Of a stretch of 64,000 nt of DNA, positions 1 to 64,000 are shown piece by piece. The stretch is from the NCBI GenBank assembly GCA_017557635.1, contig JAFYYH010000007.1, positions 1 through 64,000 of the forward strand, read 5' to 3'. Both the position numbers and the translations under genes were made by a program. Under the pieces are notes generated by a model. It did not search any database. It was not told the origin of the DNA and saw only the letters and a list, made by a program, of their open reading frames with translations. Position 1 is the stretch's first letter, and the number at the start of each line of letters is the position of its first letter. The DNA comes from Bacteroidaceae bacterium (lineage in GTDB: Bacteria; Bacteroidota; Bacteroidia; Bacteroidales; Bacteroidaceae).

Positions 1-51
1 CACATTACCTTTGCAATCAACTCTGGTTGCATACGAAACAATCCAACCACC

Positions 52-122
52 AGTCAACTTATAACAGGAATAAGAATAACCAGAGTCAACTTCTCTTAGG
101 AATAAGACAATCCGAGTCAACC
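52..122. repeat. Imperfect tandem repeat, about 31-32 bp period
   Basis: AGTCAAC recurs at 52, 84 and 115, and AGGAATAAGA at 66 and 98, giving roughly two and a half degenerate units. The repeat may start upstream of the window. The rest of bases 1-222 shows no gene I can support. Confidence 0.55.
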
Positions 123-222
123 TTTTTTAGGAAAACACATTATGCAACGCTTTTGCAACGCGGAAAGCTTGCAGTTGGCTGATGGGGATGGTACTTTTGT
201 CGCAAACAAAATGATTTGAGAA

Positions 223-993
223 ATGAAATCTGCATCGGTCCTGTTTCTGTTTGCTTTGCTGTTGACGGCTTGTGCCTCTACGGGCGGGCATCGGCTCATA
301 AGGGAAGAAGTGTATGAGTATGGCACGCTTAGTTGCTTAACGACCTATCAGTATGAGGAGGGCGAATTGGTCGGAAAAACAACTGTGTATTATTTTAAAG
401 ACTTTAATTGGGATGACCATATTGATACCATTTGTTACTCGTACCAGACAAATAAGGTCGGAGACAATATCGAGGAAATAACATACAGGACCGAAATCAG
501 GAAGGACACGGTAATCAAATACAAATCTGTTTTGAGCGGCGTAACTTATTCCGAATATACTTATGTAGGCGATGAATGGGTCGAGGATGATAGGTACAGA
601 AATGATGATGTGTCAGGTATAACAATTGATAGCGTCACGTATTCATCCGATAGCTTACTGGCTACGCACTTACTAATATATCGGACGGCCGATACTCCTG
701 ACAAAATTATGCACAAGTATATCAATAGGTACGATCATAAGGGCCGAAAAATAAGAGAGTATACAGAGGAACTCCGCTTAACACGTAAAATTGCGTATAA
801 CAGACGTGGTTTAGAAAAGAAAACGGTTGATTACGATGTAAAAGACGGCAGGACATCGAGGGTGCAACGTATCATATGGAAATATGACCGCAAGACCGGA
901 GTTCCTTTGCGCCAAACCCGCTACAGCACCTACGGCTATGGCGTTGCATGGTTCCGAAAGCCGCTCTACAAAACCATCTGGACGTACGAGTGA
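223..993 (+). CDS. Small SPII lipoprotein of unknown function
   Basis: This 256-residue protein has a clear lipoprotein signal: a hydrophobic stretch followed by LLTAC with the cysteine at residue 17, so it should be anchored to a membrane. The mature part is rich in Tyr, Asp and Thr and contains repeating Y-x-Y/YD-x-GR-like strands (for example RYDHKGRKIREY), which suggests a beta-sheet repeat like those of YD or MORN-type proteins. That is an inference from composition only. I do not recognise a family. The ATG at 223 is chosen because it begins the signal peptide. The stop codon sits immediately before a palindrome at 994-1022 that could act as its terminator. No operon partner is evident. 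Confidence 0.7.
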   Translation: MKSASVLFLFALLLTACASTGGHRLIREEVYEYGTLSCLTTYQYEEGELVGKTTVYYFKDFNWDDHIDTICYSYQTNKVGDNIEEITYRTEIRKDTVIKYKSVLSGVTYSEYTYVGDEWVEDDRYRNDDVSGITIDSVTYSSDSLLATHLLIYRTADTPDKIMHKYINRYDHKGRKIREYTEELRLTRKIAYNRRGLEKKTVDYDVKDGRTSRVQRIIWKYDRKTGVPLRQTRYSTYGYGVAWFRKPLYKTIWTYE

Positions 994-1022
994 GTACAAA
1001 TGGGGTCAGGCCCCAATTGTAC
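994..1022. repeat. REP-like palindrome R1
   Basis: Two 12-base arms with one mismatch (GTACAAATGGGG and CCCCAATTGTAC) surround the loop TCAGG. It begins directly after the stop codon of the upstream lipoprotein gene and precedes the end of the antitoxin gene on the other strand. On the minus strand it reads AATGGTACAATTGGGG, matching the heads of the palindromes at 2014, 33333 and 35052. It could serve as a two-way terminator. Confidence 0.65.
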
Positions 1023-1027
1023 CATTA

Positions 1028-1402
1028 TTATTTGCCGTATTCCATAGGAGGTTCTGCCACGCCTCTTTGTTCCGGTTCAAAAGATGTGTACTCACTAACA
1101 AAGGTAAGGGCCGATTTGATCAGATCTATATCCAGTGCCGATTCAATCTTGGAGATGGTTTCCAGACTTAGGTTTTCCTTTCCTTTGAGCACTTTTGATA
1201 CATATTGCTGTGAACATTCCATTTTCTGGGCCAAAGATGCTTGAGTCATATGGAGTTCATCCATTCTTGACAGCATTCTGATTGCAATAAACTGTGAATA
1301 GCGCAGCCAATCTCTATTGGCCCTGCGCCACTCGGCATCCTCTCTCCAATGCGATGGAGTTTCAGACTGATGCGCCTTTAGATAGTCTATAACCTTGCTC
1401 AT
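1028..1402 (-). CDS. XRE-family helix-turn-helix antitoxin
   Basis: This 124-residue protein has an XRE-type helix-turn-helix at about residues 48-95 (MTQASLAQKMECSQQYVSKV followed by a KGKENLSLETISKIE helix). It is the expected DNA-binding antitoxin of a HigBA-like pair in which the toxin is encoded first. Its ATG overlaps the TGA of the upstream toxin gene in an ATGA arrangement, implying translational coupling. By family knowledge it should bind the toxin and repress its own operon. The antitoxin itself is intact even though the toxin frame is broken. Confidence 0.8.
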   Translation of the reverse strand: MSKVIDYLKAHQSETPSHWREDAEWRRANRDWLRYSQFIAIRMLSRMDELHMTQASLAQKMECSQQYVSKVLKGKENLSLETISKIESALDIDLIKSALTFVSEYTSFEPEQRGVAEPPMEYGK

Positions 1403-1943
1403 TTCGTTTGTAATAAATCAATAAAACCTTCAGCATCAACTACTCCCTCCGATATCAGATGATTTCGGACCAATTCCATCTTCTGCAACTCGGCAAGCGT
1501 GTGTTCTCTTTCTTGCATAGTAGCGGTTAGTTTAATTGCGCCACCCGTAATGATATAAGCGCTGTCTCCAACTTTAATAGCGTAAATACGCAACCAGGAA
1601 CTATGTCGTACCGGTTCGCCTTTAGCTTTCTCTTTTCCCAACAGGACATCGTCGATCCTAGACGGTTCAAGTGGCCTGAACACTTGTTCCAGATTCGATT
1701 CTAACGCCAAATCCAGAATCAGGCACTGTAATCTGTCTGCATTGTCAATGGTCTCGTATATCGCCTTGTCAATATTTGTAATCTTAAAGTGTTCATTCAG
1801 GTCATTCTTGTTCTGAAAGAAAAAAAATCTCGCAGCCAAATAGGATCACTCCATTGCTCAAAAGCCTGATAAAAAGCATTCTCTTCATCGCCGTCATATC
1901 TGACTGCCCACAAACTGTCTGGTATTATTAGATCAAATGTCAT
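1399..1943 (-). CDS. HigB/RelE-like toxin partner, split by a -1 frameshift at a T8 run
   Basis: Two overlapping reading frames together make one protein. The first starts at ATG 1943 (MTFDLIIPDSLWAVRYDGDE) and runs to DPIWLRDFF. The second resumes with FFQNKNDLNEHFKITNID and ends LLQTK. From memory, intact Bacteroides relatives read straight through this junction, with the same N-terminal PDSLWAVRYDG and the later LLGKEKAKG and GGAIKLT blocks. The junction lies in eight consecutive T on the coding strand (complement of 1820-1827), where frame 0 reads GAT TTT TTT TCT. A -1 slip, or a ninth T, fuses the frames into a protein of about 181 residues. Without it, the first frame stops after about 48 residues; the second frame alone could start only at TTG 1839. 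It could be a decayed gene, a programmed slip or a sequencing error. Confidence 0.7.
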
Positions 1944-2013
1944 AATTGTTGTTTTTGCAAAGGTAAAAATAAAAATTGAAAATACAACTGATAGGTTGTA
2001 TAATTTTAAAATT

Positions 2014-2044
2014 GATACAAAAGGGGTCACATCACAATTGTATC
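2014..2044. repeat. REP-like palindrome R2
   Basis: The seven-base arms GATACAA and TTGTATC flank an inner part containing AAGGGGTCAC. On the minus strand its head reads AATGATACAATTG, close to R1, R4 and R5. It overlaps the stop codon of the SDR remnant (TGA at 2045-2043) and lies 70 bases upstream of the toxin start, so R1 and R2 bracket the toxin-antitoxin pair. Confidence 0.5.
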
Positions 2045-2504
2045 ATTTTTTGAGCCTCTTCCAAATAGCCGAAACCAGGAAGCCCGGGAGTAGGGAGATG
2101 AGGGCGGGCAGCCAGAGGTTCATCAGGGAGGGGCTTACTACTCGGCGGCCGCGGAACATTGCTCTGAGGGCGCGTTTTACCAGCCATTTGGGGGTGTGGA
2201 CCAGGCCGGTTTTCAGGCCCCAGTTCATCAGGCGGGGGCTCATTCGGTAGAGCGGAGTGGCGATGGCGGGCAGGAACTGCTGTGATTGGCACCACGCTGT
2301 GAGGTCATCGGCCGATGAGGGGAGGCTGAGGTCCTGGTATCGGCCCCGTATGCTGACGGGGAACTGGCTGGACAAGGTGCTGACCGCGCTATCCAGCTCG
2401 TCCTGCCTGTTGCTCACCAGGATGAGGTCGTAGCCCCGTGCGGCCAGTTGCCGCGCGTATTCCAGACCCATTCCGGCGCTTCCTCCTGTTATTAGTGCTA
2501 GCAT
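2043..2504 (-). pseudogene. Short-chain dehydrogenase/reductase with internal in-frame deletion
   Basis: The frame encodes 153 residues, while classical SDR proteins have about 250-270. The N-terminus keeps the dinucleotide-binding motif (TGGSAGMGLEYARQLAARGY), and the C-terminus keeps an SDR-like tail starting ATPLYRMSPRLMNWG, which normally follows the catalytic region and a CPG turn. Everything between, including the NNAG motif, the catalytic Ser and the Tyr-x-x-x-Lys pair, is missing; the join is near WCQSQQFLPAIATPLY (about 2260-2295). The product should be catalytically dead. It starts 5 bases after the GH5 stop, so it is probably read from the GH5 promoter. An assembly collapse could give the same picture. 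Confidence 0.7.
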
Positions 2505-2509
2505 TGGTT

Positions 2510-3625
2510 TTACTCGAGAGCTTTACCCGAGGTAAGGATTTCAAACATGGGTTTGTCCTTGAAGTCTTGGGTGCGCTGGTTCCAGAAGCCAAAGTCGGCG
2601 TCGTAGCACCAGACGGTCCAGGCTATGCCAGATTCGTCAAAGATTGAGATCATGTCTTTCATCCAGGCGTAGGCCAGGTCTCTGGGGGTGCGCTGGTAGG
2701 CTCCCCATTCGCCGCAGAAGAGCTGCAGGCCTAGGTCCTGGGCCAGTTTGATGGCATCGGCCATATCGTTTTTGATTCGCTCGCGGTTCCAGACGGTCAG
2801 GCCTTCGTTGTCGCGGATTATCTTCTGGACTTGCTCGGATGCCTGGTCGTAGTCCTGCTGCGATATCAGCTGGCCGGGGTAGGTGACGGTGCCTGTGTAT
2901 CGGCCTACATCGGCCCATGATGCGCGGTAATGGGTTACGAACATGGGGTTGTAGTAGTGGAAGCTCAGGATGATGTTCTTGTCGCCTTCGGGGATGCGCA
3001 GGTCCTTGAACGTGCCTACGCTCTGCCAGCGGTTGGAGCCTATCACGAGTTTGCGGTCGGGCTCAAGTTTCCTTAATGCGGCGTGCACTTTCTCGACTAC
3101 CTGGTTCCACTGTTCGGGGTCATCGGCCACGGGTTCGTTCATGAATTCGTATGCCACCATGTTCACGGGGAACCTTTTCATTTGGGCCGATAACTGATTC
3201 CACATCTCTATGAGTTTCTGGAGTTCGGCGGGGTCCTCATAGAGCGCGTTTGTCTGGCCTTCCTGCAATACAAAATTGTGGGATCTTAAAGTGTGCAGGT
3301 CCACTATCACGCGCAGGTTGTACTTGCAGCACCAATCCAGGGCGTTGGTCAGGAGTTGCCAGGCTTCGTCCAGGCGGTTGCCCTGCTCGTCCCAGAACTG
3401 GACTTCGTCTATGGGGAGGCGGATGTGGTCGAATCCCATCTCCTTGATGCGTTTCATGTCCTGCTCGGTGATGTGGTTTGCGCGGGCCTCGCCACGGGCC
3501 TGCGACTGCGAGAGCCAGTGACTTACGTTTACTCCGCGTTTTATCTCAAAGCCGTTCTGGGCTTTTGTGGGGGCTGCCATCAGGATGCTTACCAGAATGA
3601 CAGCAAGTACTCTTAACTTTTTCAT
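2510..3625 (-). CDS. Secreted GH5 family endo-beta-glycosidase (cellulase-like)
   Basis: The 371-residue product has a signal peptide (MKKLRVLAVILVSILMAAPTKA) and then a single GH5 barrel. Landmarks are RGVNVSHWLS near residue 31, IRLPIDE near 68, the acid/base glutamate in YEFMNEP (E164), HYY near 223, and the nucleophile in FCGEWGAY (E306), followed by a Trp-rich C-terminal strand. The ATG at 3625 is preferred over the upstream TTG at 3631 because it starts the signal peptide directly. It probably cleaves a beta-glucan or mannan in the periplasm or at the cell surface, but the substrate cannot be read from the sequence. No SusC/SusD pair is nearby, so this is not a typical polysaccharide utilisation locus. 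Confidence 0.9.
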   Translation of the reverse strand: MKKLRVLAVILVSILMAAPTKAQNGFEIKRGVNVSHWLSQSQARGEARANHITEQDMKRIKEMGFDHIRLPIDEVQFWDEQGNRLDEAWQLLTNALDWCCKYNLRVIVDLHTLRSHNFVLQEGQTNALYEDPAELQKLIEMWNQLSAQMKRFPVNMVAYEFMNEPVADDPEQWNQVVEKVHAALRKLEPDRKLVIGSNRWQSVGTFKDLRIPEGDKNIILSFHYYNPMFVTHYRASWADVGRYTGTVTYPGQLISQQDYDQASEQVQKIIRDNEGLTVWNRERIKNDMADAIKLAQDLGLQLFCGEWGAYQRTPRDLAYAWMKDMISIFDESGIAWTVWCYDADFGFWNQRTQDFKDKPMFEILTSGKALE

Positions 3626-3651
3626 AAGCAATAATTAAGTAGGACTATTTG

Positions 3652-3659
3652 CAAATGTA
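3652..3659 (-). promoter_or_regulatory. -7 box TACATTTG for the GH5 gene
   Basis: It matches the Bacteroidetes -7 consensus TAnnTTTG, 27 bases upstream of the GH5 ATG. No clear -33 TTG is visible at the usual spacing. Confidence 0.5.
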
Positions 3660-3685
3660 TGGTTTTAATCTTTGAGGGGGACATT

Positions 3686-3701
3686 GGGGACGGTTCTTTT
3701 T
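3686..3701 (+). repeat. REP core fragment R3
   Basis: GGGGACGGTTCTTTTT matches the arm of the large palindrome at 42730 (GGGGACGGTTCTCTTT) and the centre of R4. It appears here without an opposite arm, between the divergent GH5 and GH97 genes, next to the GH97 promoter. Confidence 0.5.
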
Positions 3702-3703
3702 GC

Positions 3704-3711
3704 TATCTTTG
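3704..3711 (+). promoter_or_regulatory. -7 box TATCTTTG for the GH97 gene
   Basis: It matches TAnnTTTG, 21 bases upstream of the ATG at 3733. A possible -33 TTG lies at 3684-3686, at the edge of the R3 repeat, with a 17-base spacer. Confidence 0.6.
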
Positions 3712-3732
3712 AATCCGAATAAAGCCAATTAT

Positions 3733-5637
3733 ATGAGAAGAATCCTTTTACTTGCGGCGTTTGCCGTGTCATTCCTTTGCCAGATCAGTGCTCAGAGTAA
3801 AGTTTATGAGGTAAAATCTCCTGATAAGAAGATCAGCTTTAGCTTTAAGGTTGATGATAAACAGAATCTGGTGTATAAGATTTCTGTCAAGGGGAAGGAT
3901 GTTATTGACTGGTCGGGAACCGGATACTCCATGAGTCCTGAAGGAACTGCCGATAAGATTAGTGTTTTAATGCCTAAAAGCAAAAAACCTATCAAGTTCA
4001 ATGGTGAATGGAGACCTGTCTGGGGCAAACGGGCTGTAGTGAAGGATATATGTACTTCATGGACTATTGATCTCCAAACCGTGTCAGACGGTTTTATGGT
4101 ACTTGACATTCTTGTTTATAATGATGGCGTTGCATTCAGACCCGCATCCGTGAATCTGGAGCCGGTCTCCTGCTATGAACATACTGAATTCAACTTTGCA
4201 GGTGATTATACTGCATGGTACTATAACGGTGAGCGTCATAATATAGGCCCCGAGAAGTTGTCCGATGCTAACGGCGAGCGTCTGCCCCTGATGACGATTA
4301 AGGCGGCAGATGACCTGTACCTTGCGTTGCATGAGGCAGACCTGGCAGCCAATGGCTGGCCTATGCGCCTGCGCTCTGAGGCTGGCTCTACAAGTTTCAG
4401 TGTAATTCCTGAGAAGAATGAGCCTTATGCATTGTTCCAGGGTACATGGCGTGTGCTGATGGTGGGTAAGACCCCCGGTGATCTGGTTGATTCTCATCTG
4501 ATTGAGTTGCTTAATCCGGAGCCGGACCAGGATTTCAGCTGGGTGCGTCCCGGCGTGTACCTTTGGGACTGGCGTATTGACGGCGCTGTCTGGGAGGGTT
4601 ATCACTATGGCATGAATTATGAGTCGTGGGTCAAGATGATTGACTTTGCCGCAGAGCAGGGATTCCAGGGCCTGGTGCTGGATGCAAACTGGTACGGTCC
4701 GGAGTTTGAGAAGGATTCTGATCCCACCAAGGGCGATAAGGCTCGCGATGTTCAGCGCATAATCAAATACGGTAAGGACAAGGGTGTGGGCGTCTGGCTC
4801 TATCTGAATGATGTGGCCGGTACCAACTACCCGATTGAGGAGACTCTGGCTCAGTATGAGGAGTGGGGTGCAAGCGGCGTAAAGTACGGCTTTATGAACG
4901 GTAACCCGCAGGAGAAGAACCGCAAGACTCAGGAGATTACAGCTCTTTGTGCCAAGCATCATCTGATGGTTGATTACCACGACTATCCCGTGCATCCGTT
5001 CGGACAGATGCGCACATATCCCAACGCCGTGACCCGTGAGTACTGTAAGGCGCAGCTGGACGGCCGACAGATATTCCAGCCCAAGACTTTTGTGACATCG
5101 GCCTTTGTCAATATGGTAGCAGGTCCGATTGATCAGAACAACGGTTTTCTGGAACTCCATCAGGGCCGAACCACACGCAAGGACAACAATCAGGAGGTAC
5201 CCAGCACCGTAACGGGTGAGATTGCACGCACACTCATCACATGGTCTGGTGCAACCGTAATTCCCGATATCCCCGAGTACTATCAGAAGTATCCCTCACT
5301 GTTGGAATTCCTCAGCGCCGAGAAGCAGCCCTGGAAGGAGAGCATCACCCTGGCCGGTGAAATAGGCGAGTACATCGTAATGGCCCGCCAGAACAAGGAC
5401 GGCGACTGGCTCATCGGCGCCGCAACCAACGAAGAGGCCCGTGAAATCAGCGTTCCCCTCACGTTCCTGGGCAAGGGCAAGTTTACCGCCACAGTAAACA
5501 CCGACGCCGAAGACACCCACTACCGCACAAACCGTGAGACCTTCAAAACCGAGGCTCCTCAGACTGTCACCAAAAAATCGACAATAAAAATAAGGCTCGC
5601 ACCCGGAGGCGGAGCCTGTATTTTAATTCGCAAGTAG
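3733..5637 (+). CDS. GH97 family alpha-glycosidase (SusB-like)
   Basis: The 634-residue product begins with a signal peptide (MRRILLLAAFAVSFLCQISAQ). An N-terminal beta-sandwich is followed by the family 97 barrel (WDWRIDGAVWEGYHYGMNYE, LVLDANWYGPEF, VDYHDYPVHPFG, VTREYCKAQ) and a C-terminal beta domain. Length and block order fit GH97 throughout. At the position where retaining GH97 enzymes carry a catalytic Asp (KVDFM), this protein has KYGFM with glycine at residue 386. That would suit the inverting, SusB-like group acting on alpha-glucosides, but I am recalling this rule rather than aligning. It is probably periplasmic. It is transcribed divergently from the GH5 gene. Confidence 0.9.
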   Translation: MRRILLLAAFAVSFLCQISAQSKVYEVKSPDKKISFSFKVDDKQNLVYKISVKGKDVIDWSGTGYSMSPEGTADKISVLMPKSKKPIKFNGEWRPVWGKRAVVKDICTSWTIDLQTVSDGFMVLDILVYNDGVAFRPASVNLEPVSCYEHTEFNFAGDYTAWYYNGERHNIGPEKLSDANGERLPLMTIKAADDLYLALHEADLAANGWPMRLRSEAGSTSFSVIPEKNEPYALFQGTWRVLMVGKTPGDLVDSHLIELLNPEPDQDFSWVRPGVYLWDWRIDGAVWEGYHYGMNYESWVKMIDFAAEQGFQGLVLDANWYGPEFEKDSDPTKGDKARDVQRIIKYGKDKGVGVWLYLNDVAGTNYPIEETLAQYEEWGASGVKYGFMNGNPQEKNRKTQEITALCAKHHLMVDYHDYPVHPFGQMRTYPNAVTREYCKAQLDGRQIFQPKTFVTSAFVNMVAGPIDQNNGFLELHQGRTTRKDNNQEVPSTVTGEIARTLITWSGATVIPDIPEYYQKYPSLLEFLSAEKQPWKESITLAGEIGEYIVMARQNKDGDWLIGAATNEEAREISVPLTFLGKGKFTATVNTDAEDTHYRTNRETFKTEAPQTVTKKSTIKIRLAPGGGACILIRK

Positions 5638-5646
5638 TAGTGAATA

Positions 5647-6150
5647 TTACTGGATGCTGTCACCCTGGAGAGCTTCCTTGGCTTTCCAGTAAGCAGCCTC
5701 GTTAGTCTTGAGCTCCAGAACTACCACTCTCTTGGGAAGGTCCTTGTGCTTGTCTGTCATGTCTATTGTGATGATCTTGTCGTTGTCATAGTTCAGGACT
5801 ACGATATCAGTAGAGTCTGCAGTCTTGTTATTCTCAACCATCTCATCGTAAGCAATCTTGGCAACGGTCTTGAGAGCGAATGTCTCCTTGAGGATGAATG
5901 ATGTGCAGACTGTATCAAACAGTGCTGAATCGGGCTCAGCCTTGAAACCTGCCTCATAGTAGAAGCCTACGCCGGACTGCTTGTATGACAGAGTTACTTT
6001 CAGACCGCTGTCCTTAAACTCGGGATCCTGGTCATTCTGGTAATCATCAACTGCAGCCTTGGCGTCATCAATGGCGTCCTCGATTGCGTCACAAGAATAG
6101 AAACCTAACACTGTTGCAGCCATCAGGCTGAAGAACAAAATCTTTTTCAT
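5647..6150 (-). CDS. Small lipoprotein of unknown function
   Basis: This 167-residue protein has an SPII signal (MKKILFFSLMAATVLGFYSC, cysteine at residue 20) followed by an acidic helical stretch (AIEDAIDDAKAAVDDYQNDQD) and a mixed alpha/beta domain. I recognise no family. It lies 27 bases downstream of the next secreted protein gene on the same strand, so the two are likely co-transcribed from the promoter near 6894. It converges with the GH97 gene across only 9 bases. Confidence 0.7.
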   Translation of the reverse strand: MKKILFFSLMAATVLGFYSCDAIEDAIDDAKAAVDDYQNDQDPEFKDSGLKVTLSYKQSGVGFYYEAGFKAEPDSALFDTVCTSFILKETFALKTVAKIAYDEMVENNKTADSTDIVVLNYDNDKIITIDMTDKHKDLPKRVVVLELKTNEAAYWKAKEALQGDSIQ

Positions 6151-6177
6151 TTTCCTTTTTATGTAAGTTGTTAGTAA

Positions 6178-6867
6178 TTACTCCAGTTTGCCACCCATTG
6201 AGAGAACTAGCTGCTGCATTGAGGCTTTGATCTCAACCTTGTCCTTGTCCTTGCTCTCCTCAGTGGTGTCCTCGGTTACGGTCTTGCCGTTTACTGACCA
6301 CTTCTTGGCATCGGCCTCGCTGAGCTCGGCAGTCTGCTCGCGGAAGAACTGAATGGCCATCTCCTCAGTGGGGCAGTTGTAGTTGGTCTTGGACTCTACG
6401 CACTTGTCACCCTTGAACTTGGCAAGCCACTCAAGCTTGTAGTTCACGTAATCCCAAGTGAGCAGAACCTCATCGCCCTTATCCTCATAAACGGGGGTGC
6501 CGATGCCCATCAGGGTCATGTATGAACCCATCAGGCCCTGTACGCCGGCGCCGGCAGTTCCGCCGTTCTGCCTGGCATACTCTTCATTGGCTGCGCGGAG
6601 CGAGTCGTTATAGCGGTTAATCTCATTTGTGGTTGCGTTAAGCTCGTTTACCTGACGGTCAACCTGAGCCTCGACTGCTTTCTCGGCAGACTGGAGGGCT
6701 TTCTCGGTTGCCTTCTCGGTAGTCTTTTCGACCGATTTCTCTACGGCTTTGGTCACACCTTTCTCAGCGGCCTTCATGGCCTTGTCAGTCAGGCGGTTGA
6801 GCAACTGTGCATTGGAAGGAACTGTGAACAATGCTGCAGCAAATAACAGAAGGAATGCTTTCTTCAT
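6178..6867 (-). CDS. Secreted coiled-coil protein of unknown function
   Basis: The 229-residue product has a signal peptide (MKKAFLLLFAAALFTVPSNAQ) and then about 60 residues of near-uninterrupted Ala/Glu/Lys helix built from short repeats of the type EKSVEKTTEKATEKALQSAEKA. A globular domain follows from about residue 105 (GVQGLMGSYMTLMGIGTPVYED). The first part should form a long amphipathic helix or coiled coil in the periplasm. No enzymatic motif is visible. It is first in a two-gene operon with the small lipoprotein downstream. Confidence 0.75.
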   Translation of the reverse strand: MKKAFLLLFAAALFTVPSNAQLLNRLTDKAMKAAEKGVTKAVEKSVEKTTEKATEKALQSAEKAVEAQVDRQVNELNATTNEINRYNDSLRAANEEYARQNGGTAGAGVQGLMGSYMTLMGIGTPVYEDKGDEVLLTWDYVNYKLEWLAKFKGDKCVESKTNYNCPTEEMAIQFFREQTAELSEADAKKWSVNGKTVTEDTTEESKDKDKVEIKASMQQLVLSMGGKLE

Positions 6868-6893
6868 AGCTAATAATCAATAGTTAGTAGCCA

Positions 6894-6901
6894 CAAAAGT
6901 A
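6894..6901 (-). promoter_or_regulatory. -7 box TACTTTTG
   Basis: It matches TAnnTTTG, 27 bases before the ATG at 6867 of the coiled-coil secreted protein. Confidence 0.55.
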
Positions 6902-6935
6902 GTTATATTATTTAGCATTTATTCACTAAAAGGTT

Positions 6936-6943
6936 TATTTTTG
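6936..6943 (+). promoter_or_regulatory. -7 box TATTTTTG
   Basis: It matches TAnnTTTG, 19 bases before the chosen ATG (6962) of the DUF3108-like gene. This argues against the earlier TTG start at 6941, which overlaps the box. Confidence 0.5.
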
Positions 6944-6961
6944 CAGAAACATGACCTACGT

Positions 6962-7636
6962 ATGACCAGAAGGGCGTTTTGCATATTGATTCTCTTTTTA
7001 GCCGTCTCACAGGCGCTCGTAGCACAGGGCTATTGCTGTGACCGACAGGGCGCAAGGCTTGAATATGTAAGGAAAAATATCAAGGACGGAAGCACCGAAT
7101 GGCGTCACACCGTAAACGTCCAGAAGGTCACGAAAGGGTCCGATGGCAGCGTGGTGACATCGGCCTCAACATTCCTCAAGGCCAACGGCAAACCCTATTA
7201 CAAGGGCGATATCATAGAGGAGGTGGTGCTACGTCCCAACAACGATGTCTGGGTGGATATGGAAGCCGTCACAATCAATTACGTAAAGGGCCGGTTCGGT
7301 CTGAACGCAACGGCCGATGCCGCCCCCTCAATAATTCCGGCCGATATGGCTCCGGGCGATACGCTGCCGCAGGTTACGGGCAAGGGCAAGGTGAGCCTGA
7401 TTTCATTCTCGTACCGCATCTGGGACCGCAAGGTGCTGCGCCGCGAGACCATCTCACTGCCCGCCGGCACGTTTGACTGCGTGGTGCTGCAGGAACGCAA
7501 ACTGGAGTCGGGGCCCGGCCACAACCGCGACGTGCTGAACCACACCTGGTACTGCAAGGGCATAGGTATGGTGCGCCACGACACCTATATTGACGGCAAA
7601 CTGGATACATCAGAGACACTAACCCAAATAAGATGA
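6962..7636 (+). CDS. Secreted DUF3108-like protein
   Basis: The 224-residue product has a signal peptide (MTRRAFCILILFLAVSQALVAQ) and a beta-rich body. The pattern GRFGLNATAD, SYRIWDRKVLRRETISLPAGTFDCVVLQE and WYCKGIGMVRHDTY is typical of DUF3108/TapB-like periplasmic proteins of Bacteroidetes. Their molecular role is not known to me. Its stop overlaps the start of the dipeptidase gene (ATGA at 7633-7636), so the two are translationally coupled and probably co-regulated. Confidence 0.75.
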   Translation: MTRRAFCILILFLAVSQALVAQGYCCDRQGARLEYVRKNIKDGSTEWRHTVNVQKVTKGSDGSVVTSASTFLKANGKPYYKGDIIEEVVLRPNNDVWVDMEAVTINYVKGRFGLNATADAAPSIIPADMAPGDTLPQVTGKGKVSLISFSYRIWDRKVLRRETISLPAGTFDCVVLQERKLESGPGHNRDVLNHTWYCKGIGMVRHDTYIDGKLDTSETLTQIR

Positions 7637-8979
7637 AACAATATATCGAGCAGAATAAAGAGCGCTTCTTTGAGGAGCTCTTTTCAATCCTGAGAATTCC
7701 TTCAATCAGTGCCAAACCCGAGAACAAGCCCGATATGGTGCGCTGCGCCAATCGTCTTAAGGAACTGCTTCTTGAGGCCGGGGCCGATATGGCAGATGTC
7801 ATGCCCACCAGCGGCAATCCGGTAGTGTTCGGCCGCAAGATCATAGACCCCTCATACAAGACAATTCTGGTGTACGGACACTACGATGTCCAGCCGCCCG
7901 AACCCCTTGAAAAGTGGAAGACAGACCCCTTTGAGCCGGTCATTCACGACGACGCCATCTGGTGCCGCGGAGCCAATGATGACAAGGGTCAGCTGTTCAT
8001 GCACATCAAGGCGTTTGAGTTCATGGTACGCTCGGGTCAGCTCAAGCATAATGTAAAGTTTATTTTCGAAGGAGAGGAGGAGATTGGAAGCCCCTCACTG
8101 CCCGAATTCATAAAGCAGAACAAGGAATTGCTGGCCGCAGACATCTGCCTGGTATCGGACACCACGATGATATCGGACAAGGTTCCGTCAATAAACTGCG
8201 GAATGCGCGGTCTGGCTTACCTGGAGGTAAAGGTGACCGGCCCCAACAAGGACCTGCACTCAGGCCATTACGGCGGTGCGGTGGCCAACCCCATCAACGT
8301 GCTCTGCGACCTGATTTCATCACTGATTGACAAGGACGGCCGCATAACCGTGCCCGGATTCTACGACAAGGTGGTAGAACTTACGCCCGATGAGCGCAAG
8401 ATGCTGGCCCGCGCCCCGTTCAGCATGGATGAGTTCAAGGAGTTCCTGGACATCAATGAGGTGAAGGGAGAGAAGGGCTACACCACGATGGAGCGCATAG
8501 GCATACGTCCCTCATTGGATGTGTGCGGCATCTGGGGCGGCTACACCGGCCAGGGCGCCAAGACGGTCCTGCCCAGCGAGGCACACGCCAAGATCTCCAT
8601 GCGTCTGGTTCCCAAGCAGACCAGCGCCGAGATATCAAAGATGTTCATGGACCATTTCCTGCGCATAGCACCCCCATACGTAAAGGTAGAGGTAACCCCG
8701 TACGAAAGCGGTGACGGATTCCTTATCCCCATTTCGTCCGATGCCTACAAGGCTGCATCACGTGCCATAGGTGAGGTTTACGGCATCGAGCCGGTGCCCA
8801 GCCGCGGAGGCGGAAGCATTCCTATCCTGGCTGAGTTCCAGAAGGTGCTGGGTCTGGATCCGCTGCTCATGGGATTCGGCCTGGAGCGTGACACCATTCA
8901 CAGCCCCAACGAGAGTTACCTGCTGCGCCAGTTCTTTGGCGGCATGGAGAGCATAGCACTCTTCTACAGGTACTATTAA
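7633..8979 (+). CDS. M20 family metallo-dipeptidase
   Basis: This 448-residue protein of the M20 zinc peptidase family has the full set of metal-site blocks: YGHYDVQPPEP (His and the adjacent Asp), RGANDDKGQ (bridging Asp), FEGEEEIGSPS (catalytic and metal Glu), LVSDTTM, and the C-terminal RDTIHSPNES (His). The dimerisation insert begins around DLHSGHYGGAV. There is no signal peptide, so it acts in the cytoplasm, probably on dipeptides or N-acylated amino acids. It starts by ATGA overlap with the upstream DUF3108-like gene. Length and motifs are normal. Confidence 0.92.
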   Translation: MKQYIEQNKERFFEELFSILRIPSISAKPENKPDMVRCANRLKELLLEAGADMADVMPTSGNPVVFGRKIIDPSYKTILVYGHYDVQPPEPLEKWKTDPFEPVIHDDAIWCRGANDDKGQLFMHIKAFEFMVRSGQLKHNVKFIFEGEEEIGSPSLPEFIKQNKELLAADICLVSDTTMISDKVPSINCGMRGLAYLEVKVTGPNKDLHSGHYGGAVANPINVLCDLISSLIDKDGRITVPGFYDKVVELTPDERKMLARAPFSMDEFKEFLDINEVKGEKGYTTMERIGIRPSLDVCGIWGGYTGQGAKTVLPSEAHAKISMRLVPKQTSAEISKMFMDHFLRIAPPYVKVEVTPYESGDGFLIPISSDAYKAASRAIGEVYGIEPVPSRGGGSIPILAEFQKVLGLDPLLMGFGLERDTIHSPNESYLLRQFFGGMESIALFYRYY

Positions 8980-8985
8980 AAAGGC

Positions 8986-9019
8986 GGACGGTACTACCTT
9001 CAATCAGGCGGTACCGTCC
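8986..9019. terminator. Inverted repeat between convergent genes
   Basis: The nine-base arms GGACGGTAC (8986-8994) and GTACCGTCC (9011-9019) lie just after the dipeptidase stop and before the TolC gene end. It could terminate either operon. The arm resembles the GGACGGTTC core of the REP-like family, but the rest does not. Confidence 0.55.
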
Positions 9020-9070
9020 CATGAATTACTAAACTATTGTCCTATTATCTCAAATTAATTTGGGATCACT

Positions 9071-10393
9071 TTAAAGCTCGAAAGAGCTGTTGCGGTAGAA
9101 CTCCAGCAGGGCTGTGTTGAACAGGTACTCGTAGCGGTACTTGATAACATCGGCCTGGGCTGTCACGAGTCTGTTCTTGGACTCGTTGAACTCAGTTATA
9201 CTGGCTTTTCCACCTTCATATTTTGCCTGCACAAGCTCGAATGACTCCTGTGCGCTGGTCTGTACTTCCTGACTGCTCTCATAGCGGGTCTTGGAGGCTA
9301 CGGCGTTGTAGTAGGCCTGCTGTATCTCTTTGTAGAGCTGTTTCTTGACGTTGTCCAGCTGCATCTCCTGATTCATGCGGCTCAGCTGTGCCGAACGTAC
9401 GTTGTTGCGGGTGCTGTTACGTGAGAATATGGGGATGTTCAGACTCAGACCTACCTGGGGGCCGAAGTTGTTCTTCAGCTGGCTGCCAAAATTATCGGCC
9501 GTACGGTTGGAACTGGTGTAGTAACCTGTTCCGGCGCCTGCATTCATGGACAGAGTGGGGTAGTATGAACCCTTTGCAATGTCTATGCTGTTATCGGCCT
9601 GCTGCAGTCGGATCTCCTCTGACCTGATGGCGGGCTTGATGTCAAGGGCCTGGGTGTATATCTCCTCGGGGCTGTCGGGCATGCTGAATTCCATGTCATC
9701 GGCCTCGGGCTGGATGATTTCAAAACCGTCGGGGGTGGGGAGCTCAAGCAACTGGGTCAGGGTGAGTTTGCTCATACTCAGGTTGTTCCGGGCCTGGGTC
9801 ACGGCAAGACGGCTCTGGGCCAGTGTGGCTTTCTGTGACGATACCTCGGCGCTGCTGGCCTTGCCTATGGCTGCAAGGGCGGTCAGGCGCTCAACCTGCA
9901 TTGAGTCAATGGCTACCTGATTCTGTGCCACTTCCAGTATGCTCTGGTTGTAGACAATCTGTATGAATGACTCGGCTACCTGTACGCGGACATCGTCCTT
10001 GATGCGTTCCAGGTCGCTCTTGGCGGCCTCGAGTCCCAACTTGGCGTTCTCTATGTTGCCCGATATACGACCGCCGGCAAACAGGGTTACGCCTGTGCCT
10101 ACGCTGAATGATGTGCTGGCGGTGTTGGTGTTGGCGTAGGTGTTGTCTATGGTCAGGCTTCGGCCGAATGACCAGTTCTGGGATGCGTTGGCTGACAGGT
10201 CGGGCAGACGGTTGCTGCGCGCTGTGTTCAGGTCAACTTCACGGGTCTGGGCGGCTATGTCGCTCTGGCGTATCTGTATGTTGTTCTCTATAGCGTAGTC
10301 TATGCAGCGCTGCAGGGTCCAACTCTCGGCGGCGCTGATGCTGCCGGCGCTCAGAATGGCTGCCAATGCTACTGATATTGCTTTAGTTTTCAT
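9071..10393 (-). CDS. TolC-family outer-membrane efflux protein
   Basis: The 440-residue product has a signal peptide (MKTKAISVALAAILSAGSISA) and the two-fold repeated TolC/OEP pattern: WTLQRCIDYAIENNIQIRQSDI near the N-terminus, long helical hairpins, and the second repeat with LNIPIFSRNSTRNNVRSAQL. By family it forms the trimeric outer-membrane channel of a tripartite pump. It is the last of five genes on the minus strand (ATPase, two permeases, adaptor, TolC), with 2 bases separating it from the adaptor gene. Confidence 0.92.
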   Translation of the reverse strand: MKTKAISVALAAILSAGSISAAESWTLQRCIDYAIENNIQIRQSDIAAQTREVDLNTARSNRLPDLSANASQNWSFGRSLTIDNTYANTNTASTSFSVGTGVTLFAGGRISGNIENAKLGLEAAKSDLERIKDDVRVQVAESFIQIVYNQSILEVAQNQVAIDSMQVERLTALAAIGKASSAEVSSQKATLAQSRLAVTQARNNLSMSKLTLTQLLELPTPDGFEIIQPEADDMEFSMPDSPEEIYTQALDIKPAIRSEEIRLQQADNSIDIAKGSYYPTLSMNAGAGTGYYTSSNRTADNFGSQLKNNFGPQVGLSLNIPIFSRNSTRNNVRSAQLSRMNQEMQLDNVKKQLYKEIQQAYYNAVASKTRYESSQEVQTSAQESFELVQAKYEGGKASITEFNESKNRLVTAQADVIKYRYEYLFNTALLEFYRNSSFEL

Positions 10394-10395
10394 AA

Positions 10396-11532
10396 TTACT
10401 CCTCGGTTTCAGTTGATGTTTCCTGCTTTGCGGTCTCTGTGTCATCCTCTATGATGCGGGGTCCGCGTACGGTATCGCCTTCGGCCAGACCCTCCTTAAC
10501 CTCAATGTTGACACCGTCACTCAGACCGGTTGTGATCTTGGTCTGCTTGTAGGTTCCGTCCTCGGCCTTGGTGTATACGTAAGCGTCATCGCCTACAAAC
10601 TCAAGTGAGCTCTCGGGTACGCTCAGCACATCCTCTTTCTTTTCAAGTTCAATCTGTGCGTTGGCGCTGTAGCCTGAGCGGATGGTGTGCTCTGAGTCTA
10701 CCTTTACGGCTGCCTTTACCTTGAACTGGTTGGCTCCGTTGCTCTCAACTGCCTTAGGTGAGATGTACTCCAGACTTGCATCGAAGGTATAGTCTCTGAG
10801 GGCGCCGATGGTGATGCTCAGGGGCATTCCCTCGTAGAGTGAGCCTACTTCGGTCTCATCGACCTGACCCTCAAAGATAAGGTCGCTCATGTTGGCAACG
10901 GTGGCAACTGTGGTACCGTCGTTAAGGGTGTTGGCCTGGATGACTGAGTTACCTACCTTAACCGGGATGTCCAGTATCAGACCGGTGATGGTGGAGCGGA
11001 TAAGGGTTGAGCTTGAGGTGGCGTTCTTGGATGATACACCGTCACGGATTACCTCAAGTGACTCCTGTGATGCGGCGTACTCCTCCTTGGCCTGGTTCAG
11101 GGCCTGCTCGGTCTTTTCATACTCCTCGGCGCTGATGAGGTTCTTCTGATAGAGGGCCTTCTCACGGTCAAAATTGGTCTGGGCCTGTTTGAGGTTGATC
11201 TCTGACAGACGTACTCGGCTCTGGGCTGCGGAGAGTGAGTTCATATCGGGGATGACGGTCAGGCGGGCAATGACTTCACCCTGCTGTACCATCTGGCCGG
11301 CCTCCTTGTAGATCTCAGCGATGATACCGTTTATCTGGGGCTTGATGTTGACTTCGTTACGCGGTACTATCTTACCTGTAAGTACGGTGGTGCGTGCTAT
11401 GTTCTGCTTGGATGCTGCAAACTCCTGGTAACGTATCTCCTCGGGCTGTGAGTTCTTGTAGAGGAATACGAATGTTCCAATCAGCACTACTGCTATGAGT
11501 GCTATTACAAAGTACTTGAAGAATTTTTTCAT
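10396..11532 (-). CDS. HlyD/MacA-family periplasmic adaptor
   Basis: The 378-residue adaptor has one N-terminal membrane helix (FFKYFVIALIAVVLIGTFVFLY), a split biotinyl-lipoyl domain (GQMVQQGEVIARLTV, GLILDIPVKVGNSV), a coiled-coil hairpin between them (about residues 95-165), then beta-barrel and membrane-proximal domains. It should link the inner-membrane permease to the TolC channel. I chose ATG 11532 over the TTG at 11559 because it begins the basic-plus-hydrophobic N-terminus and lies 33 bases from the permease gene. The C-terminal tail is acidic and Thr/Glu rich. Confidence 0.9.
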   Translation of the reverse strand: MKKFFKYFVIALIAVVLIGTFVFLYKNSQPEEIRYQEFAASKQNIARTTVLTGKIVPRNEVNIKPQINGIIAEIYKEAGQMVQQGEVIARLTVIPDMNSLSAAQSRVRLSEINLKQAQTNFDREKALYQKNLISAEEYEKTEQALNQAKEEYAASQESLEVIRDGVSSKNATSSSTLIRSTITGLILDIPVKVGNSVIQANTLNDGTTVATVANMSDLIFEGQVDETEVGSLYEGMPLSITIGALRDYTFDASLEYISPKAVESNGANQFKVKAAVKVDSEHTIRSGYSANAQIELEKKEDVLSVPESSLEFVGDDAYVYTKAEDGTYKQTKITTGLSDGVNIEVKEGLAEGDTVRGPRIIEDDTETAKQETSTETEE

Positions 11533-11565
11533 ATCTGTATCTGTTATTTTTGTTTTCAATTATTG

Positions 11566-12798
11566 TTATTCGTCACGCATTGCGTCTACAGGCTTTACGG
11601 CCATTGCGCGCAGGGCGGGTGCCAGTCCGGCCAGGGCTCCCAGTACCGCCAGCATCAGGGCTGCCAGCATGGCGGTGTTGAACGGGATCTGGAATGCGGC
11701 GCTGCCTCCGGTGGCTTTCTCAAATATGCCCAGCAGGAATACTGCGAATACTATTCCGGCGCTTCCGGCGGCCAGCGTAAGGGCAACGCTCTCTGCGATG
11801 ATTTGTGTCAGTATCTCACCGGGCATGGCTCCGATGGCGCGGCGTATTCCAATCTCTACGGTACGCTCTTTGACGGTCACCATCATGATGTTGCTTACAC
11901 CTATGCATCCTGCCAGAAGGGTTCCTATGCCTACCAGCCAGATCAGGAAGTTCAGGCCGCGGAACAGGTTATCCACAATCATGAATATCTGTTCTGTGTT
12001 GAGTATCTGCATGGCCTCGGTATCCTCAGGGTCAAAGTTGTGCTGGCGGGCAATCACGCGGCGTACGCGGTCCTCAAGTGAAGACATCCTGATGCCGGAC
12101 TTGCCGCTTACGCAGATTATGTCAACATCATTACCTCTGTTATAGAGGGTCGATGCCAGCGTGGCGGGAATCATCAGCGAGTAACTGGCGCTGCTGTTGA
12201 TGCTTATGTTGTTGGTGTTGTAGTCAACTCCAATCACCTGCAGGTAGATGTCACCCATCTTGATGAACTTGCCGCAGGGGTCACCGCCCTCGGGGAAGAG
12301 TTCCTTATAGATACGCTTGCCTATGACGCAGACCTTGCGCTGCATCTGCAGGTCGGTCTCGTTAAGGTAACGTCCGTAGCGCAGTTGGGGAATCTCTATC
12401 TTGCAGTAGTCAGCATTGACGCCCTTGATTCCGGCGTTGCAGGACTTGTCACCGTACTCGACGGAGTTGCTCCAGCCGCTGATCATGGGTGATACAACCT
12501 CCAGTTCGGGGAACATCATCTTGAGGCGGTCTATGTCGGTACGGTTAAGGTTCCAGTATCGGCCCTCGGGGAGTCCTTTGTAGGGCTTTGAGGTGTTTGA
12601 CGAGATCAGGATCATGGTGTTTGACGCAAAACCGTTAAAGTTCTGCTCAAGCATCTCCTTGATGCCCTGTCCGCCGCCAATCATAAAGAGCAGCATGAAC
12701 AGTCCCCAGAATACTCCGAATCCGGTAAGTATGGTACGGCGACGGTTACGGGTAAGTGAATCGGCCGTCTCGCGGAAAGAATCTATATCAAATCTCAT
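11566..12798 (-). CDS. MacB-like ABC permease (second copy)
   Basis: The 410-residue FtsX/MacB-type permease has an N-terminal transmembrane helix (ILTGFGVFWGLFMLLFMIGG), a periplasmic domain of about 200 residues, and three C-terminal helices (from LNFLIWLVGIGTLLAGCIGV). It carries the conserved TVKERTVEIGIRRAIGA coupling loop and ends AMAVKPVDAMRDE. It lacks its own ATPase domain. It is a paralogue of the next gene upstream (12801-14072), with 2 bases between them. The pair probably assembles as a heterodimer with the shared ATPase. Confidence 0.9.
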   Translation of the reverse strand: MRFDIDSFRETADSLTRNRRRTILTGFGVFWGLFMLLFMIGGGQGIKEMLEQNFNGFASNTMILISSNTSKPYKGLPEGRYWNLNRTDIDRLKMMFPELEVVSPMISGWSNSVEYGDKSCNAGIKGVNADYCKIEIPQLRYGRYLNETDLQMQRKVCVIGKRIYKELFPEGGDPCGKFIKMGDIYLQVIGVDYNTNNISINSSASYSLMIPATLASTLYNRGNDVDIICVSGKSGIRMSSLEDRVRRVIARQHNFDPEDTEAMQILNTEQIFMIVDNLFRGLNFLIWLVGIGTLLAGCIGVSNIMMVTVKERTVEIGIRRAIGAMPGEILTQIIAESVALTLAAGSAGIVFAVFLLGIFEKATGGSAAFQIPFNTAMLAALMLAVLGALAGLAPALRAMAVKPVDAMRDE

Positions 12799-12800
12799 AA

Positions 12801-14072
12801 TCAGTCTGCTCTTAATGCTTCAATGGGTCTTACGCGTGCGGCTTTCATGGCGGGGAACAGTCCTGCAACTGTACCGGCCACTACCAGAAGCACGGTTGAT
12901 TTTATGGCTTCACTCATTCCGACGGTGGGGTTGATCAGAAGGCGTATGTTCTGTCCGAACACATCCATTGACTCCTGTCCGACTGTCTGGTCCATGACGA
13001 AGCAGGCTATCAGGCCAAGTACCATTCCTATGTAACCGAAGAAGGCGGTTATGGCCACACTCTCGGCAATTATCAGTTTGGTTATGCCCCAGGGTTTGGC
13101 GCCGATAGCCTTGCGGATGCCGAACTCATGCGTGCGCTCCTTAACCGTGATAAGCATGATGTTGCTCACACCGACCACTCCACCCAGCAGAGTGAACAGG
13201 CCTATTATCCAAAGTCCTGTGTTGAGTATGCTTCGGCCCTGGTTCATCTGCATGTTCTGGGTGAACTGGTTGTATATGTAATATGAACTCTCATCGTCAA
13301 GGGCTGCGTCATGACGGCTGTTGAGTATCTGGTGTATGCGGTGCTCAAAGGCTTCGTTCTCGGCCTCGGTCTCAAGTCCGTTAAAGGTGAATGAGATCTC
13401 ATCCAGGTCATTGGTGTTCATGCCGAATATGGCCTTGGCGGTGGTGTAGGGTATATAAAGGTCGCGGTCATTGCGGTTTTCAAAGGCATGACGCACGCCT
13501 ACGATGGTGAATACCAGATTGCCCACCCTGAGTTTCTTGCCCAGCAGTTTCTCATAGTCGGTCTTGCCCTCAAGCAGGTTCTTGGCGTACATATGTGTCA
13601 CAACAACCACCTTGCGTTTATCGGCAATGTCCAGGTTGTTGATGAATCGGCCGGCCAGAACGTCTATGTGGTTCATCGTGGCATGTCCGGGGAATGTTCC
13701 TGTGATGGACATGTCCTGGATGTTCTTTTTCTTATATGTGGTGGTAAAGCCGCTGCGTGATACAGTAGTGGTTACCTGGTCAATTACCTCGGGGAACTGG
13801 CGTGCGATGAATACCATGTCCTGCTCGTTCAGGCGCATCCATCGGCCCTCCTTATATCCTTTATAGGGCTTGGAGGTCACGCTGGGGTATATGGTCATGG
13901 TGTTGGAGGCGTAGCCCTCGCTGTCCTGGTTAAAGGAGTTCATCAGTCCGTTGCCGGCACCCAGCAGCACAATGATCATGAAGATTCCCCATGCTACCGA
14001 GAATCCGGTCAGGCTGGTGCGCAGCTTGTTGCGGCGGACGCTCTCCCATATTTCTGTTATCAGGTCGTGCAT
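12801..14072 (-). CDS. MacB-like ABC permease (first copy)
   Basis: The 423-residue permease has the same layout as its neighbour: an N-terminal helix (TSLTGFSVAWGIFMIIVLLGAG), a periplasmic domain with GYKEGRWMRLNEQD, and three C-terminal helices after NTGLWIIGLFTLLGGVVGVSN. The coupling loop is TVKERTHEFGIRKAIGAKPW. It probably pairs with the second copy and the upstream ATPase to export a small molecule, peptide or lipoprotein. The substrate is unknown. Confidence 0.9.
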   Translation of the reverse strand: MHDLITEIWESVRRNKLRTSLTGFSVAWGIFMIIVLLGAGNGLMNSFNQDSEGYASNTMTIYPSVTSKPYKGYKEGRWMRLNEQDMVFIARQFPEVIDQVTTTVSRSGFTTTYKKKNIQDMSITGTFPGHATMNHIDVLAGRFINNLDIADKRKVVVVTHMYAKNLLEGKTDYEKLLGKKLRVGNLVFTIVGVRHAFENRNDRDLYIPYTTAKAIFGMNTNDLDEISFTFNGLETEAENEAFEHRIHQILNSRHDAALDDESSYYIYNQFTQNMQMNQGRSILNTGLWIIGLFTLLGGVVGVSNIMLITVKERTHEFGIRKAIGAKPWGITKLIIAESVAITAFFGYIGMVLGLIACFVMDQTVGQESMDVFGQNIRLLINPTVGMSEAIKSTVLLVVAGTVAGLFPAMKAARVRPIEALRAD

Positions 14073-14074
14073 GG

Positions 14075-14797
14075 TTACTTCATTATTGTGGTTGTACCGA
14101 ATGCTGATGCGTTGTGCTGCAGGTTATCCTCAATCTGGCCGATGATACCGTCCTTGATGTGGATGATGCGGTTGGTGCAGTTGGCTACGCCGCTCTCATG
14201 GGTTACCACTACGATGGTGATGCCCTCTTCACGGTTCAGGCGGCTGAGGAGTTCCATAACCTCGACCGATGTCTTGGAATCAAGGGCTCCGGTGGGCTCA
14301 TCGGCCAGGATGATCTCAGGCTTGGTGATGAGCGCGCGGGCTATTGCCACGCGCTGCTTCTGACCGCCGGACATTTCGTTGGGGTAGTGGGTTGCCCAGT
14401 CTTTCAGGCCCAGACGGTCCAGATATTCCATGGCCATCTGATGACGCTGCTTGCGTCCTACGCCCTGATAGAACAGAGGCAACTCCACATTCTCAACGGC
14501 TGTTTTGAAGGAGATGAGATTGAATGACTGGAATATGAATCCAATCATACGGTTGCGGTAATCGGCAGCCTGACGCTCAGTAAGGTTCTTGATCAGTTTG
14601 CCGTTAAGGTGATATTCACCGGTATCATAGTTGTCAAGTATACCAAGTATATTAAGGAGAGTTGACTTACCTGAGCCGGATGCACCCATGATGGATACAA
14701 ACTCGCCGCGCTCTATGCCAAGGTTGATGCCTTTGAGTACGTGCAGAGGCTGTGCACCCGTGTAAGTCTTGTTGATGTCTTTGAGATCTATGAGCAT
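14075..14797 (-). CDS. ABC transporter ATPase, MacB/LolD type
   Basis: This 240-residue nucleotide-binding subunit has Walker A GASGSGKSTLLNILG, the signature MSGGQKQRVAIARAL, Walker B ILADEPTGALD and the switch histidine in VVVTHESG. Length and motifs are standard for the LolD/MacB subfamily. It opens the efflux operon, follows a good promoter at 14853-14882, and is separated from the first permease by 2 bases. Confidence 0.93.
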   Translation of the reverse strand: MLIDLKDINKTYTGAQPLHVLKGINLGIERGEFVSIMGASGSGKSTLLNILGILDNYDTGEYHLNGKLIKNLTERQAADYRNRMIGFIFQSFNLISFKTAVENVELPLFYQGVGRKQRHQMAMEYLDRLGLKDWATHYPNEMSGGQKQRVAIARALITKPEIILADEPTGALDSKTSVEVMELLSRLNREEGITIVVVTHESGVANCTNRIIHIKDGIIGQIEDNLQHNASAFGTTTIMK

Positions 14798-14852
14798 ATT
14801 CTGAACTATTGTTTTTGACCGTTGTTTAGTGTCTTAGTCTATTAGTACACTG

Positions 14853-14882
14853 CAAAAGTACATTGTTGCTTTGAAACTGCAA
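14853..14882 (-). promoter_or_regulatory. Promoter of the efflux operon
   Basis: The -7 box TACTTTTG (14860-14853) and a -33 TTG (14882-14880) are separated by 19 bases, matching the Bacteroidetes sigma-factor pattern. It lies 56 bases upstream of the ATPase start. Confidence 0.65.
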
Positions 14883-15038
14883 TGGACTAAAGGAGAGATT
14901 AACATTATTTTTACATTTCTGTCTACGTATAAGACACCCGACTGACGCATTTACTACGGGATTGTTAGTGCGAAATGCTGTTTTTCCGGTTTTTTTAAGT
15001 TACCTTTACAAACCGATAAGGGCTATTCACGTTTATTT

Positions 15039-16829
15039 ATGAAAACCAGGTCTGTTCTAAAGATACTTACGATAAGCCTTCTGATGCTGTGCAGCTGTAA
15101 GGATGAGAAGCCGCAGTACGGGGCTCCCATCAGCCTTAGGGTTACCGGTGTTATGGGCAGACCGGATCTGGACGCGGGCTTGAAACTGGGTCTGTTCGTG
15201 GATGAGCCGGTAAAGGCCGACAATGTCCCCCTCACGGTTCAGCAGAACGGCGTGGTTGTGGCGGACGGTGACCTGAAATGGATGTTCAACCAGACACAGT
15301 CATCGCGTTTCTTTATATATGCTCCCTATGATCCGTCTTTCTCGGGGCAGGAGATCGTTACATTCAACGCTCCCCAGGACCAGAGTACGGAAGACAAGCT
15401 GCTTGAGGGTAACCTCCTGACGGCTATCTCATCGGGCAGTCCTAAGGATCAGGCCGTAAACCTGAAACTCAAGCATGCCATGACTGCCATGAACGTATCG
15501 TTCGATAACCGTTCGGGTTACCGGATTGATTCTATCTCGGTAGGCGGATTCATGACCGAGGGTTCGCTGAACCTGCTGACCGGAACGCTGACTGCAACCG
15601 GGGGCAAGGCCCGGATAACCCCGTTGCGTTCATCTGCTGATGAAAACTCTTTCAGTTTCATATACATTCCGCAGAATACGACTCCGGTATTCAGGGTGTT
15701 TCTGTCATCGGGCAAGGCCATCGTATTTACGTTTAACAAGGATTGTCACGAGTACCCTGGAAGCATCATCAAGATGCAGCTCCAGATTGACGAATCAACT
15801 CCTTCGGCCAATATGCTTGCGCTGAACGGTGTGAATCTCACCCAATGGACCGATAACGGCGTTCCGGCATTCACCGAACTCCCCGCATACATCAATCTGG
15901 ACGGTCTTAAGAATGTGGAGCCGGATATGGATCGTGACGGTTTCTTTTCGGCCTATCTTAATAAGGTGACGGTGACTGCGGTTGACAGGACTTCGGCCGA
16001 TGTACTGGGACTGATTTTGGAGGATTCAACCAAAGCCATTCACGTGTGGGCCGACAATGATTCGCCTCTGACCGAGGGTAACACCATTGTGGGACCGGTA
16101 TTGGGTCTTATGAACAAGACCGATGAGGGTGAGGTGAACATATCTCATTTCTACACATCATACGCTACTGTCAGAAAGACCGATGAACTGCCTCTGACCG
16201 TGGGCACATTCAGGGACGTCTCACGCACTCCGGCCCAATGGGAATACCGCAGGATGCTGTTCAAGGGTGTGACACTTCAGGCGGCATTCAGAAATGACCG
16301 TGCCGTATTCGCCCAGAACGGAACGCGCATGAGTGTGATATGCCCCGGCATTGACATTCAGCTGGCTCAGGGCGCCCGAGGCAATCTGATAGGATTCCCG
16401 GTAATCTCAGGAACGGATATAATGATCATGGTCTATGACCAGAGCGTGTTCAACCTGTTTTCAAAAGAGGTGGTGAACAACGCCCTGACAAATGAAACGG
16501 TATTCGGACTCTATGACATGTCCATGCGCGACACCGCGCTTTATGCAATGACCGGAACCGACAGGGAACTGCAGTATTCGTCAAGGAGGATGAAGGCGGG
16601 ACTTTTCATGCAGGTGGCCGATACCCATAACGGTGAGGCGCACGTATTCCTTGTTTATGACTGCCCCGAAGAACCGCTGGTGGGACACGAATACACAGTG
16701 GCGTTCAACGCTACGGGTAACTCGCAGAAGAAAAGTTTCACCGTGATGATGGAGTGTATCAAGAGTGAAGATAACAGAGCCTGGCTCATTGACAGGCAGA
16801 ATGATTACGGTTTGGTGATAGCGCTATGA
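15039..16829 (+). CDS. Large fimbrillin-like lipoprotein coupled to a C10 protease
   Basis: The 596-residue lipoprotein has an SPII signal (MKTRSVLKILTISLLMLCSC). Residues 25-270 resemble the N-terminal beta-sandwich of Mfa/FimA-like fimbrillins (KLKHAMTAMNVSFDNRSGYRIDSISVGG, FIYIPQNTTPVF). The remainder holds two OB-like beta domains (VTAVDRTSADVLGLILEDS and VTLQAAFRNDRAVFAQNG), as in DUF5689-type surface proteins; this is my reading, not a database match. Unlike the seven proteins of the locus at 23.7-33.3 kb, it lacks the T-K/R motif near residue 45. The stop overlaps the protease start (ATGA at 16826-16829), so the two are made together. A role as protease anchor, substrate or inhibitor is conceivable but unproven. 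Confidence 0.7.
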   Translation: MKTRSVLKILTISLLMLCSCKDEKPQYGAPISLRVTGVMGRPDLDAGLKLGLFVDEPVKADNVPLTVQQNGVVVADGDLKWMFNQTQSSRFFIYAPYDPSFSGQEIVTFNAPQDQSTEDKLLEGNLLTAISSGSPKDQAVNLKLKHAMTAMNVSFDNRSGYRIDSISVGGFMTEGSLNLLTGTLTATGGKARITPLRSSADENSFSFIYIPQNTTPVFRVFLSSGKAIVFTFNKDCHEYPGSIIKMQLQIDESTPSANMLALNGVNLTQWTDNGVPAFTELPAYINLDGLKNVEPDMDRDGFFSAYLNKVTVTAVDRTSADVLGLILEDSTKAIHVWADNDSPLTEGNTIVGPVLGLMNKTDEGEVNISHFYTSYATVRKTDELPLTVGTFRDVSRTPAQWEYRRMLFKGVTLQAAFRNDRAVFAQNGTRMSVICPGIDIQLAQGARGNLIGFPVISGTDIMIMVYDQSVFNLFSKEVVNNALTNETVFGLYDMSMRDTALYAMTGTDRELQYSSRRMKAGLFMQVADTHNGEAHVFLVYDCPEEPLVGHEYTVAFNATGNSQKKSFTVMMECIKSEDNRAWLIDRQNDYGLVIAL

Positions 16830-18571
16830 GAAGGATACTGACTTTGGCTATGATGCTGGTCTGGGCCGTAGCGGTCCGGGCTGAATTTGTACGTCCTGAC
16901 GTGGCTGCCAGATATGCCCGTGATGTTCTGGGCATGAAGCAGACTCCTGCAGCGCAGAACCGTGCCGCCTCCCGAGACGCTCAGAGCGATCCCCAATACT
17001 ACATATTCAACAACCCCGACGGCGGATGGGTGATAATTGCGGCCGATGACCGCGTGAACCCCGTGATAGGTTATTCAAATGAAGGGTCATTCCCGACTGC
17101 CGGAATGCCGGATAACCTGAAATGGTGGATGGACGGCGTGGCCGCCACGATTGATGCCGTGCGTGAAGAGGGAGACAAGGTGACTGCCAGGCCGGAGTGG
17201 AGATCACCCAAGGCCGGAGCCCCGGATGCACAGAAGGTGGAACTGACGACTGCCCGATGGGATCAGAGGGAGCCGTTCAACAACCTCTGTCCCATAGTTA
17301 CCGGCGAGAACGTACGTTCCGTTACGGGTTGCGTGGCTACGTCAATGGCCATCATCATGCGCTACCACCGTTGGCCGGCAAAGGGAAAGGGGGTAATTGG
17401 AGGCTATACCACTGAGACGGCGAATACATATATCCCTGCTTACTCTATTGATGACCATGAGTATATCTGGAATTATATGCCTATGAACAACAGCATAGGA
17501 GCTGATTGGTCAGCGGAACAGAAGCACCAGGTTGCGCAACTGATGCATGACTGCGGTGTCTCGGTACAAATGGACTATTCATCCGAATCGTCCGGTACTG
17601 CGAGCGGCAACATGCTCAAGGCAATTCAGGAGAATATGTCATATTCGGAGGCATCGGCCCTGATAAGCAGGGCTTCATACAATCTTGACGAGTGGTATTC
17701 ATTGATCAAGAATGAAATAGATGCAGGACGCGTGGTTTATTATGCGGGTGAGGGTGACGGCGGAGGCCATGCCTTTGTCTGTGACGGATATGACACTGAC
17801 GGTTCCAAACTGAAAATCAACTGGGGATGGGGAGGTACGTACAACGGTTTCTATACCCTGGATCTGGCCATTTCTGCGGCTAACCTGGGTTTCGCCAGGA
17901 GTCAGGAGGCGATTATCGGCCTGGCTCCCGATACGGCAAATGTGGAACTGGACGGTGTGGTACCACTGGTTTGTCTTGATGAACAGGGATTCTATGGCAT
18001 CAGCCCAGTCGAAAGAGTTAACATAACCAACGGATCGGACCTTAAGTTCTCGGTGGGCTGGCTGTGCAATAACAGTACAAAGGACATCAACGCCGAATTC
18101 AAGATATGCCTTGAGGATAAAGACGGCAACCTGCGCCAGGAAGGCTGGACGCTGCATAAGGTCATACCCGCATGGAACGGTTACATGTACGTTGAAGAGA
18201 CCATTTCCGGAAGGCTGGCAGTTACTCCGGACCTGACAGACCGGTTCAAGCTTTACATGAAGGATGCCGCCGGCAAATGGGTGCCCATGCGCGGCAATCA
18301 TGACATCCTGCCCGACCGGGACGGCATCATGTGCGGAGTGACTTATGATCCGCTGATCATCGTACCTGACGGATGTTCGGCGGGACAGGAGATTGAGTTG
18401 TCGCTCACGCTGGGCATTACTCCGGTTACATCGGTTAAATGGAGCGTGAACGGAGTGGAACTTACCGGAAACAGGGCGGTGCTTTCACAGGGCAGTAATG
18501 AGATCCGTGCCGATGTAAAATATCTGGATTCATCCACAGGATATATATGCCGCACGCTGACAGTCGAATAA
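16826..18571 (+). CDS. Secreted C10 (streptopain-like) cysteine protease
   Basis: The 581-residue product has a signal peptide (MRRILTLAMMLVWAVAVRAE) and an N-terminal pro-domain of about 130 residues with the Spi-type motif GGWVIIAADDRVNPVIGYS. The papain-like catalytic domain has the catalytic Cys in VTGCVATSMA (C169), the catalytic His in GGGHAFVCDGYD (H315) and the NWGWGG motif that normally completes the site. A C-terminal stretch of about 200 residues is beta-rich. It should be secreted or surface-exposed and activated by removal of the pro-domain. SpeB is the family prototype. It is translationally coupled to the upstream fimbrillin-like lipoprotein. Confidence 0.9.
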   Translation: MRRILTLAMMLVWAVAVRAEFVRPDVAARYARDVLGMKQTPAAQNRAASRDAQSDPQYYIFNNPDGGWVIIAADDRVNPVIGYSNEGSFPTAGMPDNLKWWMDGVAATIDAVREEGDKVTARPEWRSPKAGAPDAQKVELTTARWDQREPFNNLCPIVTGENVRSVTGCVATSMAIIMRYHRWPAKGKGVIGGYTTETANTYIPAYSIDDHEYIWNYMPMNNSIGADWSAEQKHQVAQLMHDCGVSVQMDYSSESSGTASGNMLKAIQENMSYSEASALISRASYNLDEWYSLIKNEIDAGRVVYYAGEGDGGGHAFVCDGYDTDGSKLKINWGWGGTYNGFYTLDLAISAANLGFARSQEAIIGLAPDTANVELDGVVPLVCLDEQGFYGISPVERVNITNGSDLKFSVGWLCNNSTKDINAEFKICLEDKDGNLRQEGWTLHKVIPAWNGYMYVEETISGRLAVTPDLTDRFKLYMKDAAGKWVPMRGNHDILPDRDGIMCGVTYDPLIIVPDGCSAGQEIELSLTLGITPVTSVKWSVNGVELTGNRAVLSQGSNEIRADVKYLDSSTGYICRTLTVE

Positions 18572-18651
18572 TTTTGGCCGAAAGCGTTTTTTTTGCGTAA
18601 TTTGCGTTGCTTTTTGAAAGAGGAACAATTATACATTACAAATATCTGCTT

Positions 18652-21312
18652 ATGAAAAGAATCTCGGGCATCATTGCCTTGGCTGCAGCAGCGCTGATGC
18701 TGTCATGCGGCGGTGGAAAGTATGAGTATCCTTTCCAGAATCCCAAACTTAAAGTTGACAAGCGAGTTGATAACCTGATGTCTCTGCTTACCCCGGAGGA
18801 GAAGGTCGGACTTATCATGAACAAGTCTGTATCAGTTGACCGTCTGGGCATACCGTCATACAACTGGTGGTCAGAGGCCTGCCATGGCGTACGTCAGGGT
18901 GGTTACACAGTATTCCCGCAGCCTATAGGTATGGGTGCTTCATTCAACGAGCAGTTGGTTTATGACGTATTCTCAGCAGTATCTGATGAAGCACGTGCCA
19001 ACTGGAACCGTTCAGACCACAACATCTTTAATGTACAGATGGGTGCCAACCACGTTCCCGGCAACCCTGAACTTACATTCTGGTGCCCCAATGTCAACAT
19101 CTTCCGTGATCCCCGCTGGGGCCGCGGTCAGGAGGCTTACGGTGAGGATCCTTACCACATGAGCGTTCTTGGCGTTGCCAACGTAAAGGGTATGCAGGGT
19201 GATGACAAGAAGTACTACAAGACTCATGCATGCGCAAAGCACTATGCAGTTCACAGCGGTCCTGAGTCACAGCGTCACCGCTATGATGCAGTGGTTTCAA
19301 TGCGTGACCTGTGGGAGACCTACCTGCCCGCCTTCAAGGCTCTGGTACAGGAGGGTAACGTACAGGAGGTTATGTGCGCATACAACCGCTACGAGGGTGA
19401 GCCCTGCTGCAGCAGTGAGCGTCTGCTTATCAATATCCTCCGTGAGAAGTGGGGATATAAGGCAATCGTTCTGACTGACTGCGATGCCATCAATAACTTC
19501 TATAACAAGAACCAGCACGGTACTCATCCCGATCAGGAGAGTGCTACAATCGATGCCGTCCTGAGCGGTACTGATCTTGAGTGCGGACGTACATTCCAGG
19601 CTCTGGTCGGCGCTATCGAGGAGGGTAAGATCAACGAGTCAGACATTGACGTTGCTCTGCGCCGCGTCCTGAAGGGCCGCTTTGAATTAGGTATGTTCGA
19701 TCCCGCCGAGATGCTGCCTTGGGCTAATTTCGGTGAGGACGTTATCAGCAGTGAGAAGAATGACCAGCTGGCAGTCGAGGCTGCACGCCAGTCAATGGTA
19801 CTGCTTAAGAACAACGGTATCCTGCCTCTCAGCAAGAACATCAAGAAGCTGGCTGTTGTAGGTCCTAATGCCGATGACCGCAGCATGATGAACGGTGAGT
19901 ACGGCGGCAGCCCCACTGAGGAGCACACACGCTCTCTGCTGGACGGAATCAAGAAGTTCTTCCCCAACACCGAGATCGTTTATGACCGCGCTTGCGAGAT
20001 CCGCAACGAGTACTACACAACATACTACACTCAGGATATCAACGGCGGTAAGGGCCTGAAGGGTGAGTTCTGGAAGAACACCGAGTTCAAGGGTGCTCCT
20101 GCCGTTACAGGTAACTACACTGAGGTTAACTTCAGCAACTTCGGTGCTTACAACTTTGTAGAGGGTCTGGATCAGAGCGACAACATTTCAGCACGTCTTA
20201 CCGGTAAGATGGTTGCTCCGTTTACAGGTGACATGAGCTATAATATCAGCTCAGACAATGGCTACAAGCTCTATGTAAACGGTCGTCTGGTTGAGGAGGC
20301 TAAGGCTTCTCAGGGCGGTCGTGGCGGATTCGGCGGATTCGGTGGCTTTGGCGGCGGCTTCGGTGGCTTTGGCGGTCGCGGCGGAATGCAGCAGATGAAG
20401 TCATTCAAGGTTACAAAGGGTCAGACCTATGATATCAAGATTGAGTATACTCACGCTACCGGTCAGTTTGCACGTCTGAACGCTCAGTTCTGTGTACAGA
20501 AGATCGCAGAGTTTGAGGATCTGGGTAAGAAGCTGGTTGCTGACAATGTTGACGCCATCATTATCATCGGCGGTATCACTCCTTCTATGGAGGGTGAGGG
20601 CGGCGATAAGCCCGACATCGAGATCCCCGCTGTTCAGCAGCGTCTTATCCGTGCCATGCACGCTACCGGCAAGCCCGTCATCTTTGTTGACTGCGCAGGC
20701 TCATGCATGGGATTCGGCTCACTTGAGGATCAGTTCGATGCCCTTATCCAGGCATGGTATCCCGGTCAGGGTGGTGCCCAGGCTCTTGCAGAGATCCTGA
20801 ACGGTGACTGCAACCCCAGCGCCAAACTGCCTGTTACATTCTACAAGTCAACAGATCAGCTCCCCGAGTTCACTGACTACTCAATGGAGAACCGCACATA
20901 CCGTTACTTCCGTGGCGAGCCTCTCTATCCGTTCGGTTACGGTCTGAGCTACACCACATACAAGTATGGTCAGGCTACCATCTCAAAGAACTCAATGAAG
21001 AAGAACGGCAGCGTTACCCTGACTATTCCTGTTACCAACACCGGTGACCGTGAGGGTACTGAGATCGTACAGGTTTACGTTAAGAGCCTTGACAATCCGG
21101 CTGCTCCCATCAAGGGTCTGCAGGGATTCCAGCGCGTGACTCTTAAGGCAGGTGAGACCGGCAACGCCGTTATCACCCTGACCGGCAAGTCATTCCAGTA
21201 CTATGATGAGAAGATTGACGAGGTTTCTACCTTCAGCGGCCACTACAAGCTGCTCTACGGCTCATCATCAGATGACAAGGATCTGCAGTCAATCGACTTC
21301 GAGGTTCTCTAA
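18652..21312 (+). CDS. GH3 family beta-glycosidase with PA14 insert
   Basis: The 886-residue lipoprotein (signal ending LMLSC, Cys at 19) has the two-domain GH3 core. The catalytic Asp lies in IVLTDCDAI (D276), with KHYAVHSGPESQRH and MCAYNRYEGEPCC as substrate-site blocks. A PA14-like domain sits in the second GH3 domain at about residues 468-610 (FTGDMSYNISSDNGYKLYVNGR), and a fibronectin III-like domain closes the protein. Such enzymes are usually beta-glucosidases or beta-xylosidases. A run of Gly/Phe/Arg (residues 555-578) interrupts the PA14 domain. ATG 18652 is preferred because it starts the lipoprotein signal. Codon use is strongly biased, suggesting high expression. Confidence 0.92.
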   Translation: MKRISGIIALAAAALMLSCGGGKYEYPFQNPKLKVDKRVDNLMSLLTPEEKVGLIMNKSVSVDRLGIPSYNWWSEACHGVRQGGYTVFPQPIGMGASFNEQLVYDVFSAVSDEARANWNRSDHNIFNVQMGANHVPGNPELTFWCPNVNIFRDPRWGRGQEAYGEDPYHMSVLGVANVKGMQGDDKKYYKTHACAKHYAVHSGPESQRHRYDAVVSMRDLWETYLPAFKALVQEGNVQEVMCAYNRYEGEPCCSSERLLINILREKWGYKAIVLTDCDAINNFYNKNQHGTHPDQESATIDAVLSGTDLECGRTFQALVGAIEEGKINESDIDVALRRVLKGRFELGMFDPAEMLPWANFGEDVISSEKNDQLAVEAARQSMVLLKNNGILPLSKNIKKLAVVGPNADDRSMMNGEYGGSPTEEHTRSLLDGIKKFFPNTEIVYDRACEIRNEYYTTYYTQDINGGKGLKGEFWKNTEFKGAPAVTGNYTEVNFSNFGAYNFVEGLDQSDNISARLTGKMVAPFTGDMSYNISSDNGYKLYVNGRLVEEAKASQGGRGGFGGFGGFGGGFGGFGGRGGMQQMKSFKVTKGQTYDIKIEYTHATGQFARLNAQFCVQKIAEFEDLGKKLVADNVDAIIIIGGITPSMEGEGGDKPDIEIPAVQQRLIRAMHATGKPVIFVDCAGSCMGFGSLEDQFDALIQAWYPGQGGAQALAEILNGDCNPSAKLPVTFYKSTDQLPEFTDYSMENRTYRYFRGEPLYPFGYGLSYTTYKYGQATISKNSMKKNGSVTLTIPVTNTGDREGTEIVQVYVKSLDNPAAPIKGLQGFQRVTLKAGETGNAVITLTGKSFQYYDEKIDEVSTFSGHYKLLYGSSSDDKDLQSIDFEVL

Positions 21313-21323
21313 GATTTTTATCT

Positions 21324-21362
21324 AAAAAAAACGGCTCTTGGGTATCCAAGAGCCGTTTTTTT
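21324..21362 (+). terminator. Rho-independent terminator after the GH3 gene
   Basis: The 11-base perfect stem ACGGCTCTTGG / CCAAGAGCCGT has a short loop and is flanked by A and T tracts. Confidence 0.85.
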
Positions 21363-21430
21363 ATGCTATATTCGCATATCGGCGGTCGGGAAAATGCCCC
21401 GAGCACCTAATTATTACCAATAGTCCTTAA

Positions 21431-22720
21431 ATGATTGAAGTCCTTAAGTTATTGAGGTCGTTCACTTTATGTGTGTGCATGCTGCTTCTGGCAAATGTCA
21501 GATGCTACGGTCAGTCGTTTAGGACCGATACAATCGGATTCAGTGTTTTCTTTAAGCAGGGACGTTCAGAGATAGATATGAACTATCGCGGGAACGGCTC
21601 AAACCTTTTGTCTTTTGCCGATACCATCACCGCTCTTGACCAGGATCCTCTGGCCAATGTAAAGTACGTTTACGTGGAGGGTGCCGCATCGCCCGAGGGT
21701 GCATCGGACTACAATCAGAGACTGTCGGAGCGCCGTACCCAGAGCATCAGAGAGTGGCTGATACAGAATACCACGCTGGATATCGGACAGATCCGCACTC
21801 AGGGCAAAGGTGTGGATTGGGATGGTCTTGCTGCCATTGTGAGCCAAACCGATTGGGAGTACAGTGACACCATAACAAGCATAATCACTAACACCCCTCT
21901 GTGGATCACACGCGGCGGTAAGGTGGTTGACGGCCGAAAGAAACGCCTGATGGAACTGGATGGCGGCAAGCCTTGGCGCTGGATGCTTGACAGCATCTAT
22001 CCTGAACTCCGCCAGGGTGGGGCCGATGTCAAATGCTACGTGGTAAGAGTTCCTGATCCTCAGGTTTTCAGGGATACTGTTACCGTTACGGTAAACACCA
22101 CAGACACTGTCTATCTGGGTGAGCCCGAGGATCCGCGTGAGGTTCGGGAGCCCATATTTGCGGTTCGCACTAACCTGATACTGCCTCTTATGAATATAGG
22201 TGTGGAGGTTCCCATCGGCAACCGTTGGTCAGTGGGTGCTGACTGGTATTATACCTGGGCGTGGCGCAAGTGGTTCAAGGAGCTGAACATGACCAACTGC
22301 CTGCAGTTGCTGGGCGGCGGTCTGGATGTACGCTACTGGTTCGGCAGCCGTCATACGCCTGAGGTCCGGAACCGTCAGAACCGTCTTTGGGGTCATGCGG
22401 TGGGCGCATATGTCTATGGCGGCTACTATGACTTTGAGTATGACTTCAAGGGTTATCAGGGCGAGTTCAGCAACATCGGCCTTGATTATATGTATTCGGC
22501 CCGTCTGGGCAAGCGTTACGGCCTGAGGATGGAACTGTCATTGGGCATCGGCTATATTCATAGCAAGGCGCGTGAGTACAATGTATATACTGCCGGCGGA
22601 AATGCGTTCCGTACGGGTGTGGTCAAGAATGTGAACTGGATCGGTCCCACCAAGGCCACAATCTCACTGGTGGTTCCCATTAACCGTAGAGTGACTTATG
22701 AGCATGAAGAGATTCAGTAA
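21431..22720 (+). CDS. DUF3575 / OmpA-like outer-membrane protein of the fimbria locus
   Basis: The 429-residue product has a signal peptide. An OmpA-like periplasmic part follows (FKQGRSEIDMNYRGN, YVEGAASPEGASDYNQRLSERR), and the C-terminal half is a DUF3575-type beta-barrel with alternating aromatic strands (VGADWYYTWAW, GAYVYGGYYDFEYDF, RLGKRYGLRMELSLGIGY). By analogy with other Bacteroidales fimbria loci it may hold or help assemble the fimbria in the outer membrane. It opens the locus after the GH3 terminator and overlaps the DUF5119 gene by 17 bases. Confidence 0.8.
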   Translation: MIEVLKLLRSFTLCVCMLLLANVRCYGQSFRTDTIGFSVFFKQGRSEIDMNYRGNGSNLLSFADTITALDQDPLANVKYVYVEGAASPEGASDYNQRLSERRTQSIREWLIQNTTLDIGQIRTQGKGVDWDGLAAIVSQTDWEYSDTITSIITNTPLWITRGGKVVDGRKKRLMELDGGKPWRWMLDSIYPELRQGGADVKCYVVRVPDPQVFRDTVTVTVNTTDTVYLGEPEDPREVREPIFAVRTNLILPLMNIGVEVPIGNRWSVGADWYYTWAWRKWFKELNMTNCLQLLGGGLDVRYWFGSRHTPEVRNRQNRLWGHAVGAYVYGGYYDFEYDFKGYQGEFSNIGLDYMYSARLGKRYGLRMELSLGIGYIHSKAREYNVYTAGGNAFRTGVVKNVNWIGPTKATISLVVPINRRVTYEHEEIQ

Positions 22721-23696
22721 AAACATATTGATGGTGCTTGTGGGTCTGCTTGCGGTGGGCTCCTGCAGGCGTGTGCCTCTGTATGACTCATCGTCACACA
22801 TTGTTCTTGAACTGCAACTCAAGCTGAATCAGGACCTGACGGTGTCCGATACCGTTGACCTGAACAGTTACCCGCAATATTACGAGAAGGTGCACCTTAA
22901 GTCTCCTGAGCGTCTGGCTGCCTGCTTCTATGATGTGAATACGCACCAGATGGTGGCTAAGGAGTATGTGGGTCCCACGGGCGGTTACATTACATCGGTT
23001 CCTTCCGGCACATATGACATTCTGGTCTATGAGCTGGGTACGATTGTGACTCAGGTTGACAACAACGATATGCGCGGCCAGATCAAGGCCCGGACGGACG
23101 ATATCACCCAGAGCGTATCGACCCGTTTCCTGAGCAAGGCCTCTAAGGCCGATAACAACACGGACCTTGTGATATCGGAGCCGGACCATCTGATGGTGGC
23201 TCGTCTGTCGGGGGTGTTCATCCCGGATCATGCCGATATTGACGATACTTATGTGATTCATGCGGATGGTCAGTCATCGGTCGAAACTTACAGTTTCATT
23301 GTGCGTAACGTGAAGGGATTTGAGCAGGTGCGTTCAGTGCAGGCGCTGGTGACCGGTCAGGCCCAGTCCAAGTTCCTGTGGGACGGACATAATCCTACGG
23401 CTTCTGTAAATCTGCTTACAAGTGCGGTGATTGACAAGGGGCTGAAGTGTTTTTACGGCGTGTATAATACGTTCGGTCAGATAGGCGGCAAGGTTTATCT
23501 GAATTTCCTGGTTACCACCATAAACGGTAATGAGGAGGTGTTCCCGGTTGACGTTACCGATGAGATAGATAATCCTGACAATGTGATTGTTGTGGACAGT
23601 CTGGTTATTCCGCCCATGGGTGACAGCCCGCACGGCGGTTATGATCCTAAGGTCACTGACTGGGACGATGAGGTGATAGATGTTCCGATTCAGTAA
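22704..23696 (+). CDS. DUF5119 lipoprotein, likely fimbria anchor
   Basis: The 330-residue lipoprotein (MKRFSKNILMVLVGLLAVGSC) matches the DUF5119/Mfa2-like pattern: an N-terminal strand beginning HIVLELQLKLNQ, GGYITSVPSGTYDILVYE, and a second beta-sandwich with VTAIINGNEE-like strands (VTTINGNEEVFPVDV). In Porphyromonas, Mfa2-type proteins cap the fimbria base and anchor it to the outer membrane. The same role here is inferred from position. ATG 22704 is preferred over 22698 for the signal peptide. Confidence 0.75.
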   Translation: MKRFSKNILMVLVGLLAVGSCRRVPLYDSSSHIVLELQLKLNQDLTVSDTVDLNSYPQYYEKVHLKSPERLAACFYDVNTHQMVAKEYVGPTGGYITSVPSGTYDILVYELGTIVTQVDNNDMRGQIKARTDDITQSVSTRFLSKASKADNNTDLVISEPDHLMVARLSGVFIPDHADIDDTYVIHADGQSSVETYSFIVRNVKGFEQVRSVQALVTGQAQSKFLWDGHNPTASVNLLTSAVIDKGLKCFYGVYNTFGQIGGKVYLNFLVTTINGNEEVFPVDVTDEIDNPDNVIVVDSLVIPPMGDSPHGGYDPKVTDWDDEVIDVPIQ

Positions 23697-23742
23697 ATAA
23701 GAAACAAACAACTATAAATTAATAACCTAAAACCAAAGGACA

Positions 23743-24747
23743 ATGAAAAAGATTTATCTTTCAGTTTTGGTCGCAGCAGTAGCAGTTACTGCTTGTGACA
23801 AATCAGAGACTATTAATGTGGAGAACGGTAAGCAGCAGGAGATTGCTTTCTCTCCGATCAGCATGCCGGCTACTAAGGCTCCTATTGCATCAACGACTTT
23901 CCCTGATGACAACACAATTTTTGTTTCAGCTTCAAACAACAAGGCTGAGTTCTTCTCAGGCAAGACTTTCAAGAAGTCAGGTGCTGTTTGGAAAAACTAT
24001 GATAACGGTGCCGGCGATTTCTCTCCCATATACTGGCCTCTGGGCGGTACAGGTAGTTTTGACTTCCTTGCATACAGTACCACACTTGCCGCAACTGCAG
24101 TATGGGGTGACGGCGGCGTTCCTAATGATGTAGCCGGTAAGGTAGTTATAACTTATCCCGACAACTACGGAACAGCCGGTGTCACAACAAAAACACAAGA
24201 TGACCTGCTTTATGCAACTACTTCATCATCATCACGCAGTACAGCTCTGCCGATTGACTTTAAGCACGCTCTTGCATGGGTGAACTTCATGGTCAAGTCA
24301 AACATTCCTGTCAACATCACCAAAATAGAGTTGGTAAACGTATACACTGACGGTAAGTTTACCATTGACCAGACTCAGAATACTCCTGTTACTTCATGGG
24401 ATTTCTCAGCTACTACAGCCGGTGACAAAGCTATCCTGAACTATGTTGATGAGTCAACTGCCAATACCGAAGCAGGCGTTAACATAGACGGAACCGTCAA
24501 AGTGATTAATACCGACTATGCGTTTGGTGACATGGGTATCCTGCTTCCCGCTCAGCCCATTCCTAACTTCAAGATTACATATGATCTTGGCAGCGGTGCT
24601 CTTGAGTATATCGTAAACCAGCCCCGTGGTACATGGGAGAACGGTAAGAAATACACTTACAAGATTGCCATCACATTCAACGAGATCACTCTGGCTCCCA
24701 CTGTTACAATATATGATACAGTGACCGGAATGCCTATCAATCTCTGA
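23743..24747 (+). CDS. Fimbrillin family protein, probable major subunit
   Basis: The 334-residue prelipoprotein (Cys18) has the fimbrillin pattern: PATKAPI at residues 42-48 marking the start of the mature chain in FimA/Mfa-like proteins, YWPLGGTGSFDFLAYS, LPIDFKHALAWVNFMVKSN and the C-terminal TWENGKKYTYKIAITFNEI. Export as a lipoprotein is followed, in characterised relatives, by proteolysis after the Lys/Arg and strand-exchange polymerisation. It has its own 46-base AT-rich leader and a more biased codon use than the four fimbrillins that follow, so I infer it is the main shaft subunit. Confidence 0.82.
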   Translation: MKKIYLSVLVAAVAVTACDKSETINVENGKQQEIAFSPISMPATKAPIASTTFPDDNTIFVSASNNKAEFFSGKTFKKSGAVWKNYDNGAGDFSPIYWPLGGTGSFDFLAYSTTLAATAVWGDGGVPNDVAGKVVITYPDNYGTAGVTTKTQDDLLYATTSSSSRSTALPIDFKHALAWVNFMVKSNIPVNITKIELVNVYTDGKFTIDQTQNTPVTSWDFSATTAGDKAILNYVDESTANTEAGVNIDGTVKVINTDYAFGDMGILLPAQPIPNFKITYDLGSGALEYIVNQPRGTWENGKKYTYKIAITFNEITLAPTVTIYDTVTGMPINL

Positions 24748-24752
24748 TTAAG

Positions 24753-25700
24753 TTGAAAGCAAGAGCATACATAGAGACCCTGCTGATGGGATGCGCCCTG
24801 TTGGGCGTATCCTGCAGCGGCGATAAGGTGAGCACTGTCAGCCAGGACGAGATAACACTTGCCCCGGCTACTGAGCCCGTTACCCGTGCCGCAATCACAG
24901 GGACCGATATGCCCGACGGTTTCCACATCTGGCTATCCACTTATCTTTCGGACGTGACCAGTCCTGCCAACAACCGAAACTACTTTACGAATGTTGAGTA
25001 TGCCAAGGACGGCAGTGAGTGGAAATCGGCCACACCATATTATTGGCCTCTGCAGGGAACGCTTGATTTTCTGGGTATTGCAACAGACCCGGCGTTGGGC
25101 ATTACCTGTACCTGGAATGCGGCCAGGAATGCCAGTAGGGTGGATGTTGACGTGCCTGATACCTATGCGTCGCAGACCGAGGTTCTCTATGCTGCTTCTT
25201 ACCCGCTGGCAGGTGTTCATGCGAGCGTGCCCATGTCATATTATCACAGTCAGGCTTTGCTGTCATTCAAGTGTCGTGCAAGTACCCTGAATCTGATAAA
25301 GGTGACGGGCATTACAATCCACGATGTCTATACTGACGGCACTCTTACCGTCAGGACCGACGGTCCGTTGGTTGCCGAGTGGGATTTCAGTGCATCGACG
25401 GCAAATGACCGGGCTGTTCCCAAGCCTGCGGTTGACTATGAACTGGAGCCGGGAGACACTTTCCTGCCTTTTGCCAGTGAGCTGCTGCTGCCGGAACAGT
25501 TGAACAAAACGTTCACGGTCAGTTTCAAGCAGCGGGCCAACACCGGCATAGCATGGGATTCGGACCTGGTGGTGGAGCAGACATACACGTTTGATGATGT
25601 GTTCCGCCTGTGGCACATGGGTAAGAAATACACCTACAACATTGATTTCACCCTTACGGGCATAACCGTTACGCCCTCTATTGAGGATTGGATTTTGTAA
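24753..25700 (+). CDS. Fimbrillin family protein 2
   Basis: The 315-residue prelipoprotein (Cys21) has the T-R motif in VTRAAI (R45), YYWPLQGTLDFLGIA, a SYYHSQALLSFKC helix-strand block and the closing MGKKYTYNIDFTLTGI. It is clearly related to the preceding gene over its length but diverged. It starts at TTG 24753, 5 bases after that gene's stop; no ATG gives the signal peptide. It is probably a minor or accessory subunit. Confidence 0.78.
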   Translation: MKARAYIETLLMGCALLGVSCSGDKVSTVSQDEITLAPATEPVTRAAITGTDMPDGFHIWLSTYLSDVTSPANNRNYFTNVEYAKDGSEWKSATPYYWPLQGTLDFLGIATDPALGITCTWNAARNASRVDVDVPDTYASQTEVLYAASYPLAGVHASVPMSYYHSQALLSFKCRASTLNLIKVTGITIHDVYTDGTLTVRTDGPLVAEWDFSASTANDRAVPKPAVDYELEPGDTFLPFASELLLPEQLNKTFTVSFKQRANTGIAWDSDLVVEQTYTFDDVFRLWHMGKKYTYNIDFTLTGITVTPSIEDWIL

Positions 25701-25701
25701 T

Positions 25702-26751
25702 ATGAAGATCAAAGGGTTGGTAAATATAGTTCTGGCGCTGTGTGTGGCATCATGCGGCAGTAACCAAAGGCCGGGGATTGACTACAGCACTTACAATCCC
25801 GAGCCCGATACCTGCAGCCCACTCATTGTGAATGTGGGCTTGGAGGCGGCTACCCGTGCTACCGATGTCCTGACGATGGTGAATCTTACGGACTTTGACG
25901 TATCGGCCATCTGGAACTATAACGCTTTGCCTGAGAACAAATGGTACATGAAACAGCAAAAGGTTACCAAACCGTCTACGGAGTGGGTCACAACGCCCAT
26001 GTCTTACTGGACCGTTACGGGTAATCTGAGTTTCTTTATGTACGCTCCTTCGGCCAGCACGGTTGACGGAATTACTCCCATCTATTCTAGTACGGGAATG
26101 CCGGGCATCAGTTATACTCCCAACCCTGACAACATCAGTGATATGCCGGACCTTTGTATGGCCCGCCCCGTGCTGAACTCCACCAAGGAGATAGGCTCAG
26201 TGCCGGCGGTGTTCCACCATACGCTTACCCAGATCTGGTTTGACATGAACTATGAGGGTACGCCTCCGTCGGGCTATTCGGTCAAGGTTGAGAACATAAA
26301 ACTGCGCAATATAGTAGGTACGCGTACCGCTACTTATACAACCGTTCCGCCCTATTTTGAATGGAGTGGGGGTTCGGCCGATACGGATTACGAGCTGAAA
26401 CTCTCATCGAGCCATCTGCGTGACATGTACCTGGCACTCAAACCGGCCCCTGAGGAGCCCATCCAGAACAGTATGGGACGTCTCTATCTGATTCCGCAGA
26501 CGCTGGATCCATCGGCCTGCATTGAGATTACCTACAGTTTCTTTGATACCGCTCCTGACCCCGATGTCCGCAAGGCTACATTTACCAAGTCCGTCAACAT
26601 TCCGTCGCCGTCAGTCTGGCCGGCCAACCGCACAATCCGCTATAAGATTACGGTCGATGTGGGTTTATCGTCGCCTGTAGCGCTTACGGGTTGTACCATC
26701 GATGACTGGACTGAATCGGGCAGCATACACACTGAAATTGAATTTGACTGA
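25702..26751 (+). CDS. Fimbrillin family protein 3
   Basis: The 349-residue prelipoprotein (VASC, Cys18) carries ATRATD (R52), MSYWTVTGNLSFFMYAP and PAVFHHTLTQIWFDMNY, the same strand order as the two proteins before it, and ends with an RTIRYKITVDVG block. The ATG is at 25702, directly after the previous stop. It is likely a minor or tip-proximal subunit. Confidence 0.77.
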   Translation: MKIKGLVNIVLALCVASCGSNQRPGIDYSTYNPEPDTCSPLIVNVGLEAATRATDVLTMVNLTDFDVSAIWNYNALPENKWYMKQQKVTKPSTEWVTTPMSYWTVTGNLSFFMYAPSASTVDGITPIYSSTGMPGISYTPNPDNISDMPDLCMARPVLNSTKEIGSVPAVFHHTLTQIWFDMNYEGTPPSGYSVKVENIKLRNIVGTRTATYTTVPPYFEWSGGSADTDYELKLSSSHLRDMYLALKPAPEEPIQNSMGRLYLIPQTLDPSACIEITYSFFDTAPDPDVRKATFTKSVNIPSPSVWPANRTIRYKITVDVGLSSPVALTGCTIDDWTESGSIHTEIEFD

Positions 26752-26752
26752 T

Positions 26753-27775
26753 ATGAGGTATATAACCAAGACACTGATATTGCTGTTCTCTCTGACTCTG
26801 GCGTGCTGCACGGAGCATGGGCCGATAGAGTTTGAGCCGTATCCTTGGGTACCGCCCACTGACGCCCCGGGGACAAAGTTTGCCATTGAGGGCACTCAGT
26901 TTGTCAAGGACCAGACGCTGGGACTGTACATATGCAAGCATGAGGACCAGGCAAACAATCCCGGAAGCCTGCAGTTTGAGGAGCACAACAAGGGTTACAA
27001 CAACGTCAAGGTTACCTATACCGGAACAACTTGGACGTTTTACAACTCAGTCCTCAAGGAGCAGCTGTCAAGCCTTTACATATCAACCAATGATGAGGAT
27101 GTGAATGCCGATGTCTACGCATACGCACCGTACGTTGAAGAGGCTGTCAGCCCCAGGGAGATTCCTTTTGACATACGTGACAACAGGGATCTTATGTATG
27201 TGACTCAGAACGCCAGCCCCACCGTAAACAAGGATATGCCGCCCAGCAGTGTGGAGAGTGACCTGACCATGAGTTTCCGTCATGTGATGGCCAAACTGGA
27301 ATTCAGGTGCCGCATCATGAATACCGGGCCCAACAGCGCTCATGCGGTTGATTCAATTGTGATCAGGAAGGCCGGCAGCAAGACTACCGAGCTGTATCGG
27401 ACCGGCGTGTTCAACGCAATGACAGGTGAGATTACGCATGACTCTACGGCCGATAGCATCGGCTTCAGAAATCTTTTCTTCAGTCCTACACCCAACAACG
27501 GACTGATAGATGCAACTACTCCCAAGAGTTATACGGTCATGCTCTATCCGGTTGAGTATGCGGCCGACGGTGATTTTGAAGCCATTCTGGTGATAGACGG
27601 ATTCCGCAAGACCATAAACATAACAAGGGATAATCTCAAGCATACTGATGACTCTTACGGCTTGCGGGCCGGTTATGAGTACGTGTTCAATATCCGTATA
27701 GACAATTACATCCATCTGGATGGCGTGACCATTAAGGATGATTGGGAAACCGGAAGTTATGAGGATGAGATTTAG
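26753..27775 (+). CDS. Fimbrillin family protein 4
   Basis: The 340-residue prelipoprotein (LTLACC) has GTKFAIEG (K42), VDVYAYAPYV-like strands (DVNADVYAYAPY), LTMSFRHVMAKLEFRC and the end block LRAGYEYVFNIRIDNY. The ATG at 26753 overlaps the previous stop and gives the signal peptide; the longer frame lies inside the upstream gene. Confidence 0.77.
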   Translation: MRYITKTLILLFSLTLACCTEHGPIEFEPYPWVPPTDAPGTKFAIEGTQFVKDQTLGLYICKHEDQANNPGSLQFEEHNKGYNNVKVTYTGTTWTFYNSVLKEQLSSLYISTNDEDVNADVYAYAPYVEEAVSPREIPFDIRDNRDLMYVTQNASPTVNKDMPPSSVESDLTMSFRHVMAKLEFRCRIMNTGPNSAHAVDSIVIRKAGSKTTELYRTGVFNAMTGEITHDSTADSIGFRNLFFSPTPNNGLIDATTPKSYTVMLYPVEYAADGDFEAILVIDGFRKTINITRDNLKHTDDSYGLRAGYEYVFNIRIDNYIHLDGVTIKDDWETGSYEDEI

Positions 27776-27779
27776 GCTT

Positions 27780-28853
27780 ATGAAAATAAGGACAACGATA
27801 TTATTATCCGTATTGACTGCTGTTACAGCTGCCTGTAGCCGTAGCGGATCTGATGCTCCTCAGGATTTTGAGCCTGTTGAACTGCAGATATCCATGGGCA
27901 CCAAGGCCGGATCACCCGGTGACGTGACATATCGCACGGTACTGTTCGGGTATGATGCCGTTTACAGTCATTACAGCGTTTACCTTTTTAACGGGTCATA
28001 CCGTGCCAAGGACGCCAAGGAGTGGATGACTCCCTGCCAGGTCAACAACACCACGGGTGAGTGGATAGCCGATGGCAGCGCATACGGACTCAGGGCCTCA
28101 CAGAACGGAACCTACCGTCTCAGCATAGTATCACCTGCGGTACAGCCCGACTGGCTGGTATACGGAGGTCTTGGAGGTACTGCTTCAAGATGGGGATATC
28201 ACCTTAGCCGTACAGGAGCGGGTCTTAAGATAAGTCATCCGGTAAATGTTACGGTGGCCGGAAACCACCTGAACCGCAAGTTCGTTTATCAGGCAAATGC
28301 CAGTGAACTTATTGACCGCCGCGCAAAGGTTACCGTTAAGATGGTGTGCGGCGAGGATCTGGCATCGGTCCATGTGAACAAGGTTATGCTTAAGAACATC
28401 TACACGGATGCCTGTTATGATTTTGGTACGGACAGCCTGTTTGAATTTACCCTTGACGCTACGGGTGAGGTGCTGCATGACAGCGGCGATCCAGAGATTG
28501 AACTGCTGCACGGTGAGGCGGCAACTACGGTATGTTCTGATTTCAACCTTTTTGCCCTTGACTACAACCGCATAGATGCCGATTATCATTTCATTTATGA
28601 TGTGCCGCAACTGGAAGTGACTATGGGTGAGGGCGTTGTGCTTGTGCCGTTCCACTATCTGCTCAAGCCGCAGTACTCCTATACATACACCCTTTCAGTC
28701 AATTCGGCATTCATAAAGATGTCAATTACGGTACAGCCCTGGAACGATGCATCGGGCGATCAGGATGAAACGGTAGGCGCTCCGGTAAGTGAGACCGTTA
28801 CGTTCGATGCCGGCACCTGGGATACGGTTGACGGAGGCACAGGCGAGATATAA
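27780..28853 (+). CDS. Fimbrillin family protein 5
   Basis: The 357-residue prelipoprotein (VTAAC, Cys19) has MGTKAGSPGD (K42), a YSVYLFNGSYRAKD strand, LIDRRAKVTVKMVCGED and the closing KPQYSYTYTLSVNSAFIKMSI. It is more diverged than fimbrillins 1-4. The start at 27780 is chosen for the signal peptide. It is followed within 6 bases by the DUF4906 genes. Confidence 0.72.
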   Translation: MKIRTTILLSVLTAVTAACSRSGSDAPQDFEPVELQISMGTKAGSPGDVTYRTVLFGYDAVYSHYSVYLFNGSYRAKDAKEWMTPCQVNNTTGEWIADGSAYGLRASQNGTYRLSIVSPAVQPDWLVYGGLGGTASRWGYHLSRTGAGLKISHPVNVTVAGNHLNRKFVYQANASELIDRRAKVTVKMVCGEDLASVHVNKVMLKNIYTDACYDFGTDSLFEFTLDATGEVLHDSGDPEIELLHGEAATTVCSDFNLFALDYNRIDADYHFIYDVPQLEVTMGEGVVLVPFHYLLKPQYSYTYTLSVNSAFIKMSITVQPWNDASGDQDETVGAPVSETVTFDAGTWDTVDGGTGEI

Positions 28854-28859
28854 TTGGAT

Positions 28860-31067
28860 ATGAAGAGAGGAATTAAAATATTGATAATAGCCGCTGTAAC
28901 GGTTCTGATGACCGCTTGCAGTGATGACCGCATAATGGATTATTCCCTGCAGGAGAGTAAACCTGTAAACGTGCATCTGGCGCTGAATGTGGTGCCTATG
29001 ACGGGAGATGTGATCCAGACCCGCAGCGCTCATATTGATGAGGCAACCCAGGAGGACAGCGAGATTCACAACCTCTGGGTGCTCCAGTTCCGCGGAACCA
29101 CAGCCGCCGATTCGCTGCGTGAGGCACGCTACTACAGCTCATATGATCCCACGCAGATGTTCAAACTGATAGCGTCATCGGTCCCCAACAGTGTGGTTAT
29201 AGTGGCAAACACGTTTGACAGTCTGATAGCCTTCAGCCATTGTGCCGATATGGCCGAGTTCATTGAGTCATACCGAACGGTCAGCGAGGAGAGGAACCTG
29301 GATTCAATTGTGGCCGGCAAACATTGTGCGCTCATGAGTGCATATCAGGACGTTACGCTTAATGAGGCCGGTCTGACGCTGAATTTCAATCTGTTGCGTA
29401 CCATCTGCAAGGTTGACGTAACCATCACCAATACAACCAAGGAGACTGAGGCCAGGGATGTTGACATAAAGAGCGTGACGGTATGCAACGTGCCCTCCAG
29501 GTCATTCTTCTTTAACAGCTATTCGCTGCCCAGCCGTTTCCCCGCCAAGTTTGACGGTGACCGCATAGACTATCCTGCTATGGATTGGACCGACGGAACC
29601 CGCCTGGGCAGTGATGAGCAGCGCAGTTTCACCTTCTATCTGCCGGTCAACAAGAGCGGAACGGCACCGCTTCCCGGTAACCCTCAACAGCGTAATGCCC
29701 ATGCGCCCGACGGTGCCACATATCTCTGCATCCTGGGTACTTATGATGACCCCGCGGATCCGTCAATCAAGCGTCCCGTGGAGTACAACATAATGCTGGG
29801 CGACAACAATACAGATTACAACCTGCTGCCCAACGGCAAGTACAGTTACGAGATAACCATCGATGATAAGGCCGATGCTCAGACCGACAGCCGTCAGGTG
29901 GAGCAGGCACTGGTGGATTTCTGCTCCTGGGAGCATGCCAACAGCTATATCATCAACCCGTCTACGGTAGAGGGTACATGGAAGAATTACCGAATTCCGG
30001 TGACCAGGTGCTATGAATTCTGGAACACTTTTGACGGTTACTACAAGGATGCCGACAACGCACTGTTGCCGGGCGGTTACGGCTGGAAGGTTGAGATTAT
30101 CTGGAGTGAGATGCCCATTACCTACGATACAAACTTCAAGTGGGTAACGGATGAGGGAAACACTTACCGTGATTACTTTGAGTTTGCACTGCCTGATGAC
30201 TTTGAGCACGGCAATATGCTGATAGGCATAAGACGTTATCTTGATGCGGGACACACCCAGTTGAGCGATCTCATTTGGAGCTGGCATATGTGGGTTACTG
30301 ATTATGATCCCTATCCGGCACTCAATTATTCGCCCCAGGTGGATAATGCGGGTAATGAACTCCGTTTTGCTTATTCCGTGAAGAACGGTGATGTGCATCG
30401 ATACAATTTTGCTTCATGGAAGACAGGTGTCTATAAGGACTGCTTTATCATGGACCGTAATCTGGGCATGTTGTCAGTGGGCCCATATGTAAACAAAGGC
30501 AAGGGCTTTGTCTACTACCAGTGGGGACGTAAAGACCCGATGGCTCCCAGGCAGACTATTTATAAAGGACCGTCAAATATCGGATACAGTACTATCAGCT
30601 CAGGCTCAACAGGATATACTGACAATGTGTTGTATTCCATATCACATCCCAGCGTATATATTTGCAGCCTCAGTCTTTGGGGAACCAACTATTGGCAGAA
30701 AATATCGATTTCAGCTAATGTGAGTTTTCCGTGGGGAGACCCAAAGGTAACCGACAGCAGGCAGAAGAGTGTCTATGACCCATGTCCTCCGGGCTGGAGG
30801 GTTCCCGCCAGGGATGTACTCAATAACCTGACATACAATTTGTCGAGCATCCTTGTTAACGGTGTGAATTGCGCTTATTATAACCTTACAGATAACATAA
30901 GTGCTGTCTTCCCTCAGGGCAACATGTTATGTGATCGTGGCGGTGGTGCTGACTCTCAAAAAGCCCTGTGGTGCACCAACGGCAGCGTTAACTGGAGTAA
31001 CGGAACCGGAGATCAGAACGCATGTGGACGTCATGTACGTTGCGTTACCGATAAACCATTTGATTGA
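28860..31067 (+). CDS. DUF4906 protein, probable fimbria tip component 1
   Basis: The 735-residue prelipoprotein (LMTAC, Cys20) carries TRSAHID (R55), a fimbrillin-like N-terminal half (IHNLWVLQFRGTTAADSL, LNFNLLRTICKVDVTITN) and a long C-terminal half with WSWHMWVTDYDP, FIMDRNLGMLS and DPCPPGWRVPARDV, a block typical of DUF4906 and FISUMP-type proteins. Such large end-of-locus proteins are thought to sit at the fimbria tip and bind a target; that is inference here. It is paralogous to the next gene. Confidence 0.78.
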   Translation: MKRGIKILIIAAVTVLMTACSDDRIMDYSLQESKPVNVHLALNVVPMTGDVIQTRSAHIDEATQEDSEIHNLWVLQFRGTTAADSLREARYYSSYDPTQMFKLIASSVPNSVVIVANTFDSLIAFSHCADMAEFIESYRTVSEERNLDSIVAGKHCALMSAYQDVTLNEAGLTLNFNLLRTICKVDVTITNTTKETEARDVDIKSVTVCNVPSRSFFFNSYSLPSRFPAKFDGDRIDYPAMDWTDGTRLGSDEQRSFTFYLPVNKSGTAPLPGNPQQRNAHAPDGATYLCILGTYDDPADPSIKRPVEYNIMLGDNNTDYNLLPNGKYSYEITIDDKADAQTDSRQVEQALVDFCSWEHANSYIINPSTVEGTWKNYRIPVTRCYEFWNTFDGYYKDADNALLPGGYGWKVEIIWSEMPITYDTNFKWVTDEGNTYRDYFEFALPDDFEHGNMLIGIRRYLDAGHTQLSDLIWSWHMWVTDYDPYPALNYSPQVDNAGNELRFAYSVKNGDVHRYNFASWKTGVYKDCFIMDRNLGMLSVGPYVNKGKGFVYYQWGRKDPMAPRQTIYKGPSNIGYSTISSGSTGYTDNVLYSISHPSVYICSLSLWGTNYWQKISISANVSFPWGDPKVTDSRQKSVYDPCPPGWRVPARDVLNNLTYNLSSILVNGVNCAYYNLTDNISAVFPQGNMLCDRGGGADSQKALWCTNGSVNWSNGTGDQNACGRHVRCVTDKPFD

Positions 31068-31074
31068 TTAAGGC

Positions 31075-33333
31075 ATGAAGAAATTCAGTTTTTACATATG
31101 GTTATTGGTGCCGGTCCTGTGCGCCTGCACGGATACGACTCTTATGAGTGATGTGCAGCGTGAGATTGAAGTATGTCTTAGCTTCAACGCCGTTCAGCCT
31201 GGCTCGGCAACCAAGGCATCGATGGATATAACACCTCTGGAGAGCACTCAGGTTCGGAATCTTTGGGTGATGCAGTTTGACGGCACTGCCAGCAGCTCAA
31301 AACTTCTGTCGGCAAAATACTATCCTGACTTTACGCCGGGAACCAAGGTCAAGCTGCTGACATCGGACGTAGAGAACTATCTGCTTTTTGTGGCCAATTC
31401 AAATGATCCGTCAGTAGATTTCAGTAAATGCCTGACTCTGGATGAGGTAAAGAATCCCAGGTTCCTGATATTGAATGATACACAGGCGGCGGGAGATTAT
31501 TACTCGGATTGCTACAATATGATAATGAACGGTCACGTACAGACTGTCGTGAACGGAGCATTGCTCTCTCTTGACGTGCCTATGAAACGTAACTCGGTCC
31601 GTCTTGATGTAAAGATCTCAAATAATACCGCAAGTACTGAGAATCCCATAACCATTGATTCGGTGGGAGTATGCTCAGGAGTTGCTTTCATGCACTATTA
31701 TACTGATTATGAGTTGCCTGCAAAATATCCCGCCCAATGTAATAAGAGCGCTGTAGTATATCCGGCAACAGCATGGAGCAGCGGACAGGCAGACGGTCCT
31801 GCGCGTCGGTTTACATTTTACTGTCCTGCCAACAAGCGGGGATCGGCCATAACTTCTGACCCTAAACTCAAGTTTACGACATCACCTTTCGGCACTACCT
31901 ATCTGCAGGTTTATGGCACTGACTCTCAGGGAAGGAGGGTGGCCTACAGGTTTGCTCTTGGAAGTGACCTGGTACAGGACTGTAACCTTCTGCCCAATAC
32001 TGACTATTCTTATGACATTATCATAAGCAACCCGGGCGATTACGTTACAGACAGCAGGGTGGAAAACCTCTATATGCAGGATTTCACTGAGGCTCCGCTT
32101 GCCAACTCGTATATGATTCAGCCGCCCAGCGTGAAGGGCGTGTGGAAATCGGTCCGTATTCCGGTAAGGCGTGTCTATGATTTCTGGAACGGGACCGATG
32201 GGTACGAGCGCATTCCCAATAATGCTTTGATTGAGGGCTCGTACGGATGGAAGGCCGAGATAATCCGCAGTACGGTTGAACTGGTTGAGGGCGTGAACTT
32301 CAAGTGGATTAAGCGTGAGGGTGCCGATTACCGTGATTACTTTGAGTTTGCAATTGCTGAGGGTGTTGAGGGCAATTTTGTGTTGGGTGTGCACCGTTAC
32401 ACTGATATGGCACACACTCTGCTGGATGATGTGTTCCTGTGGAGCTGGCACATGTGGGTTACAAACTATAATCCCAACGCGACTTTACCTTTACTTACGC
32501 CCCAGGTTGACGGCAGCGGACAGGAGGCACGCTATGCCTATGATGTGGAGGGCGGCCAGGTGAACCGCTATTACGGTAACCTGTGGAAAGTGGGCGGCGC
32601 GCTTGAGGGCCGTTTCATGATGGACCGTAACCTTGGAGAACTGGCAGTTGACGGAAAAGGACCCACTGATATCCTTCTTTACCAGTTTGGACGTAAGGAT
32701 CCGTTCCCGTATGTGTCAACCAACTATGGTTCACTTCATAAATTCATTTCCACCTATAACAGGTATTTTGATGAAAGTGAATTTCCGTACAGGACTCAGG
32801 CACAGTTGACGGAAAGCAATATTACTGATGTGCTGGCTTATTCTATTTATCATCCTGAGGTGTATGTGGCTTATTTCAGCAATTGGATGATGCAGGATAT
32901 GAATGCTGATAATGTCTATTACTATACGGCCTATAATTGGAATGATACAAAGTTGGGCGCATTGACTGCAAGCAATTTTACGGCAAAGAGCATATTTGAT
33001 CCTTGCCCGGCGGGGTGGAGGGTGCCTCCTCAGAACTCAATTGATTTTCCGGCCAATACCACATACAGCTACAATATATATGAATACAAGAGGGTTTTGC
33101 CCAACGGTGTGGTTATGAGGTATCCTGTTACCGGAGCCAATAACGGTGTAGCTGAAGGTCATGTAAGGTACAATCCTAACAATACATGGTGTTTGTGGAC
33201 AAACAGGGCTTCAAACGGAAATAACGGATATACCCTGTTCTCAACCGCTTCTAACAATTACACTCAGTTGAGTAACGCACAAGCCAAAGGCGTAGGCTAC
33301 CCGGTCCGCTGCGTCTCCTACACCGAACCGTAA
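31075..33333 (+). CDS. DUF4906 protein, probable fimbria tip component 2
   Basis: The 752-residue prelipoprotein is a paralogue of the preceding gene: ATKASMD (K47), VRNLWVMQFDGTASSSKL, WSWHMWVTNYNP, FMMDRNLGELA and DPCPAGWRVPP occur in the same order. The regions between FMMDRNL and DPCP, and after WRVP, differ most between the two, as expected if they form a variable binding surface. It ends the fimbria operon; its TAA shares a base with REP-like palindrome R4. Confidence 0.78.
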   Translation: MKKFSFYIWLLVPVLCACTDTTLMSDVQREIEVCLSFNAVQPGSATKASMDITPLESTQVRNLWVMQFDGTASSSKLLSAKYYPDFTPGTKVKLLTSDVENYLLFVANSNDPSVDFSKCLTLDEVKNPRFLILNDTQAAGDYYSDCYNMIMNGHVQTVVNGALLSLDVPMKRNSVRLDVKISNNTASTENPITIDSVGVCSGVAFMHYYTDYELPAKYPAQCNKSAVVYPATAWSSGQADGPARRFTFYCPANKRGSAITSDPKLKFTTSPFGTTYLQVYGTDSQGRRVAYRFALGSDLVQDCNLLPNTDYSYDIIISNPGDYVTDSRVENLYMQDFTEAPLANSYMIQPPSVKGVWKSVRIPVRRVYDFWNGTDGYERIPNNALIEGSYGWKAEIIRSTVELVEGVNFKWIKREGADYRDYFEFAIAEGVEGNFVLGVHRYTDMAHTLLDDVFLWSWHMWVTNYNPNATLPLLTPQVDGSGQEARYAYDVEGGQVNRYYGNLWKVGGALEGRFMMDRNLGELAVDGKGPTDILLYQFGRKDPFPYVSTNYGSLHKFISTYNRYFDESEFPYRTQAQLTESNITDVLAYSIYHPEVYVAYFSNWMMQDMNADNVYYYTAYNWNDTKLGALTASNFTAKSIFDPCPAGWRVPPQNSIDFPANTTYSYNIYEYKRVLPNGVVMRYPVTGANNGVAEGHVRYNPNNTWCLWTNRASNGNNGYTLFSTASNNYTQLSNAQAKGVGYPVRCVSYTEP

Positions 33334-33369
33334 AATGACACAGTAGGGACGGTTCCTATTGTGTCATTT
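33333..33369. repeat. REP-like palindrome R4
   Basis: The near-perfect arms AAATGACACAGTAGG and CCTATTGTGTCATTT (one mismatch) enclose a centre containing GACGGT. It starts at the last base of the DUF4906 stop codon and ends 11 bases before the next ATG, so it may act both as a terminator and as a 5' leader hairpin for the thioredoxin-like gene. Confidence 0.75.
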
Positions 33370-33380
33370 CTAGAACGACA

Positions 33381-34289
33381 ATGAGAAAGTTTGGATACAT
33401 ACTGATTTTGATGTTGGCGGTGGCGGGATGCCGCAGGGCTAAGGCTCCTGCTGTCACTGCTGTGGAGTATTATAAGGTGCCGAATGCGCCGACGATGCTT
33501 CAGGATGCGGCCGATATCAACAGGTTTTATGCGCAGAACTGGTGGCGGGACTTTGATTTTGCTGACTCGCTGCAGGCGGCTCTTACGGACAGCGCCTATT
33601 TCATGACTCTGTTTACTGAGTGGGCCAGGGTGCTGGAGAGCGCGCATGATCTGGGACCGGAGTGCGTGGAGAAGGTGATGTTAAGGGCATCGGCCTCAAA
33701 GAAATGTTTTGAGATGTTCGTGAAGGCGGCGCGTGATGTGCTGGCCGATCCCAACTCTGCGCTGCGTGATGATGAACTCTATATGCCGGTGCTCAGGGCC
33801 AGGATTGCAAGCCCGTTTACCGATGAGGCTACGCGTGAGCGCTGCAGTTACCGCCTGGGGATTCTGAGCCAGAACCGTCTGGGGCATAAGGCCAATAATA
33901 TCCGATACACGCTGGCCGATGGGTTTGAGGGTACACTCTACGGGATTAAGGCGGAGTATACGCTTGTGTTCATCAACAATCCGGGGTGCGAGCTGTGCCG
34001 GACGGTCAGGGAGGAGATATGTGCATCGGCCCTGCTTACTAATTATATTTCATCGGGCCGTCTTAAGGTGCTGGCCATTTATCCTGATCAGGACCTGGAC
34101 GAGTGGCTGCGTTACCGCAGTGAGATACCGTCAAATTGGATTAACGGCTACGACAAGGAGTGCGTTATGCGCACCAGCGGCACTTATAACCTTGCAGCAA
34201 TACCATCACTCTACCTCCTGGACAAAGACAAAACCGTCCTGGTAAAAGACGCCGTATCAATCCCGTTTATCGAATCAGCTATTCGCTGA
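33381..34289 (+). CDS. Thioredoxin-like lipoprotein (DUF5106-like)
   Basis: The 302-residue lipoprotein (MLAVAGC, Cys17) has a helical N-terminal domain (INRFYAQNWWRDFDFADSL) and a thioredoxin-like C-terminal domain with VFINNPGCELCRTVRE, where CELC stands at the CxxC redox position, followed by LKVLAIYPDQDLDEW and the cis-Pro strand AAIPSLYLLDKDKTVLVKDA. It probably acts as a periplasmic thiol-disulphide protein, though its partner is unknown. It lies between palindromes R4 and R5 and is separated from the fimbria operon by R4. Confidence 0.75.
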   Translation: MRKFGYILILMLAVAGCRRAKAPAVTAVEYYKVPNAPTMLQDAADINRFYAQNWWRDFDFADSLQAALTDSAYFMTLFTEWARVLESAHDLGPECVEKVMLRASASKKCFEMFVKAARDVLADPNSALRDDELYMPVLRARIASPFTDEATRERCSYRLGILSQNRLGHKANNIRYTLADGFEGTLYGIKAEYTLVFINNPGCELCRTVREEICASALLTNYISSGRLKVLAIYPDQDLDEWLRYRSEIPSNWINGYDKECVMRTSGTYNLAAIPSLYLLDKDKTVLVKDAVSIPFIESAIR

Positions 34290-34326
34290 ATGACATTTTG
34301 GTTGCGAAATGATTGCATATTGAAAT

Positions 34327-34334
34327 TATTTTTG
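34327..34334 (+). promoter_or_regulatory. -7 box TATTTTTG for the RelB/PIN pair
   Basis: It matches TAnnTTTG, 27 bases before the antitoxin ATG. A clear -33 element is not evident. Confidence 0.45.
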
Positions 34335-34361
34335 CATTTTTGCAGAAAATAACTAAATATC

Positions 34362-34655
34362 ATGTCACAATCAGCATTAACAATCAGATTGGATACGGAT
34401 CTGAAAAACCAGTTCGACACTCTATGTGAAGAATTCGGTATGAGTACGAATACCGCATTCAATATTTATGTCCGGACTGTAGTCCGTGAGAAAAGGATTC
34501 CCTTCTCTATTGAATCGTCTTCCAGAAAGGAGGTAATGGAAAATGGCCGACAGGCTTTTTACAGAATGAGACAACAAGTTCAGCAGGCAGGAGTATCAGA
34601 CCTTAGTCTAGATGAAATCAATGAAGAAATAAAACAATACAGGGAAGGGAAATAA
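34362..34655 (+). CDS. RelB/DinJ-family antitoxin
   Basis: The 97-residue protein has a ribbon-helix-helix N-terminus (ALTIRLDTDLKNQFDTLCEE followed by FGMSTNTAFNIYVRTVV), typical of DinJ/RelB antitoxins, and a charged helical C-terminus that should wrap the toxin. Four bases separate it from a PIN-domain toxin rather than the more usual RelE/YafQ partner. It probably represses its own promoter. Confidence 0.82.
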   Translation: MSQSALTIRLDTDLKNQFDTLCEEFGMSTNTAFNIYVRTVVREKRIPFSIESSSRKEVMENGRQAFYRMRQQVQQAGVSDLSLDEINEEIKQYREGK

Positions 34656-34659
34656 TACT

Positions 34660-35064
34660 ATGAAAACACATGCAGTAATCGATACCAATGTAATTATTTC
34701 AGCTCTAATATCCACAAAATCTGATTCCGCCACAGTTCAAGTCCTGGATAAACTGTTTGATGAGGAAATAATACCATTGTATAATCCGGAGATACTAAAG
34801 GAATATCGGGAGGTAATGAACCGTCCAAAATTCCAGATAGCCCAGTCTGACATAGAATTAGTCATTAAATCCATAACGGAAAGTGGCATTGAAATAGATG
34901 CTGTCTATTCGGATGTTGTTCTTACAGATCCGAAAGACCAAGTATTTTACGATATATTCCTGTCTTTCCCTGATTCATATCTGATAACCGGGAATCTGAA
35001 ACACTTTCCAACCAACGATCATATTGTCAATCCGGCAGGAATGATTAATATAATGACACAATAG
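34660..35064 (+). CDS. PIN-domain toxin (COG1569-like)
   Basis: The 134-residue PIN nuclease has acidic residues at D8 (VIDTNVIISAL), E43/E47 region (NPEILKEYREVM), and DPKDQVFYD near residue 91, with the closing LITGNLKHFP block. Family members cleave RNA, often tRNA or mRNA. Its last codons and stop (ATGACACAATAG, giving M-T-Q-stop) lie inside palindrome R5, so the REP-like element appears to have replaced the original 3' end. Confidence 0.82.
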   Translation: MKTHAVIDTNVIISALISTKSDSATVQVLDKLFDEEIIPLYNPEILKEYREVMNRPKFQIAQSDIELVIKSITESGIEIDAVYSDVVLTDPKDQVFYDIFLSFPDSYLITGNLKHFPTNDHIVNPAGMINIMTQ

Positions 35065-35107
35065 GGACAGTGACTTTGTCGAGCTAAACCTTCCCCTATT
35101 GTGTCAT
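35052..35107. repeat. REP-like palindrome R5
   Basis: The 15-base perfect arms AATGACACAATAGGG and CCCTATTGTGTCATT are separated by about 26 bases. The left arm supplies the last codons and stop of the PIN toxin. The right arm runs into a T-rich tail, TTTTTGC, near the first BlaI-type operator. Confidence 0.75.
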
Positions 35108-35122
35108 TTTTGCTGTGTTAAC

Positions 35123-35139
35123 AACTAAAAACTTAGGTT
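35123..35139. promoter_or_regulatory. Putative BlaI-type operator, distal copy
   Basis: AACTAA-AAAC-TTAGGTT is an imperfect inverted repeat of the same form as the site at 35216. Both are preceded by TTTGCTGTGTYAAC-like sequence, suggesting a duplicated promoter-operator block. Confidence 0.4.
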
Positions 35140-35215
35140 AAAGTTCTGTCGGTTTTAGATTTTTAAGCCGATTATTCTTGCAATAGGGTTCTGGAGGGGC
35201 TTTCTTTGCTGTGTC

Positions 35216-35231
35216 AACTAAAAGATTAGTT
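35216..35231. promoter_or_regulatory. Putative BlaI-type operator, proximal copy
   Basis: The perfect inverted repeat AACTAA-AAGA-TTAGTT lies 8 bases before the repressor ATG and just after a -7-like TTTCTTTG. Position and symmetry fit autoregulation by the BlaI-like repressor. Confidence 0.55.
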
Positions 35232-35238
35232 AGAACTG

Positions 35239-35610
35239 ATGAAAGCATTGACCGAGAAAGAACAGATGGTAATGAGCGTGCTCTGGGAGCACAGGCATTG
35301 CGGCGTTGAGGATGTGATTGAGCATCTTGATGAGCCCAAGCCTGCATACAATACCATCCTTACATTCCTGCGAATCCTGGAGCAGAAGGGATTCATTTCT
35401 TACGATGCCCAGGGCAAGAAGCACATCTACTATCCGCTGATAGAAAAAGGTGAGTACACCCGATGGACGCTGACCGATATGAAGGACAAGCTCTTTAACG
35501 GCTCCGCCCGATCAATGGTCAATACCTTCATTATGGAATCCGGTCTCTCAGACAAGGATGTACGCGAACTGATAGATATGTTGAACGAACTTGAAACCGT
35601 AAAGTCATGA
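35239..35610 (+). CDS. BlaI/MecI-family winged-helix repressor
   Basis: The 123-residue repressor has the BlaI/MecI pattern: LTEKEQMVMSVLWEHRHCGVEDVIEHL, then the recognition helix region PAYNTILTFLRILEQKGFISY and wing (GKKHIYYPLI), and a helical dimerisation tail. In the known systems it is cleaved when the partner BlaR1-type sensor is activated. No beta-lactamase gene is nearby, so the target is open. It overlaps the sensor gene by ATGA (35607-35610). Confidence 0.88.
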   Translation: MKALTEKEQMVMSVLWEHRHCGVEDVIEHLDEPKPAYNTILTFLRILEQKGFISYDAQGKKHIYYPLIEKGEYTRWTLTDMKDKLFNGSARSMVNTFIMESGLSDKDVRELIDMLNELETVKS

Positions 35611-36899
35611 TTTACTTAGTTGTATCCGCATTTTCACTGGCATTGATGCTGGTTGTTTACCGCCTGACCCTGAGCCGTACCACATTCCACGGCTTCAACC
35701 GCGGTGTGCTGCTTTGCTCACTCGCTCTTGCGGCATTGGTTCCGTTCGTGCATTTCCAGACGGTAAGCGAGAAGGCATCGGCCCCCATCACTCAGATGAT
35801 GAATGACATTATGGTTTATGCCGATAGCGCCGGTCAGACCAATACCGCACAGGTTGCAGAGGCCGGCAGCGGCATGAGCGTACTCTCCATAATATCACTG
35901 GTTTATCTGGCAGGAGTGGTTATCTGCCTGCTCCGGGTTGCCATTGGAATCCTGAGTTCCGAGATCCTGTGTCACCGCCGTTCAAGGGCTTTGTCCGACG
36001 GTTCACACCTGGTTATAACAGACCGTAACTATGCACCTTTCAGCTGGCGCAACTACATAGTGATATCAAGAAAGGACTATGAGGCCAATGGAGCGATGAT
36101 AATAACTCATGAGCAGGCTCATGTCAGACATCATCACTCTTTTGACCTGATTCTTGCCCAGTTGTTCTGTGCATTCCAGTGGTTCAATCCTGCTGCGTGG
36201 ATGCTCAAGCGCAGCCTTTTGGAAGTCCATGAGTTTGAGGCCGATGCCTCAGTACTTGAGAGTGGATTTGATGAGCGCCGATATCAGATTTGTCTTGTCC
36301 GGGCCGCACTGCAGGGCAGCTTTGCGACAACCACAAATAATTTTGCTAATTGTTCAACCAAAAAAAGAATTGTTATGATGAATAGACATTCAACAAATCC
36401 TTGGGCGCGTTTAAGAGTATTGCTCATGTTGCCGGCAGTGGCACTGTCCGTAATATTTGCATCGGCATGCAAGCAGGATGCAACTGAAGATATCAATCAG
36501 CCGGTTAAGACTGAATCTGCTATTTCTGAAAAGGAGATAGTAATTGAGATGGAACCGGAGGAGACTCCTGACGATGTTTTCATGGTTGTGGAGGAGATGC
36601 CTGAATTCCCAGGCGGTACTATGGCTCTGCTTGAGTACCTTCGCGCCAATATCGCATATCCGCAAGAGTGTAAGGAAAACAAGATTCAGGGTCGTGTACT
36701 TGTATCATTCATAGTCGGTATGGACGGCGGTATAATCAATCCTAAGGTCGTAAAGGGTGTAGATCCGGCTCTTGATGCCGTGGCATTGAAGGTCGTGAGT
36801 GGCATGCCTAATTGGAAGCCCGGAATTCAGGGCGGAGTACCGGTACGTGTACAGTACACCGTTCCTATTAACTTCAGATTAGATTCAGAAGAGGAGTAA
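35607..36899 (+). CDS. BlaR1/MecR1-like M56 peptidase with C-terminal TonB domain
   Basis: The 430-residue membrane protein has N-terminal helices, an M56 zinc-peptidase motif HEQAH (IITHEQAHVRHHHSFD) and a further helix near residue 275 (LRVLLMLPAVALSVIFASA). In place of the penicillin-binding sensor domain of BlaR1 it ends with a TonB C-terminal domain (about residues 345-430: ANIAYPQECKENKIQGRVLV, GMPNWKPGIQGGVPVRVQYTVPINF). This layout is common in Bacteroidetes. It probably cleaves the BlaI-like repressor in response to an envelope signal, but a beta-lactam sensing role is not supported. Confidence 0.85.
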   Translation: MIYLVVSAFSLALMLVVYRLTLSRTTFHGFNRGVLLCSLALAALVPFVHFQTVSEKASAPITQMMNDIMVYADSAGQTNTAQVAEAGSGMSVLSIISLVYLAGVVICLLRVAIGILSSEILCHRRSRALSDGSHLVITDRNYAPFSWRNYIVISRKDYEANGAMIITHEQAHVRHHHSFDLILAQLFCAFQWFNPAAWMLKRSLLEVHEFEADASVLESGFDERRYQICLVRAALQGSFATTTNNFANCSTKKRIVMMNRHSTNPWARLRVLLMLPAVALSVIFASACKQDATEDINQPVKTESAISEKEIVIEMEPEETPDDVFMVVEEMPEFPGGTMALLEYLRANIAYPQECKENKIQGRVLVSFIVGMDGGIINPKVVKGVDPALDAVALKVVSGMPNWKPGIQGGVPVRVQYTVPINFRLDSEEE

Positions 36900-36910
36900 G
36901 CAAAGAAAAA

Positions 36911-37678
36911 TCACTCTCCTTGTTTGCAATAGTACTGTCCCTTTCCGATTGTTGCTTTGCCAAAGTTGATTGCGTTTTTGGGACAGCGGTGATAACAACT
37001 CATGCAGTTAGTGCAATGACCGTTCCACTTGGGGCGGTCATTCTCTATTGTAATGTTCTTGAGCGGGCAGTTCTTTGCGCATATGCCGCATCCTATGCAT
37101 GAGTCTGATACATGGAACTTGCGGTCGGTTATGAGAAGACCGTAGAACAGCGGCTTGAGGATGTTTGATTTCAGGAATGATGATCCGCCCTTGAGTTTGT
37201 CAAAGTTGCCCTGGGCACGTTCCTTAATGAGTTTGACGGCTTCATTCAAGCTTTCTTTGGTGCCGTTTATCTTACGCAGTGCATTCTCATCGGTATCCAG
37301 CTTGAAACCGGGCAGGTTGACGTAGGTCTCGGGCATCTGGAATGAGAAGAATGCGTCAAGCGTGAGGCCCTGCTTGGCAAGGTCTTTCTTTAGGTGCTTT
37401 ATTGTCAATCCTGTCTCATCGCCGCAGGTGCATGCTGCGAATATGTACGCCGGTTTTCCTTTGATGGCGGCCGTGCGCAGAAACTCCGATACCAGTCTGG
37501 GAACTGACCATGAATAGACTGGGAAGACTATTCCCAGCACATCATCCGGTCCGAACTCCAACACTGCTGCCTGGCGTGCGGCCTCAGGGATAAAAACCAT
37601 ATTGTTATCCTTAAGTTCACGTGAAAGGCTGTCGGCTACAAAGCGGCTGTTTCCGCATCCGGAGTACCAGAGTATCAT
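36911..37678 (-). CDS. EFR1-family flavodoxin-ferredoxin protein
   Basis: The 255-residue protein joins a flavodoxin-like N-terminal domain (YSGCGNSRFVADSLSRELKD, GIVFPVYSWSVPRLVSEFL) to a C-terminal pair of 4Fe-4S motifs (CIGCGICAKNCPLKNI and CTNCMSCYHRCPKNAI). It should carry electrons between FMN and iron-sulfur clusters in the cytoplasm. It overlaps the upstream QueH fusion gene by ATGA (37675-37678), so the three genes from fur to EFR1 form one coupled unit. An electron-donor role for QueH would make sense but is speculation. Confidence 0.87.
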   Translation of the reverse strand: MILWYSGCGNSRFVADSLSRELKDNNMVFIPEAARQAAVLEFGPDDVLGIVFPVYSWSVPRLVSEFLRTAAIKGKPAYIFAACTCGDETGLTIKHLKKDLAKQGLTLDAFFSFQMPETYVNLPGFKLDTDENALRKINGTKESLNEAVKLIKERAQGNFDKLKGGSSFLKSNILKPLFYGLLITDRKFHVSDSCIGCGICAKNCPLKNITIENDRPKWNGHCTNCMSCYHRCPKNAINFGKATIGKGQYYCKQGE

Positions 37679-38748
37679 ATTACAAAATCCATTTTAATGT
37701 CATTGTCATCGGTCGGCACGCAGGGCAGTTTCTGGCAGTCAAAGCAGACTCCGGCTTTGACGGCGTTGGGAAGTTGCGGCAGCAGACGGTCATAGAATCC
37801 GCGGCCGCGTCCCATGCGGTTTCCATCGTTGTCAAAAGCACGTCCAGGAACAATCACAAGTGTAATTGGACTCAGGTCCGATACGGGCTCACCTGTGGGC
37901 TCGGGTATGCAGAAACTCTCTCCCGGGGCGAGGGCTGATGTTCCAGTGTAACGCTTTACTACCAAATCATCACCTTGAATTGAGGGCAGGTAGAAACGTT
38001 TGCCGGAGGCGGTCCATTTCTCAATGAATGCAGGTGTCTGCACCTCATCATCCATGGACCAGTATATCAGTATGTCTGTGCTCTCTATGAATGTTTTGTT
38101 CTGCTCCAGACGCTCCCAAATGGCAGCTGATTGAGCGGCCTTGCTCTCTGGAGTCATCACAGCGACCAGTTTCCTGATGCGCTGGCGCGCCATCTTCTTG
38201 TCATCATGCATGGCCTGCATGCTATATTCGCAGCCGCAGTAGCGCTGGTTGTAGAAATCCTGCTCTTTTATGATCTCAGAGCGGCGTTCCTGAAGTCCGC
38301 CCTGTCGCCAGTTCTTATCCCAGAAGGTCAGGCCGGGGAACTGTGCTGCCGCCCACTGACCGGCTTCAACAATCTGGTCGTGGCGTTTCCATCGGCTTGA
38401 ATCAAGGGTAGAAGTAAAGAGCGTGAAACCGTGCTCTGATGCGTATTTGGCAGCGCTGAAAAGGCGTGTCTTGAAGCACTCAAGGCAGCGGGCTCCTCGC
38501 TCGGGTTCTCCCTCAAGGCCTTTTACGCAGCACTGCCATGTGGCGTGGTCATAATCGGCATCGACTATGTCAAGACCCTGAGCGGTGGCGTATCGGGAGC
38601 ACTCCTGCTTGCGTATCAGGTACTCCTCATAGGGGTAGATATTGGGATTGCAGTAGTAGATGGTGGGCTTGTAGCCGTTGGCAAGCATCCACTCGATTAT
38701 GGCTCCGCTGCAGGGCGCACAGCAGGTATGTAGCAGAACCTTTTCCAT
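37675..38748 (-). CDS. Fusion of QueH epoxyqueuosine reductase and 5-formyl-THF cyclo-ligase
   Basis: The 357-residue protein has two enzymes in one chain. Residues 1-185 match QueH (DUF208): LLHTCCAPCSGAII with paired cysteines, YYCNPNIYPYEEY, and RYCGCEYS, the last step of queuosine synthesis for tRNA. Residues about 190-357 match 5-formyltetrahydrofolate cyclo-ligase: ESTDILIYWSMDDEV, VIVPGRAFDNDGNRMGRGRGFYDR. Both halves look intact. The ATG at 38748 overlaps the fur stop (TAATG), favouring it over the TTG-type longer start. The functional link between the halves is not obvious beyond one-carbon and tRNA metabolism. Confidence 0.88.
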   Translation of the reverse strand: MEKVLLHTCCAPCSGAIIEWMLANGYKPTIYYCNPNIYPYEEYLIRKQECSRYATAQGLDIVDADYDHATWQCCVKGLEGEPERGARCLECFKTRLFSAAKYASEHGFTLFTSTLDSSRWKRHDQIVEAGQWAAAQFPGLTFWDKNWRQGGLQERRSEIIKEQDFYNQRYCGCEYSMQAMHDDKKMARQRIRKLVAVMTPESKAAQSAAIWERLEQNKTFIESTDILIYWSMDDEVQTPAFIEKWTASGKRFYLPSIQGDDLVVKRYTGTSALAPGESFCIPEPTGEPVSDLSPITLVIVPGRAFDNDGNRMGRGRGFYDRLLPQLPNAVKAGVCFDCQKLPCVPTDDNDIKMDFVI

Positions 38749-39158
38749 TATCTGCGGTTCTTTTGGGCGCATTCGGGGCAGATGCCCTTGGCCATGTAGT
38801 TTACGGTCTCAACCTGGAAACCGTCAGGATATTTTACCTCCGGGACGGGCAGTTCCTCAAGGCAGAATGTGCGGTGGCAGACCTCGCAGTGAAAATGTAC
38901 GTGGCGGTCATCATCCACATCGCCGTGGGCGTGGCAGAGTTCGTATCGGACCCCTTCACAGCCGTCATCAATCTGGTGCAGAAGGTGGTGCTCCTTGAAG
39001 AGGGTGAGGGTACGGAATATGCCGGACTTGTCAATGGAGTCAATGGCGTCCTCAAGTTCGGACATGGTGACGGGACGATGGCTGTCGGCCAGCGCCTTAA
39101 GCACCAGCAGCCTGTTGGCCGTTGGCTTGATTCCGTGCTCAATTAACATTTTTTCCAT
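38748..39158 (-). CDS. Fur-family metal-responsive regulator
   Basis: The 136-residue protein has an N-terminal winged helix (GIKPTANRLLVLKALADS, SGIFRTLTLFKEHHLLHQI) and a C-terminal dimerisation and metal domain with HAHGDVDDDRHVHFHCEVCHRTFC and CPEC, giving two CxxC zinc pairs. It is transcribed divergently from a TonB-dependent receptor across 53 bases, so a shared metal-regulated control region is likely. Fe, Zn or peroxide sensing cannot be told apart from sequence alone. The ATG at 39158 is preferred over the GTG just upstream. Confidence 0.88.
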   Translation of the reverse strand: MEKMLIEHGIKPTANRLLVLKALADSHRPVTMSELEDAIDSIDKSGIFRTLTLFKEHHLLHQIDDGCEGVRYELCHAHGDVDDDRHVHFHCEVCHRTFCLEELPVPEVKYPDGFQVETVNYMAKGICPECAQKNRR

Positions 39159-39180
39159 CACTGTGCAAAGGTAATAATTA

Positions 39181-39188
39181 TATCTTTG
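39181..39188 (+). promoter_or_regulatory. -7 box TATCTTTG for the TonB receptor
   Basis: It matches TAnnTTTG, 23 bases before the receptor ATG. A second match, TAACTTTG at 39202-39209, would give a leaderless mRNA. Confidence 0.5.
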
Positions 39189-39211
39189 CGGCCTTCACTA
39201 ATAACTTTGCT

Positions 39212-41170
39212 ATGAATAGACATATCTATACCTTTTCAGTTTTCCTCCTTATGAGCATGGCCAAGGGCTACTCTGAGGAGGCCGATACCATTGACTACAA
39301 GACCGATGACATTGAGGTTACGGCATCCCGAATCAAGACTCCTCTGCCCAAGGCATCCCGAATTATCGGAATTATGACCCAGGAGCAGATAAACTCATAC
39401 GCAGTACAATCAGTAAACGACATACTTAAATACGCAGTAGGCGTAGACGTACGCCAGCGTGGGCCGATAGGCGCGCAGACCGATGTGGGAGTGCGCGGCG
39501 GCAACTTTGAGCAGGTGGCAATCCTGCTGGACGGCATAAACATCTGTGATCCGCAGACCGGCCACAACTCTTTTGACTTCCCGGTGGATATGAGCGACAT
39601 TGACCATATCGAGGTGCTGGAGGGTCCCGCAGGCAGGGCGTACGGATCTTCATCGCTGATGGGTGCCATCAATATCGTGACCAAGACGGCGGCACTGACA
39701 TCGGCCCAGGCTCATGCTGAGGCGGGCAGTTGGGGTTACGCTGCTGCGGGCGCAAGGGCCGATGCGGTCAGTAACGGCTGGAACAACATGCTGTCAGTGA
39801 ATTACGGACGCAGCGACGGATACAGCCGCAGCAAGGCGGGGCGTCTGAATGCCGATATGGAGTACAAGAAGGCGTTCTACAAGGGTGGCTACATGGATGA
39901 CAACATCAAGGTGAACTGGCATGCGGGTGCAAGCATCAAGGACTGGGGCAGCAACACTTTCTACTCTGCCAAGTTTGATGACCAGTTTGAGCATACCGTC
40001 AAGACATATACCGCGCTGCAGGCTGAGAACAGGGTGGGGCGTGTGCATATTCATCCCAGCGCATGGTGGAACCACAATGAGGACCGTTTTGAACTTATCC
40101 GCGGCAGTGAGGATGTTGTTAAGTTCAACTACCACCGCTCTGATGTGGCAGGTGTGGGCTTTAACAGCTGGTTTGACTGGACTCTGGGCCGCACTGCCAT
40201 TGGTGCTGAACTCAAGAACGAGAATCTGGTTAGCGGTAACCTGGGTGAGCCGTTGAGTGAACCTAAGCATATTAAAGGTACTGAGCGTGACTATACTCTG
40301 GGCCTGAACCGTACCAACATTAGCTTCATTGTTGAGCATAACATCAATGTCCGTTGGTTTGCTCTGAGCGCCGGAGTGGTGGGTGTTCGCAACTCGTGGA
40401 ACGGTATGGACATGCGTTTCTATCCCGGCGTGGACATGAGCGTGAAGTTGGGTGACAGATTGAATTTGTTTACTACCTACAACACCTCGCTGCGTCTGCC
40501 GTCAGTAACCGAGCTCTACTACAGCGTGGGCGGATATCAGGCCGACAAGCACCTCAAGCCTGAGGAGTTGAAGGCTGTTGACCTGGGTCTGAAGTATGCC
40601 GATTACCGCGGCGTGCAGGCATCGGCCTCTGTCTATTATAACCGCTGCAGCAATATGATTGACTGGATCATGGACCTGACTCAGCCTGAGAACCTGCGTC
40701 ATTGGGAATCGGTCAACTTTACCGAGGTCAATTCACTGGGTGCGGAACTTACCGCCAATATCAGTCTGGAGACTCTGCTGCCGGGCCAGAGCGTGCTCAA
40801 GTCAGTTGATTTTGCATACAACTACATCAATCAGGAGAAGGTTGATGTGCCTAATATCCAGAGCCGTACTACCCTTGAGTATCTCAGGCACAAGGCTGTT
40901 GCAGGTATCCGTTTCAACCTGCCCCTGAATCTTGAACTAGCTGTTACGGGCCGATACCAGGACCGAGCCGGAACGTTTACCGATACCGATGGCCAGGTGC
41001 GTGATTATGAGCCATATAGTGTGATTGATGCAAGGCTGGATTGGAACAAGGGGCGTTACAGAGTATACCTGGAGGGCAATAATCTGACCAACATAAAATA
41101 CTTTGATTACGGCAGTGTTCCGCAGCCCGGATTGTGGATAATTGGCGGATTGAGTATCGATCTTTTTTAG
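39212..41170 (+). CDS. TonB-dependent outer-membrane receptor (BtuB/FepA-like)
   Basis: The 652-residue receptor has a signal peptide, a TonB box-like DIEVTAS near residue 34, a plug domain (VNDILKYAVGVDVRQRGPIG, DVGVRGGNFEQVAILLDGI, IDHIEVLEGPAGRAYGSSSLMGAINIVTK) and a 22-strand-type barrel ending in the aromatic PGLWIIGGLSIDLF. It imports a metal chelate or cofactor. Its position opposite a Fur-family gene suggests a metal, heme or siderophore. No cobalamin riboswitch is visible in the short leader. Confidence 0.9.
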   Translation: MNRHIYTFSVFLLMSMAKGYSEEADTIDYKTDDIEVTASRIKTPLPKASRIIGIMTQEQINSYAVQSVNDILKYAVGVDVRQRGPIGAQTDVGVRGGNFEQVAILLDGINICDPQTGHNSFDFPVDMSDIDHIEVLEGPAGRAYGSSSLMGAINIVTKTAALTSAQAHAEAGSWGYAAAGARADAVSNGWNNMLSVNYGRSDGYSRSKAGRLNADMEYKKAFYKGGYMDDNIKVNWHAGASIKDWGSNTFYSAKFDDQFEHTVKTYTALQAENRVGRVHIHPSAWWNHNEDRFELIRGSEDVVKFNYHRSDVAGVGFNSWFDWTLGRTAIGAELKNENLVSGNLGEPLSEPKHIKGTERDYTLGLNRTNISFIVEHNINVRWFALSAGVVGVRNSWNGMDMRFYPGVDMSVKLGDRLNLFTTYNTSLRLPSVTELYYSVGGYQADKHLKPEELKAVDLGLKYADYRGVQASASVYYNRCSNMIDWIMDLTQPENLRHWESVNFTEVNSLGAELTANISLETLLPGQSVLKSVDFAYNYINQEKVDVPNIQSRTTLEYLRHKAVAGIRFNLPLNLELAVTGRYQDRAGTFTDTDGQVRDYEPYSVIDARLDWNKGRYRVYLEGNNLTNIKYFDYGSVPQPGLWIIGGLSIDLF

Positions 41171-41178
41171 TAACTTTG
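41150..41178 (+). promoter_or_regulatory. Promoter of guaA
   Basis: The -33 TTG (41150-41152) and -7 TAACTTTG (41171-41178) have an 18-base spacer and overlap the 3' end of the receptor gene, 22 bases before the guaA ATG. Confidence 0.65.
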
Positions 41179-41200
41179 CGCCCATTATTTTTAGAACACC

Positions 41201-42721
41201 ATGCAAAAAATCATCATTCTTGATTTTGGTTCACAGACCACCCAACTTATCGGACGCAGAGTGAGAGAGATGGACACCTTCTGCGAGATTCTGCCTTACA
41301 ACAAATTCCCAGAGAATGACCCCGATGTGATCGGTGTGATTCTGAGCGGTTCACCCCTGAGCGTTTATGCTGACGATGCATTCCGTCCTGACCTGTCAGG
41401 TATCATCGGAAAGTATCCCGTGCTTGGCATCTGCTACGGCGCACAGTTGCTCAGCTATACCTACGGCGGTAAGGTGGAGCAGGCCGGTACCCGTGAGTAC
41501 GGTCACGCATCACTTGGTTTCATTGATCCCGAGTGCCCTCTGTTCAAGGGTTTCACCAAGAACTCACAGGTTTGGATGAGTCACGGAGATTCAATCACCG
41601 CCATCCCTGCCGGATATCACATGACAGCATCAACTGACAGCGTCAAGTATGCTGCTTTTGAGTGCACCGAGAAGCGCGTATGGGGCGTGCAGTTCCATCC
41701 CGAGGTTGTTCATTCACTGCAGGGCAAGCAGCTGCTTGAGAACTTTGTCATCGACATCTGCGGCAGCCGCAAGGAGTGGACATCGGACTCATTCATTGAG
41801 AAGACAGTCGGTGAGCTCAAGGCTGAGCTTGGTAATGACAAGGTTGTTCTGGGACTGAGCGGCGGTGTTGATTCATCAGTTGCAGCAGTATTGCTCAACA
41901 AGGCAATCGGAAAGAACCTTACTTGCATATTCGTAAATCACGGTCTGCTTCGTAAGAACGAGTTTACCGATGTGCTGAACGACTATGTTTGCCTGGGTCT
42001 GAACGTGAAGGGTGTTGACGCATCTCCCAAGTTCTTTGCTGACCTGCAGGGCGTAACCGAGCCGGAGCAGAAACGTAAGATAATAGGCCGCGACTTCATT
42101 GAGGTATTTGATGCCGAGGCTTCTAAGATAGAGGATGCCAAATGGCTGGCTCAGGGTACTATCTATCCTGACCGCATTGAGAGTCTGAACATTACCGGTA
42201 AGACCATCAAGAGCCATCACAATGTTGGCGGTCTGCCCGAGAAGATGGGTCTCAAGCTTTGCGAGCCGCTCAAGTGGCTGTTTAAGGATGAGGTTCGTGC
42301 CATCGGCCGCCGTCTGGGTATTCCGGAGCATCTCATCGGCCGTCATCCTTTCCCGGGTCCCGGTCTGGCTGTCCGTATCATAGGTGACATCACTCCTGAG
42401 AAGGTTGCAGTACTTCAGGAGGCCGATGCCATATTCATAAACGGTCTTCGCGAGTGGAAACTCTACGACAAGATCTGGCAGGCAGGTGCAATCCTGCTGG
42501 CTGACCGCACCGTAGGCGTTATGGGCGATGAGCGCACTTTTGACAACGCAGTTGCCCTGCGTGCCGTAACCAGCGTTGACGCCATGACTGCTGACTGGGC
42601 AGAACTTCCCTACGAGTTCATGCACTGGGTAAGCAACGAGATCATCAACAAGGTCAAAGGCGTTAACCGCGTCTGCTACGACATCTCGTCAAAACCGCCA
42701 GCCACTATTGAATGGGAATAA
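41201..42721 (+). CDS. guaA: GMP synthase (glutamine-hydrolysing)
   Basis: The 506-residue protein converts XMP to GMP. The N-terminal glutamine amidotransferase has the nucleophile Cys in [10 protein letters not shown] and the His/Glu pair in VQFHPEV. The ATP pyrophosphatase domain has the P-loop [14 protein letters not shown], and the C-terminal dimerisation domain has [14 protein letters not shown] and ends KPPATIEWE. Length is standard. It is a single gene followed by a compound terminator/REP structure. Confidence 0.96.
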
Positions 42722-42729
42722 AAGCCATA

Positions 42730-42831
42730 GGGGACGGTTCTCTTTGGCGTATAGCCTAAATAGGAAAAACCCTCTAACACGAAAATGGTGCTAGAGGGTT
42801 TCTTATTGTAGTGCCAAAGAGAACCGTCCCC
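42730..42831. repeat. REP-like palindrome R6 with a nested terminator
   Basis: The 19-base perfect arms GGGGACGGTTCTCTTTGGC (42730-42748) and its complement (42813-42831) enclose the guaA terminator at 42767-42801. The structure extends outward with one mismatch (AGCCATAG / CTTTGGCT). After the right arm comes CTGTGTCATTTTTTT, which is the R4/R5 head. It is the largest member of the family here. Confidence 0.8.
42767..42801 (+). terminator. Terminator inside R6
   Basis: AAACCCTCTAACAC (42767-42780) pairs with GTGCTAGAGGGTTT (42788-42801) with one mismatch and is followed by TTATT. It probably ends guaA transcription. Confidence 0.75.
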
Positions 42832-42862
42832 TTTGGCTCTGTGTCATTTTTTTGTACATTTG
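42832..42862 (+). promoter_or_regulatory. Promoter for the secreted 285-residue protein
   Basis: The -33 TTTG (42832-42835) and -7 TACATTTG (42855-42862) have a 19-base spacer. The -33 element lies in the outer arm of R6, so the repeat contributes part of the promoter. Confidence 0.6.
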
Positions 42863-42887
42863 CTCCAACAACCAATAACTTTAAGCT

Positions 42888-43745
42888 ATGAGACGTTATC
42901 TTTTCCTTTTTGCGCTGTTGGCAGCTCCCGTTGCTGCACAGGAATATGTTGATCTGGACTTACCTTCAGGTACTCTTTGGGCTACCTACAACATCGGTGC
43001 CTCTTTTGTGGGCGATACTACCGCAACCCAGTTCCGCTGGGCCGATTTGCCCGATGCAACATCAAGCGACTTTGAGGAGAAAGCATTTGCTCTGGGTGAA
43101 ATTATTCAGGGTTCAGCCAATGATCCCGCAACCATAGCTTGGGGCGAAGAGTGGTGCACACCTACACTTGAGCAGTGGCATGAACTTCTGGAGTACTGCT
43201 ATACGGCCGGTGCATATCATACATCAACAAACGGCGAGCCGGGACATCCTCAGATAGGTGCTTTGGTCGTGAACCGTCTGTATACAAACAGTCAGGGAGA
43301 ATTTGAGTTGCCGGATCCTAATGATCCCAACGTAAAGTCCATAACCTTCACTTATAACAAATACGTAAGCGGCAGTCCCAGCTATTACGTAGCTGAGTAT
43401 TGGTCATCGACCCAGAATATGGAATCATGGCCTAAAGCAGAGGCAGTTGATTCCATCCGGTTTTGGACAGAGAGTAAATATGATTATTACAACCCAATAG
43501 TCATGGGCCGTCCTGCCAGCGATGAACACGGATACGCCTACTCATTCTCTATCAGGAACAACAATATGGTCTTTTATCAGAATGTAAGACCTGTGTATGA
43601 GAAAAAGATGATCCGCGCCGTCCGTAAGGAGAAAAAACAGACTGCCGTAAAACCCGCATGGGCTGAATCGCCAGAAATCAAACCAGTATATAAACTCGGA
43701 CCTTTCATTATCTATTCCAACGGAAAGAAGGTCCTTGAACGCTAA
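42888..43745 (+). CDS. Secreted FISUMP-like protein of unknown function
   Basis: The 285-residue product has a signal peptide (MRRYLFLFALLAAPVAAQE) and begins its mature part with YVDLDLPSGTLWATYNIGA, a block common to Bacteroidetes secreted proteins of the Fibrobacter-paralogue (FISUMP/DUF1566-like) type, followed by WGEEWCTPTLEQWHELLEYC and YWSSTQNMESW. The C-terminal 30 residues after a basic stretch (VRKEKKQ) hold a short conserved-looking strand (KLGPFIIYSNGKKV). The role is unknown. It lies 6 bases upstream of ridA and may be co-transcribed with it. Confidence 0.7.
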   Translation: MRRYLFLFALLAAPVAAQEYVDLDLPSGTLWATYNIGASFVGDTTATQFRWADLPDATSSDFEEKAFALGEIIQGSANDPATIAWGEEWCTPTLEQWHELLEYCYTAGAYHTSTNGEPGHPQIGALVVNRLYTNSQGEFELPDPNDPNVKSITFTYNKYVSGSPSYYVAEYWSSTQNMESWPKAEAVDSIRFWTESKYDYYNPIVMGRPASDEHGYAYSFSIRNNNMVFYQNVRPVYEKKMIRAVRKEKKQTAVKPAWAESPEIKPVYKLGPFIIYSNGKKVLER

Positions 43746-43751
43746 AAAACT

Positions 43752-44126
43752 ATGAAAAAGATTATTGCTACAAACAACGCGCCCGCTGCCATAGGACCTT
43801 ACTCACAGGCAGTCGAGCTTAACGGAACACTTTTCATCTCAGGTCAGATACCTGTAAACCCCGCCACCGGTGAGATGCCTCAGGGCATTGAGGCCCAGAC
43901 ACGCCAGGTGCTCAAGAATATCGGCGCCATCCTGGAGGCCGATGGGCTCACATACAACGACGTTGTCAAGACCACCGTCATGATTGCCGACATGGCCGAT
44001 TTCGCCGCCATGAACGCAGTATACGCCGAGTTCTTCACACAGGACAAGCCTGCCCGAGTATGCTTCCAGGCAGCCGCGCTCCCCAAGAACGCTCTCGTGG
44101 AAATTGAAGCTGTTGCCGGTAAGTAA
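43752..44126 (+). CDS. ridA: RidA-family enamine/imine deaminase
   Basis: The 124-residue protein has the full RidA pattern: APAAIGPYSQAVELNGTLFISGQIPVNPATG, TRQVLKNIGAILEADGLTYNDVVKTTVMIADM and the C-terminal PARVCFQAAALPKNALVEIEAVA with the arginine that binds the substrate carboxylate. It hydrolyses reactive 2-aminoacrylate-type intermediates from PLP enzymes in the cytoplasm. Confidence 0.94.
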   Translation: MKKIIATNNAPAAIGPYSQAVELNGTLFISGQIPVNPATGEMPQGIEAQTRQVLKNIGAILEADGLTYNDVVKTTVMIADMADFAAMNAVYAEFFTQDKPARVCFQAAALPKNALVEIEAVAGK

Positions 44127-45488
44127 TTACTTGCCGATACAGAAGTGCTGGAATATGTTGCCTAAGACATCATCGGTGGTTATGTCACCGGTGATGGTTG
44201 AGAGGTGATGTATGCACTGGCGTATGTCCTGACTCAGAAAATCGCCTGAGATGCGGTCTGTCAGGCCCTGGCGGACACGCTTGATGCACTCCTGTGCCTT
44301 GACCAGAGATTCATAGTGGCGCAGATTGGTCACGATTACATCCTGCTCGCTGATTTGAGGAATAGCTGCGGCCTTTACAAGAAGGTCGCCCAGTGCCTCC
44401 ATTCCATATCCGTATTTGGCCGATATCCAAACCTCGGAGTCCGTTGGAGCCGGTGCAGATGCCGGATCATCACACTTGTTGTGTATTGTGATAAGATGTT
44501 TGCCTTGTGAAAGTTCGCTTATAGTCTGACGAGTGGCTTCATCAACGGGGTGGGAGGCATCAGTCATCCAAAGGATGATGCTGGCCTCGCGTGCCTTGCG
44601 GTATGAGCGCTCAATACCCATGGACTCGACAGCATCAGTTGTCTGGCGCAGTCCTGCGGTATCAATGAAACGGAACAGCACGCCACCGATCGTGGTGGTA
44701 TCCTCAATGCTGTCACGGGTGGTACCCTGAATGTCACTTACCAGCGCACGGTCATCATGAAGCAACTGGTTGAGCAGGGTGCTCTTGCCGGTGTTGGTTT
44801 CACCTATAATGGCAACGGGAACGCCGTTGCGTATGGCATCACCTGTGCTGAATGAATCGGCAAGGCGTCCTATTATCTGATCTATCTGCTGGGCCAACTG
44901 CTCCAATTGTGAGCGGTCAGCAAACTCCACATCCTCCTCGCTGAAATCAAGCTCCAATTCAATGAGTGAGGTAAACTGAAGCAACTGGTCACGCAGGTTG
45001 CGCAACTCACGGCTGAATCCGCCCTTCATCTGGTTCATGGCCAGACGGTGTGATGCGGCCGATGTGGATGCTATAAGGTCTGCAACAGCCTCGGCCTGGC
45101 TAAGATCCATCTTTCCGGCCAGGAATGCGCGCTGGGTGTATTCGCCGGGCTCGGCCTGGCGGCAACCTTTGCTGATGAGCAGCTGGCTCACTTTTTGGAG
45201 TATGTAGGCTGATCCGTGGCACGATATCTCGGTGCTGTCCTGTCCGGTGAAGGAGTGGGGGGCGCGGAAGACGCTGATGAGAACCTCATCGACAATTGAG
45301 CCGTCGGCGTCAACTATCTGGCCGAAACTGAGGGTGTAGGGGGCGGCGCTGGCAAGCGGGTGTCCGGAGGCGGCCCTAAAGATGCTGTCGGTCAGGCGGA
45401 TGGCTTCGGGGCCCGATACACGGACAATGCCAAGGGCTCCACCGGGTCGGGTGGCTACAGCGCAAATTGTATCGTCGTTAACTGTCAC
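44127..45488 (-). CDS. mnmE: tRNA uridine-5-carboxymethylaminomethyl GTPase
   Basis: The 453-residue protein has the MnmE/TrmE layout. An N-terminal folate-binding domain (DDTICAVATRPGGALGIVRVSG) and a helical domain are followed by an inserted G domain with P-loop GETNTGKSTLLN, GTTRD and DTAGLR, with HNKCD in place of NKxD, and the C-terminal CIGK motif whose cysteine is needed for tRNA modification. With MnmG it modifies the wobble uridine. The next gene upstream (45494) ends 5 bases before its start, so an operon is likely. Confidence 0.95.
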   Translation of the reverse strand: MTVNDDTICAVATRPGGALGIVRVSGPEAIRLTDSIFRAASGHPLASAAPYTLSFGQIVDADGSIVDEVLISVFRAPHSFTGQDSTEISCHGSAYILQKVSQLLISKGCRQAEPGEYTQRAFLAGKMDLSQAEAVADLIASTSAASHRLAMNQMKGGFSRELRNLRDQLLQFTSLIELELDFSEEDVEFADRSQLEQLAQQIDQIIGRLADSFSTGDAIRNGVPVAIIGETNTGKSTLLNQLLHDDRALVSDIQGTTRDSIEDTTTIGGVLFRFIDTAGLRQTTDAVESMGIERSYRKAREASIILWMTDASHPVDEATRQTISELSQGKHLITIHNKCDDPASAPAPTDSEVWISAKYGYGMEALGDLLVKAAAIPQISEQDVIVTNLRHYESLVKAQECIKRVRQGLTDRISGDFLSQDIRQCIHHLSTITGDITTDDVLGNIFQHFCIGK

Positions 45489-45493
45489 TTGAA

Positions 45494-46372
45494 TCAGATG
45501 CGTTCGAGTACGCGGATAAGAAGCTCCTTCATGAGGGGCTTGTAGTCTGTGTTCATCTCTTTTGCGTAGCGGTTGGCTATGACCATGCAGACGGTCATGG
45601 CGCGGTGGCCCAACAGTGCTGAGAGGCCTGCTACGGCTGAACTTTCCATCTCGAAGTTGGTAATGCGCATGCCTTTGTACTCAAAGCTCTCTACCTTGGC
45701 GTTCTGCTCGGGGTCGGCAAGCGGAGCGCGAAGCACGCGTCCCTGAGGTCCGTAGAATCCGTTGCAGGCTATGGTGACGCCGGGTACCATCCTGTCGTCA
45801 TCGGCCATAATGCGTTTAAGCAGGTCGGGATCGGCATTGGCTACGTAGGGAGCACCCTTCTTGGTGGACCACTCCATGTGGGCTATGAAGGCGCGCTCAA
45901 ACTCAAGGTCGCAAACCTGGTCGCGGCCGGCGTAGAAGTTCAAAAGTCCGTCAAAGCCGATGCTCTTGACCGAGCAGAGCCATGTGCCCAGCGGGGTGAA
46001 GGGCTGCAGACCTCCGCAGGTGCCTATGCGTACAATGTCGAGTGTGCGGTGCTCAGGTTTTTCGGTGCGGGTGGCATAGTCTATGTTGGCAAGTGTGTCC
46101 AACTCATTGATTACTATGTCAATGTTGTCACAGCCGATGCCGGTGGACTGCACGGTGATGCGCTTGCCTTTGTACAGGCCGGTGATGGTGCGGAACTCGC
46201 GGTTGCTTACCGTGCACTCAATGCTGTCAAACAGTTTGGCAATCAGATCCACGCGGCCGGGATCACCTACAAGTATTACCTTATCGGCCAGCTGCTCGGG
46301 TTTAAGGTGCAGGTGGAAGCAGGAACCGTCATCGTTTATGATAAGTTCGGATGGTGCGAAGTAGGTACTCAT
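45494..46372 (-). CDS. Nucleoside phosphorylase (uridine phosphorylase-like)
   Basis: The 292-residue enzyme has the PNP/UDP fold pattern: VILVGDPGRVDLIAKLF for phosphate, GIGCDNIDIVINEL, VRIGTCGGLQ, and ITNFEMESSAVAGLSALLGHRA with the Glu-Met-Glu substrate motif. It probably releases uracil or a purine base by phosphorolysis in salvage. It sits 4 bases downstream of the TPR gene stop and 5 bases before mnmE, all on one strand. Confidence 0.88.
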   Translation of the reverse strand: MSTYFAPSELIINDDGSCFHLHLKPEQLADKVILVGDPGRVDLIAKLFDSIECTVSNREFRTITGLYKGKRITVQSTGIGCDNIDIVINELDTLANIDYATRTEKPEHRTLDIVRIGTCGGLQPFTPLGTWLCSVKSIGFDGLLNFYAGRDQVCDLEFERAFIAHMEWSTKKGAPYVANADPDLLKRIMADDDRMVPGVTIACNGFYGPQGRVLRAPLADPEQNAKVESFEYKGMRITNFEMESSAVAGLSALLGHRAMTVCMVIANRYAKEMNTDYKPLMKELLIRVLERI

Positions 46373-46376
46373 AGGC

Positions 46377-47813
46377 TTATCGGTTTAGGTAATTAATCTC
46401 GGTTGTGCGGATATCGTTCTCCATCTTTATAACCTGCTGCTCTGTCTTGAGGACCTTATCCTCAAACTCAAGCAACTGGCTTGTCATACGCTCCTTCTCC
46501 AGACGGGAGGCATCGGCATAATCGTCACGCTGCTTGTTGAGTTTGGCCAGGTCACTCTCGTACTGGTGCTTGAGTTCGGTCCAGCGCTGGTAGAGTTTGG
46601 CTGCATCTGGACATTTGAAGTCGTCCAGGTTATGGTAGGTGGTAACGTCGTCAATGATGTATGTGAACGAGCCTTGCTCGCTCTTTTCGGCCAGTTCATA
46701 ACGCAACAGCGTGAGGCGCTGGCGGGCGGCACGGACTGCCATGAGGTCAGACTGTGTCTCGGCAATTGACGTAAGACGGGCGGCGCGGTGTATGGCCAGG
46801 GTGTCACCGTCCTCGTAGTTGAACTTCTGGTTACGCTCGTTGGGTATGAAAACGTATACGCAGACGGTATCCTTGGGCTGACGGCGGTCTGTTGCGAACC
46901 AGCCCAGGTTGTTGTCCTCATCAATCACGTAGAGGTAGTCATTGGCCTCCGAGTTGAACGGCATGCCTATGTTCTCGGGCTTGAGATACTTGCCCGTGGC
47001 GGTGCTGTAACGTGATACGAATATGTCAAGTCCGCCCATGGATTCGCTGCCGGATGCTGCGTAGTAGATGGTCACGCCGTCATTCTGCAGGAAGGGGTAG
47101 CGCAGGTCACCGTCGGTGTCAAGGCCGCTTACCGGGGTCTCATCGGTCCAACGGTCAAAGCTCTTGAACTTGGTGTAGAAGCGGAACACGCCCTGCGGGG
47201 TCATGCGGCTGTAAAGTATGTTCTGGCCGGTTTCGGGAAGGAAAACCTCACCCTCGCTGTCATCTTCAAAGAAGGCCGATGAGGGGTAGAACGAACCGGT
47301 TGATTCACCCGTGATGTAGGTACTGAAGAGCTCATTCTTGCTTACCCGGAAACTGTCGATGAAGCAGACGCGGCTGGTGTTGCGCAACATGCGGAACAGT
47401 ACCTTCAGGCTGTCTGTTGCCTGGGTGAGGCTGTCCTCAAGCGCCTTGTCGTGGAGCTCCTTATCGGACGAAATGCCCTTTACAAAGGCTTCGTAATTTG
47501 TGATGGCCGGCTGATAGTCTTCGCGGTCCTCAAAGTATTGTCCGAGTGCGCGGTATGCTTTGAATATCTTCTTTGCTGCGGCCTTTTCAAGGTAGGGTAT
47601 GGCTTTTTCTTTCTCGCCAGTCTCCATGCAGCATATTCCGTACCAGTAGTTGCGGCTGGCGTCATCGGGCTTCTGCTTCAGGTACTTGAGCATGATGGGC
47701 TTGGCCTTTTCATAGTCCCCTTGTAAGAAATAGTTGCGGCCCTGCTGCAGTGTCTGTGCGTTCGCGAAAACGCAAACCAATGCAGATATGATGATTAGTT
47801 TGATGCGTTTCAT
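46377..47813 (-). CDS. Secreted TPR, PD40-like and coiled-coil protein
   Basis: The 478-residue product has a signal peptide (MKRIKLIIISALVCVFANAQ), three TPR-like repeats (about 21-125: GRNYFLQGDYEKAKPIMLKYL and similar), a WD40/PD40-like central domain (LQNDGVTIYYAASGSESMGGLDIFVSRY) and a C-terminal coiled coil from about residue 405. This resembles OmpA-associated PD40 proteins but lacks an OmpA domain. ATG 47813 is chosen because it starts the signal peptide and lies right after a -7 box at 47827-47820; the longer frame to 47927 would run across the divergent promoter. Confidence 0.78.
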   Translation of the reverse strand: MKRIKLIIISALVCVFANAQTLQQGRNYFLQGDYEKAKPIMLKYLKQKPDDASRNYWYGICCMETGEKEKAIPYLEKAAAKKIFKAYRALGQYFEDREDYQPAITNYEAFVKGISSDKELHDKALEDSLTQATDSLKVLFRMLRNTSRVCFIDSFRVSKNELFSTYITGESTGSFYPSSAFFEDDSEGEVFLPETGQNILYSRMTPQGVFRFYTKFKSFDRWTDETPVSGLDTDGDLRYPFLQNDGVTIYYAASGSESMGGLDIFVSRYSTATGKYLKPENIGMPFNSEANDYLYVIDEDNNLGWFATDRRQPKDTVCVYVFIPNERNQKFNYEDGDTLAIHRAARLTSIAETQSDLMAVRAARQRLTLLRYELAEKSEQGSFTYIIDDVTTYHNLDDFKCPDAAKLYQRWTELKHQYESDLAKLNKQRDDYADASRLEKERMTSQLLEFEDKVLKTEQQVIKMENDIRTTEINYLNR

Positions 47814-47819
47814 AGGGGT

Positions 47820-47827
47820 CAAAGTTA
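47820..47827 (-). promoter_or_regulatory. -7 box TAACTTTG for the TPR operon
   Basis: It matches TAnnTTTG only 7 bases before the ATG at 47813, so the mRNA should be leaderless or nearly so. Confidence 0.5.
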
Positions 47828-47839
47828 TATATTTTTTGC

Positions 47840-47847
47840 TACTTTTG
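47840..47847 (+). promoter_or_regulatory. -7 box TACTTTTG for the DMT-family gene
   Basis: It matches TAnnTTTG, 25 bases before the ATG at 47873, divergent from the TPR operon promoter. Confidence 0.5.
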
Positions 47848-47872
47848 CGCCCGAAATAAAAAACTGCTTTAT

Positions 47873-48241
47873 ATGAAAGGTCTTTGGACAATACTTCTTC
47901 TGATAGTTTCAAATGTTCTGATGACATTTGCGTGGTACGGAAACCTCAAGCTCCAGGAGATGAAAATCAGTACTGACTGGCCTCTGATCGTGGTCATTCT
48001 TGCATCATGGGGCGTGGCTTTCTTTGAGTATTGCGTTATGATTCCGGCCAACCGCATAGGGTCCGATATCACCGGAGGTCCTTTCAACCTGGTTCAGCTC
48101 AAGGTCATCCAGGAGTGCATCTCACTCATAGTATTCTCACTCATCCTGGCCTTCTGCTTCAAGACCCAGTCGCTCCACTGGAACCACCTTGTCTCCTTCA
48201 TCTTCCTGGTCATCGCCGTCTTCTTCGCCTTTCTCAAATAA
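47873..48241 (+). CDS. DMT-family small membrane protein (DUF486)
   Basis: The 122-residue protein has four predicted membrane helices (LWTILLLIVSNVLMTFAWYG, IVVILASWGVAFFEYCVMIPA, SLIVFSLILAFCF, LVSFIFLVIAVFFAF) and the DUF486 signature NLKLQEMK followed by PANRIGS. It belongs to the drug/metabolite transporter superfamily; the substrate is unknown. A TCTCGCAG repeat starts 2 bases after its stop and marks the left edge of the nuclease island. Confidence 0.88.
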   Translation: MKGLWTILLLIVSNVLMTFAWYGNLKLQEMKISTDWPLIVVILASWGVAFFEYCVMIPANRIGSDITGGPFNLVQLKVIQECISLIVFSLILAFCFKTQSLHWNHLVSFIFLVIAVFFAFLK

Positions 48242-48243
48242 TC

Positions 48244-48271
48244 TCTCGCAGAAATCGCAGAAATCGCAGAA
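48244..48271 (+). repeat. Left boundary repeat of the nuclease island
   Basis: Three copies of the unit (A)TCGCAGAA in a row make a 28-base block. Its reverse complement matches 25 of 28 bases at 51554-51581. The remaining gene-free stretch (48242-48575) holds this repeat, the hairpin at 48277-48349 and a promoter. Confidence 0.6.
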
Positions 48272-48276
48272 TAATA

Positions 48277-48349
48277 AACCACGAATCTCACGAATTAACA
48301 CGAATAAACCCGCGATAGGGGATTCGTGTAATTCGTGAGATTCGTGGTT
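48277..48349. repeat. Long inverted repeat with CACGAAT motifs
   Basis: Arms of about 28 bases (48277-48305 and 48322-48349) match except for one extra A, with a 16-base loop. Each arm carries three GTGTAATTCGTGAGATTCGTGG-related repeats of the CACGAAT word. It could form a very stable hairpin at the 3' end of the DMT gene. Confidence 0.75.
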
Positions 48350-48440
48350 ATTATCTATAGGCATCACAGATGTGAAAGACTTCTTATTGACATGAATAAC
48401 TGAGATTATCATAAACAGTCACAAATAATTGCAGATTTAA

Positions 48441-48468
48441 TTGAAAAAAGAAATAATCGTTATCTTTG
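48441..48468 (+). promoter_or_regulatory. Promoter of the SAP/PD-(D/E)XK nuclease gene
   Basis: The -33 TTG (48441-48443) and -7 TATCTTTG (48461-48468) have a 17-base spacer. The first ATG downstream is at 48505. Confidence 0.6.
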
Positions 48469-48575
48469 TAACAAACCGAATTACCTAACGCATTTTTTAA
48501 GCAATGAAACTTGAGAAAATCCTTGAGAAATTGAACTCTTTATAGAAGGGCCAGTTTCTAAAAATCATTAATAAT

Positions 48576-50354
48576 TTGTCCTCTGCAGAGAAAAATAATC
48601 CCAAGTTGGAGGCAATACTTAGTAAGGCCGATTCTAATCTCAAAAATGCAGATGCTGTTCAAGTTACTCAAGCTTTTGAGGCTCTTTCCGATAGGTATGT
48701 GGATTTTGTTATGGAAGATTATTCTAAAGTATCTTCCCAGTTGGATATCCTCCTTAACATTGTCACAAGAGATGGCAATTGTATAATGAGGCTTGATTGG
48801 TTTGCCAAATTGTATGAGGATGAGATTAAAAAGCAAAAGAAAGCAATCGAAGCCTTCAAAGAGGATGTAAATGCTGACAAACCATCAATGGAACAATCAA
48901 GGGTCAGAGACTACAAGGTGTTTGCTGCCTGCCTTAGAACTGCTTATTTTAACGACGTTGCATTGAATTTCGCGCCAAAAATAACTGCGGACGAACAATC
49001 TATTTTGGATACATTGGCTAAGTCCCTTGAGTTATCAATGGATGAAAGAACAATGATTAAATATGCTGTTTTAGGTATAAAAAAGAACAGCAATATTGAT
49101 GATGTTGTTGCAGAACTGAAAGACAAGGGACTGATTTTCCTCTCTAAAAAGAACAATGTTTTATATGTTGCTGATGAAATAGTATCTCTTGCAAGAAAGA
49201 TCAGAGGCAGAGAGGTTGCTGATAAGTATTTCCGTAGAGTATTACTTCAGTTGAAGGAAGCTCAAATCAATATGATTTGTCGCAAACATGGTATAGATAA
49301 TAAACTGTTGCTTAATGAGAAAATTGAGCTGATTATCTCTTCGGGCATTTCTTTCTCGGAGGTCCTTAAGGAAGATATTCATAAGCCTGATGTTAAACTA
49401 ATTGACAAAAAGAAAGCAATTACATCGTTATGTGATGAAAGACTTAACATATCTCCAGCAATAAAAGGAACGACATTAGATGATAAAGTCGATAATCTTA
49501 TTGCTTATTTTGCCAAGCAATATGGGGAAGATAAGATAGGTATTTCAACAGGAGGATATGAAAGAATGCTTCTTGATCTTGATGAATTTGTAAAGGGATC
49601 AAGCAAAATGATCCGTAATACTTTCCAAATACAAGATGAAGACATTATGCATGGCGAGTTCCTGATGGATTACAATATTATGCCACGTGATGTGTTAGAA
49701 CTGTTTCCGTCAGAGGCTTTAGTTGAACTCTGTAATGAAAGGAATATCAAGACTAGAGGTAATATAATTGACAATATTCTTGCGGCTTATAAGGATACAG
49801 AGGATTTACTGGTCGAAAACTATGAAAGCATAGGTTTTAGAGATATTAATTCACTTAAAGAAAATGGTATTTCTATATCTGAGGCTGAATTGGGTACTAC
49901 TTTTGAAGATATAACGAAATACATCTTCGGCAAACTCGGTTTAGATGTTGATGAGAAACTACGGAAAAAGCTGAATACCGAGAAGGACAAGATGGATATT
50001 CTTATACGCACAGGAGAAAAATCTGTCGTTTTGGTTGAATGTAAGACAGTAAAAGAAAACGGGTATAACAAATTCAGTCAAATATCAAGACAAGTGAAAT
50101 CATACAAGGCTTTGCTTGAAAAGAATGACTATCAAGTTGACAAGATAATAATTGTAGCCCCTGATTTCTCTGACGATTTTGTGGCCGATTGTGGAGATGA
50201 ATTCTCACTTCCTATTACACTCCTAAAGGCGGGATCTTTGTCAAGTATATATAACGCGGTCAAGACAACGGGGTCTAACCGTTTCAGTTTACAAATGTTT
50301 TACAGAGATATATTGGTGCAAGAGGATCGTATTATCAGAGCCTTGAATAAGTAG
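48576..50354 (+). CDS. Putative PD-(D/E)XK nuclease with SAP-like repeats
   Basis: The 592-residue protein has no family I can name. Its C-terminus is a restriction-endonuclease-like fold: helix TTFEDITKYIFGKLG (E444), then D474 in KDKMDILIR and E488-x-K490 in VVLVECKTVKE, as in Mrr/Vsr-type PD-(D/E)XK enzymes. A SAP-like DNA-binding motif lies at 376-406 (LFPSEALVELCNERNIKTRG), with weaker similar stretches at 226-257 and 275-316. The N-terminal 150 residues are helical. Base composition is markedly more AT-rich than the neighbours, suggesting transfer. The open frame starts only at TTG 48576. A better start, ATG 48505 (MKLEKILEKLNS), is in another frame, so the 5' end may be damaged. Confidence 0.68.
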   Translation: MSSAEKNNPKLEAILSKADSNLKNADAVQVTQAFEALSDRYVDFVMEDYSKVSSQLDILLNIVTRDGNCIMRLDWFAKLYEDEIKKQKKAIEAFKEDVNADKPSMEQSRVRDYKVFAACLRTAYFNDVALNFAPKITADEQSILDTLAKSLELSMDERTMIKYAVLGIKKNSNIDDVVAELKDKGLIFLSKKNNVLYVADEIVSLARKIRGREVADKYFRRVLLQLKEAQINMICRKHGIDNKLLLNEKIELIISSGISFSEVLKEDIHKPDVKLIDKKKAITSLCDERLNISPAIKGTTLDDKVDNLIAYFAKQYGEDKIGISTGGYERMLLDLDEFVKGSSKMIRNTFQIQDEDIMHGEFLMDYNIMPRDVLELFPSEALVELCNERNIKTRGNIIDNILAAYKDTEDLLVENYESIGFRDINSLKENGISISEAELGTTFEDITKYIFGKLGLDVDEKLRKKLNTEKDKMDILIRTGEKSVVLVECKTVKENGYNKFSQISRQVKSYKALLEKNDYQVDKIIIVAPDFSDDFVADCGDEFSLPITLLKAGSLSSIYNAVKTTGSNRFSLQMFYRDILVQEDRIIRALNK

Positions 50355-50394
50355 TTCTGATTGCTTGTTCTCGTTTTAAATCAAAACCCCAAAG

Positions 50395-50430
50395 AAAAAG
50401 AGTCTTCACATTATCGTGAGGACTCTTTTT
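50395..50430. terminator. Bidirectional terminator between the two nuclease genes
   Basis: AAAAAGAGTC and GACTCTTTTT arms with an imperfect inner stem lie between the convergent genes, with A and T tracts on both sides. Confidence 0.8.
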
Positions 50431-50433
50431 TTT

Positions 50434-51357
50434 TTATAGTGTTGCTATTTCTTCAATAGAAAGCCCTGTACATTTTGAGATAACATCAATAGGAATGCCT
50501 TCCGCTTTCATGGCTTTGGCAGTATTGGATATACCTTTAGCCTCACCGCGAGCTTCGCCGGTCATAATGGCGGTAGCGAGTTGGCTCTCGCGATCCCACT
50601 GGGCCATCACCTTGCGGACATATTTCATCTGCATTTCCTCTGTCATACTCGCAAAACTACACACTTCAAACAACTTATCAAAACCTTTACCCATAAATTC
50701 TTGCGGCATCTCCTTCATCTGGCCGGTATTTTTTATGGCGTAAAGCATATAATCCTGCTTGCTGTATAGTTCACTGCAACTCTTTTGGAACTTAGGTAAT
50801 TCAACTGTAACAAAATGAATACTGTCTGTGAATTGCTCATTATCACCATCATCCTCCCGAATACTGAAATGCCTTATAGTCTTGTCATTTTGGCCGATGC
50901 CCGACAACTCAAAATCCAGGATGCCAATCATGTAAATTGGAGGTAATTTATAACGTGTTTGGGAAGAATACTTTTCATTGGAGCCTTTTCCGACTCTGTT
51001 GCGAATAGGGAAACTGGAATAGAAAACCATTCTGTCATTGAAATCCATTTGAGGACAAACTTGCATCTCAATTGTCAACGACGATCCGTCATCGGTTTCG
51101 CAGTAAATGTCGTAGATTCCGCTTTGTGCATCCTCGCGATCGGGCTCTTGTTCTTGGGCTCCAAGTGAAACACTTTGGATGTGTTTCTCGGGCAAAATAC
51201 TGTCTACCAGCATAAGAAGCAAATCTTCATGCCCTTCTGTGCCAAATGCCCATTTAAAAGCAAAATCACGCTTTAGGTCGATGAATGTTACATTAAACTC
51301 TGCAGCACTAATAGCTTGTCGCAATTCTTTCTCACTCATGGTCTCGTTTTGTTTCAT
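50434..51357 (-). CDS. Rpn-family PD-(D/E)XK nuclease/transposase
   Basis: The 307-residue protein matches the PDDEXK_2/Rpn family: DLKRDFAFKWAFGTEGHEDLLLMLVDSIL, a core with D83 (GIYDIYCETDDG) and E97-x-Q99 (LTIEMQV), the RMVFYSSF helix, and the usual helical tail with EARGEAKGISNTAKAMK. Rpn proteins promote RecA-independent DNA recombination and some defend against phage; they are often annotated as transposases. It converges with the SAP nuclease gene across a shared terminator. Confidence 0.87.
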   Translation of the reverse strand: MKQNETMSEKELRQAISAAEFNVTFIDLKRDFAFKWAFGTEGHEDLLLMLVDSILPEKHIQSVSLGAQEQEPDREDAQSGIYDIYCETDDGSSLTIEMQVCPQMDFNDRMVFYSSFPIRNRVGKGSNEKYSSQTRYKLPPIYMIGILDFELSGIGQNDKTIRHFSIREDDGDNEQFTDSIHFVTVELPKFQKSCSELYSKQDYMLYAIKNTGQMKEMPQEFMGKGFDKLFEVCSFASMTEEMQMKYVRKVMAQWDRESQLATAIMTGEARGEAKGISNTAKAMKAEGIPIDVISKCTGLSIEEIATL

Positions 51358-51522
51358 GATACAAACAAGTAATAAATTGGTTAAACAAAGGTCTTTAAAT
51401 ACAAAAGGGCATCCCAGCGTGACACCATATGCCTTGTGAGATACCCTTAGGCATTAGATATCGCAAAAATATCTTTATTTCTTGACTTTTTAAAAATTCA
51501 CTTGCAGAAAATACAAAAACAA

Positions 51523-51551
51523 AAAAACGTCCGGCAAAACCGGACGTTTTT
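51523..51551. terminator. Terminator AAAAACGTCCGG / CCGGACGTTTTT
   Basis: A 12-base perfect stem with loop CAAAA and flanking A and T tracts sits downstream of the gltD-like gene (minus strand). The rest of 51358-51581 holds an imperfect hairpin around 51408-51450 and the right boundary repeat. Confidence 0.85.
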
Positions 51552-51553
51552 AA

Positions 51554-51581
51554 TTCTGCACTTTCTGCGCTTTCTGCGAGA
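51554..51581 (-). repeat. Right boundary repeat of the nuclease island
   Basis: It is the inverted counterpart of 48244-48271 (25 of 28 matches) and ends at the last base before the stop codon of the reductase gene. Confidence 0.6.
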
Positions 51582-53927
51582 TTATTTAGATAACTCGGCG
51601 TGCATAGAAGCTGCTGCTTTTCTTCCGTCACCCATGGCCAGGATTACGGTAGCACCTCCGCGTACGATGTCACCACCGGCAAAGATTGTCGGGATTGATG
51701 ACTGCATGTTGTCGTTTACGGCGATGGTGTTCTTGCGGCCAAGCTCCAGACCCTCGATTGACTTGGGTACGATGGGGTTGGGGGATACACCTACTGCAAC
51801 GATTACCATATCGACATCGATTGTGATGGTCTCGCCAGTGGGAACCGGGCTGCGGCGTCCGCTTGCATCGGGCTCACCAAGCTCCATCTTCTCAAGAACT
51901 GCCTGCTTAACGCGGCCGTTCTCATCACCGATATAACGGATGGGGTTGTGCAGAGTCATGAACTCAACACCCTCTTCCTTGGCGTGCTTAACCTCCTCAA
52001 GACGTGCGGGCATCTCCTCCTCTGAACGGCGGTATACGATCATTGCGCGCTCAGCACCCAGACGCAGGGCGGTGCGGACAGAGTCCATAGCGGTGTTACC
52101 GCCACCGACGATCATCATCTTCTTTCCGAAGGTTACGGGGGTATCGGACTCCTTGCTTGCGGCATCCATCAGGTTGACGCGGGTCAGATACTCGTTTGAT
52201 GACATTATATTGATAAGGTTCTCACCCTCAATGTTCATGAAGTTGGGCAGACCGGCACCTGAGCCTACGAATATGCCCTTGTAGCCCTCAGCCTCAAGCT
52301 CACTAACCTTGATGGTCTTGCCTACGATGCAGTCCTTAACGAACTTGACACCCATCTTCTGCAGGTTCTCGATCTCAACGTCAACGATCTTGTTGGGCAG
52401 ACGGAACTCAGGAATACCATACTTGAGCACACCGCCGATCTCATGCAGAGCCTCGAATACGGTTACGTCATAACCGAACTTGGCCATATCGCCCGCGAAT
52501 GAGAGGCCTGAAGGACCTGAACCGATGACTGCGATCTTCTTGCCGTTGGGTGCTGCAACCTCGGGAACTGAGATGTTGCCGCTCTCGCGCTCGTAATCAG
52601 CAGCGAAACGCTCCAGATAACCGATGGCAACAGGCTTCTTACCCATCTTGAGGTGGATACACTTGCTTTCGCACTGCTTCTCCTGCGGGCAAACGCGGCC
52701 GCAGACAGCGGGCAGGGCGCTGGTGTGCTTGAGCACCTTGGCAGCAGCCAGATAGTTGCCGCGCTCGATATTCTTGATGAATGAAGGAATCTCAATGTTT
52801 ACGGGGCAGCCCTCCATGCAAGAGGGGTTGGCGCAGTCAAGGCAGCGCTTTGCCTCCAGAAGAGCCTGCTCCTCGGTAAGGCCCTGGTTAACCTCTTCCT
52901 TACGGCTGTGACGACGGTAGTCAGGTGCCAGCTCGTTCATTACGCAGCGCTCGATGGCGGTGCGGTCCTTGGGTTTCATTGTGCCGCGCAGGTCAACTCT
53001 CCACTGTGCGTTGCGGTCGGTCAGAACCTCAATGGGCTCAACCTCAGCCTTGGCCTTGCCACCGCAGCAGCACTCAGCCTTCTGCTCAGCAGGAGCGGCA
53101 GCGGCAACTGACTCCTCAAGTTTCTTCATCTCCTCGCGCTCGGTCTCCTTGAAGGCACCCATACGCTTCATCATGCCGTCCCAGTCAACCTCGTGGCCGT
53201 CGAACTCAGGTCCGTCAACGCAGACGAACTTGGTCTTGCCGCCGACGCTTACACGGCAGGCACCGCACATACCGGTACCGTCTACCATGATGGTGTTGAG
53301 TGATACGTCAGTTGAGATGTTGTATTTCTGAGTAAGGAGGCAGCAGAACTTCATCATGATGGCGGGGCCGATGGCAAAGCACTTGTCTACCTTCTCACGG
53401 TTGATTACCTCTTCCATACCTACGGTTACAACGCCCTTGTTGCCGTATGATCCGTCATCGGTCATGATGATGGTCTCATCGGCATACTTGCGAACCTCGT
53501 CCTCAAGGATGATAAGCTCCTTGGTACGGCCTGCAAGAACTGCGATAACCTTGTTGCCGGCCTCTTTCAAAGCCTTGATGATGGGGAGCATGGGGGCAGT
53601 TCCAACGCCACCGCCGGCGCACAGAACTGTACCGAATTTTTCAATATGGGTGGCCTGGCCCAGAGGACCTACCACGTCAGTGATCATATCGCCTGCCTCC
53701 AGCTTGCAGAGACGGTTGGTGGAAAGGCCGATGCGCTGTACTACCAGGGTGATGGTGCCGCGTTTGACATCGGAATCAGCGATTGTAAGCGGTATACGCT
53801 CACCTTTCTCTCCAATGCGGATGATTACGAAGTGACCGGCTCTGCGTGACTTTGCAATGAGCGGAGCCTCTACTTCAAACTTGAATACATTCTCTGAAAA
53901 CTGTTCTTTGGATACAATCCTGTTCAT
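51582..53927 (-). CDS. Fused FNR-like and GltD-like reductase (NfnAB type)
   Basis: The 781-residue fusion has two parts. Residues 1-280 are like ferredoxin-NADP reductase or the dihydroorotate dehydrogenase electron-transfer subunit, with the 2Fe-2S site GTGMCGACRVSVGGKTKFVC. Residues 320-781 are like the glutamate synthase small subunit, with 4Fe-4S cysteines in CLDCANPSCMEGCPV and CGRVCPQEKQCESKC, the FAD site VIGSGPSGLSFAGDMAKFG and the NADPH site VGGGNTAMDSVRTALRLGA. In NfnAB such subunits bifurcate electrons between NADH, NADPH and ferredoxin. A large glutamate synthase subunit is not in the window, so the NfnAB role is more likely. Confidence 0.9.
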   Translation of the reverse strand: MNRIVSKEQFSENVFKFEVEAPLIAKSRRAGHFVIIRIGEKGERIPLTIADSDVKRGTITLVVQRIGLSTNRLCKLEAGDMITDVVGPLGQATHIEKFGTVLCAGGGVGTAPMLPIIKALKEAGNKVIAVLAGRTKELIILEDEVRKYADETIIMTDDGSYGNKGVVTVGMEEVINREKVDKCFAIGPAIMMKFCCLLTQKYNISTDVSLNTIMVDGTGMCGACRVSVGGKTKFVCVDGPEFDGHEVDWDGMMKRMGAFKETEREEMKKLEESVAAAAPAEQKAECCCGGKAKAEVEPIEVLTDRNAQWRVDLRGTMKPKDRTAIERCVMNELAPDYRRHSRKEEVNQGLTEEQALLEAKRCLDCANPSCMEGCPVNIEIPSFIKNIERGNYLAAAKVLKHTSALPAVCGRVCPQEKQCESKCIHLKMGKKPVAIGYLERFAADYERESGNISVPEVAAPNGKKIAVIGSGPSGLSFAGDMAKFGYDVTVFEALHEIGGVLKYGIPEFRLPNKIVDVEIENLQKMGVKFVKDCIVGKTIKVSELEAEGYKGIFVGSGAGLPNFMNIEGENLINIMSSNEYLTRVNLMDAASKESDTPVTFGKKMMIVGGGNTAMDSVRTALRLGAERAMIVYRRSEEEMPARLEEVKHAKEEGVEFMTLHNPIRYIGDENGRVKQAVLEKMELGEPDASGRRSPVPTGETITIDVDMVIVAVGVSPNPIVPKSIEGLELGRKNTIAVNDNMQSSIPTIFAGGDIVRGGATVILAMGDGRKAAASMHAELSK

Positions 53928-53967
53928 ATTTTGTCGATTTTCTTTTCAATCGGTTTTTTTAGTCGCG

Positions 53968-53975
53968 CAAAGTTA
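53968..53975 (-). promoter_or_regulatory. -7 box TAACTTTG for the reductase gene
   Basis: It matches TAnnTTTG, 40 bases before the ATG at 53927. Confidence 0.5.
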
Positions 53976-54088
53976 TCAATTAATGCTTTTTGTATCTATA
54001 TTTGTGTTATCTAATTTTAAGAAAGGACTTATATTTTGCATTTATTTGCAGAAGTATTGGATGTAAAATAAGTATTTATACAAAAACG

Positions 54089-56026
54089 ATGAGCTATCTG
54101 CGTTTTGAAAAGACCTTGATGACCAATCTGGAAGAGACACTTCCAAGGGAGATTCTGCGAACCAACCGTTCGGGCGCATACCACTGCACCACGATAGTTG
54201 ACTGCAACACCCGCAAGTACCACGGTCTTCTGGTCGTACCTCTGCCCGAACTTGACGATGAGAACCATGTGCTGCTGTCTTCATTGGATGAAACGGTCAT
54301 TCAGCACGGTGCCGAGTTCAACCTTGGATTGCATCAGTACTGGGGATACAATTTCAGCCCCAAGGGACACAAATACATTCGTGAATTCAACTGTGACAAG
54401 GTGCCTACTACCATATATCGCGTGGGCGGTGTGCTGCTCAAGAAGGAGAAACTCTTTGAGCACAACGAAAACCGCATACTTATACGATATACCCTGATGG
54501 ACTGCCACTCTGAGACCACACTGCGATTCCAGCCGTTCCTGGCATTCCGCAGCGTGCGCCAGTTCACTCATGAGAACAGCAACGCCAGCCGTGAGTACCG
54601 CGAGGTTGAGAACGGTATAGCCACCTCCATGTATCCCGGATACCCCGAGCTGTTCATGCAGTTCAGCAAGAAGGGTGAGTTTGTGTTCCGTCCTGACTGG
54701 TACCGCAAGTTCGAGTACTCAAAGGAACTGGAGCGCGGATATGAGTTCAATGAGGACCTTTATGTGCCCGGTTACTTTGAGATGCCGATAAAGAAAGGTG
54801 AGAGCATTGTATTCTCGGCCGGCATCAAGGAGGTCAGCACCAAGGGACTCAAACGCACATTCACAGTCGAGGCCAATGAGCGTACCCCGCGAGACAATTT
54901 CTATCATTGCCTCAAGAATGCCGCACACCAGTTCCACAACAAGGTGGGCGGTCATCACTATATCCTGGCCGGTTATCCCTGGTTCAAGTGCCGCGCCCGT
55001 GATATGTTCATATCGTTGCCGGGTCTGACTCTGTCAATCAAGGAGATAAGTGAGTTTGAGAGCGTTATGTTCACTGCACAGGAGGCTATCCGCAACTTTA
55101 TCAAGGGCGTTCCCTCCAAACTGCAGGTTTATGAGATAGAGCATCCCGATGTGCTGCTGTGGGCTGTCTGGACCATCCAGCAGTATGCCAAGGCGACATC
55201 GGCCCAGCAGGCATGGGACAAGTACGGCAAACTGCTTACGGAGATCATGGATTTCCTCAGGCACAACCGTCACTACAACTTCTTCCTGCACAGCAACGGA
55301 CTGGTTCACATTAACGGCAAGGAGAAAGCCGCCACATGGATGAACTCCACCGCCAACGGCGTTCCGGTAATACCGCGTACAGGTTATGTGGTTGAGATCA
55401 ACGCACTCTGGTATAACGCGCTGATGTTTGTGGCCGATCTTAGCAGGCAGTACGGTAAGGCCGATTACTCCAAGCGACTGGAGGCACTTGCTGCAAATAC
55501 CGGCAAGTCATTCGTAAAGACATTCCTGAACCAGTACGGTTATCTGTATGACTTTGTGGACAAGGATGCTCCTGACTGGAGCGTGCGTCCCAACCAGATA
55601 TTCGCAGTGGCACTTGATTATTCGCCGCTGGACCTCAAACAGCAGAAGGCCGTTGTTGATATCGTGACCAAGGAGCTGCTTACTCCCAAGGGGTTGCGTT
55701 CACTCAGCCCCAAGAGCATGGGTTACAACCCCAACTACGTGGGTCCGCAGCGTGAGCGTGACTACGCTTACCATCAGGGTACCGCATGGCCCTGGCTGGC
55801 AGGATTCTACTTTGAGGCATACCTCAAGGTGTTCAAGATGAGCGGTCTGTCATTCGTGGAGCGTCAGATGATCGGTTATGAGGATGAGATGACATCGCAC
55901 TGCATCGGCTCACTTCCGGAACTCTTTGACGGCAACCCGCCGTTCAAGGGCCGCGGAGCCGTATCGTTCGCTATGAACGTGGCGGAGATACTGAGAACCA
56001 TCAAGATGATTAATGAATTTCAATAA
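54089..56026 (+). CDS. Glycogen debranching enzyme (GH133 type)
   Basis: The 645-residue protein has the bacterial GDE layout. An N-terminal beta-sandwich (EILRTNRSGAYHCTTIVDCNTRKYHGLLV, TLRFQPFLAFRSVR) is followed by an alpha/alpha barrel with PWFKCRARDMFISLPGL, the catalytic acid region RPNQIFAVALDYSPL and AYHQGTAWPWLAGFY. It removes alpha-1,6 branches. ATG 54089 is chosen because the longer frame runs through AT-rich leader. It begins a three-gene alpha-glucan operon with GT4 and GH57. Confidence 0.9.
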   Translation: MSYLRFEKTLMTNLEETLPREILRTNRSGAYHCTTIVDCNTRKYHGLLVVPLPELDDENHVLLSSLDETVIQHGAEFNLGLHQYWGYNFSPKGHKYIREFNCDKVPTTIYRVGGVLLKKEKLFEHNENRILIRYTLMDCHSETTLRFQPFLAFRSVRQFTHENSNASREYREVENGIATSMYPGYPELFMQFSKKGEFVFRPDWYRKFEYSKELERGYEFNEDLYVPGYFEMPIKKGESIVFSAGIKEVSTKGLKRTFTVEANERTPRDNFYHCLKNAAHQFHNKVGGHHYILAGYPWFKCRARDMFISLPGLTLSIKEISEFESVMFTAQEAIRNFIKGVPSKLQVYEIEHPDVLLWAVWTIQQYAKATSAQQAWDKYGKLLTEIMDFLRHNRHYNFFLHSNGLVHINGKEKAATWMNSTANGVPVIPRTGYVVEINALWYNALMFVADLSRQYGKADYSKRLEALAANTGKSFVKTFLNQYGYLYDFVDKDAPDWSVRPNQIFAVALDYSPLDLKQQKAVVDIVTKELLTPKGLRSLSPKSMGYNPNYVGPQRERDYAYHQGTAWPWLAGFYFEAYLKVFKMSGLSFVERQMIGYEDEMTSHCIGSLPELFDGNPPFKGRGAVSFAMNVAEILRTIKMINEFQ

Positions 56027-56035
56027 TACTACTAT

Positions 56036-57298
56036 ATGAAGGTTTTGATGTTCGGCTGGGAGTTTCCGCCCCATATACTGGGAGGATTGGGAACGGCCAG
56101 TTTCGGATTGACAAGAGGACTAGCCAATCAGGGGAACGTGGACATCACGTTCTGCCTGCCCAAGCCATGGGGTGATGAGGACCAGAGCTTCATGAAGATT
56201 GTGGGAATGAACACCGTTCCTGTGGTTTGGCGTGATCCCGACAGCAGCGTGCTCAGGGAGCGTTATCCGTGGATGAACTCCGATGACTACTATCACTTCC
56301 GTGACCATATCTACGCTGATTTCAACAATCTCTACACCAATGACCTGGGTTGCATAGAGTTCTCGGGCCGATATCCGGACAACCTTCACGAGGAGATAAA
56401 CAACTACTCGATTGTAGCAGGCGTAGTGGCCCGCACCGAGCAGTTCGATATAATTCACTCTCATGACTGGTTGACCTATCCCGCCGGCATCCACGCCAAG
56501 CAGGTGAGCGGCAAGCCTCTGGTGATACATGTTCACGCAACTGATTTTGACCGCAGCCGCGGTAATGTGAACCCCACCGTATATGCCATTGAGAAGAACG
56601 GTATGGATTACGCTGACCACATTATGTGCGTGAGTGAGCTGACCCGCCAGACCGTCATCAACAAGTACCATCAGGATCCGCGCAAGGTATCGACCATGCA
56701 CAATGCCGTCGAGCCTCTGCCGCAGGAGATCCAGGATATAGTTCCGCAAAAGAAGCCGCATGAGAAGGTGGTTACCTTCCTGGGCCGAATCACCATGCAG
56801 AAGGGTCCCGAGTATTTTGTCGAGGCCGCCGCATTGGTTCTGAAGCGTACCCGTGACATCCGTTTCTGCATGGCCGGAAGCGGTGACATGATGAACGCCA
56901 TGATAACCCTGGCCGCCGAACGCGGCATTGCCGACCGTTTCCACTTCCCCGGATTCATGAAGGGCAAGCAGGTGTACGAATGCCTTAAGGCAAGCGATGT
57001 TTACATCATGCCTTCGGTATCGGAACCCTTCGGTATTTCACCGCTTGAGGCAATGCAGTGTGAGGTTCCCACCATAATCTCAAAGCAGTCAGGTTGCGCA
57101 GAGATTCTGGACAAGTGCATCAAGGTTGACTACTGGGACATTCACGCCATGGCCGATGCCATCTACTCCATCTGCAACTACCCGGCTCTGTACGAGTACC
57201 TCAAGGTGGAAGGCAAGAAGGAGGTCGATGCAATCACCTGGGATAAGGTGGGAGAGCGTATCCTGGCACGCTACAAGAAACTGCTGGGCATTAAATAA
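56036..57298 (+). CDS. GT4-type glycosyltransferase, glycogen-synthase-like
   Basis: The 420-residue GT-B enzyme opens with MKVLMFGWEFPPHILGGLGTASFGLTRGL (glycine-rich acceptor site), has IHSHDWLTYPAGI and HVHATDFDRSRGN, and the nucleotide-sugar site VVTFLGRITMQKGPEYFVEAA and PSVSEPFGISPLEAMQ with the E-x7-E motif. It sits 9 bases after the debranching enzyme and 23 before a GH57 gene, so it probably builds glycogen or a related alpha-glucan. Confidence 0.88.
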   Translation: MKVLMFGWEFPPHILGGLGTASFGLTRGLANQGNVDITFCLPKPWGDEDQSFMKIVGMNTVPVVWRDPDSSVLRERYPWMNSDDYYHFRDHIYADFNNLYTNDLGCIEFSGRYPDNLHEEINNYSIVAGVVARTEQFDIIHSHDWLTYPAGIHAKQVSGKPLVIHVHATDFDRSRGNVNPTVYAIEKNGMDYADHIMCVSELTRQTVINKYHQDPRKVSTMHNAVEPLPQEIQDIVPQKKPHEKVVTFLGRITMQKGPEYFVEAAALVLKRTRDIRFCMAGSGDMMNAMITLAAERGIADRFHFPGFMKGKQVYECLKASDVYIMPSVSEPFGISPLEAMQCEVPTIISKQSGCAEILDKCIKVDYWDIHAMADAIYSICNYPALYEYLKVEGKKEVDAITWDKVGERILARYKKLLGIK

Positions 57299-57321
57299 CT
57301 GAAAATAAGGAGATACAAGAT

Positions 57322-58614
57322 ATGAAAACCATTTGTCTGTATTTTGAGATTCATCAGATAATCCATCTCAAGAGGTATCGTTTCTTTGATATCGGCACCG
57401 ATCACTATTACTATGATGATTATGCCAATGAGACGAGTATAACGAACATAGCCGAGAACTCCTATATCCCGGCTCTGAGGACACTGATTGAAATGGCCCG
57501 CAAGAGTGAGGGTGCATTCAAGGTGGCCCTTTCGCTGTCCGGCGTAGGTCTTGAGCAGTTGGAACGTTATGCCCCGCAGGTGATTGACCTGCTGCAGGAA
57601 CTGAATGAGACGGGTTGCGTGGAATTCATAGCCGAGCCTTACTCACACGGTCTGGCATCACTGGCTCCCAACGGCGAGCAGTCCTTCCGCGATGAGGTAA
57701 AGCGTCAGGTTGAAAAGATCAACCAGCTGTTCGGACAGAAACCCAAGGTATTCCGCAACTCCAGCCTTATCTATGACGATGAGATAGGAGGACTTGTGGC
57801 CGATATGGGATTCAAGGGAATACTGACCGAGGGTGCCAAGCACATCCTTGGCTGGAAGAGCCCTCACTACCTGTATCACTGCGCTCAGAATCCCAACCTG
57901 AAGGTTCTGACACGTGACTACAAGCTGTCCGATGACATCAGCCTGAGATTCTCAAATCCGTCATGGGAGGCATATCCTCTGATGGCCGACAAGTATATTG
58001 ACTGGATCGCCCAGAGCCCCGAAGAGGACGGCGTATTCAATATCTTCATGGAACTTTGCGCACTGGGTATCTATCAGCCCCTGAGTTCCAACATTCTTGA
58101 CTTCATCTATAACCTGCCTAAGGCAGCCAAGAAAGCCGGCGTAGGTTTCCAGACTCCTTCAGAGGTTATCAAGACTCATAAGTCAGTTTCAGAGATTGAG
58201 GTTCCTTATCCCATGTCATGGAACGATGAGGAGCGTGACATCAGCTGCTGGCTGGGTAATGTAATGCAGCGTGAGGCATTCAACAAACTCTATTCAATAG
58301 GTGAGCGTGTTATTCTGACCAATGACAAGCATCTGCGTCAGGACTGGGATTATCTGCAGGCCAGCAATAACCTGCGCTTCATGACCACCAAGAACAATGC
58401 TGTGTCAATGGATCGCGGTATCTACGAATCACCGTACGATGCATTCACCAACTACATGAATATCCTTGGTGATTTCCTGCAGAGAGTAAACTGGGCTCTG
58501 CCTCTTGACATAGACACAGAGGAGCTGAACGCCTTCCAGACCACAATCAGTAATCAGGACAAGAAGATTCAGTCTCTTGAGAAGCAGATAGCCAGACTCA
58601 AATCAAAACTTTGA
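57322..58614 (+). CDS. GH57 family alpha-amylase/glucanotransferase-like enzyme
   Basis: The 430-residue protein has the GH57 start (ICLYFEIHQIIHLKRYRFFD, with EIHQI in the HQP position), VEFIAEPYSHGLASL, and ILTEGAKHILGWKSPHYLY with a probable nucleophile glutamate. It ends in a coiled coil (KKIQSLEKQIARLKSKL). Related enzymes cut or rearrange alpha-1,4-glucan. It is the last gene of the glycogen operon and overlaps the convergent DUF4270 gene by 12 bases. Confidence 0.88.
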   Translation: MKTICLYFEIHQIIHLKRYRFFDIGTDHYYYDDYANETSITNIAENSYIPALRTLIEMARKSEGAFKVALSLSGVGLEQLERYAPQVIDLLQELNETGCVEFIAEPYSHGLASLAPNGEQSFRDEVKRQVEKINQLFGQKPKVFRNSSLIYDDEIGGLVADMGFKGILTEGAKHILGWKSPHYLYHCAQNPNLKVLTRDYKLSDDISLRFSNPSWEAYPLMADKYIDWIAQSPEEDGVFNIFMELCALGIYQPLSSNILDFIYNLPKAAKKAGVGFQTPSEVIKTHKSVSEIEVPYPMSWNDEERDISCWLGNVMQREAFNKLYSIGERVILTNDKHLRQDWDYLQASNNLRFMTTKNNAVSMDRGIYESPYDAFTNYMNILGDFLQRVNWALPLDIDTEELNAFQTTISNQDKKIQSLEKQIARLKSKL

Positions 58615-60042
58615 GCGGATTGTCTTAATCTTGATGGGGGTATCACCGCCTATCAGTTTTACCTGGTGCATCCTGATGTCCAGGCTGTAACTTATTGCGG
58701 AATTTCTGGAATCCACATTGGCGCTGACAGGAATCAGTACGACTTTGTTCCAATCGGGACATGCCTGCTCGTAAGCGGCATTGTCACCGCCGTTCTCGGC
58801 AATCCAGTCGGTACGGTCGCTGTAGATTTTCTCAACCATTGCAGCGATGTTCTCGAAAGTGTATGTGCCGTATTTTGTGGAATAACTTGCTACGAATGAC
58901 TCGGTCTTGTCGGCTGCATTGTTCTTGGCGAAGAACTCCTGCATCTTGTCCTTGCGGACCAGAAGCAGTGTAGGCGGAACTGACGGCTTGTACTTGCTTG
59001 AAGGTGTCACCGCGGTTGAGATACGCAACTGGGCGGCGTTGAGTACATACTCGTCGCTTCTCATCTGGTCAACCGGGAGAGTGATCTCGGTAAGAACGCC
59101 GAACGGACTGCGGATCCATGTGCAGCTGTTGTCCGATAACTGACCTTCAAGACCGCTCCACTTGATGCAGTTAAGCTGCATAACCTCGCTGTTGCCCTGG
59201 AATTCTGCGATTCTGGACTCCATTACAGGCTCGTCATCATCGTCAAAGCCTATGTGCTTGAAGTTCACTCCAAGTATTGAGCGGTTGATGTAGAACATGG
59301 TGCCGTCGCCCTGTGAGCAGCGGATATAGAAACCTTTGCAGAGATTCTCCATGAATGATCTGGAATCGGCAAAATAGTGTCTGGTGGCAGGATTGAAATA
59401 TGCCTCCAGTATGTTCTTTGCAATGGAGTCGGGCAGGGGTACGGTTATGCTCGGATAGTATCCTGACAAACTGCGCAGAGAGTCTGAGTCCTGCATGTTA
59501 AGGCTTGATACCGTGACAGTTGCCAGGGGGTCTGCCTGTATGTCGCAGAAAAGTGACGGGTCTACGTCAGGATAATACCTTGTCTCGGGATCAACCATGG
59601 TGTTAAGCGGGAATACCTCAATCTTGACGGGATTGGTGGGGTCACCGAAATAGCCTGTATAGTAGAGTTTGAGTTGTGCGTAGTAGGGTTTCTGGTCACC
59701 TACTGCATCAATGAACCACTGCGGAAATACAAAGTCACTTATGCCGTAAACTGAGTCAGCCAGAGTGAGGTTCTCCATGCAGTTGAGCTGGGTGATATAG
59801 CCGGCTTCGATCTTTGAACCGCTGACCTCCTCGGTAAAACGTCCCAGATTGCACTGTGATGTCATTATTATGAGAGAATCGGCAGCCTTGATGGTGCGTG
59901 ATGTTGCGAAACAGGAGTCGTTTTTGACTGTCATTACATCACCATCGGGAGTAAGTGAACCACCCAGGGCTGATGTATCGGCGTCGCATGAAATAAGAAA
60001 CAGACCTGCGAGAAAACCGCAAACTGTCGTCTTGAGATTCAT
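58603..60042 (-). CDS. DUF4270 lipoprotein
   Basis: The 479-residue prelipoprotein (MNLKTTVCGFLAGLFLISC, Cys19) has the DUF4270 pattern: DTSALGGSLTPDGD directly after the signal, NLGRFTEEVSGSKIEAGYITQL, and a beta-rich body ending with the SYSLDIRMHQVKLI block. Its molecular role is unknown. It is the second gene after the short glycogen synthase (12 bases), an order I recall from Bacteroides genomes. Confidence 0.85.
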   Translation of the reverse strand: MNLKTTVCGFLAGLFLISCDADTSALGGSLTPDGDVMTVKNDSCFATSRTIKAADSLIIMTSQCNLGRFTEEVSGSKIEAGYITQLNCMENLTLADSVYGISDFVFPQWFIDAVGDQKPYYAQLKLYYTGYFGDPTNPVKIEVFPLNTMVDPETRYYPDVDPSLFCDIQADPLATVTVSSLNMQDSDSLRSLSGYYPSITVPLPDSIAKNILEAYFNPATRHYFADSRSFMENLCKGFYIRCSQGDGTMFYINRSILGVNFKHIGFDDDDEPVMESRIAEFQGNSEVMQLNCIKWSGLEGQLSDNSCTWIRSPFGVLTEITLPVDQMRSDEYVLNAAQLRISTAVTPSSKYKPSVPPTLLLVRKDKMQEFFAKNNAADKTESFVASYSTKYGTYTFENIAAMVEKIYSDRTDWIAENGGDNAAYEQACPDWNKVVLIPVSANVDSRNSAISYSLDIRMHQVKLIGGDTPIKIKTIRSKF

Positions 60043-60054
60043 AATGGTCTAAAA

Positions 60055-60858
60055 TCAGATTTTGTTGTAGAAATCGTTGATGACATCGGCAGCCATTGTG
60101 CTTGCGTCACCTTCAAGTACGGGAATGCCTTTCTGCTTGGCGTATGCAGGCAGTGAGGCGTCAACAGCAGGCGCGTTGCAGATAACTCCGTCGGAGAAAT
60201 CGATGGCCTTCTTCATTACAGAGTTGAAGTCGATGGGGGTATCGAATGTGCCTACATCGCCGGGCTGCATATCCTTGTTAGGTATTATCTCAGGGTATCT
60301 CTCGCTGAAATTGCGGTTGAAAGCCTTGTCGTACAGTGAATAAACCACCTTTGAATCGCGGAAAGCAGGCTCCTCGCGATATGCGGTCTTTATGTACAGG
60401 GGAATCAGGGCTGACAGCCAGCCGTGACAGTGAATGATATCAGGGTTCCAGCGGAGTTTCTTTACGGTCTCCAGCACGCCGCGTGCAAAGAAAATGGTAC
60501 GCTCATCGTTGTCCTCATATTCCACACCCTCCTTGTCGGTTACCTGAAGGCGGTTCTGGAAATAATCCTCATTATCAATGAAATATACCTGTATGCGGGC
60601 TGACTGAAGTGAAGCAACCTTGATTATGAGCGGATGGTCTGTGTCGTCAATGATCAGGTTCATGCCCGACAGACGTATGACCTCATGCAACTGATTGCGG
60701 CGTTCGTTGATGTTACCCCATTTGGGCATGAAGGTTCGGATGTCATTACCCAATTCCTGAATGCTCTGAGGCAGCTGCCTGCAGTAATCAGCCATTGGAG
60801 ACTGAGCCACGAAGGGCGAAATCTGATCAGCAATGATGAGAATTTTCTTTTCGCTCAT
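60055..60858 (-). CDS. Short glycogen/starch synthase (GT5 N-terminal domain only)
   Basis: The 267-residue protein covers only the acceptor half of a GT5 glycogen synthase: KILIIADQISPFVAQSPMADYC, FMPKWGNINERRNQLHEVIRLSG, FARGVLETVKKLRWNPDIIHCHGW and VVYSLYDKAFNRNF. The nucleotide-sugar half is absent, as is the KTGGL motif (here QSPMADY). Proteins of this size recur in Bacteroides at the same place next to panC, so it is a lineage-typical short form rather than a fresh truncation. Catalysis alone is doubtful. Confidence 0.82.
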   Translation of the reverse strand: MSEKKILIIADQISPFVAQSPMADYCRQLPQSIQELGNDIRTFMPKWGNINERRNQLHEVIRLSGMNLIIDDTDHPLIIKVASLQSARIQVYFIDNEDYFQNRLQVTDKEGVEYEDNDERTIFFARGVLETVKKLRWNPDIIHCHGWLSALIPLYIKTAYREEPAFRDSKVVYSLYDKAFNRNFSERYPEIIPNKDMQPGDVGTFDTPIDFNSVMKKAIDFSDGVICNAPAVDASLPAYAKQKGIPVLEGDASTMAADVINDFYNKI

Positions 60859-60882
60859 ATGTTTTTAAGTAGGTAGGTCTTG

Positions 60883-60890
60883 CAAAGATA
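60883..60890 (-). promoter_or_regulatory. -7 box TATCTTTG for the short GT5 gene
   Basis: It matches TAnnTTTG, 24 bases before the ATG at 60858. Confidence 0.55.
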
Positions 60891-60983
60891 TAAAAAAAAA
60901 TCATGAAAATTTCAAGCACTTTGGCCGAATCTTTTGTAATACCATATTTATTCACTTATTTTGCGGACTTTTTCAACTGTATT

Positions 60984-61832
60984 ATGGTAAAAGTAATTAC
61001 AACAGTAAAAGATCTTAAAGAGGCCCTGAAATCCTGCCGCGAACAGGGTAAGAGCATCGGCCTCGTACCTACCATGGGTGCACTGCACGAGGGTCATGCT
61101 TCACTCGTAAGACGCTCTGTAGCAGAGAATGACATAACTGTAGTGAGCGATTTTGTAAACCCCACACAGTTCAACGACAAGAATGACCTTAAGAACTATC
61201 CCCGTACAATGGAGGCCGATTGCCAGCTGCTTGACAAAGTAGGTGCGCAGTACGTATTTGCCCCTTCAGTAGAGGAGATGTATCCGGAACCCGATACACG
61301 TACATTTGATTTCAGCCCGCTCGACAAGGTGATGGAAGGCCCCAACCGCCCCGGACACTTTAACGGCGTAGCTCAGATTGTAAGCAAACTTTTCTATGCT
61401 GTAGAGCCTGACCGCGCATATTTCGGCGAGAAGGATTTCCAGCAGCTGGCCATTATCCGTGAGATGGTCCGTCAGTTAGGTCTCAAGATTGAGATCGTAG
61501 GCTGCCCCATCGTACGTGAGGAGGACGGCATGGCTCTTAGCTCACGCAACATGCTTCTGAGCAAGACCGAGCGCAAACTGGCTGCAAACATTTCACGCAC
61601 TCTCTTTGAGAGCCGCTACTATGCACGTCACCACACACTTGCTTCAACCCGCAAGTATGTTATAGATACCATCAACTCCCATGAGGGACTTGAGGTTGAG
61701 TATTACGAGATTGTCGATGGCCGTACACTGCAGCCCGTTGACAATTGGGATGCTTCTGATTACATTGTAGGCTGCGTTACCGTTCACTGCGGTAAGGTCC
61801 GCCTTATTGACAACATTAAATACAAGGAGTGA
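60984..61832 (+). CDS. panC: Pantoate-beta-alanine ligase
   Basis: The 282-residue protein has all PanC blocks: [17 protein letters not shown] (ATP site), [38 protein letters not shown]. It condenses pantoate and beta-alanine to pantothenate. ATG 60984 ([10 protein letters not shown]) is preferred because the longer frame to 60903 adds 27 residues not seen in the family and crosses the promoter region. It overlaps panD by TGATG. Confidence 0.95.
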
Positions 61833-62158
61833 TGTTACTGACTGTACTCAAATCCAAACTTCACCGCGTTAAGGTGACCGATGCCAATATCAACTACATT
61901 GGCAGCATTACTATTGACGGCAACTGGATGGATGCAGCCGGCATCATTGACGGTGAGCAGGTTCATGTAGTCGATGTAACCAACGGCGCCCGCCTGGTTA
62001 CTTACGTTATCCGCGGAGAGCGCGGTTCCAAGTGCATCTGCCTGAACGGTGCTGCCGCCCGTCTGGTATCGATAGGTGATACGGTGATAATCATCGCCTA
62101 CGCTCAGGTAACTCCTGAGGAAGCCAAAACATTCAAACCAACGGTTGTGATTCCATAA
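61832..62158 (+). CDS. panD: Aspartate 1-decarboxylase precursor
   Basis: The 108-residue protein makes beta-alanine for PanC. Self-cleavage occurs at Gly-Ser in [10 protein letters not shown] to form the pyruvoyl group, and the N-terminal [20 protein letters not shown] and the [16 protein letters not shown] block are typical. The ATG at 61832 shares bases with the panC stop, so the two are translationally coupled. Confidence 0.95.
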
Positions 62159-62189
62159 AAAAAGGCGGCCCGATCGGGTCGCCTTTTTT
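62157..62189. terminator. Bidirectional terminator between panD and the decarboxylase genes
   Basis: AAAGGCGGCCCG and CGGGTCGCCTTT form a stem with one G-T pair and flanking A and T tracts. Confidence 0.88.
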
Positions 62190-62204
62190 GTTTATAGGTT
62201 TTGC

Positions 62205-63383
62205 TTATCCAAGCATTGTAAGCAGGATACCGGCAGCAACTGCAGAGCCGATAACGCCGGCAACGTTCGGGCCCATGGCATGCATGAGCAGGAAGTTGCT
62301 GGGGTTCTCCTCCTGACCAACCTGCTGTGAAACGCGGGCAGCCATAGGAACGGCTGATACACCTGCAGAACCGATAAGCGGATTGATCTTCTCTTTTGAG
62401 AATACGTTCATCAGCTTGGCGAGCAGGATACCGCCTGCAGTACCGCAACCGAATGCTACAACACCCATAACCATGATCTTGATTGTGCTCCAGTCAAGGA
62501 ATGAGCTTGCAGTAGCGGTGGCACCTACGGTGAGGCCAAGGAAAATAACCACGATGTTCATCAGCTCGTTCTGCATGGTCTTGCTAAGACGGTCAACAAC
62601 ACCGCACTCCTTGGCAAGGTTACCCAGCATGAGGCAGCCGATCAGAGGAGCGGCATCGGGCAGGATAAGAGCCACGATGGTTGTGATGGCAATCGGGAAT
62701 ATGATCTTCTCAGTCTTGCTTACGGGACGAAGCTGGCTCATCTTGATGGCACGCTCCTTCTTGGTGGTCAGGGCACGCATGATAGGCGGCTGGATCACGG
62801 GAACAAGAGCCATGTAAGAGTAGGCTGCAATGGCGATGGGGCCTAACAGCTCAGGGGCCAGTTTTGATGTAAGGAAGATGGATGTAGGACCATCGGCACC
62901 ACCTATGATACCTATTGAACCGGCCTGAGCCTCGGTGAAGCCCATTGAGTTGGCTGCAAGGAATGTAAGGAAGATACCCAGCTGAGCGGCAGCACCCAGG
63001 AGCAGGCTCTTGGGGTTGGCAATCAGAGGTCCGAAATCAGTCATGGCACCTACGCCCATAAATATGAGGCAGGGATATACACCGGCTTTTACACCTATGT
63101 AAAGAATATCCAGCAGACCGCCCTCACGCATGATTGTGCCATAGCTGTGGTAGGCGGGGCTGTTAGCGTCAAGGAATGCTGACCAGAGTTCTGAGTGGTA
63201 CATTCCTGCACCGGGCAGGTTTGTAAGCAGCATACCGAATGCGATGGGGAGCAGCAGGAGCGGCTCGTATTGTTTCTTAATGGCCAGATACAGCAGGAAG
63301 AAGCTCAGAAGGAGCATGATTCCCTGCTGAAGGGTCATGTTTAAGAAACCCATCTGCTCAAAGAATTCCAGAATATCACCCAT
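62205..63383 (-). CDS. Sodium-pumping decarboxylase beta subunit (OadB/MmdB-like)
   Basis: The 392-residue integral membrane protein has about nine helices and the family blocks [46 protein letters not shown] (the Asp here binds sodium in characterised members) and [24 protein letters not shown]. It decarboxylates carboxybiotin and exports sodium. It lies 22 bases downstream of the biotin carrier gene, in the order usual for methylmalonyl-CoA or oxaloacetate decarboxylase operons. Confidence 0.93.
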
Positions 63384-63405
63384 TTTCTCTTCAGTTTAAA
63401 TGAGA

Positions 63406-64000
63406 TTATCCAAGAACCAGGAGCAGATCCTCCTGCATTACGTTCTGACCTGCGGTTACGGCAATCTTGGTTACCTTACCGTCGCGGTCTGCCATAACGG
63501 CGTTCTCCATCTTCATACTTTCAAGAGTGAGCAGAGTGTCACCTTTCTTGACATCCTGACCCTCAGAAACCAGAACCTTGATGATAGAACCGGGCAGGGG
63601 GCTGGTTACCTTGTAACCGCCTGCGGGAACATCGGCAGCCTTGGGAGTGGGAGCAGCCTTGGGTGCCTCGGGAGCCTTGGGAGCCTCGGCCTTGGGAGCA
63701 GGTGCGGGAGCGGCAGCAGCGGCTGCGGTCTCCAGGTCAAGCAGCTTGTCATCCTGCATGACGTTCTTGCCGGGCTCTACATAAACGGCCTTTACGGTAC
63801 CGTCGGCCTCGGCGGTAACGTTGTTCTCCATCTTCATTGACTCCATGGTGAGCAGTACATCGCCCTTCTTTACAGCCTGACCGGCCTTGACGAGTACCTT
63901 CACGATTGAACCGGGCAGCGGTGACTTTACGGTCATCAGGCCGGCGGGAGCTGCAGCAGCAGAAGCGGCGGCAGCGGCGGGACGGCGTACTGCAGCAGCT
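63406..64000 (-). CDS. Biotin carrier with two biotinyl domains, 5' end beyond the window
   Basis: An internal ATG at 63936 gives 176 residues, but the frame stays open to the window edge through an Ala/Pro-rich stretch (AAAASAAAAPAGL-like), so this is the C-terminal part of a longer protein. It has two biotinyl-lipoyl domains, each with the ESMKMEN biotin site (MTVKSPLPGSIVKVLVKAGQ and YKVTSPLPGSIIKVLVSEGQ), joined by an Ala/Pro/Lys linker. The carrier shuttles carboxyl groups to the beta subunit. A doubled domain is unusual for this class. Confidence 0.88.
   Translation of the reverse strand, partial: AAAVRRPAAAAASAAAAPAGLMTVKSPLPGSIVKVLVKAGQAVKKGDVLLTMESMKMENNVTAEADGTVKAVYVEPGKNVMQDDKLLDLETAAAAAAPAPAPKAEAPKAPEAPKAAPTPKAADVPAGGYKVTSPLPGSIIKVLVSEGQDVKKGDTLLTLESMKMENAVMADRDGKVTKIAVTAGQNVMQEDLLLVLG

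Follow-up and report, generated by a model that had tools for sequence, protein, structure and literature searches.

What does a protein do that seems to join several DNA-binding units to a nuclease domain, and does it act together with the Rpn gene beside it? This question is raised by one gene in the 64,000-nt stretch of Bacteroidaceae DNA analyzed here (the window). A sequence-only reading had described its product as an unrecognized nuclease with SAP-like repeats and a C-terminal PD-(D/E)XK domain, and had suggested that, with the neighboring Rpn gene, it could form a two-component anti-phage system. The open reading frame itself (48576-50354, plus strand, 592 aa) is present as described. 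We followed the gene through its relatives, its flanking DNA, and its neighbors.

Reading frame and domains of the nuclease

The following features were located in and directly before the gene.

48504..48575, plus strand: the N-terminal 24 codons of intact relatives, broken in the window copy by an in-frame TAG at 48543-48545
48576..50354, plus strand: nuclease open reading frame, 592 aa from TTG; SAP-repeat/Mrr-like PD-(D/E)XK family (phrog_34709)
48957..49061, plus strand: weak TerB-like helix pair, residues 128-162 (hhalign 78% over 35 residues, 18 TerB sequences)
49239..49340, plus strand: SAP-like unit 1, residues ~222-255 (94.6% with the SAP of L093 in the sliding profile scan)
49413..49520, plus strand: SAP-like unit 2, residues ~280-315 (sliding scan against the SAP of L093, 85.8%)
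49674..49790, plus strand: SAP-like unit 3, residues ~367-405 (scan against the SAP of L093, ~92%; aligned with the Pfam SAP of L093)
49890..50189, plus strand: PD-(D/E)XK core, residues 439-538 (hhalign against Mrr-type sequences; 19 of the 42 members matched by Mrr_cat with E ≤ 1)
49995..49997, plus strand: predicted catalytic D474, invariant in 42 of 42 members
50037..50045, plus strand: E488-C-K490 motif, with E488 and K490 unchanged in all 42 members

The window copy differs from its relatives at the N terminus. In L002, L007, L003, and other full-length members, the protein begins with MKL 24 codons upstream of TTG 48576, and an ATG in the window at 48504, likewise 24 codons 5' of the TTG, aligns with the start of these relatives. 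The match to relatives spans 48504-50351 with one TAG inside it, at codon 14 counted from ATG 48504, and TTG 48576 is simply the first start codon listed past this TAG. In the alignment, the same frame is open in 40 full-length relatives sharing the upstream N terminus; an internal TAA was found in one other member, in genome G695. TAG is read as a stop here because the window nuclease gene itself terminates in TAG, and recoding of TAG was set aside on the same ground. The relatives closest to the window protein are L002 (85% identical), L007 (80%), and L003 (77%). Over the 592 codons shared with L002, pN was 0.086 and pS was 0.84; purifying selection has therefore acted on this sequence, up to the recent past at least.

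Since relatives start 24 codons upstream and the TAG lies at codon 14, the window copy is probably truncated, weakly expressed, or decaying. That the window gene alone is a pseudogene, with its function ended by the early stop and its frame surviving because the change is recent, comes slightly short of an even chance, and such a loss would leave the readings of the family unaffected. It is favored by the position of the TAG in a frame that the 40 relatives keep open and by the use of the same codon to finish the gene, and is countered by the 592 open and conserved codons beyond the TAG (pN and pS as above), by the possibility that translation restarts at the downstream TTG, and by the possibility that a single base in a draft contig is a sequence error.

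Conservation was assessed in an alignment of 42 rows, which omits L077 (on the same contig as L004), L064 (one TAA), the distant relative L093, and the fragments L017, L074, L075, L076, L091, and L092; L186 and L189 were found later. L014, L016, and L187 represent one contig, as do L015, L018, and L188. D474, E488, K490, K493, K499, S501, R505, Q506, and Y510 were invariant in all 42 members, as was E444 in the helix preceding D474. The C-terminal region therefore carries the conserved D...E-x-K and the acidic residue in the preceding helix by which the PD-(D/E)XK superfamily is recognized. Hhalign comparison of this region with Mrr-type sequences gave 92% (6 sequences) and 89% (11 sequences), versus 0.1-1.4% for the N-terminal and middle regions; the second run used 11 of 12 Mrr and 18 of 18 TerB sequences. 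Together, these results agree with the earlier assignment of D474, E488-x-K490, and a preceding acidic helix to a predicted PD-(D/E)XK fold.

Single-sequence searches gave less. Mrr_cat (PF04471) was found at E ≤ 1 in 19 of the 42 members (best E, 2.8e-4; the 25 commonest of 71 Pfam families being listed), and a member from genome G1188 reached 21.8 bits in a genome scan against a cut-off of 21; Mrr_cat did not match the window protein at E ≤ 1, and the C terminus of L093, taken as a single sequence, gave 1.4% against the Mrr profile. No Pfam or NCBIfam model matched the window protein above its cut-off, no model fit in PADLOC, which lists no cut-off (best, Cas4 at E 0.018), and the PDB, searched by sequence and by profile, yielded no usable match (best E 0.013, unrelated molecules). 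From the profile comparison, we infer that the C terminus fits an Mrr-type PD-(D/E)XK domain.

The SAP-like units were traced through L093, which aligns with the family over 253 columns (hhalign 97.8%) and carries a Pfam SAP domain (PF02037; E 2.2e-7, 30.8 bits against a curated cut-off of 23.9). When 91 sliding 47-residue segments of the family profile were compared with this domain (median, 0.3%), three peaks were obtained, at residues 211-263 (94.6%), 271-317 (85.8%), and 349-413 (92.5%). The third peak was expected because the L093 alignment covers it; the other two were not so expected. The SAP motif read earlier at residues 376-406 proved right in substance, as it overlaps unit 3, which is aligned to the Pfam SAP of L093, and two further peaks, at 211-263 and 271-317, precede it. 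The three units were less alike when compared with each other (59.8, 42.1, and 9.5%), the first SAP-like stretch of L093 matched none of them (1-9%), and the Pfam matches obtained for the window protein at E ≤ 1 did not include SAP. TerB did not match the window protein, and the N terminus of L093 gave 1.2% against TerB. Collectively, conservation and profile comparison back the combination of a nuclease with several SAP-like units. A literature search, in its top-ranked results and with subscription papers largely outside its reach, returned no description of the nuclease family or of the channel pairing reported below. The family is unnamed, with three SAP-like units.

Distribution and mobility of the family

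Matches were scattered. Of 245 genomes from one family, 20 contained a match, in three cases a fragment; matches were also present in 18 of 393 genomes of the order (counting the window's own genome and the distant L093) and in 2 of 395 genomes of the phylum; a protein query of the host's own family found 1 of 301 genomes, which was the query itself. Further matches came from records titled Bacteroidales, Ignavibacteriales, Lentisphaeria, and Marinilabilia and from three Pseudoalteromonas plasmids, so that the family occurs in records labeled Bacteroidota, Ignavibacteriota, Lentisphaerota, and Pseudomonadota as well as in viral contigs. In Marinilabilia salmonicolor, the nuclease has lost part of its N terminus to a transposase-like gene immediately upstream (L008, 6803-7975), and the channel ORF is whole. 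The L093-type SAP nuclease also has a relative in a haloarchaeon, on Natrinema versiforme pNVE500 (L190, 5830-7470), with integrase and DNA methylase genes within 6 kb.

Five IMG/VR contigs carried the whole gene or a piece of it (L018, L016, L017, L186, and L189). On L018, a head protease gene and a neck gene flank the nuclease, which is encoded on the opposite strand, and on L016 the nuclease lies downstream of baseplate genes; L017, whose DNA is 87% identical to that of L016, has the nuclease cut by the contig end, and L189 holds an edge fragment. On L186 (4016-7770), the nuclease belongs to a three-gene plus-strand block amid minus-strand genes, together with genes for a membrane-type protein and a metallo-hydrolase-like protein. 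Phrog_34709 (PHROGs v4) gave whole-length matches with the homologs L018 (E 4.5e-233) and L186 (E 5.9e-105). The 50,697 phage records of INPHARED contained no match to the nuclease, and viral scans with L004 and L093 as queries gave nothing useful.

In 40 of 42 loci, with the window left out of the count, the gene had a lower GC content than the more distant flanking DNA; for the window nuclease gene, the values were 0.356 versus 0.527. Flanking repeats were found in 6 of the 41 loci with both flanks visible. They were inverted in four loci (L003, the window, L085, and L068) and direct in five (L085, L068, L006, L003, and L061), the inverted and direct cases of L085 and L068 being the same repeats seen both ways; 99 control blocks gave one inverted and zero direct cases. 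The repeats varied from locus to locus, and no shared terminal sequence was seen among them. The viral contig L016 and the plasmid L010 share DNA similarity over 1.9 kb, which extends barely beyond the gene, and in several pairs of relatives the similarity ends near the gene edges. Judged from where its sequences occur, this is a sporadic mobile accessory family exchanged among bacteria and phages.

In the window, GCAGAAA-type inverted repeats enclose a 3.3-kb low-GC island made up of the nuclease and Rpn genes, with the following features outside the nuclease gene.

48244..48279, plus strand: left arm of an imperfect inverted repeat (GCAGAAA units), just past the stop of the upstream gene
50391..50434, no strand assigned: terminator-like 19-nt hairpin with a T run at its end, separating the nuclease gene from the Rpn gene
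50434..51357, minus strand: Rpn (PDDEXK_2/recombination-promoting nuclease) gene, convergent neighbor
51546..51581, minus strand: right arm of the imperfect inverted repeat (GCAGAAA units), just past the stop of the downstream convergent gene

Several repeat structures were observed along the way. Beside the left arm, at 48277-48349, lies a perfect 21-nt hairpin (AACCACGAATCTCACGAATTA), whose core pattern occurs once in the window's own genome. In the ~0.84 Mb of this genome that was examined, there was one other clear three-unit inverted GCAGAAA-type pair (G000:C18:39469-40019), which brackets a small AT-rich two-ORF module that, judged by eye, resembles a toxin-antitoxin pair. Weaker single matches numbered seven, versus 0-3 in shuffled sequence. 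Modules bounded by GCAGAAA repeats are possibly a cassette class. At L003, 146-bp inverted repeats (7213-7358 and 10118-10262; 97% identical), each with an internal 25-nt hairpin, lie around the nuclease gene. At L085 (1473-6402), ~200-bp direct repeats (94%) surround four genes, including those for a 136-aa protein, the SAP nuclease, and a channel; the first gene of this block we take, by eye, to encode a DUF1016-like protein. At L068, the end of dnaK with a terminator-like stem (6451-6526) is duplicated beyond the nuclease (8459-8535), as if the gene had been inserted there.

Neighboring genes

Neighborhoods were compared across 48 loci, the 50 anchored loci less L077 and L093, of which 41 show an ORF on both sides of the nuclease. 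The window Rpn gene is the only match of its Pfam family in its own genome. An Rpn-like gene adjoins the nuclease in 2 of the 48 loci, the window and L003, and is convergent in both, the two Rpn proteins being 48% identical; in L007, an Rpn-like gene lies five ORFs away, and no Rpn-like ORF was present in the remaining loci searched. In L003, the 146-bp repeats lie on either side of the nuclease and stop at the Rpn gene, and the window island holds both genes. No conserved codirectional neighborhood with Rpn was found, and adjacency in 2 of 48 loci speaks against Rpn as a conserved partner. The two-component system proposed earlier therefore finds no support as a general rule, despite the island that the two genes share in the window.

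The earlier proposal had also called for a survey of defense genes around homologs, and the outcome was divided. Two of the three Pseudoalteromonas plasmid copies sit beside defense genes: in L009 the nuclease is followed by Sir2-HerA, and in L010 by a metallophosphoesterase, an EutP/PduV-annotated protein, a CARF6 protein, and a type IV restriction gene; in L011, no annotated defense gene follows. Around the Bacteroidota copies, PADLOC (E 1e-15) showed no clear enrichment. Among 140 nearby proteins (at most two genes per side, each of ≥100 aa), no family exceeded 2 of 140 among the 25 of 73 families listed, and among far proteins (genes five and six away; 96 proteins), none exceeded 3 of 96. 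In all, 73 families were named in the near scan versus 18 in the far scan, figures that count families rather than proteins and that include, on the near side, many overlapping one-member models. Many copies sit among housekeeping genes, and the M49 peptidase and dynamin genes that follow L004 were regarded as neighbors peculiar to that locus. The viral-contig and chromid contexts make an anti-phage role plausible as a prediction.

A different neighbor recurred. An ion-channel gene adjoins the nuclease on the same strand in 9 of the 48 loci, with a spacing between a ~30-nt overlap and an 81-nt gap. The channel is downstream in L002, L006, L008, L062, L088, and L089 and upstream, overlapping the nuclease, in L084, L085, and L090, where it is split into two ORFs; no channel adjoins the nuclease in L186. 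Seven of the nine linked channels, one of them the split one, contain the filter T-x-(E/D)-G-W-x-E, and the other two contain the K+ filter TVGYGD. Five of the Cav-like linked channels were scanned and matched Ion_trans at E 1e-26 to 1e-29, so that linked genes carry both Ion_trans and the filter T-x-(D/E)-G-W-x-(D/E) that were taken to mark a CavMr-like channel. The seven pairings with CavMr-like filters cover both gene orders and four parts of the nuclease tree, on which the channel label requires at least five changes. The K+ channel adjacency at L088 and L089 may be coincidence, because these two copies belong to a single lineage and channels of the K+ type are frequent in the nuclease-bearing genomes.

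To place a number on the adjacency, 34 of the 38 genomes with a nuclease match from the family and order sets were scanned, with 89 Ion_trans matches; six were adjacent to the nuclease, grouped in three lineages, versus 0.046 expected. This expectation was worked out once the adjacency was already apparent, from approximate genome sizes and a density of 0.85 genes per kb. Among the 50 channel loci drawn from the 89 matches, a model built from the channels of L002, L006, and L008 scored the linked L123 and L122 at 320 and 318 bits, and it also scored the unlinked L246 (genome G883, filter TLEGWND) at 241 bits and the fragment L250 (G695) at 121 bits. L246 and L250 are in ordinary surroundings, and the nuclease genes of G883 and G695 have no adjacent channel. 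Filters of the form T-x-(D/E)-G-W-x-(D/E) occurred in 5 of the 50 channel loci, two of them linked, and the linked L062 and L090, outside this set, add two more. Because related channels occur unlinked, the channel group is not exclusive to the SAP-repeat nuclease, and a subfamily restricted to it is ruled out by L246 and L250. CavMr-like relatives away from the nuclease, in genomes carrying it, were also noted at L252 (8426-9220) and L253 (5029-5484), the latter a half-length ORF adjoining a transposase-like ORF. The window copy has no channel: its own genome contains two Ion_trans matches, neither near the nuclease, and the best match there to the L002 channel is 24% identical.

The recurrent tight pairing of the nuclease with a CavMr-like channel gene is the novel part of these observations, and it would be new as a functional pair if the two work together. 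What most bacterial voltage-gated cation channels do in the physiology of the cell is poorly understood; the pairing with a mobile DNA nuclease gives CavMr-like channels a concrete candidate partner.

Possible functions and known systems

The reading that we favor, to which we give an even chance, is that of a mobile accessory DNA nuclease family that would act against invading DNA and is paired with a channel in a minority of loci. The SAP units would hold DNA, the N-terminal region would regulate the nuclease, and the nuclease would cut invading DNA, phage or plasmid, or the DNA of the host once triggered; a linked channel could be the sensor or a second, membrane-acting effector. This reading is weakened by the lack of clear enrichment of defense genes near Bacteroidota copies, by the many copies that sit among housekeeping genes, by the absence of matches in INPHARED and of a fitting PADLOC model, by the 39 of 48 loci without a visible adjacent channel, and by the 1.4% of the L093 C terminus against the Mrr profile. 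A more specific version is an electrically triggered immune pair, which we regard as improbable: phage entry would depolarize the membrane, the voltage-gated channel would open, Ca2+ would enter, perhaps acting through the N-terminal region of the nuclease, and the activated nuclease would cut DNA. Copies lacking a channel, such as that of the window, would then use a channel encoded elsewhere (G883, with its unlinked relative L246, offers an example), respond to another trigger, or be remnants.

Other readings explain part of the same data. In a FAN1-like DNA-processing or repair nuclease, the SAP units would recognize branched or damaged DNA and the PD-(D/E)XK domain would trim it, the gene spreading because it is useful under stress; the layout of FAN1 (SAP plus VRR nuclease) and the many copies among housekeeping genes, with no clear enrichment of defense genes, agree with this. 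The very sporadic, low-GC, repeat-bounded, and virus-borne distribution, which in the host's family comes down to the query itself among 301 genomes, makes repair rather unlikely. A further reading is that of a selfish mobile element whose nuclease, with Rpn in the window and L003, aids its own spread, for example through breaks that promote recombination into new sites. The excess of flanking repeats (6 of 41 loci versus 1 inverted and 0 direct cases in 99 controls), the similarity that stops near gene edges in several pairs, and the presence of Rpn within the same repeat-bounded island of the window point this way. However, the repeats differ between loci without a common terminal sequence, and transposition would have no evident need of an ion channel; we consider a selfish element unlikely.

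The roles within the channel pair could also be reversed. Membrane effectors depolarize the cell in several abortive-infection systems, and the channel could be such an effector, with sensing or regulation left to the nuclease: once the SAP units bind DNA, the channel would be released and would depolarize the cell. The tight same-strand pairing in both gene orders would be in keeping with this arrangement, to which we nevertheless assign a small chance, as the catalytic residues are invariant also in copies without a channel, 39 of 48 loci show no adjacent channel, and related channels are also found away from the nuclease.

The favored reading, of a mobile nuclease acting against invading DNA, can be set beside several known systems. 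Phrog_34709 is the same family as the window nuclease, and its PHROGs entry gives no function. The Rpn/PDDEXK_2 nucleases, convergent neighbors in the window and L003, are a separate protein family, adjacent in those two of the 48 loci only. Mrr-type nucleases (PF04471) share the C-terminal catalytic arrangement of E-x-K and an upstream acidic helix, and one member of the family exceeds the Mrr_cat cut-off; in contrast, the window protein lacks an Mrr_cat match at E ≤ 1 and has three SAP-like units. Mrr itself carries a winged-helix domain rather than three SAP-like units.

The VRR nuclease domain belongs to the PD-(D/E)XK superfamily, and VRR_NUC did not match the window protein at E ≤ 1 among the Pfam hits listed. 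FAN1, a eukaryotic crosslink repair protein, has one SAP, a ubiquitin-binding zinc finger, and a VRR nuclease domain (PMC4402529). It therefore resembles the family in having a SAP DNA-binding unit and a nuclease domain in one protein and differs in its single SAP, VRR domain, zinc finger, and eukaryotic origin. The earlier statement that the layout was unrecognized thus holds for the three SAP-like units and gives way for the joining of SAP to a nuclease as such. CavMr is a native prokaryotic voltage-dependent Ca2+ channel with the filter TLEGWVD, in which the glycine at position 4 is a selectivity determinant (PMC7041947). The filters of the seven linked channels are alike in having glycine at position 4 and an acidic residue at position 7. 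The linked channels differ from CavMr in that they adjoin a nuclease gene, that two further ones are of the K+ type (TVGYGD), and that their Ca2+ selectivity is predicted.
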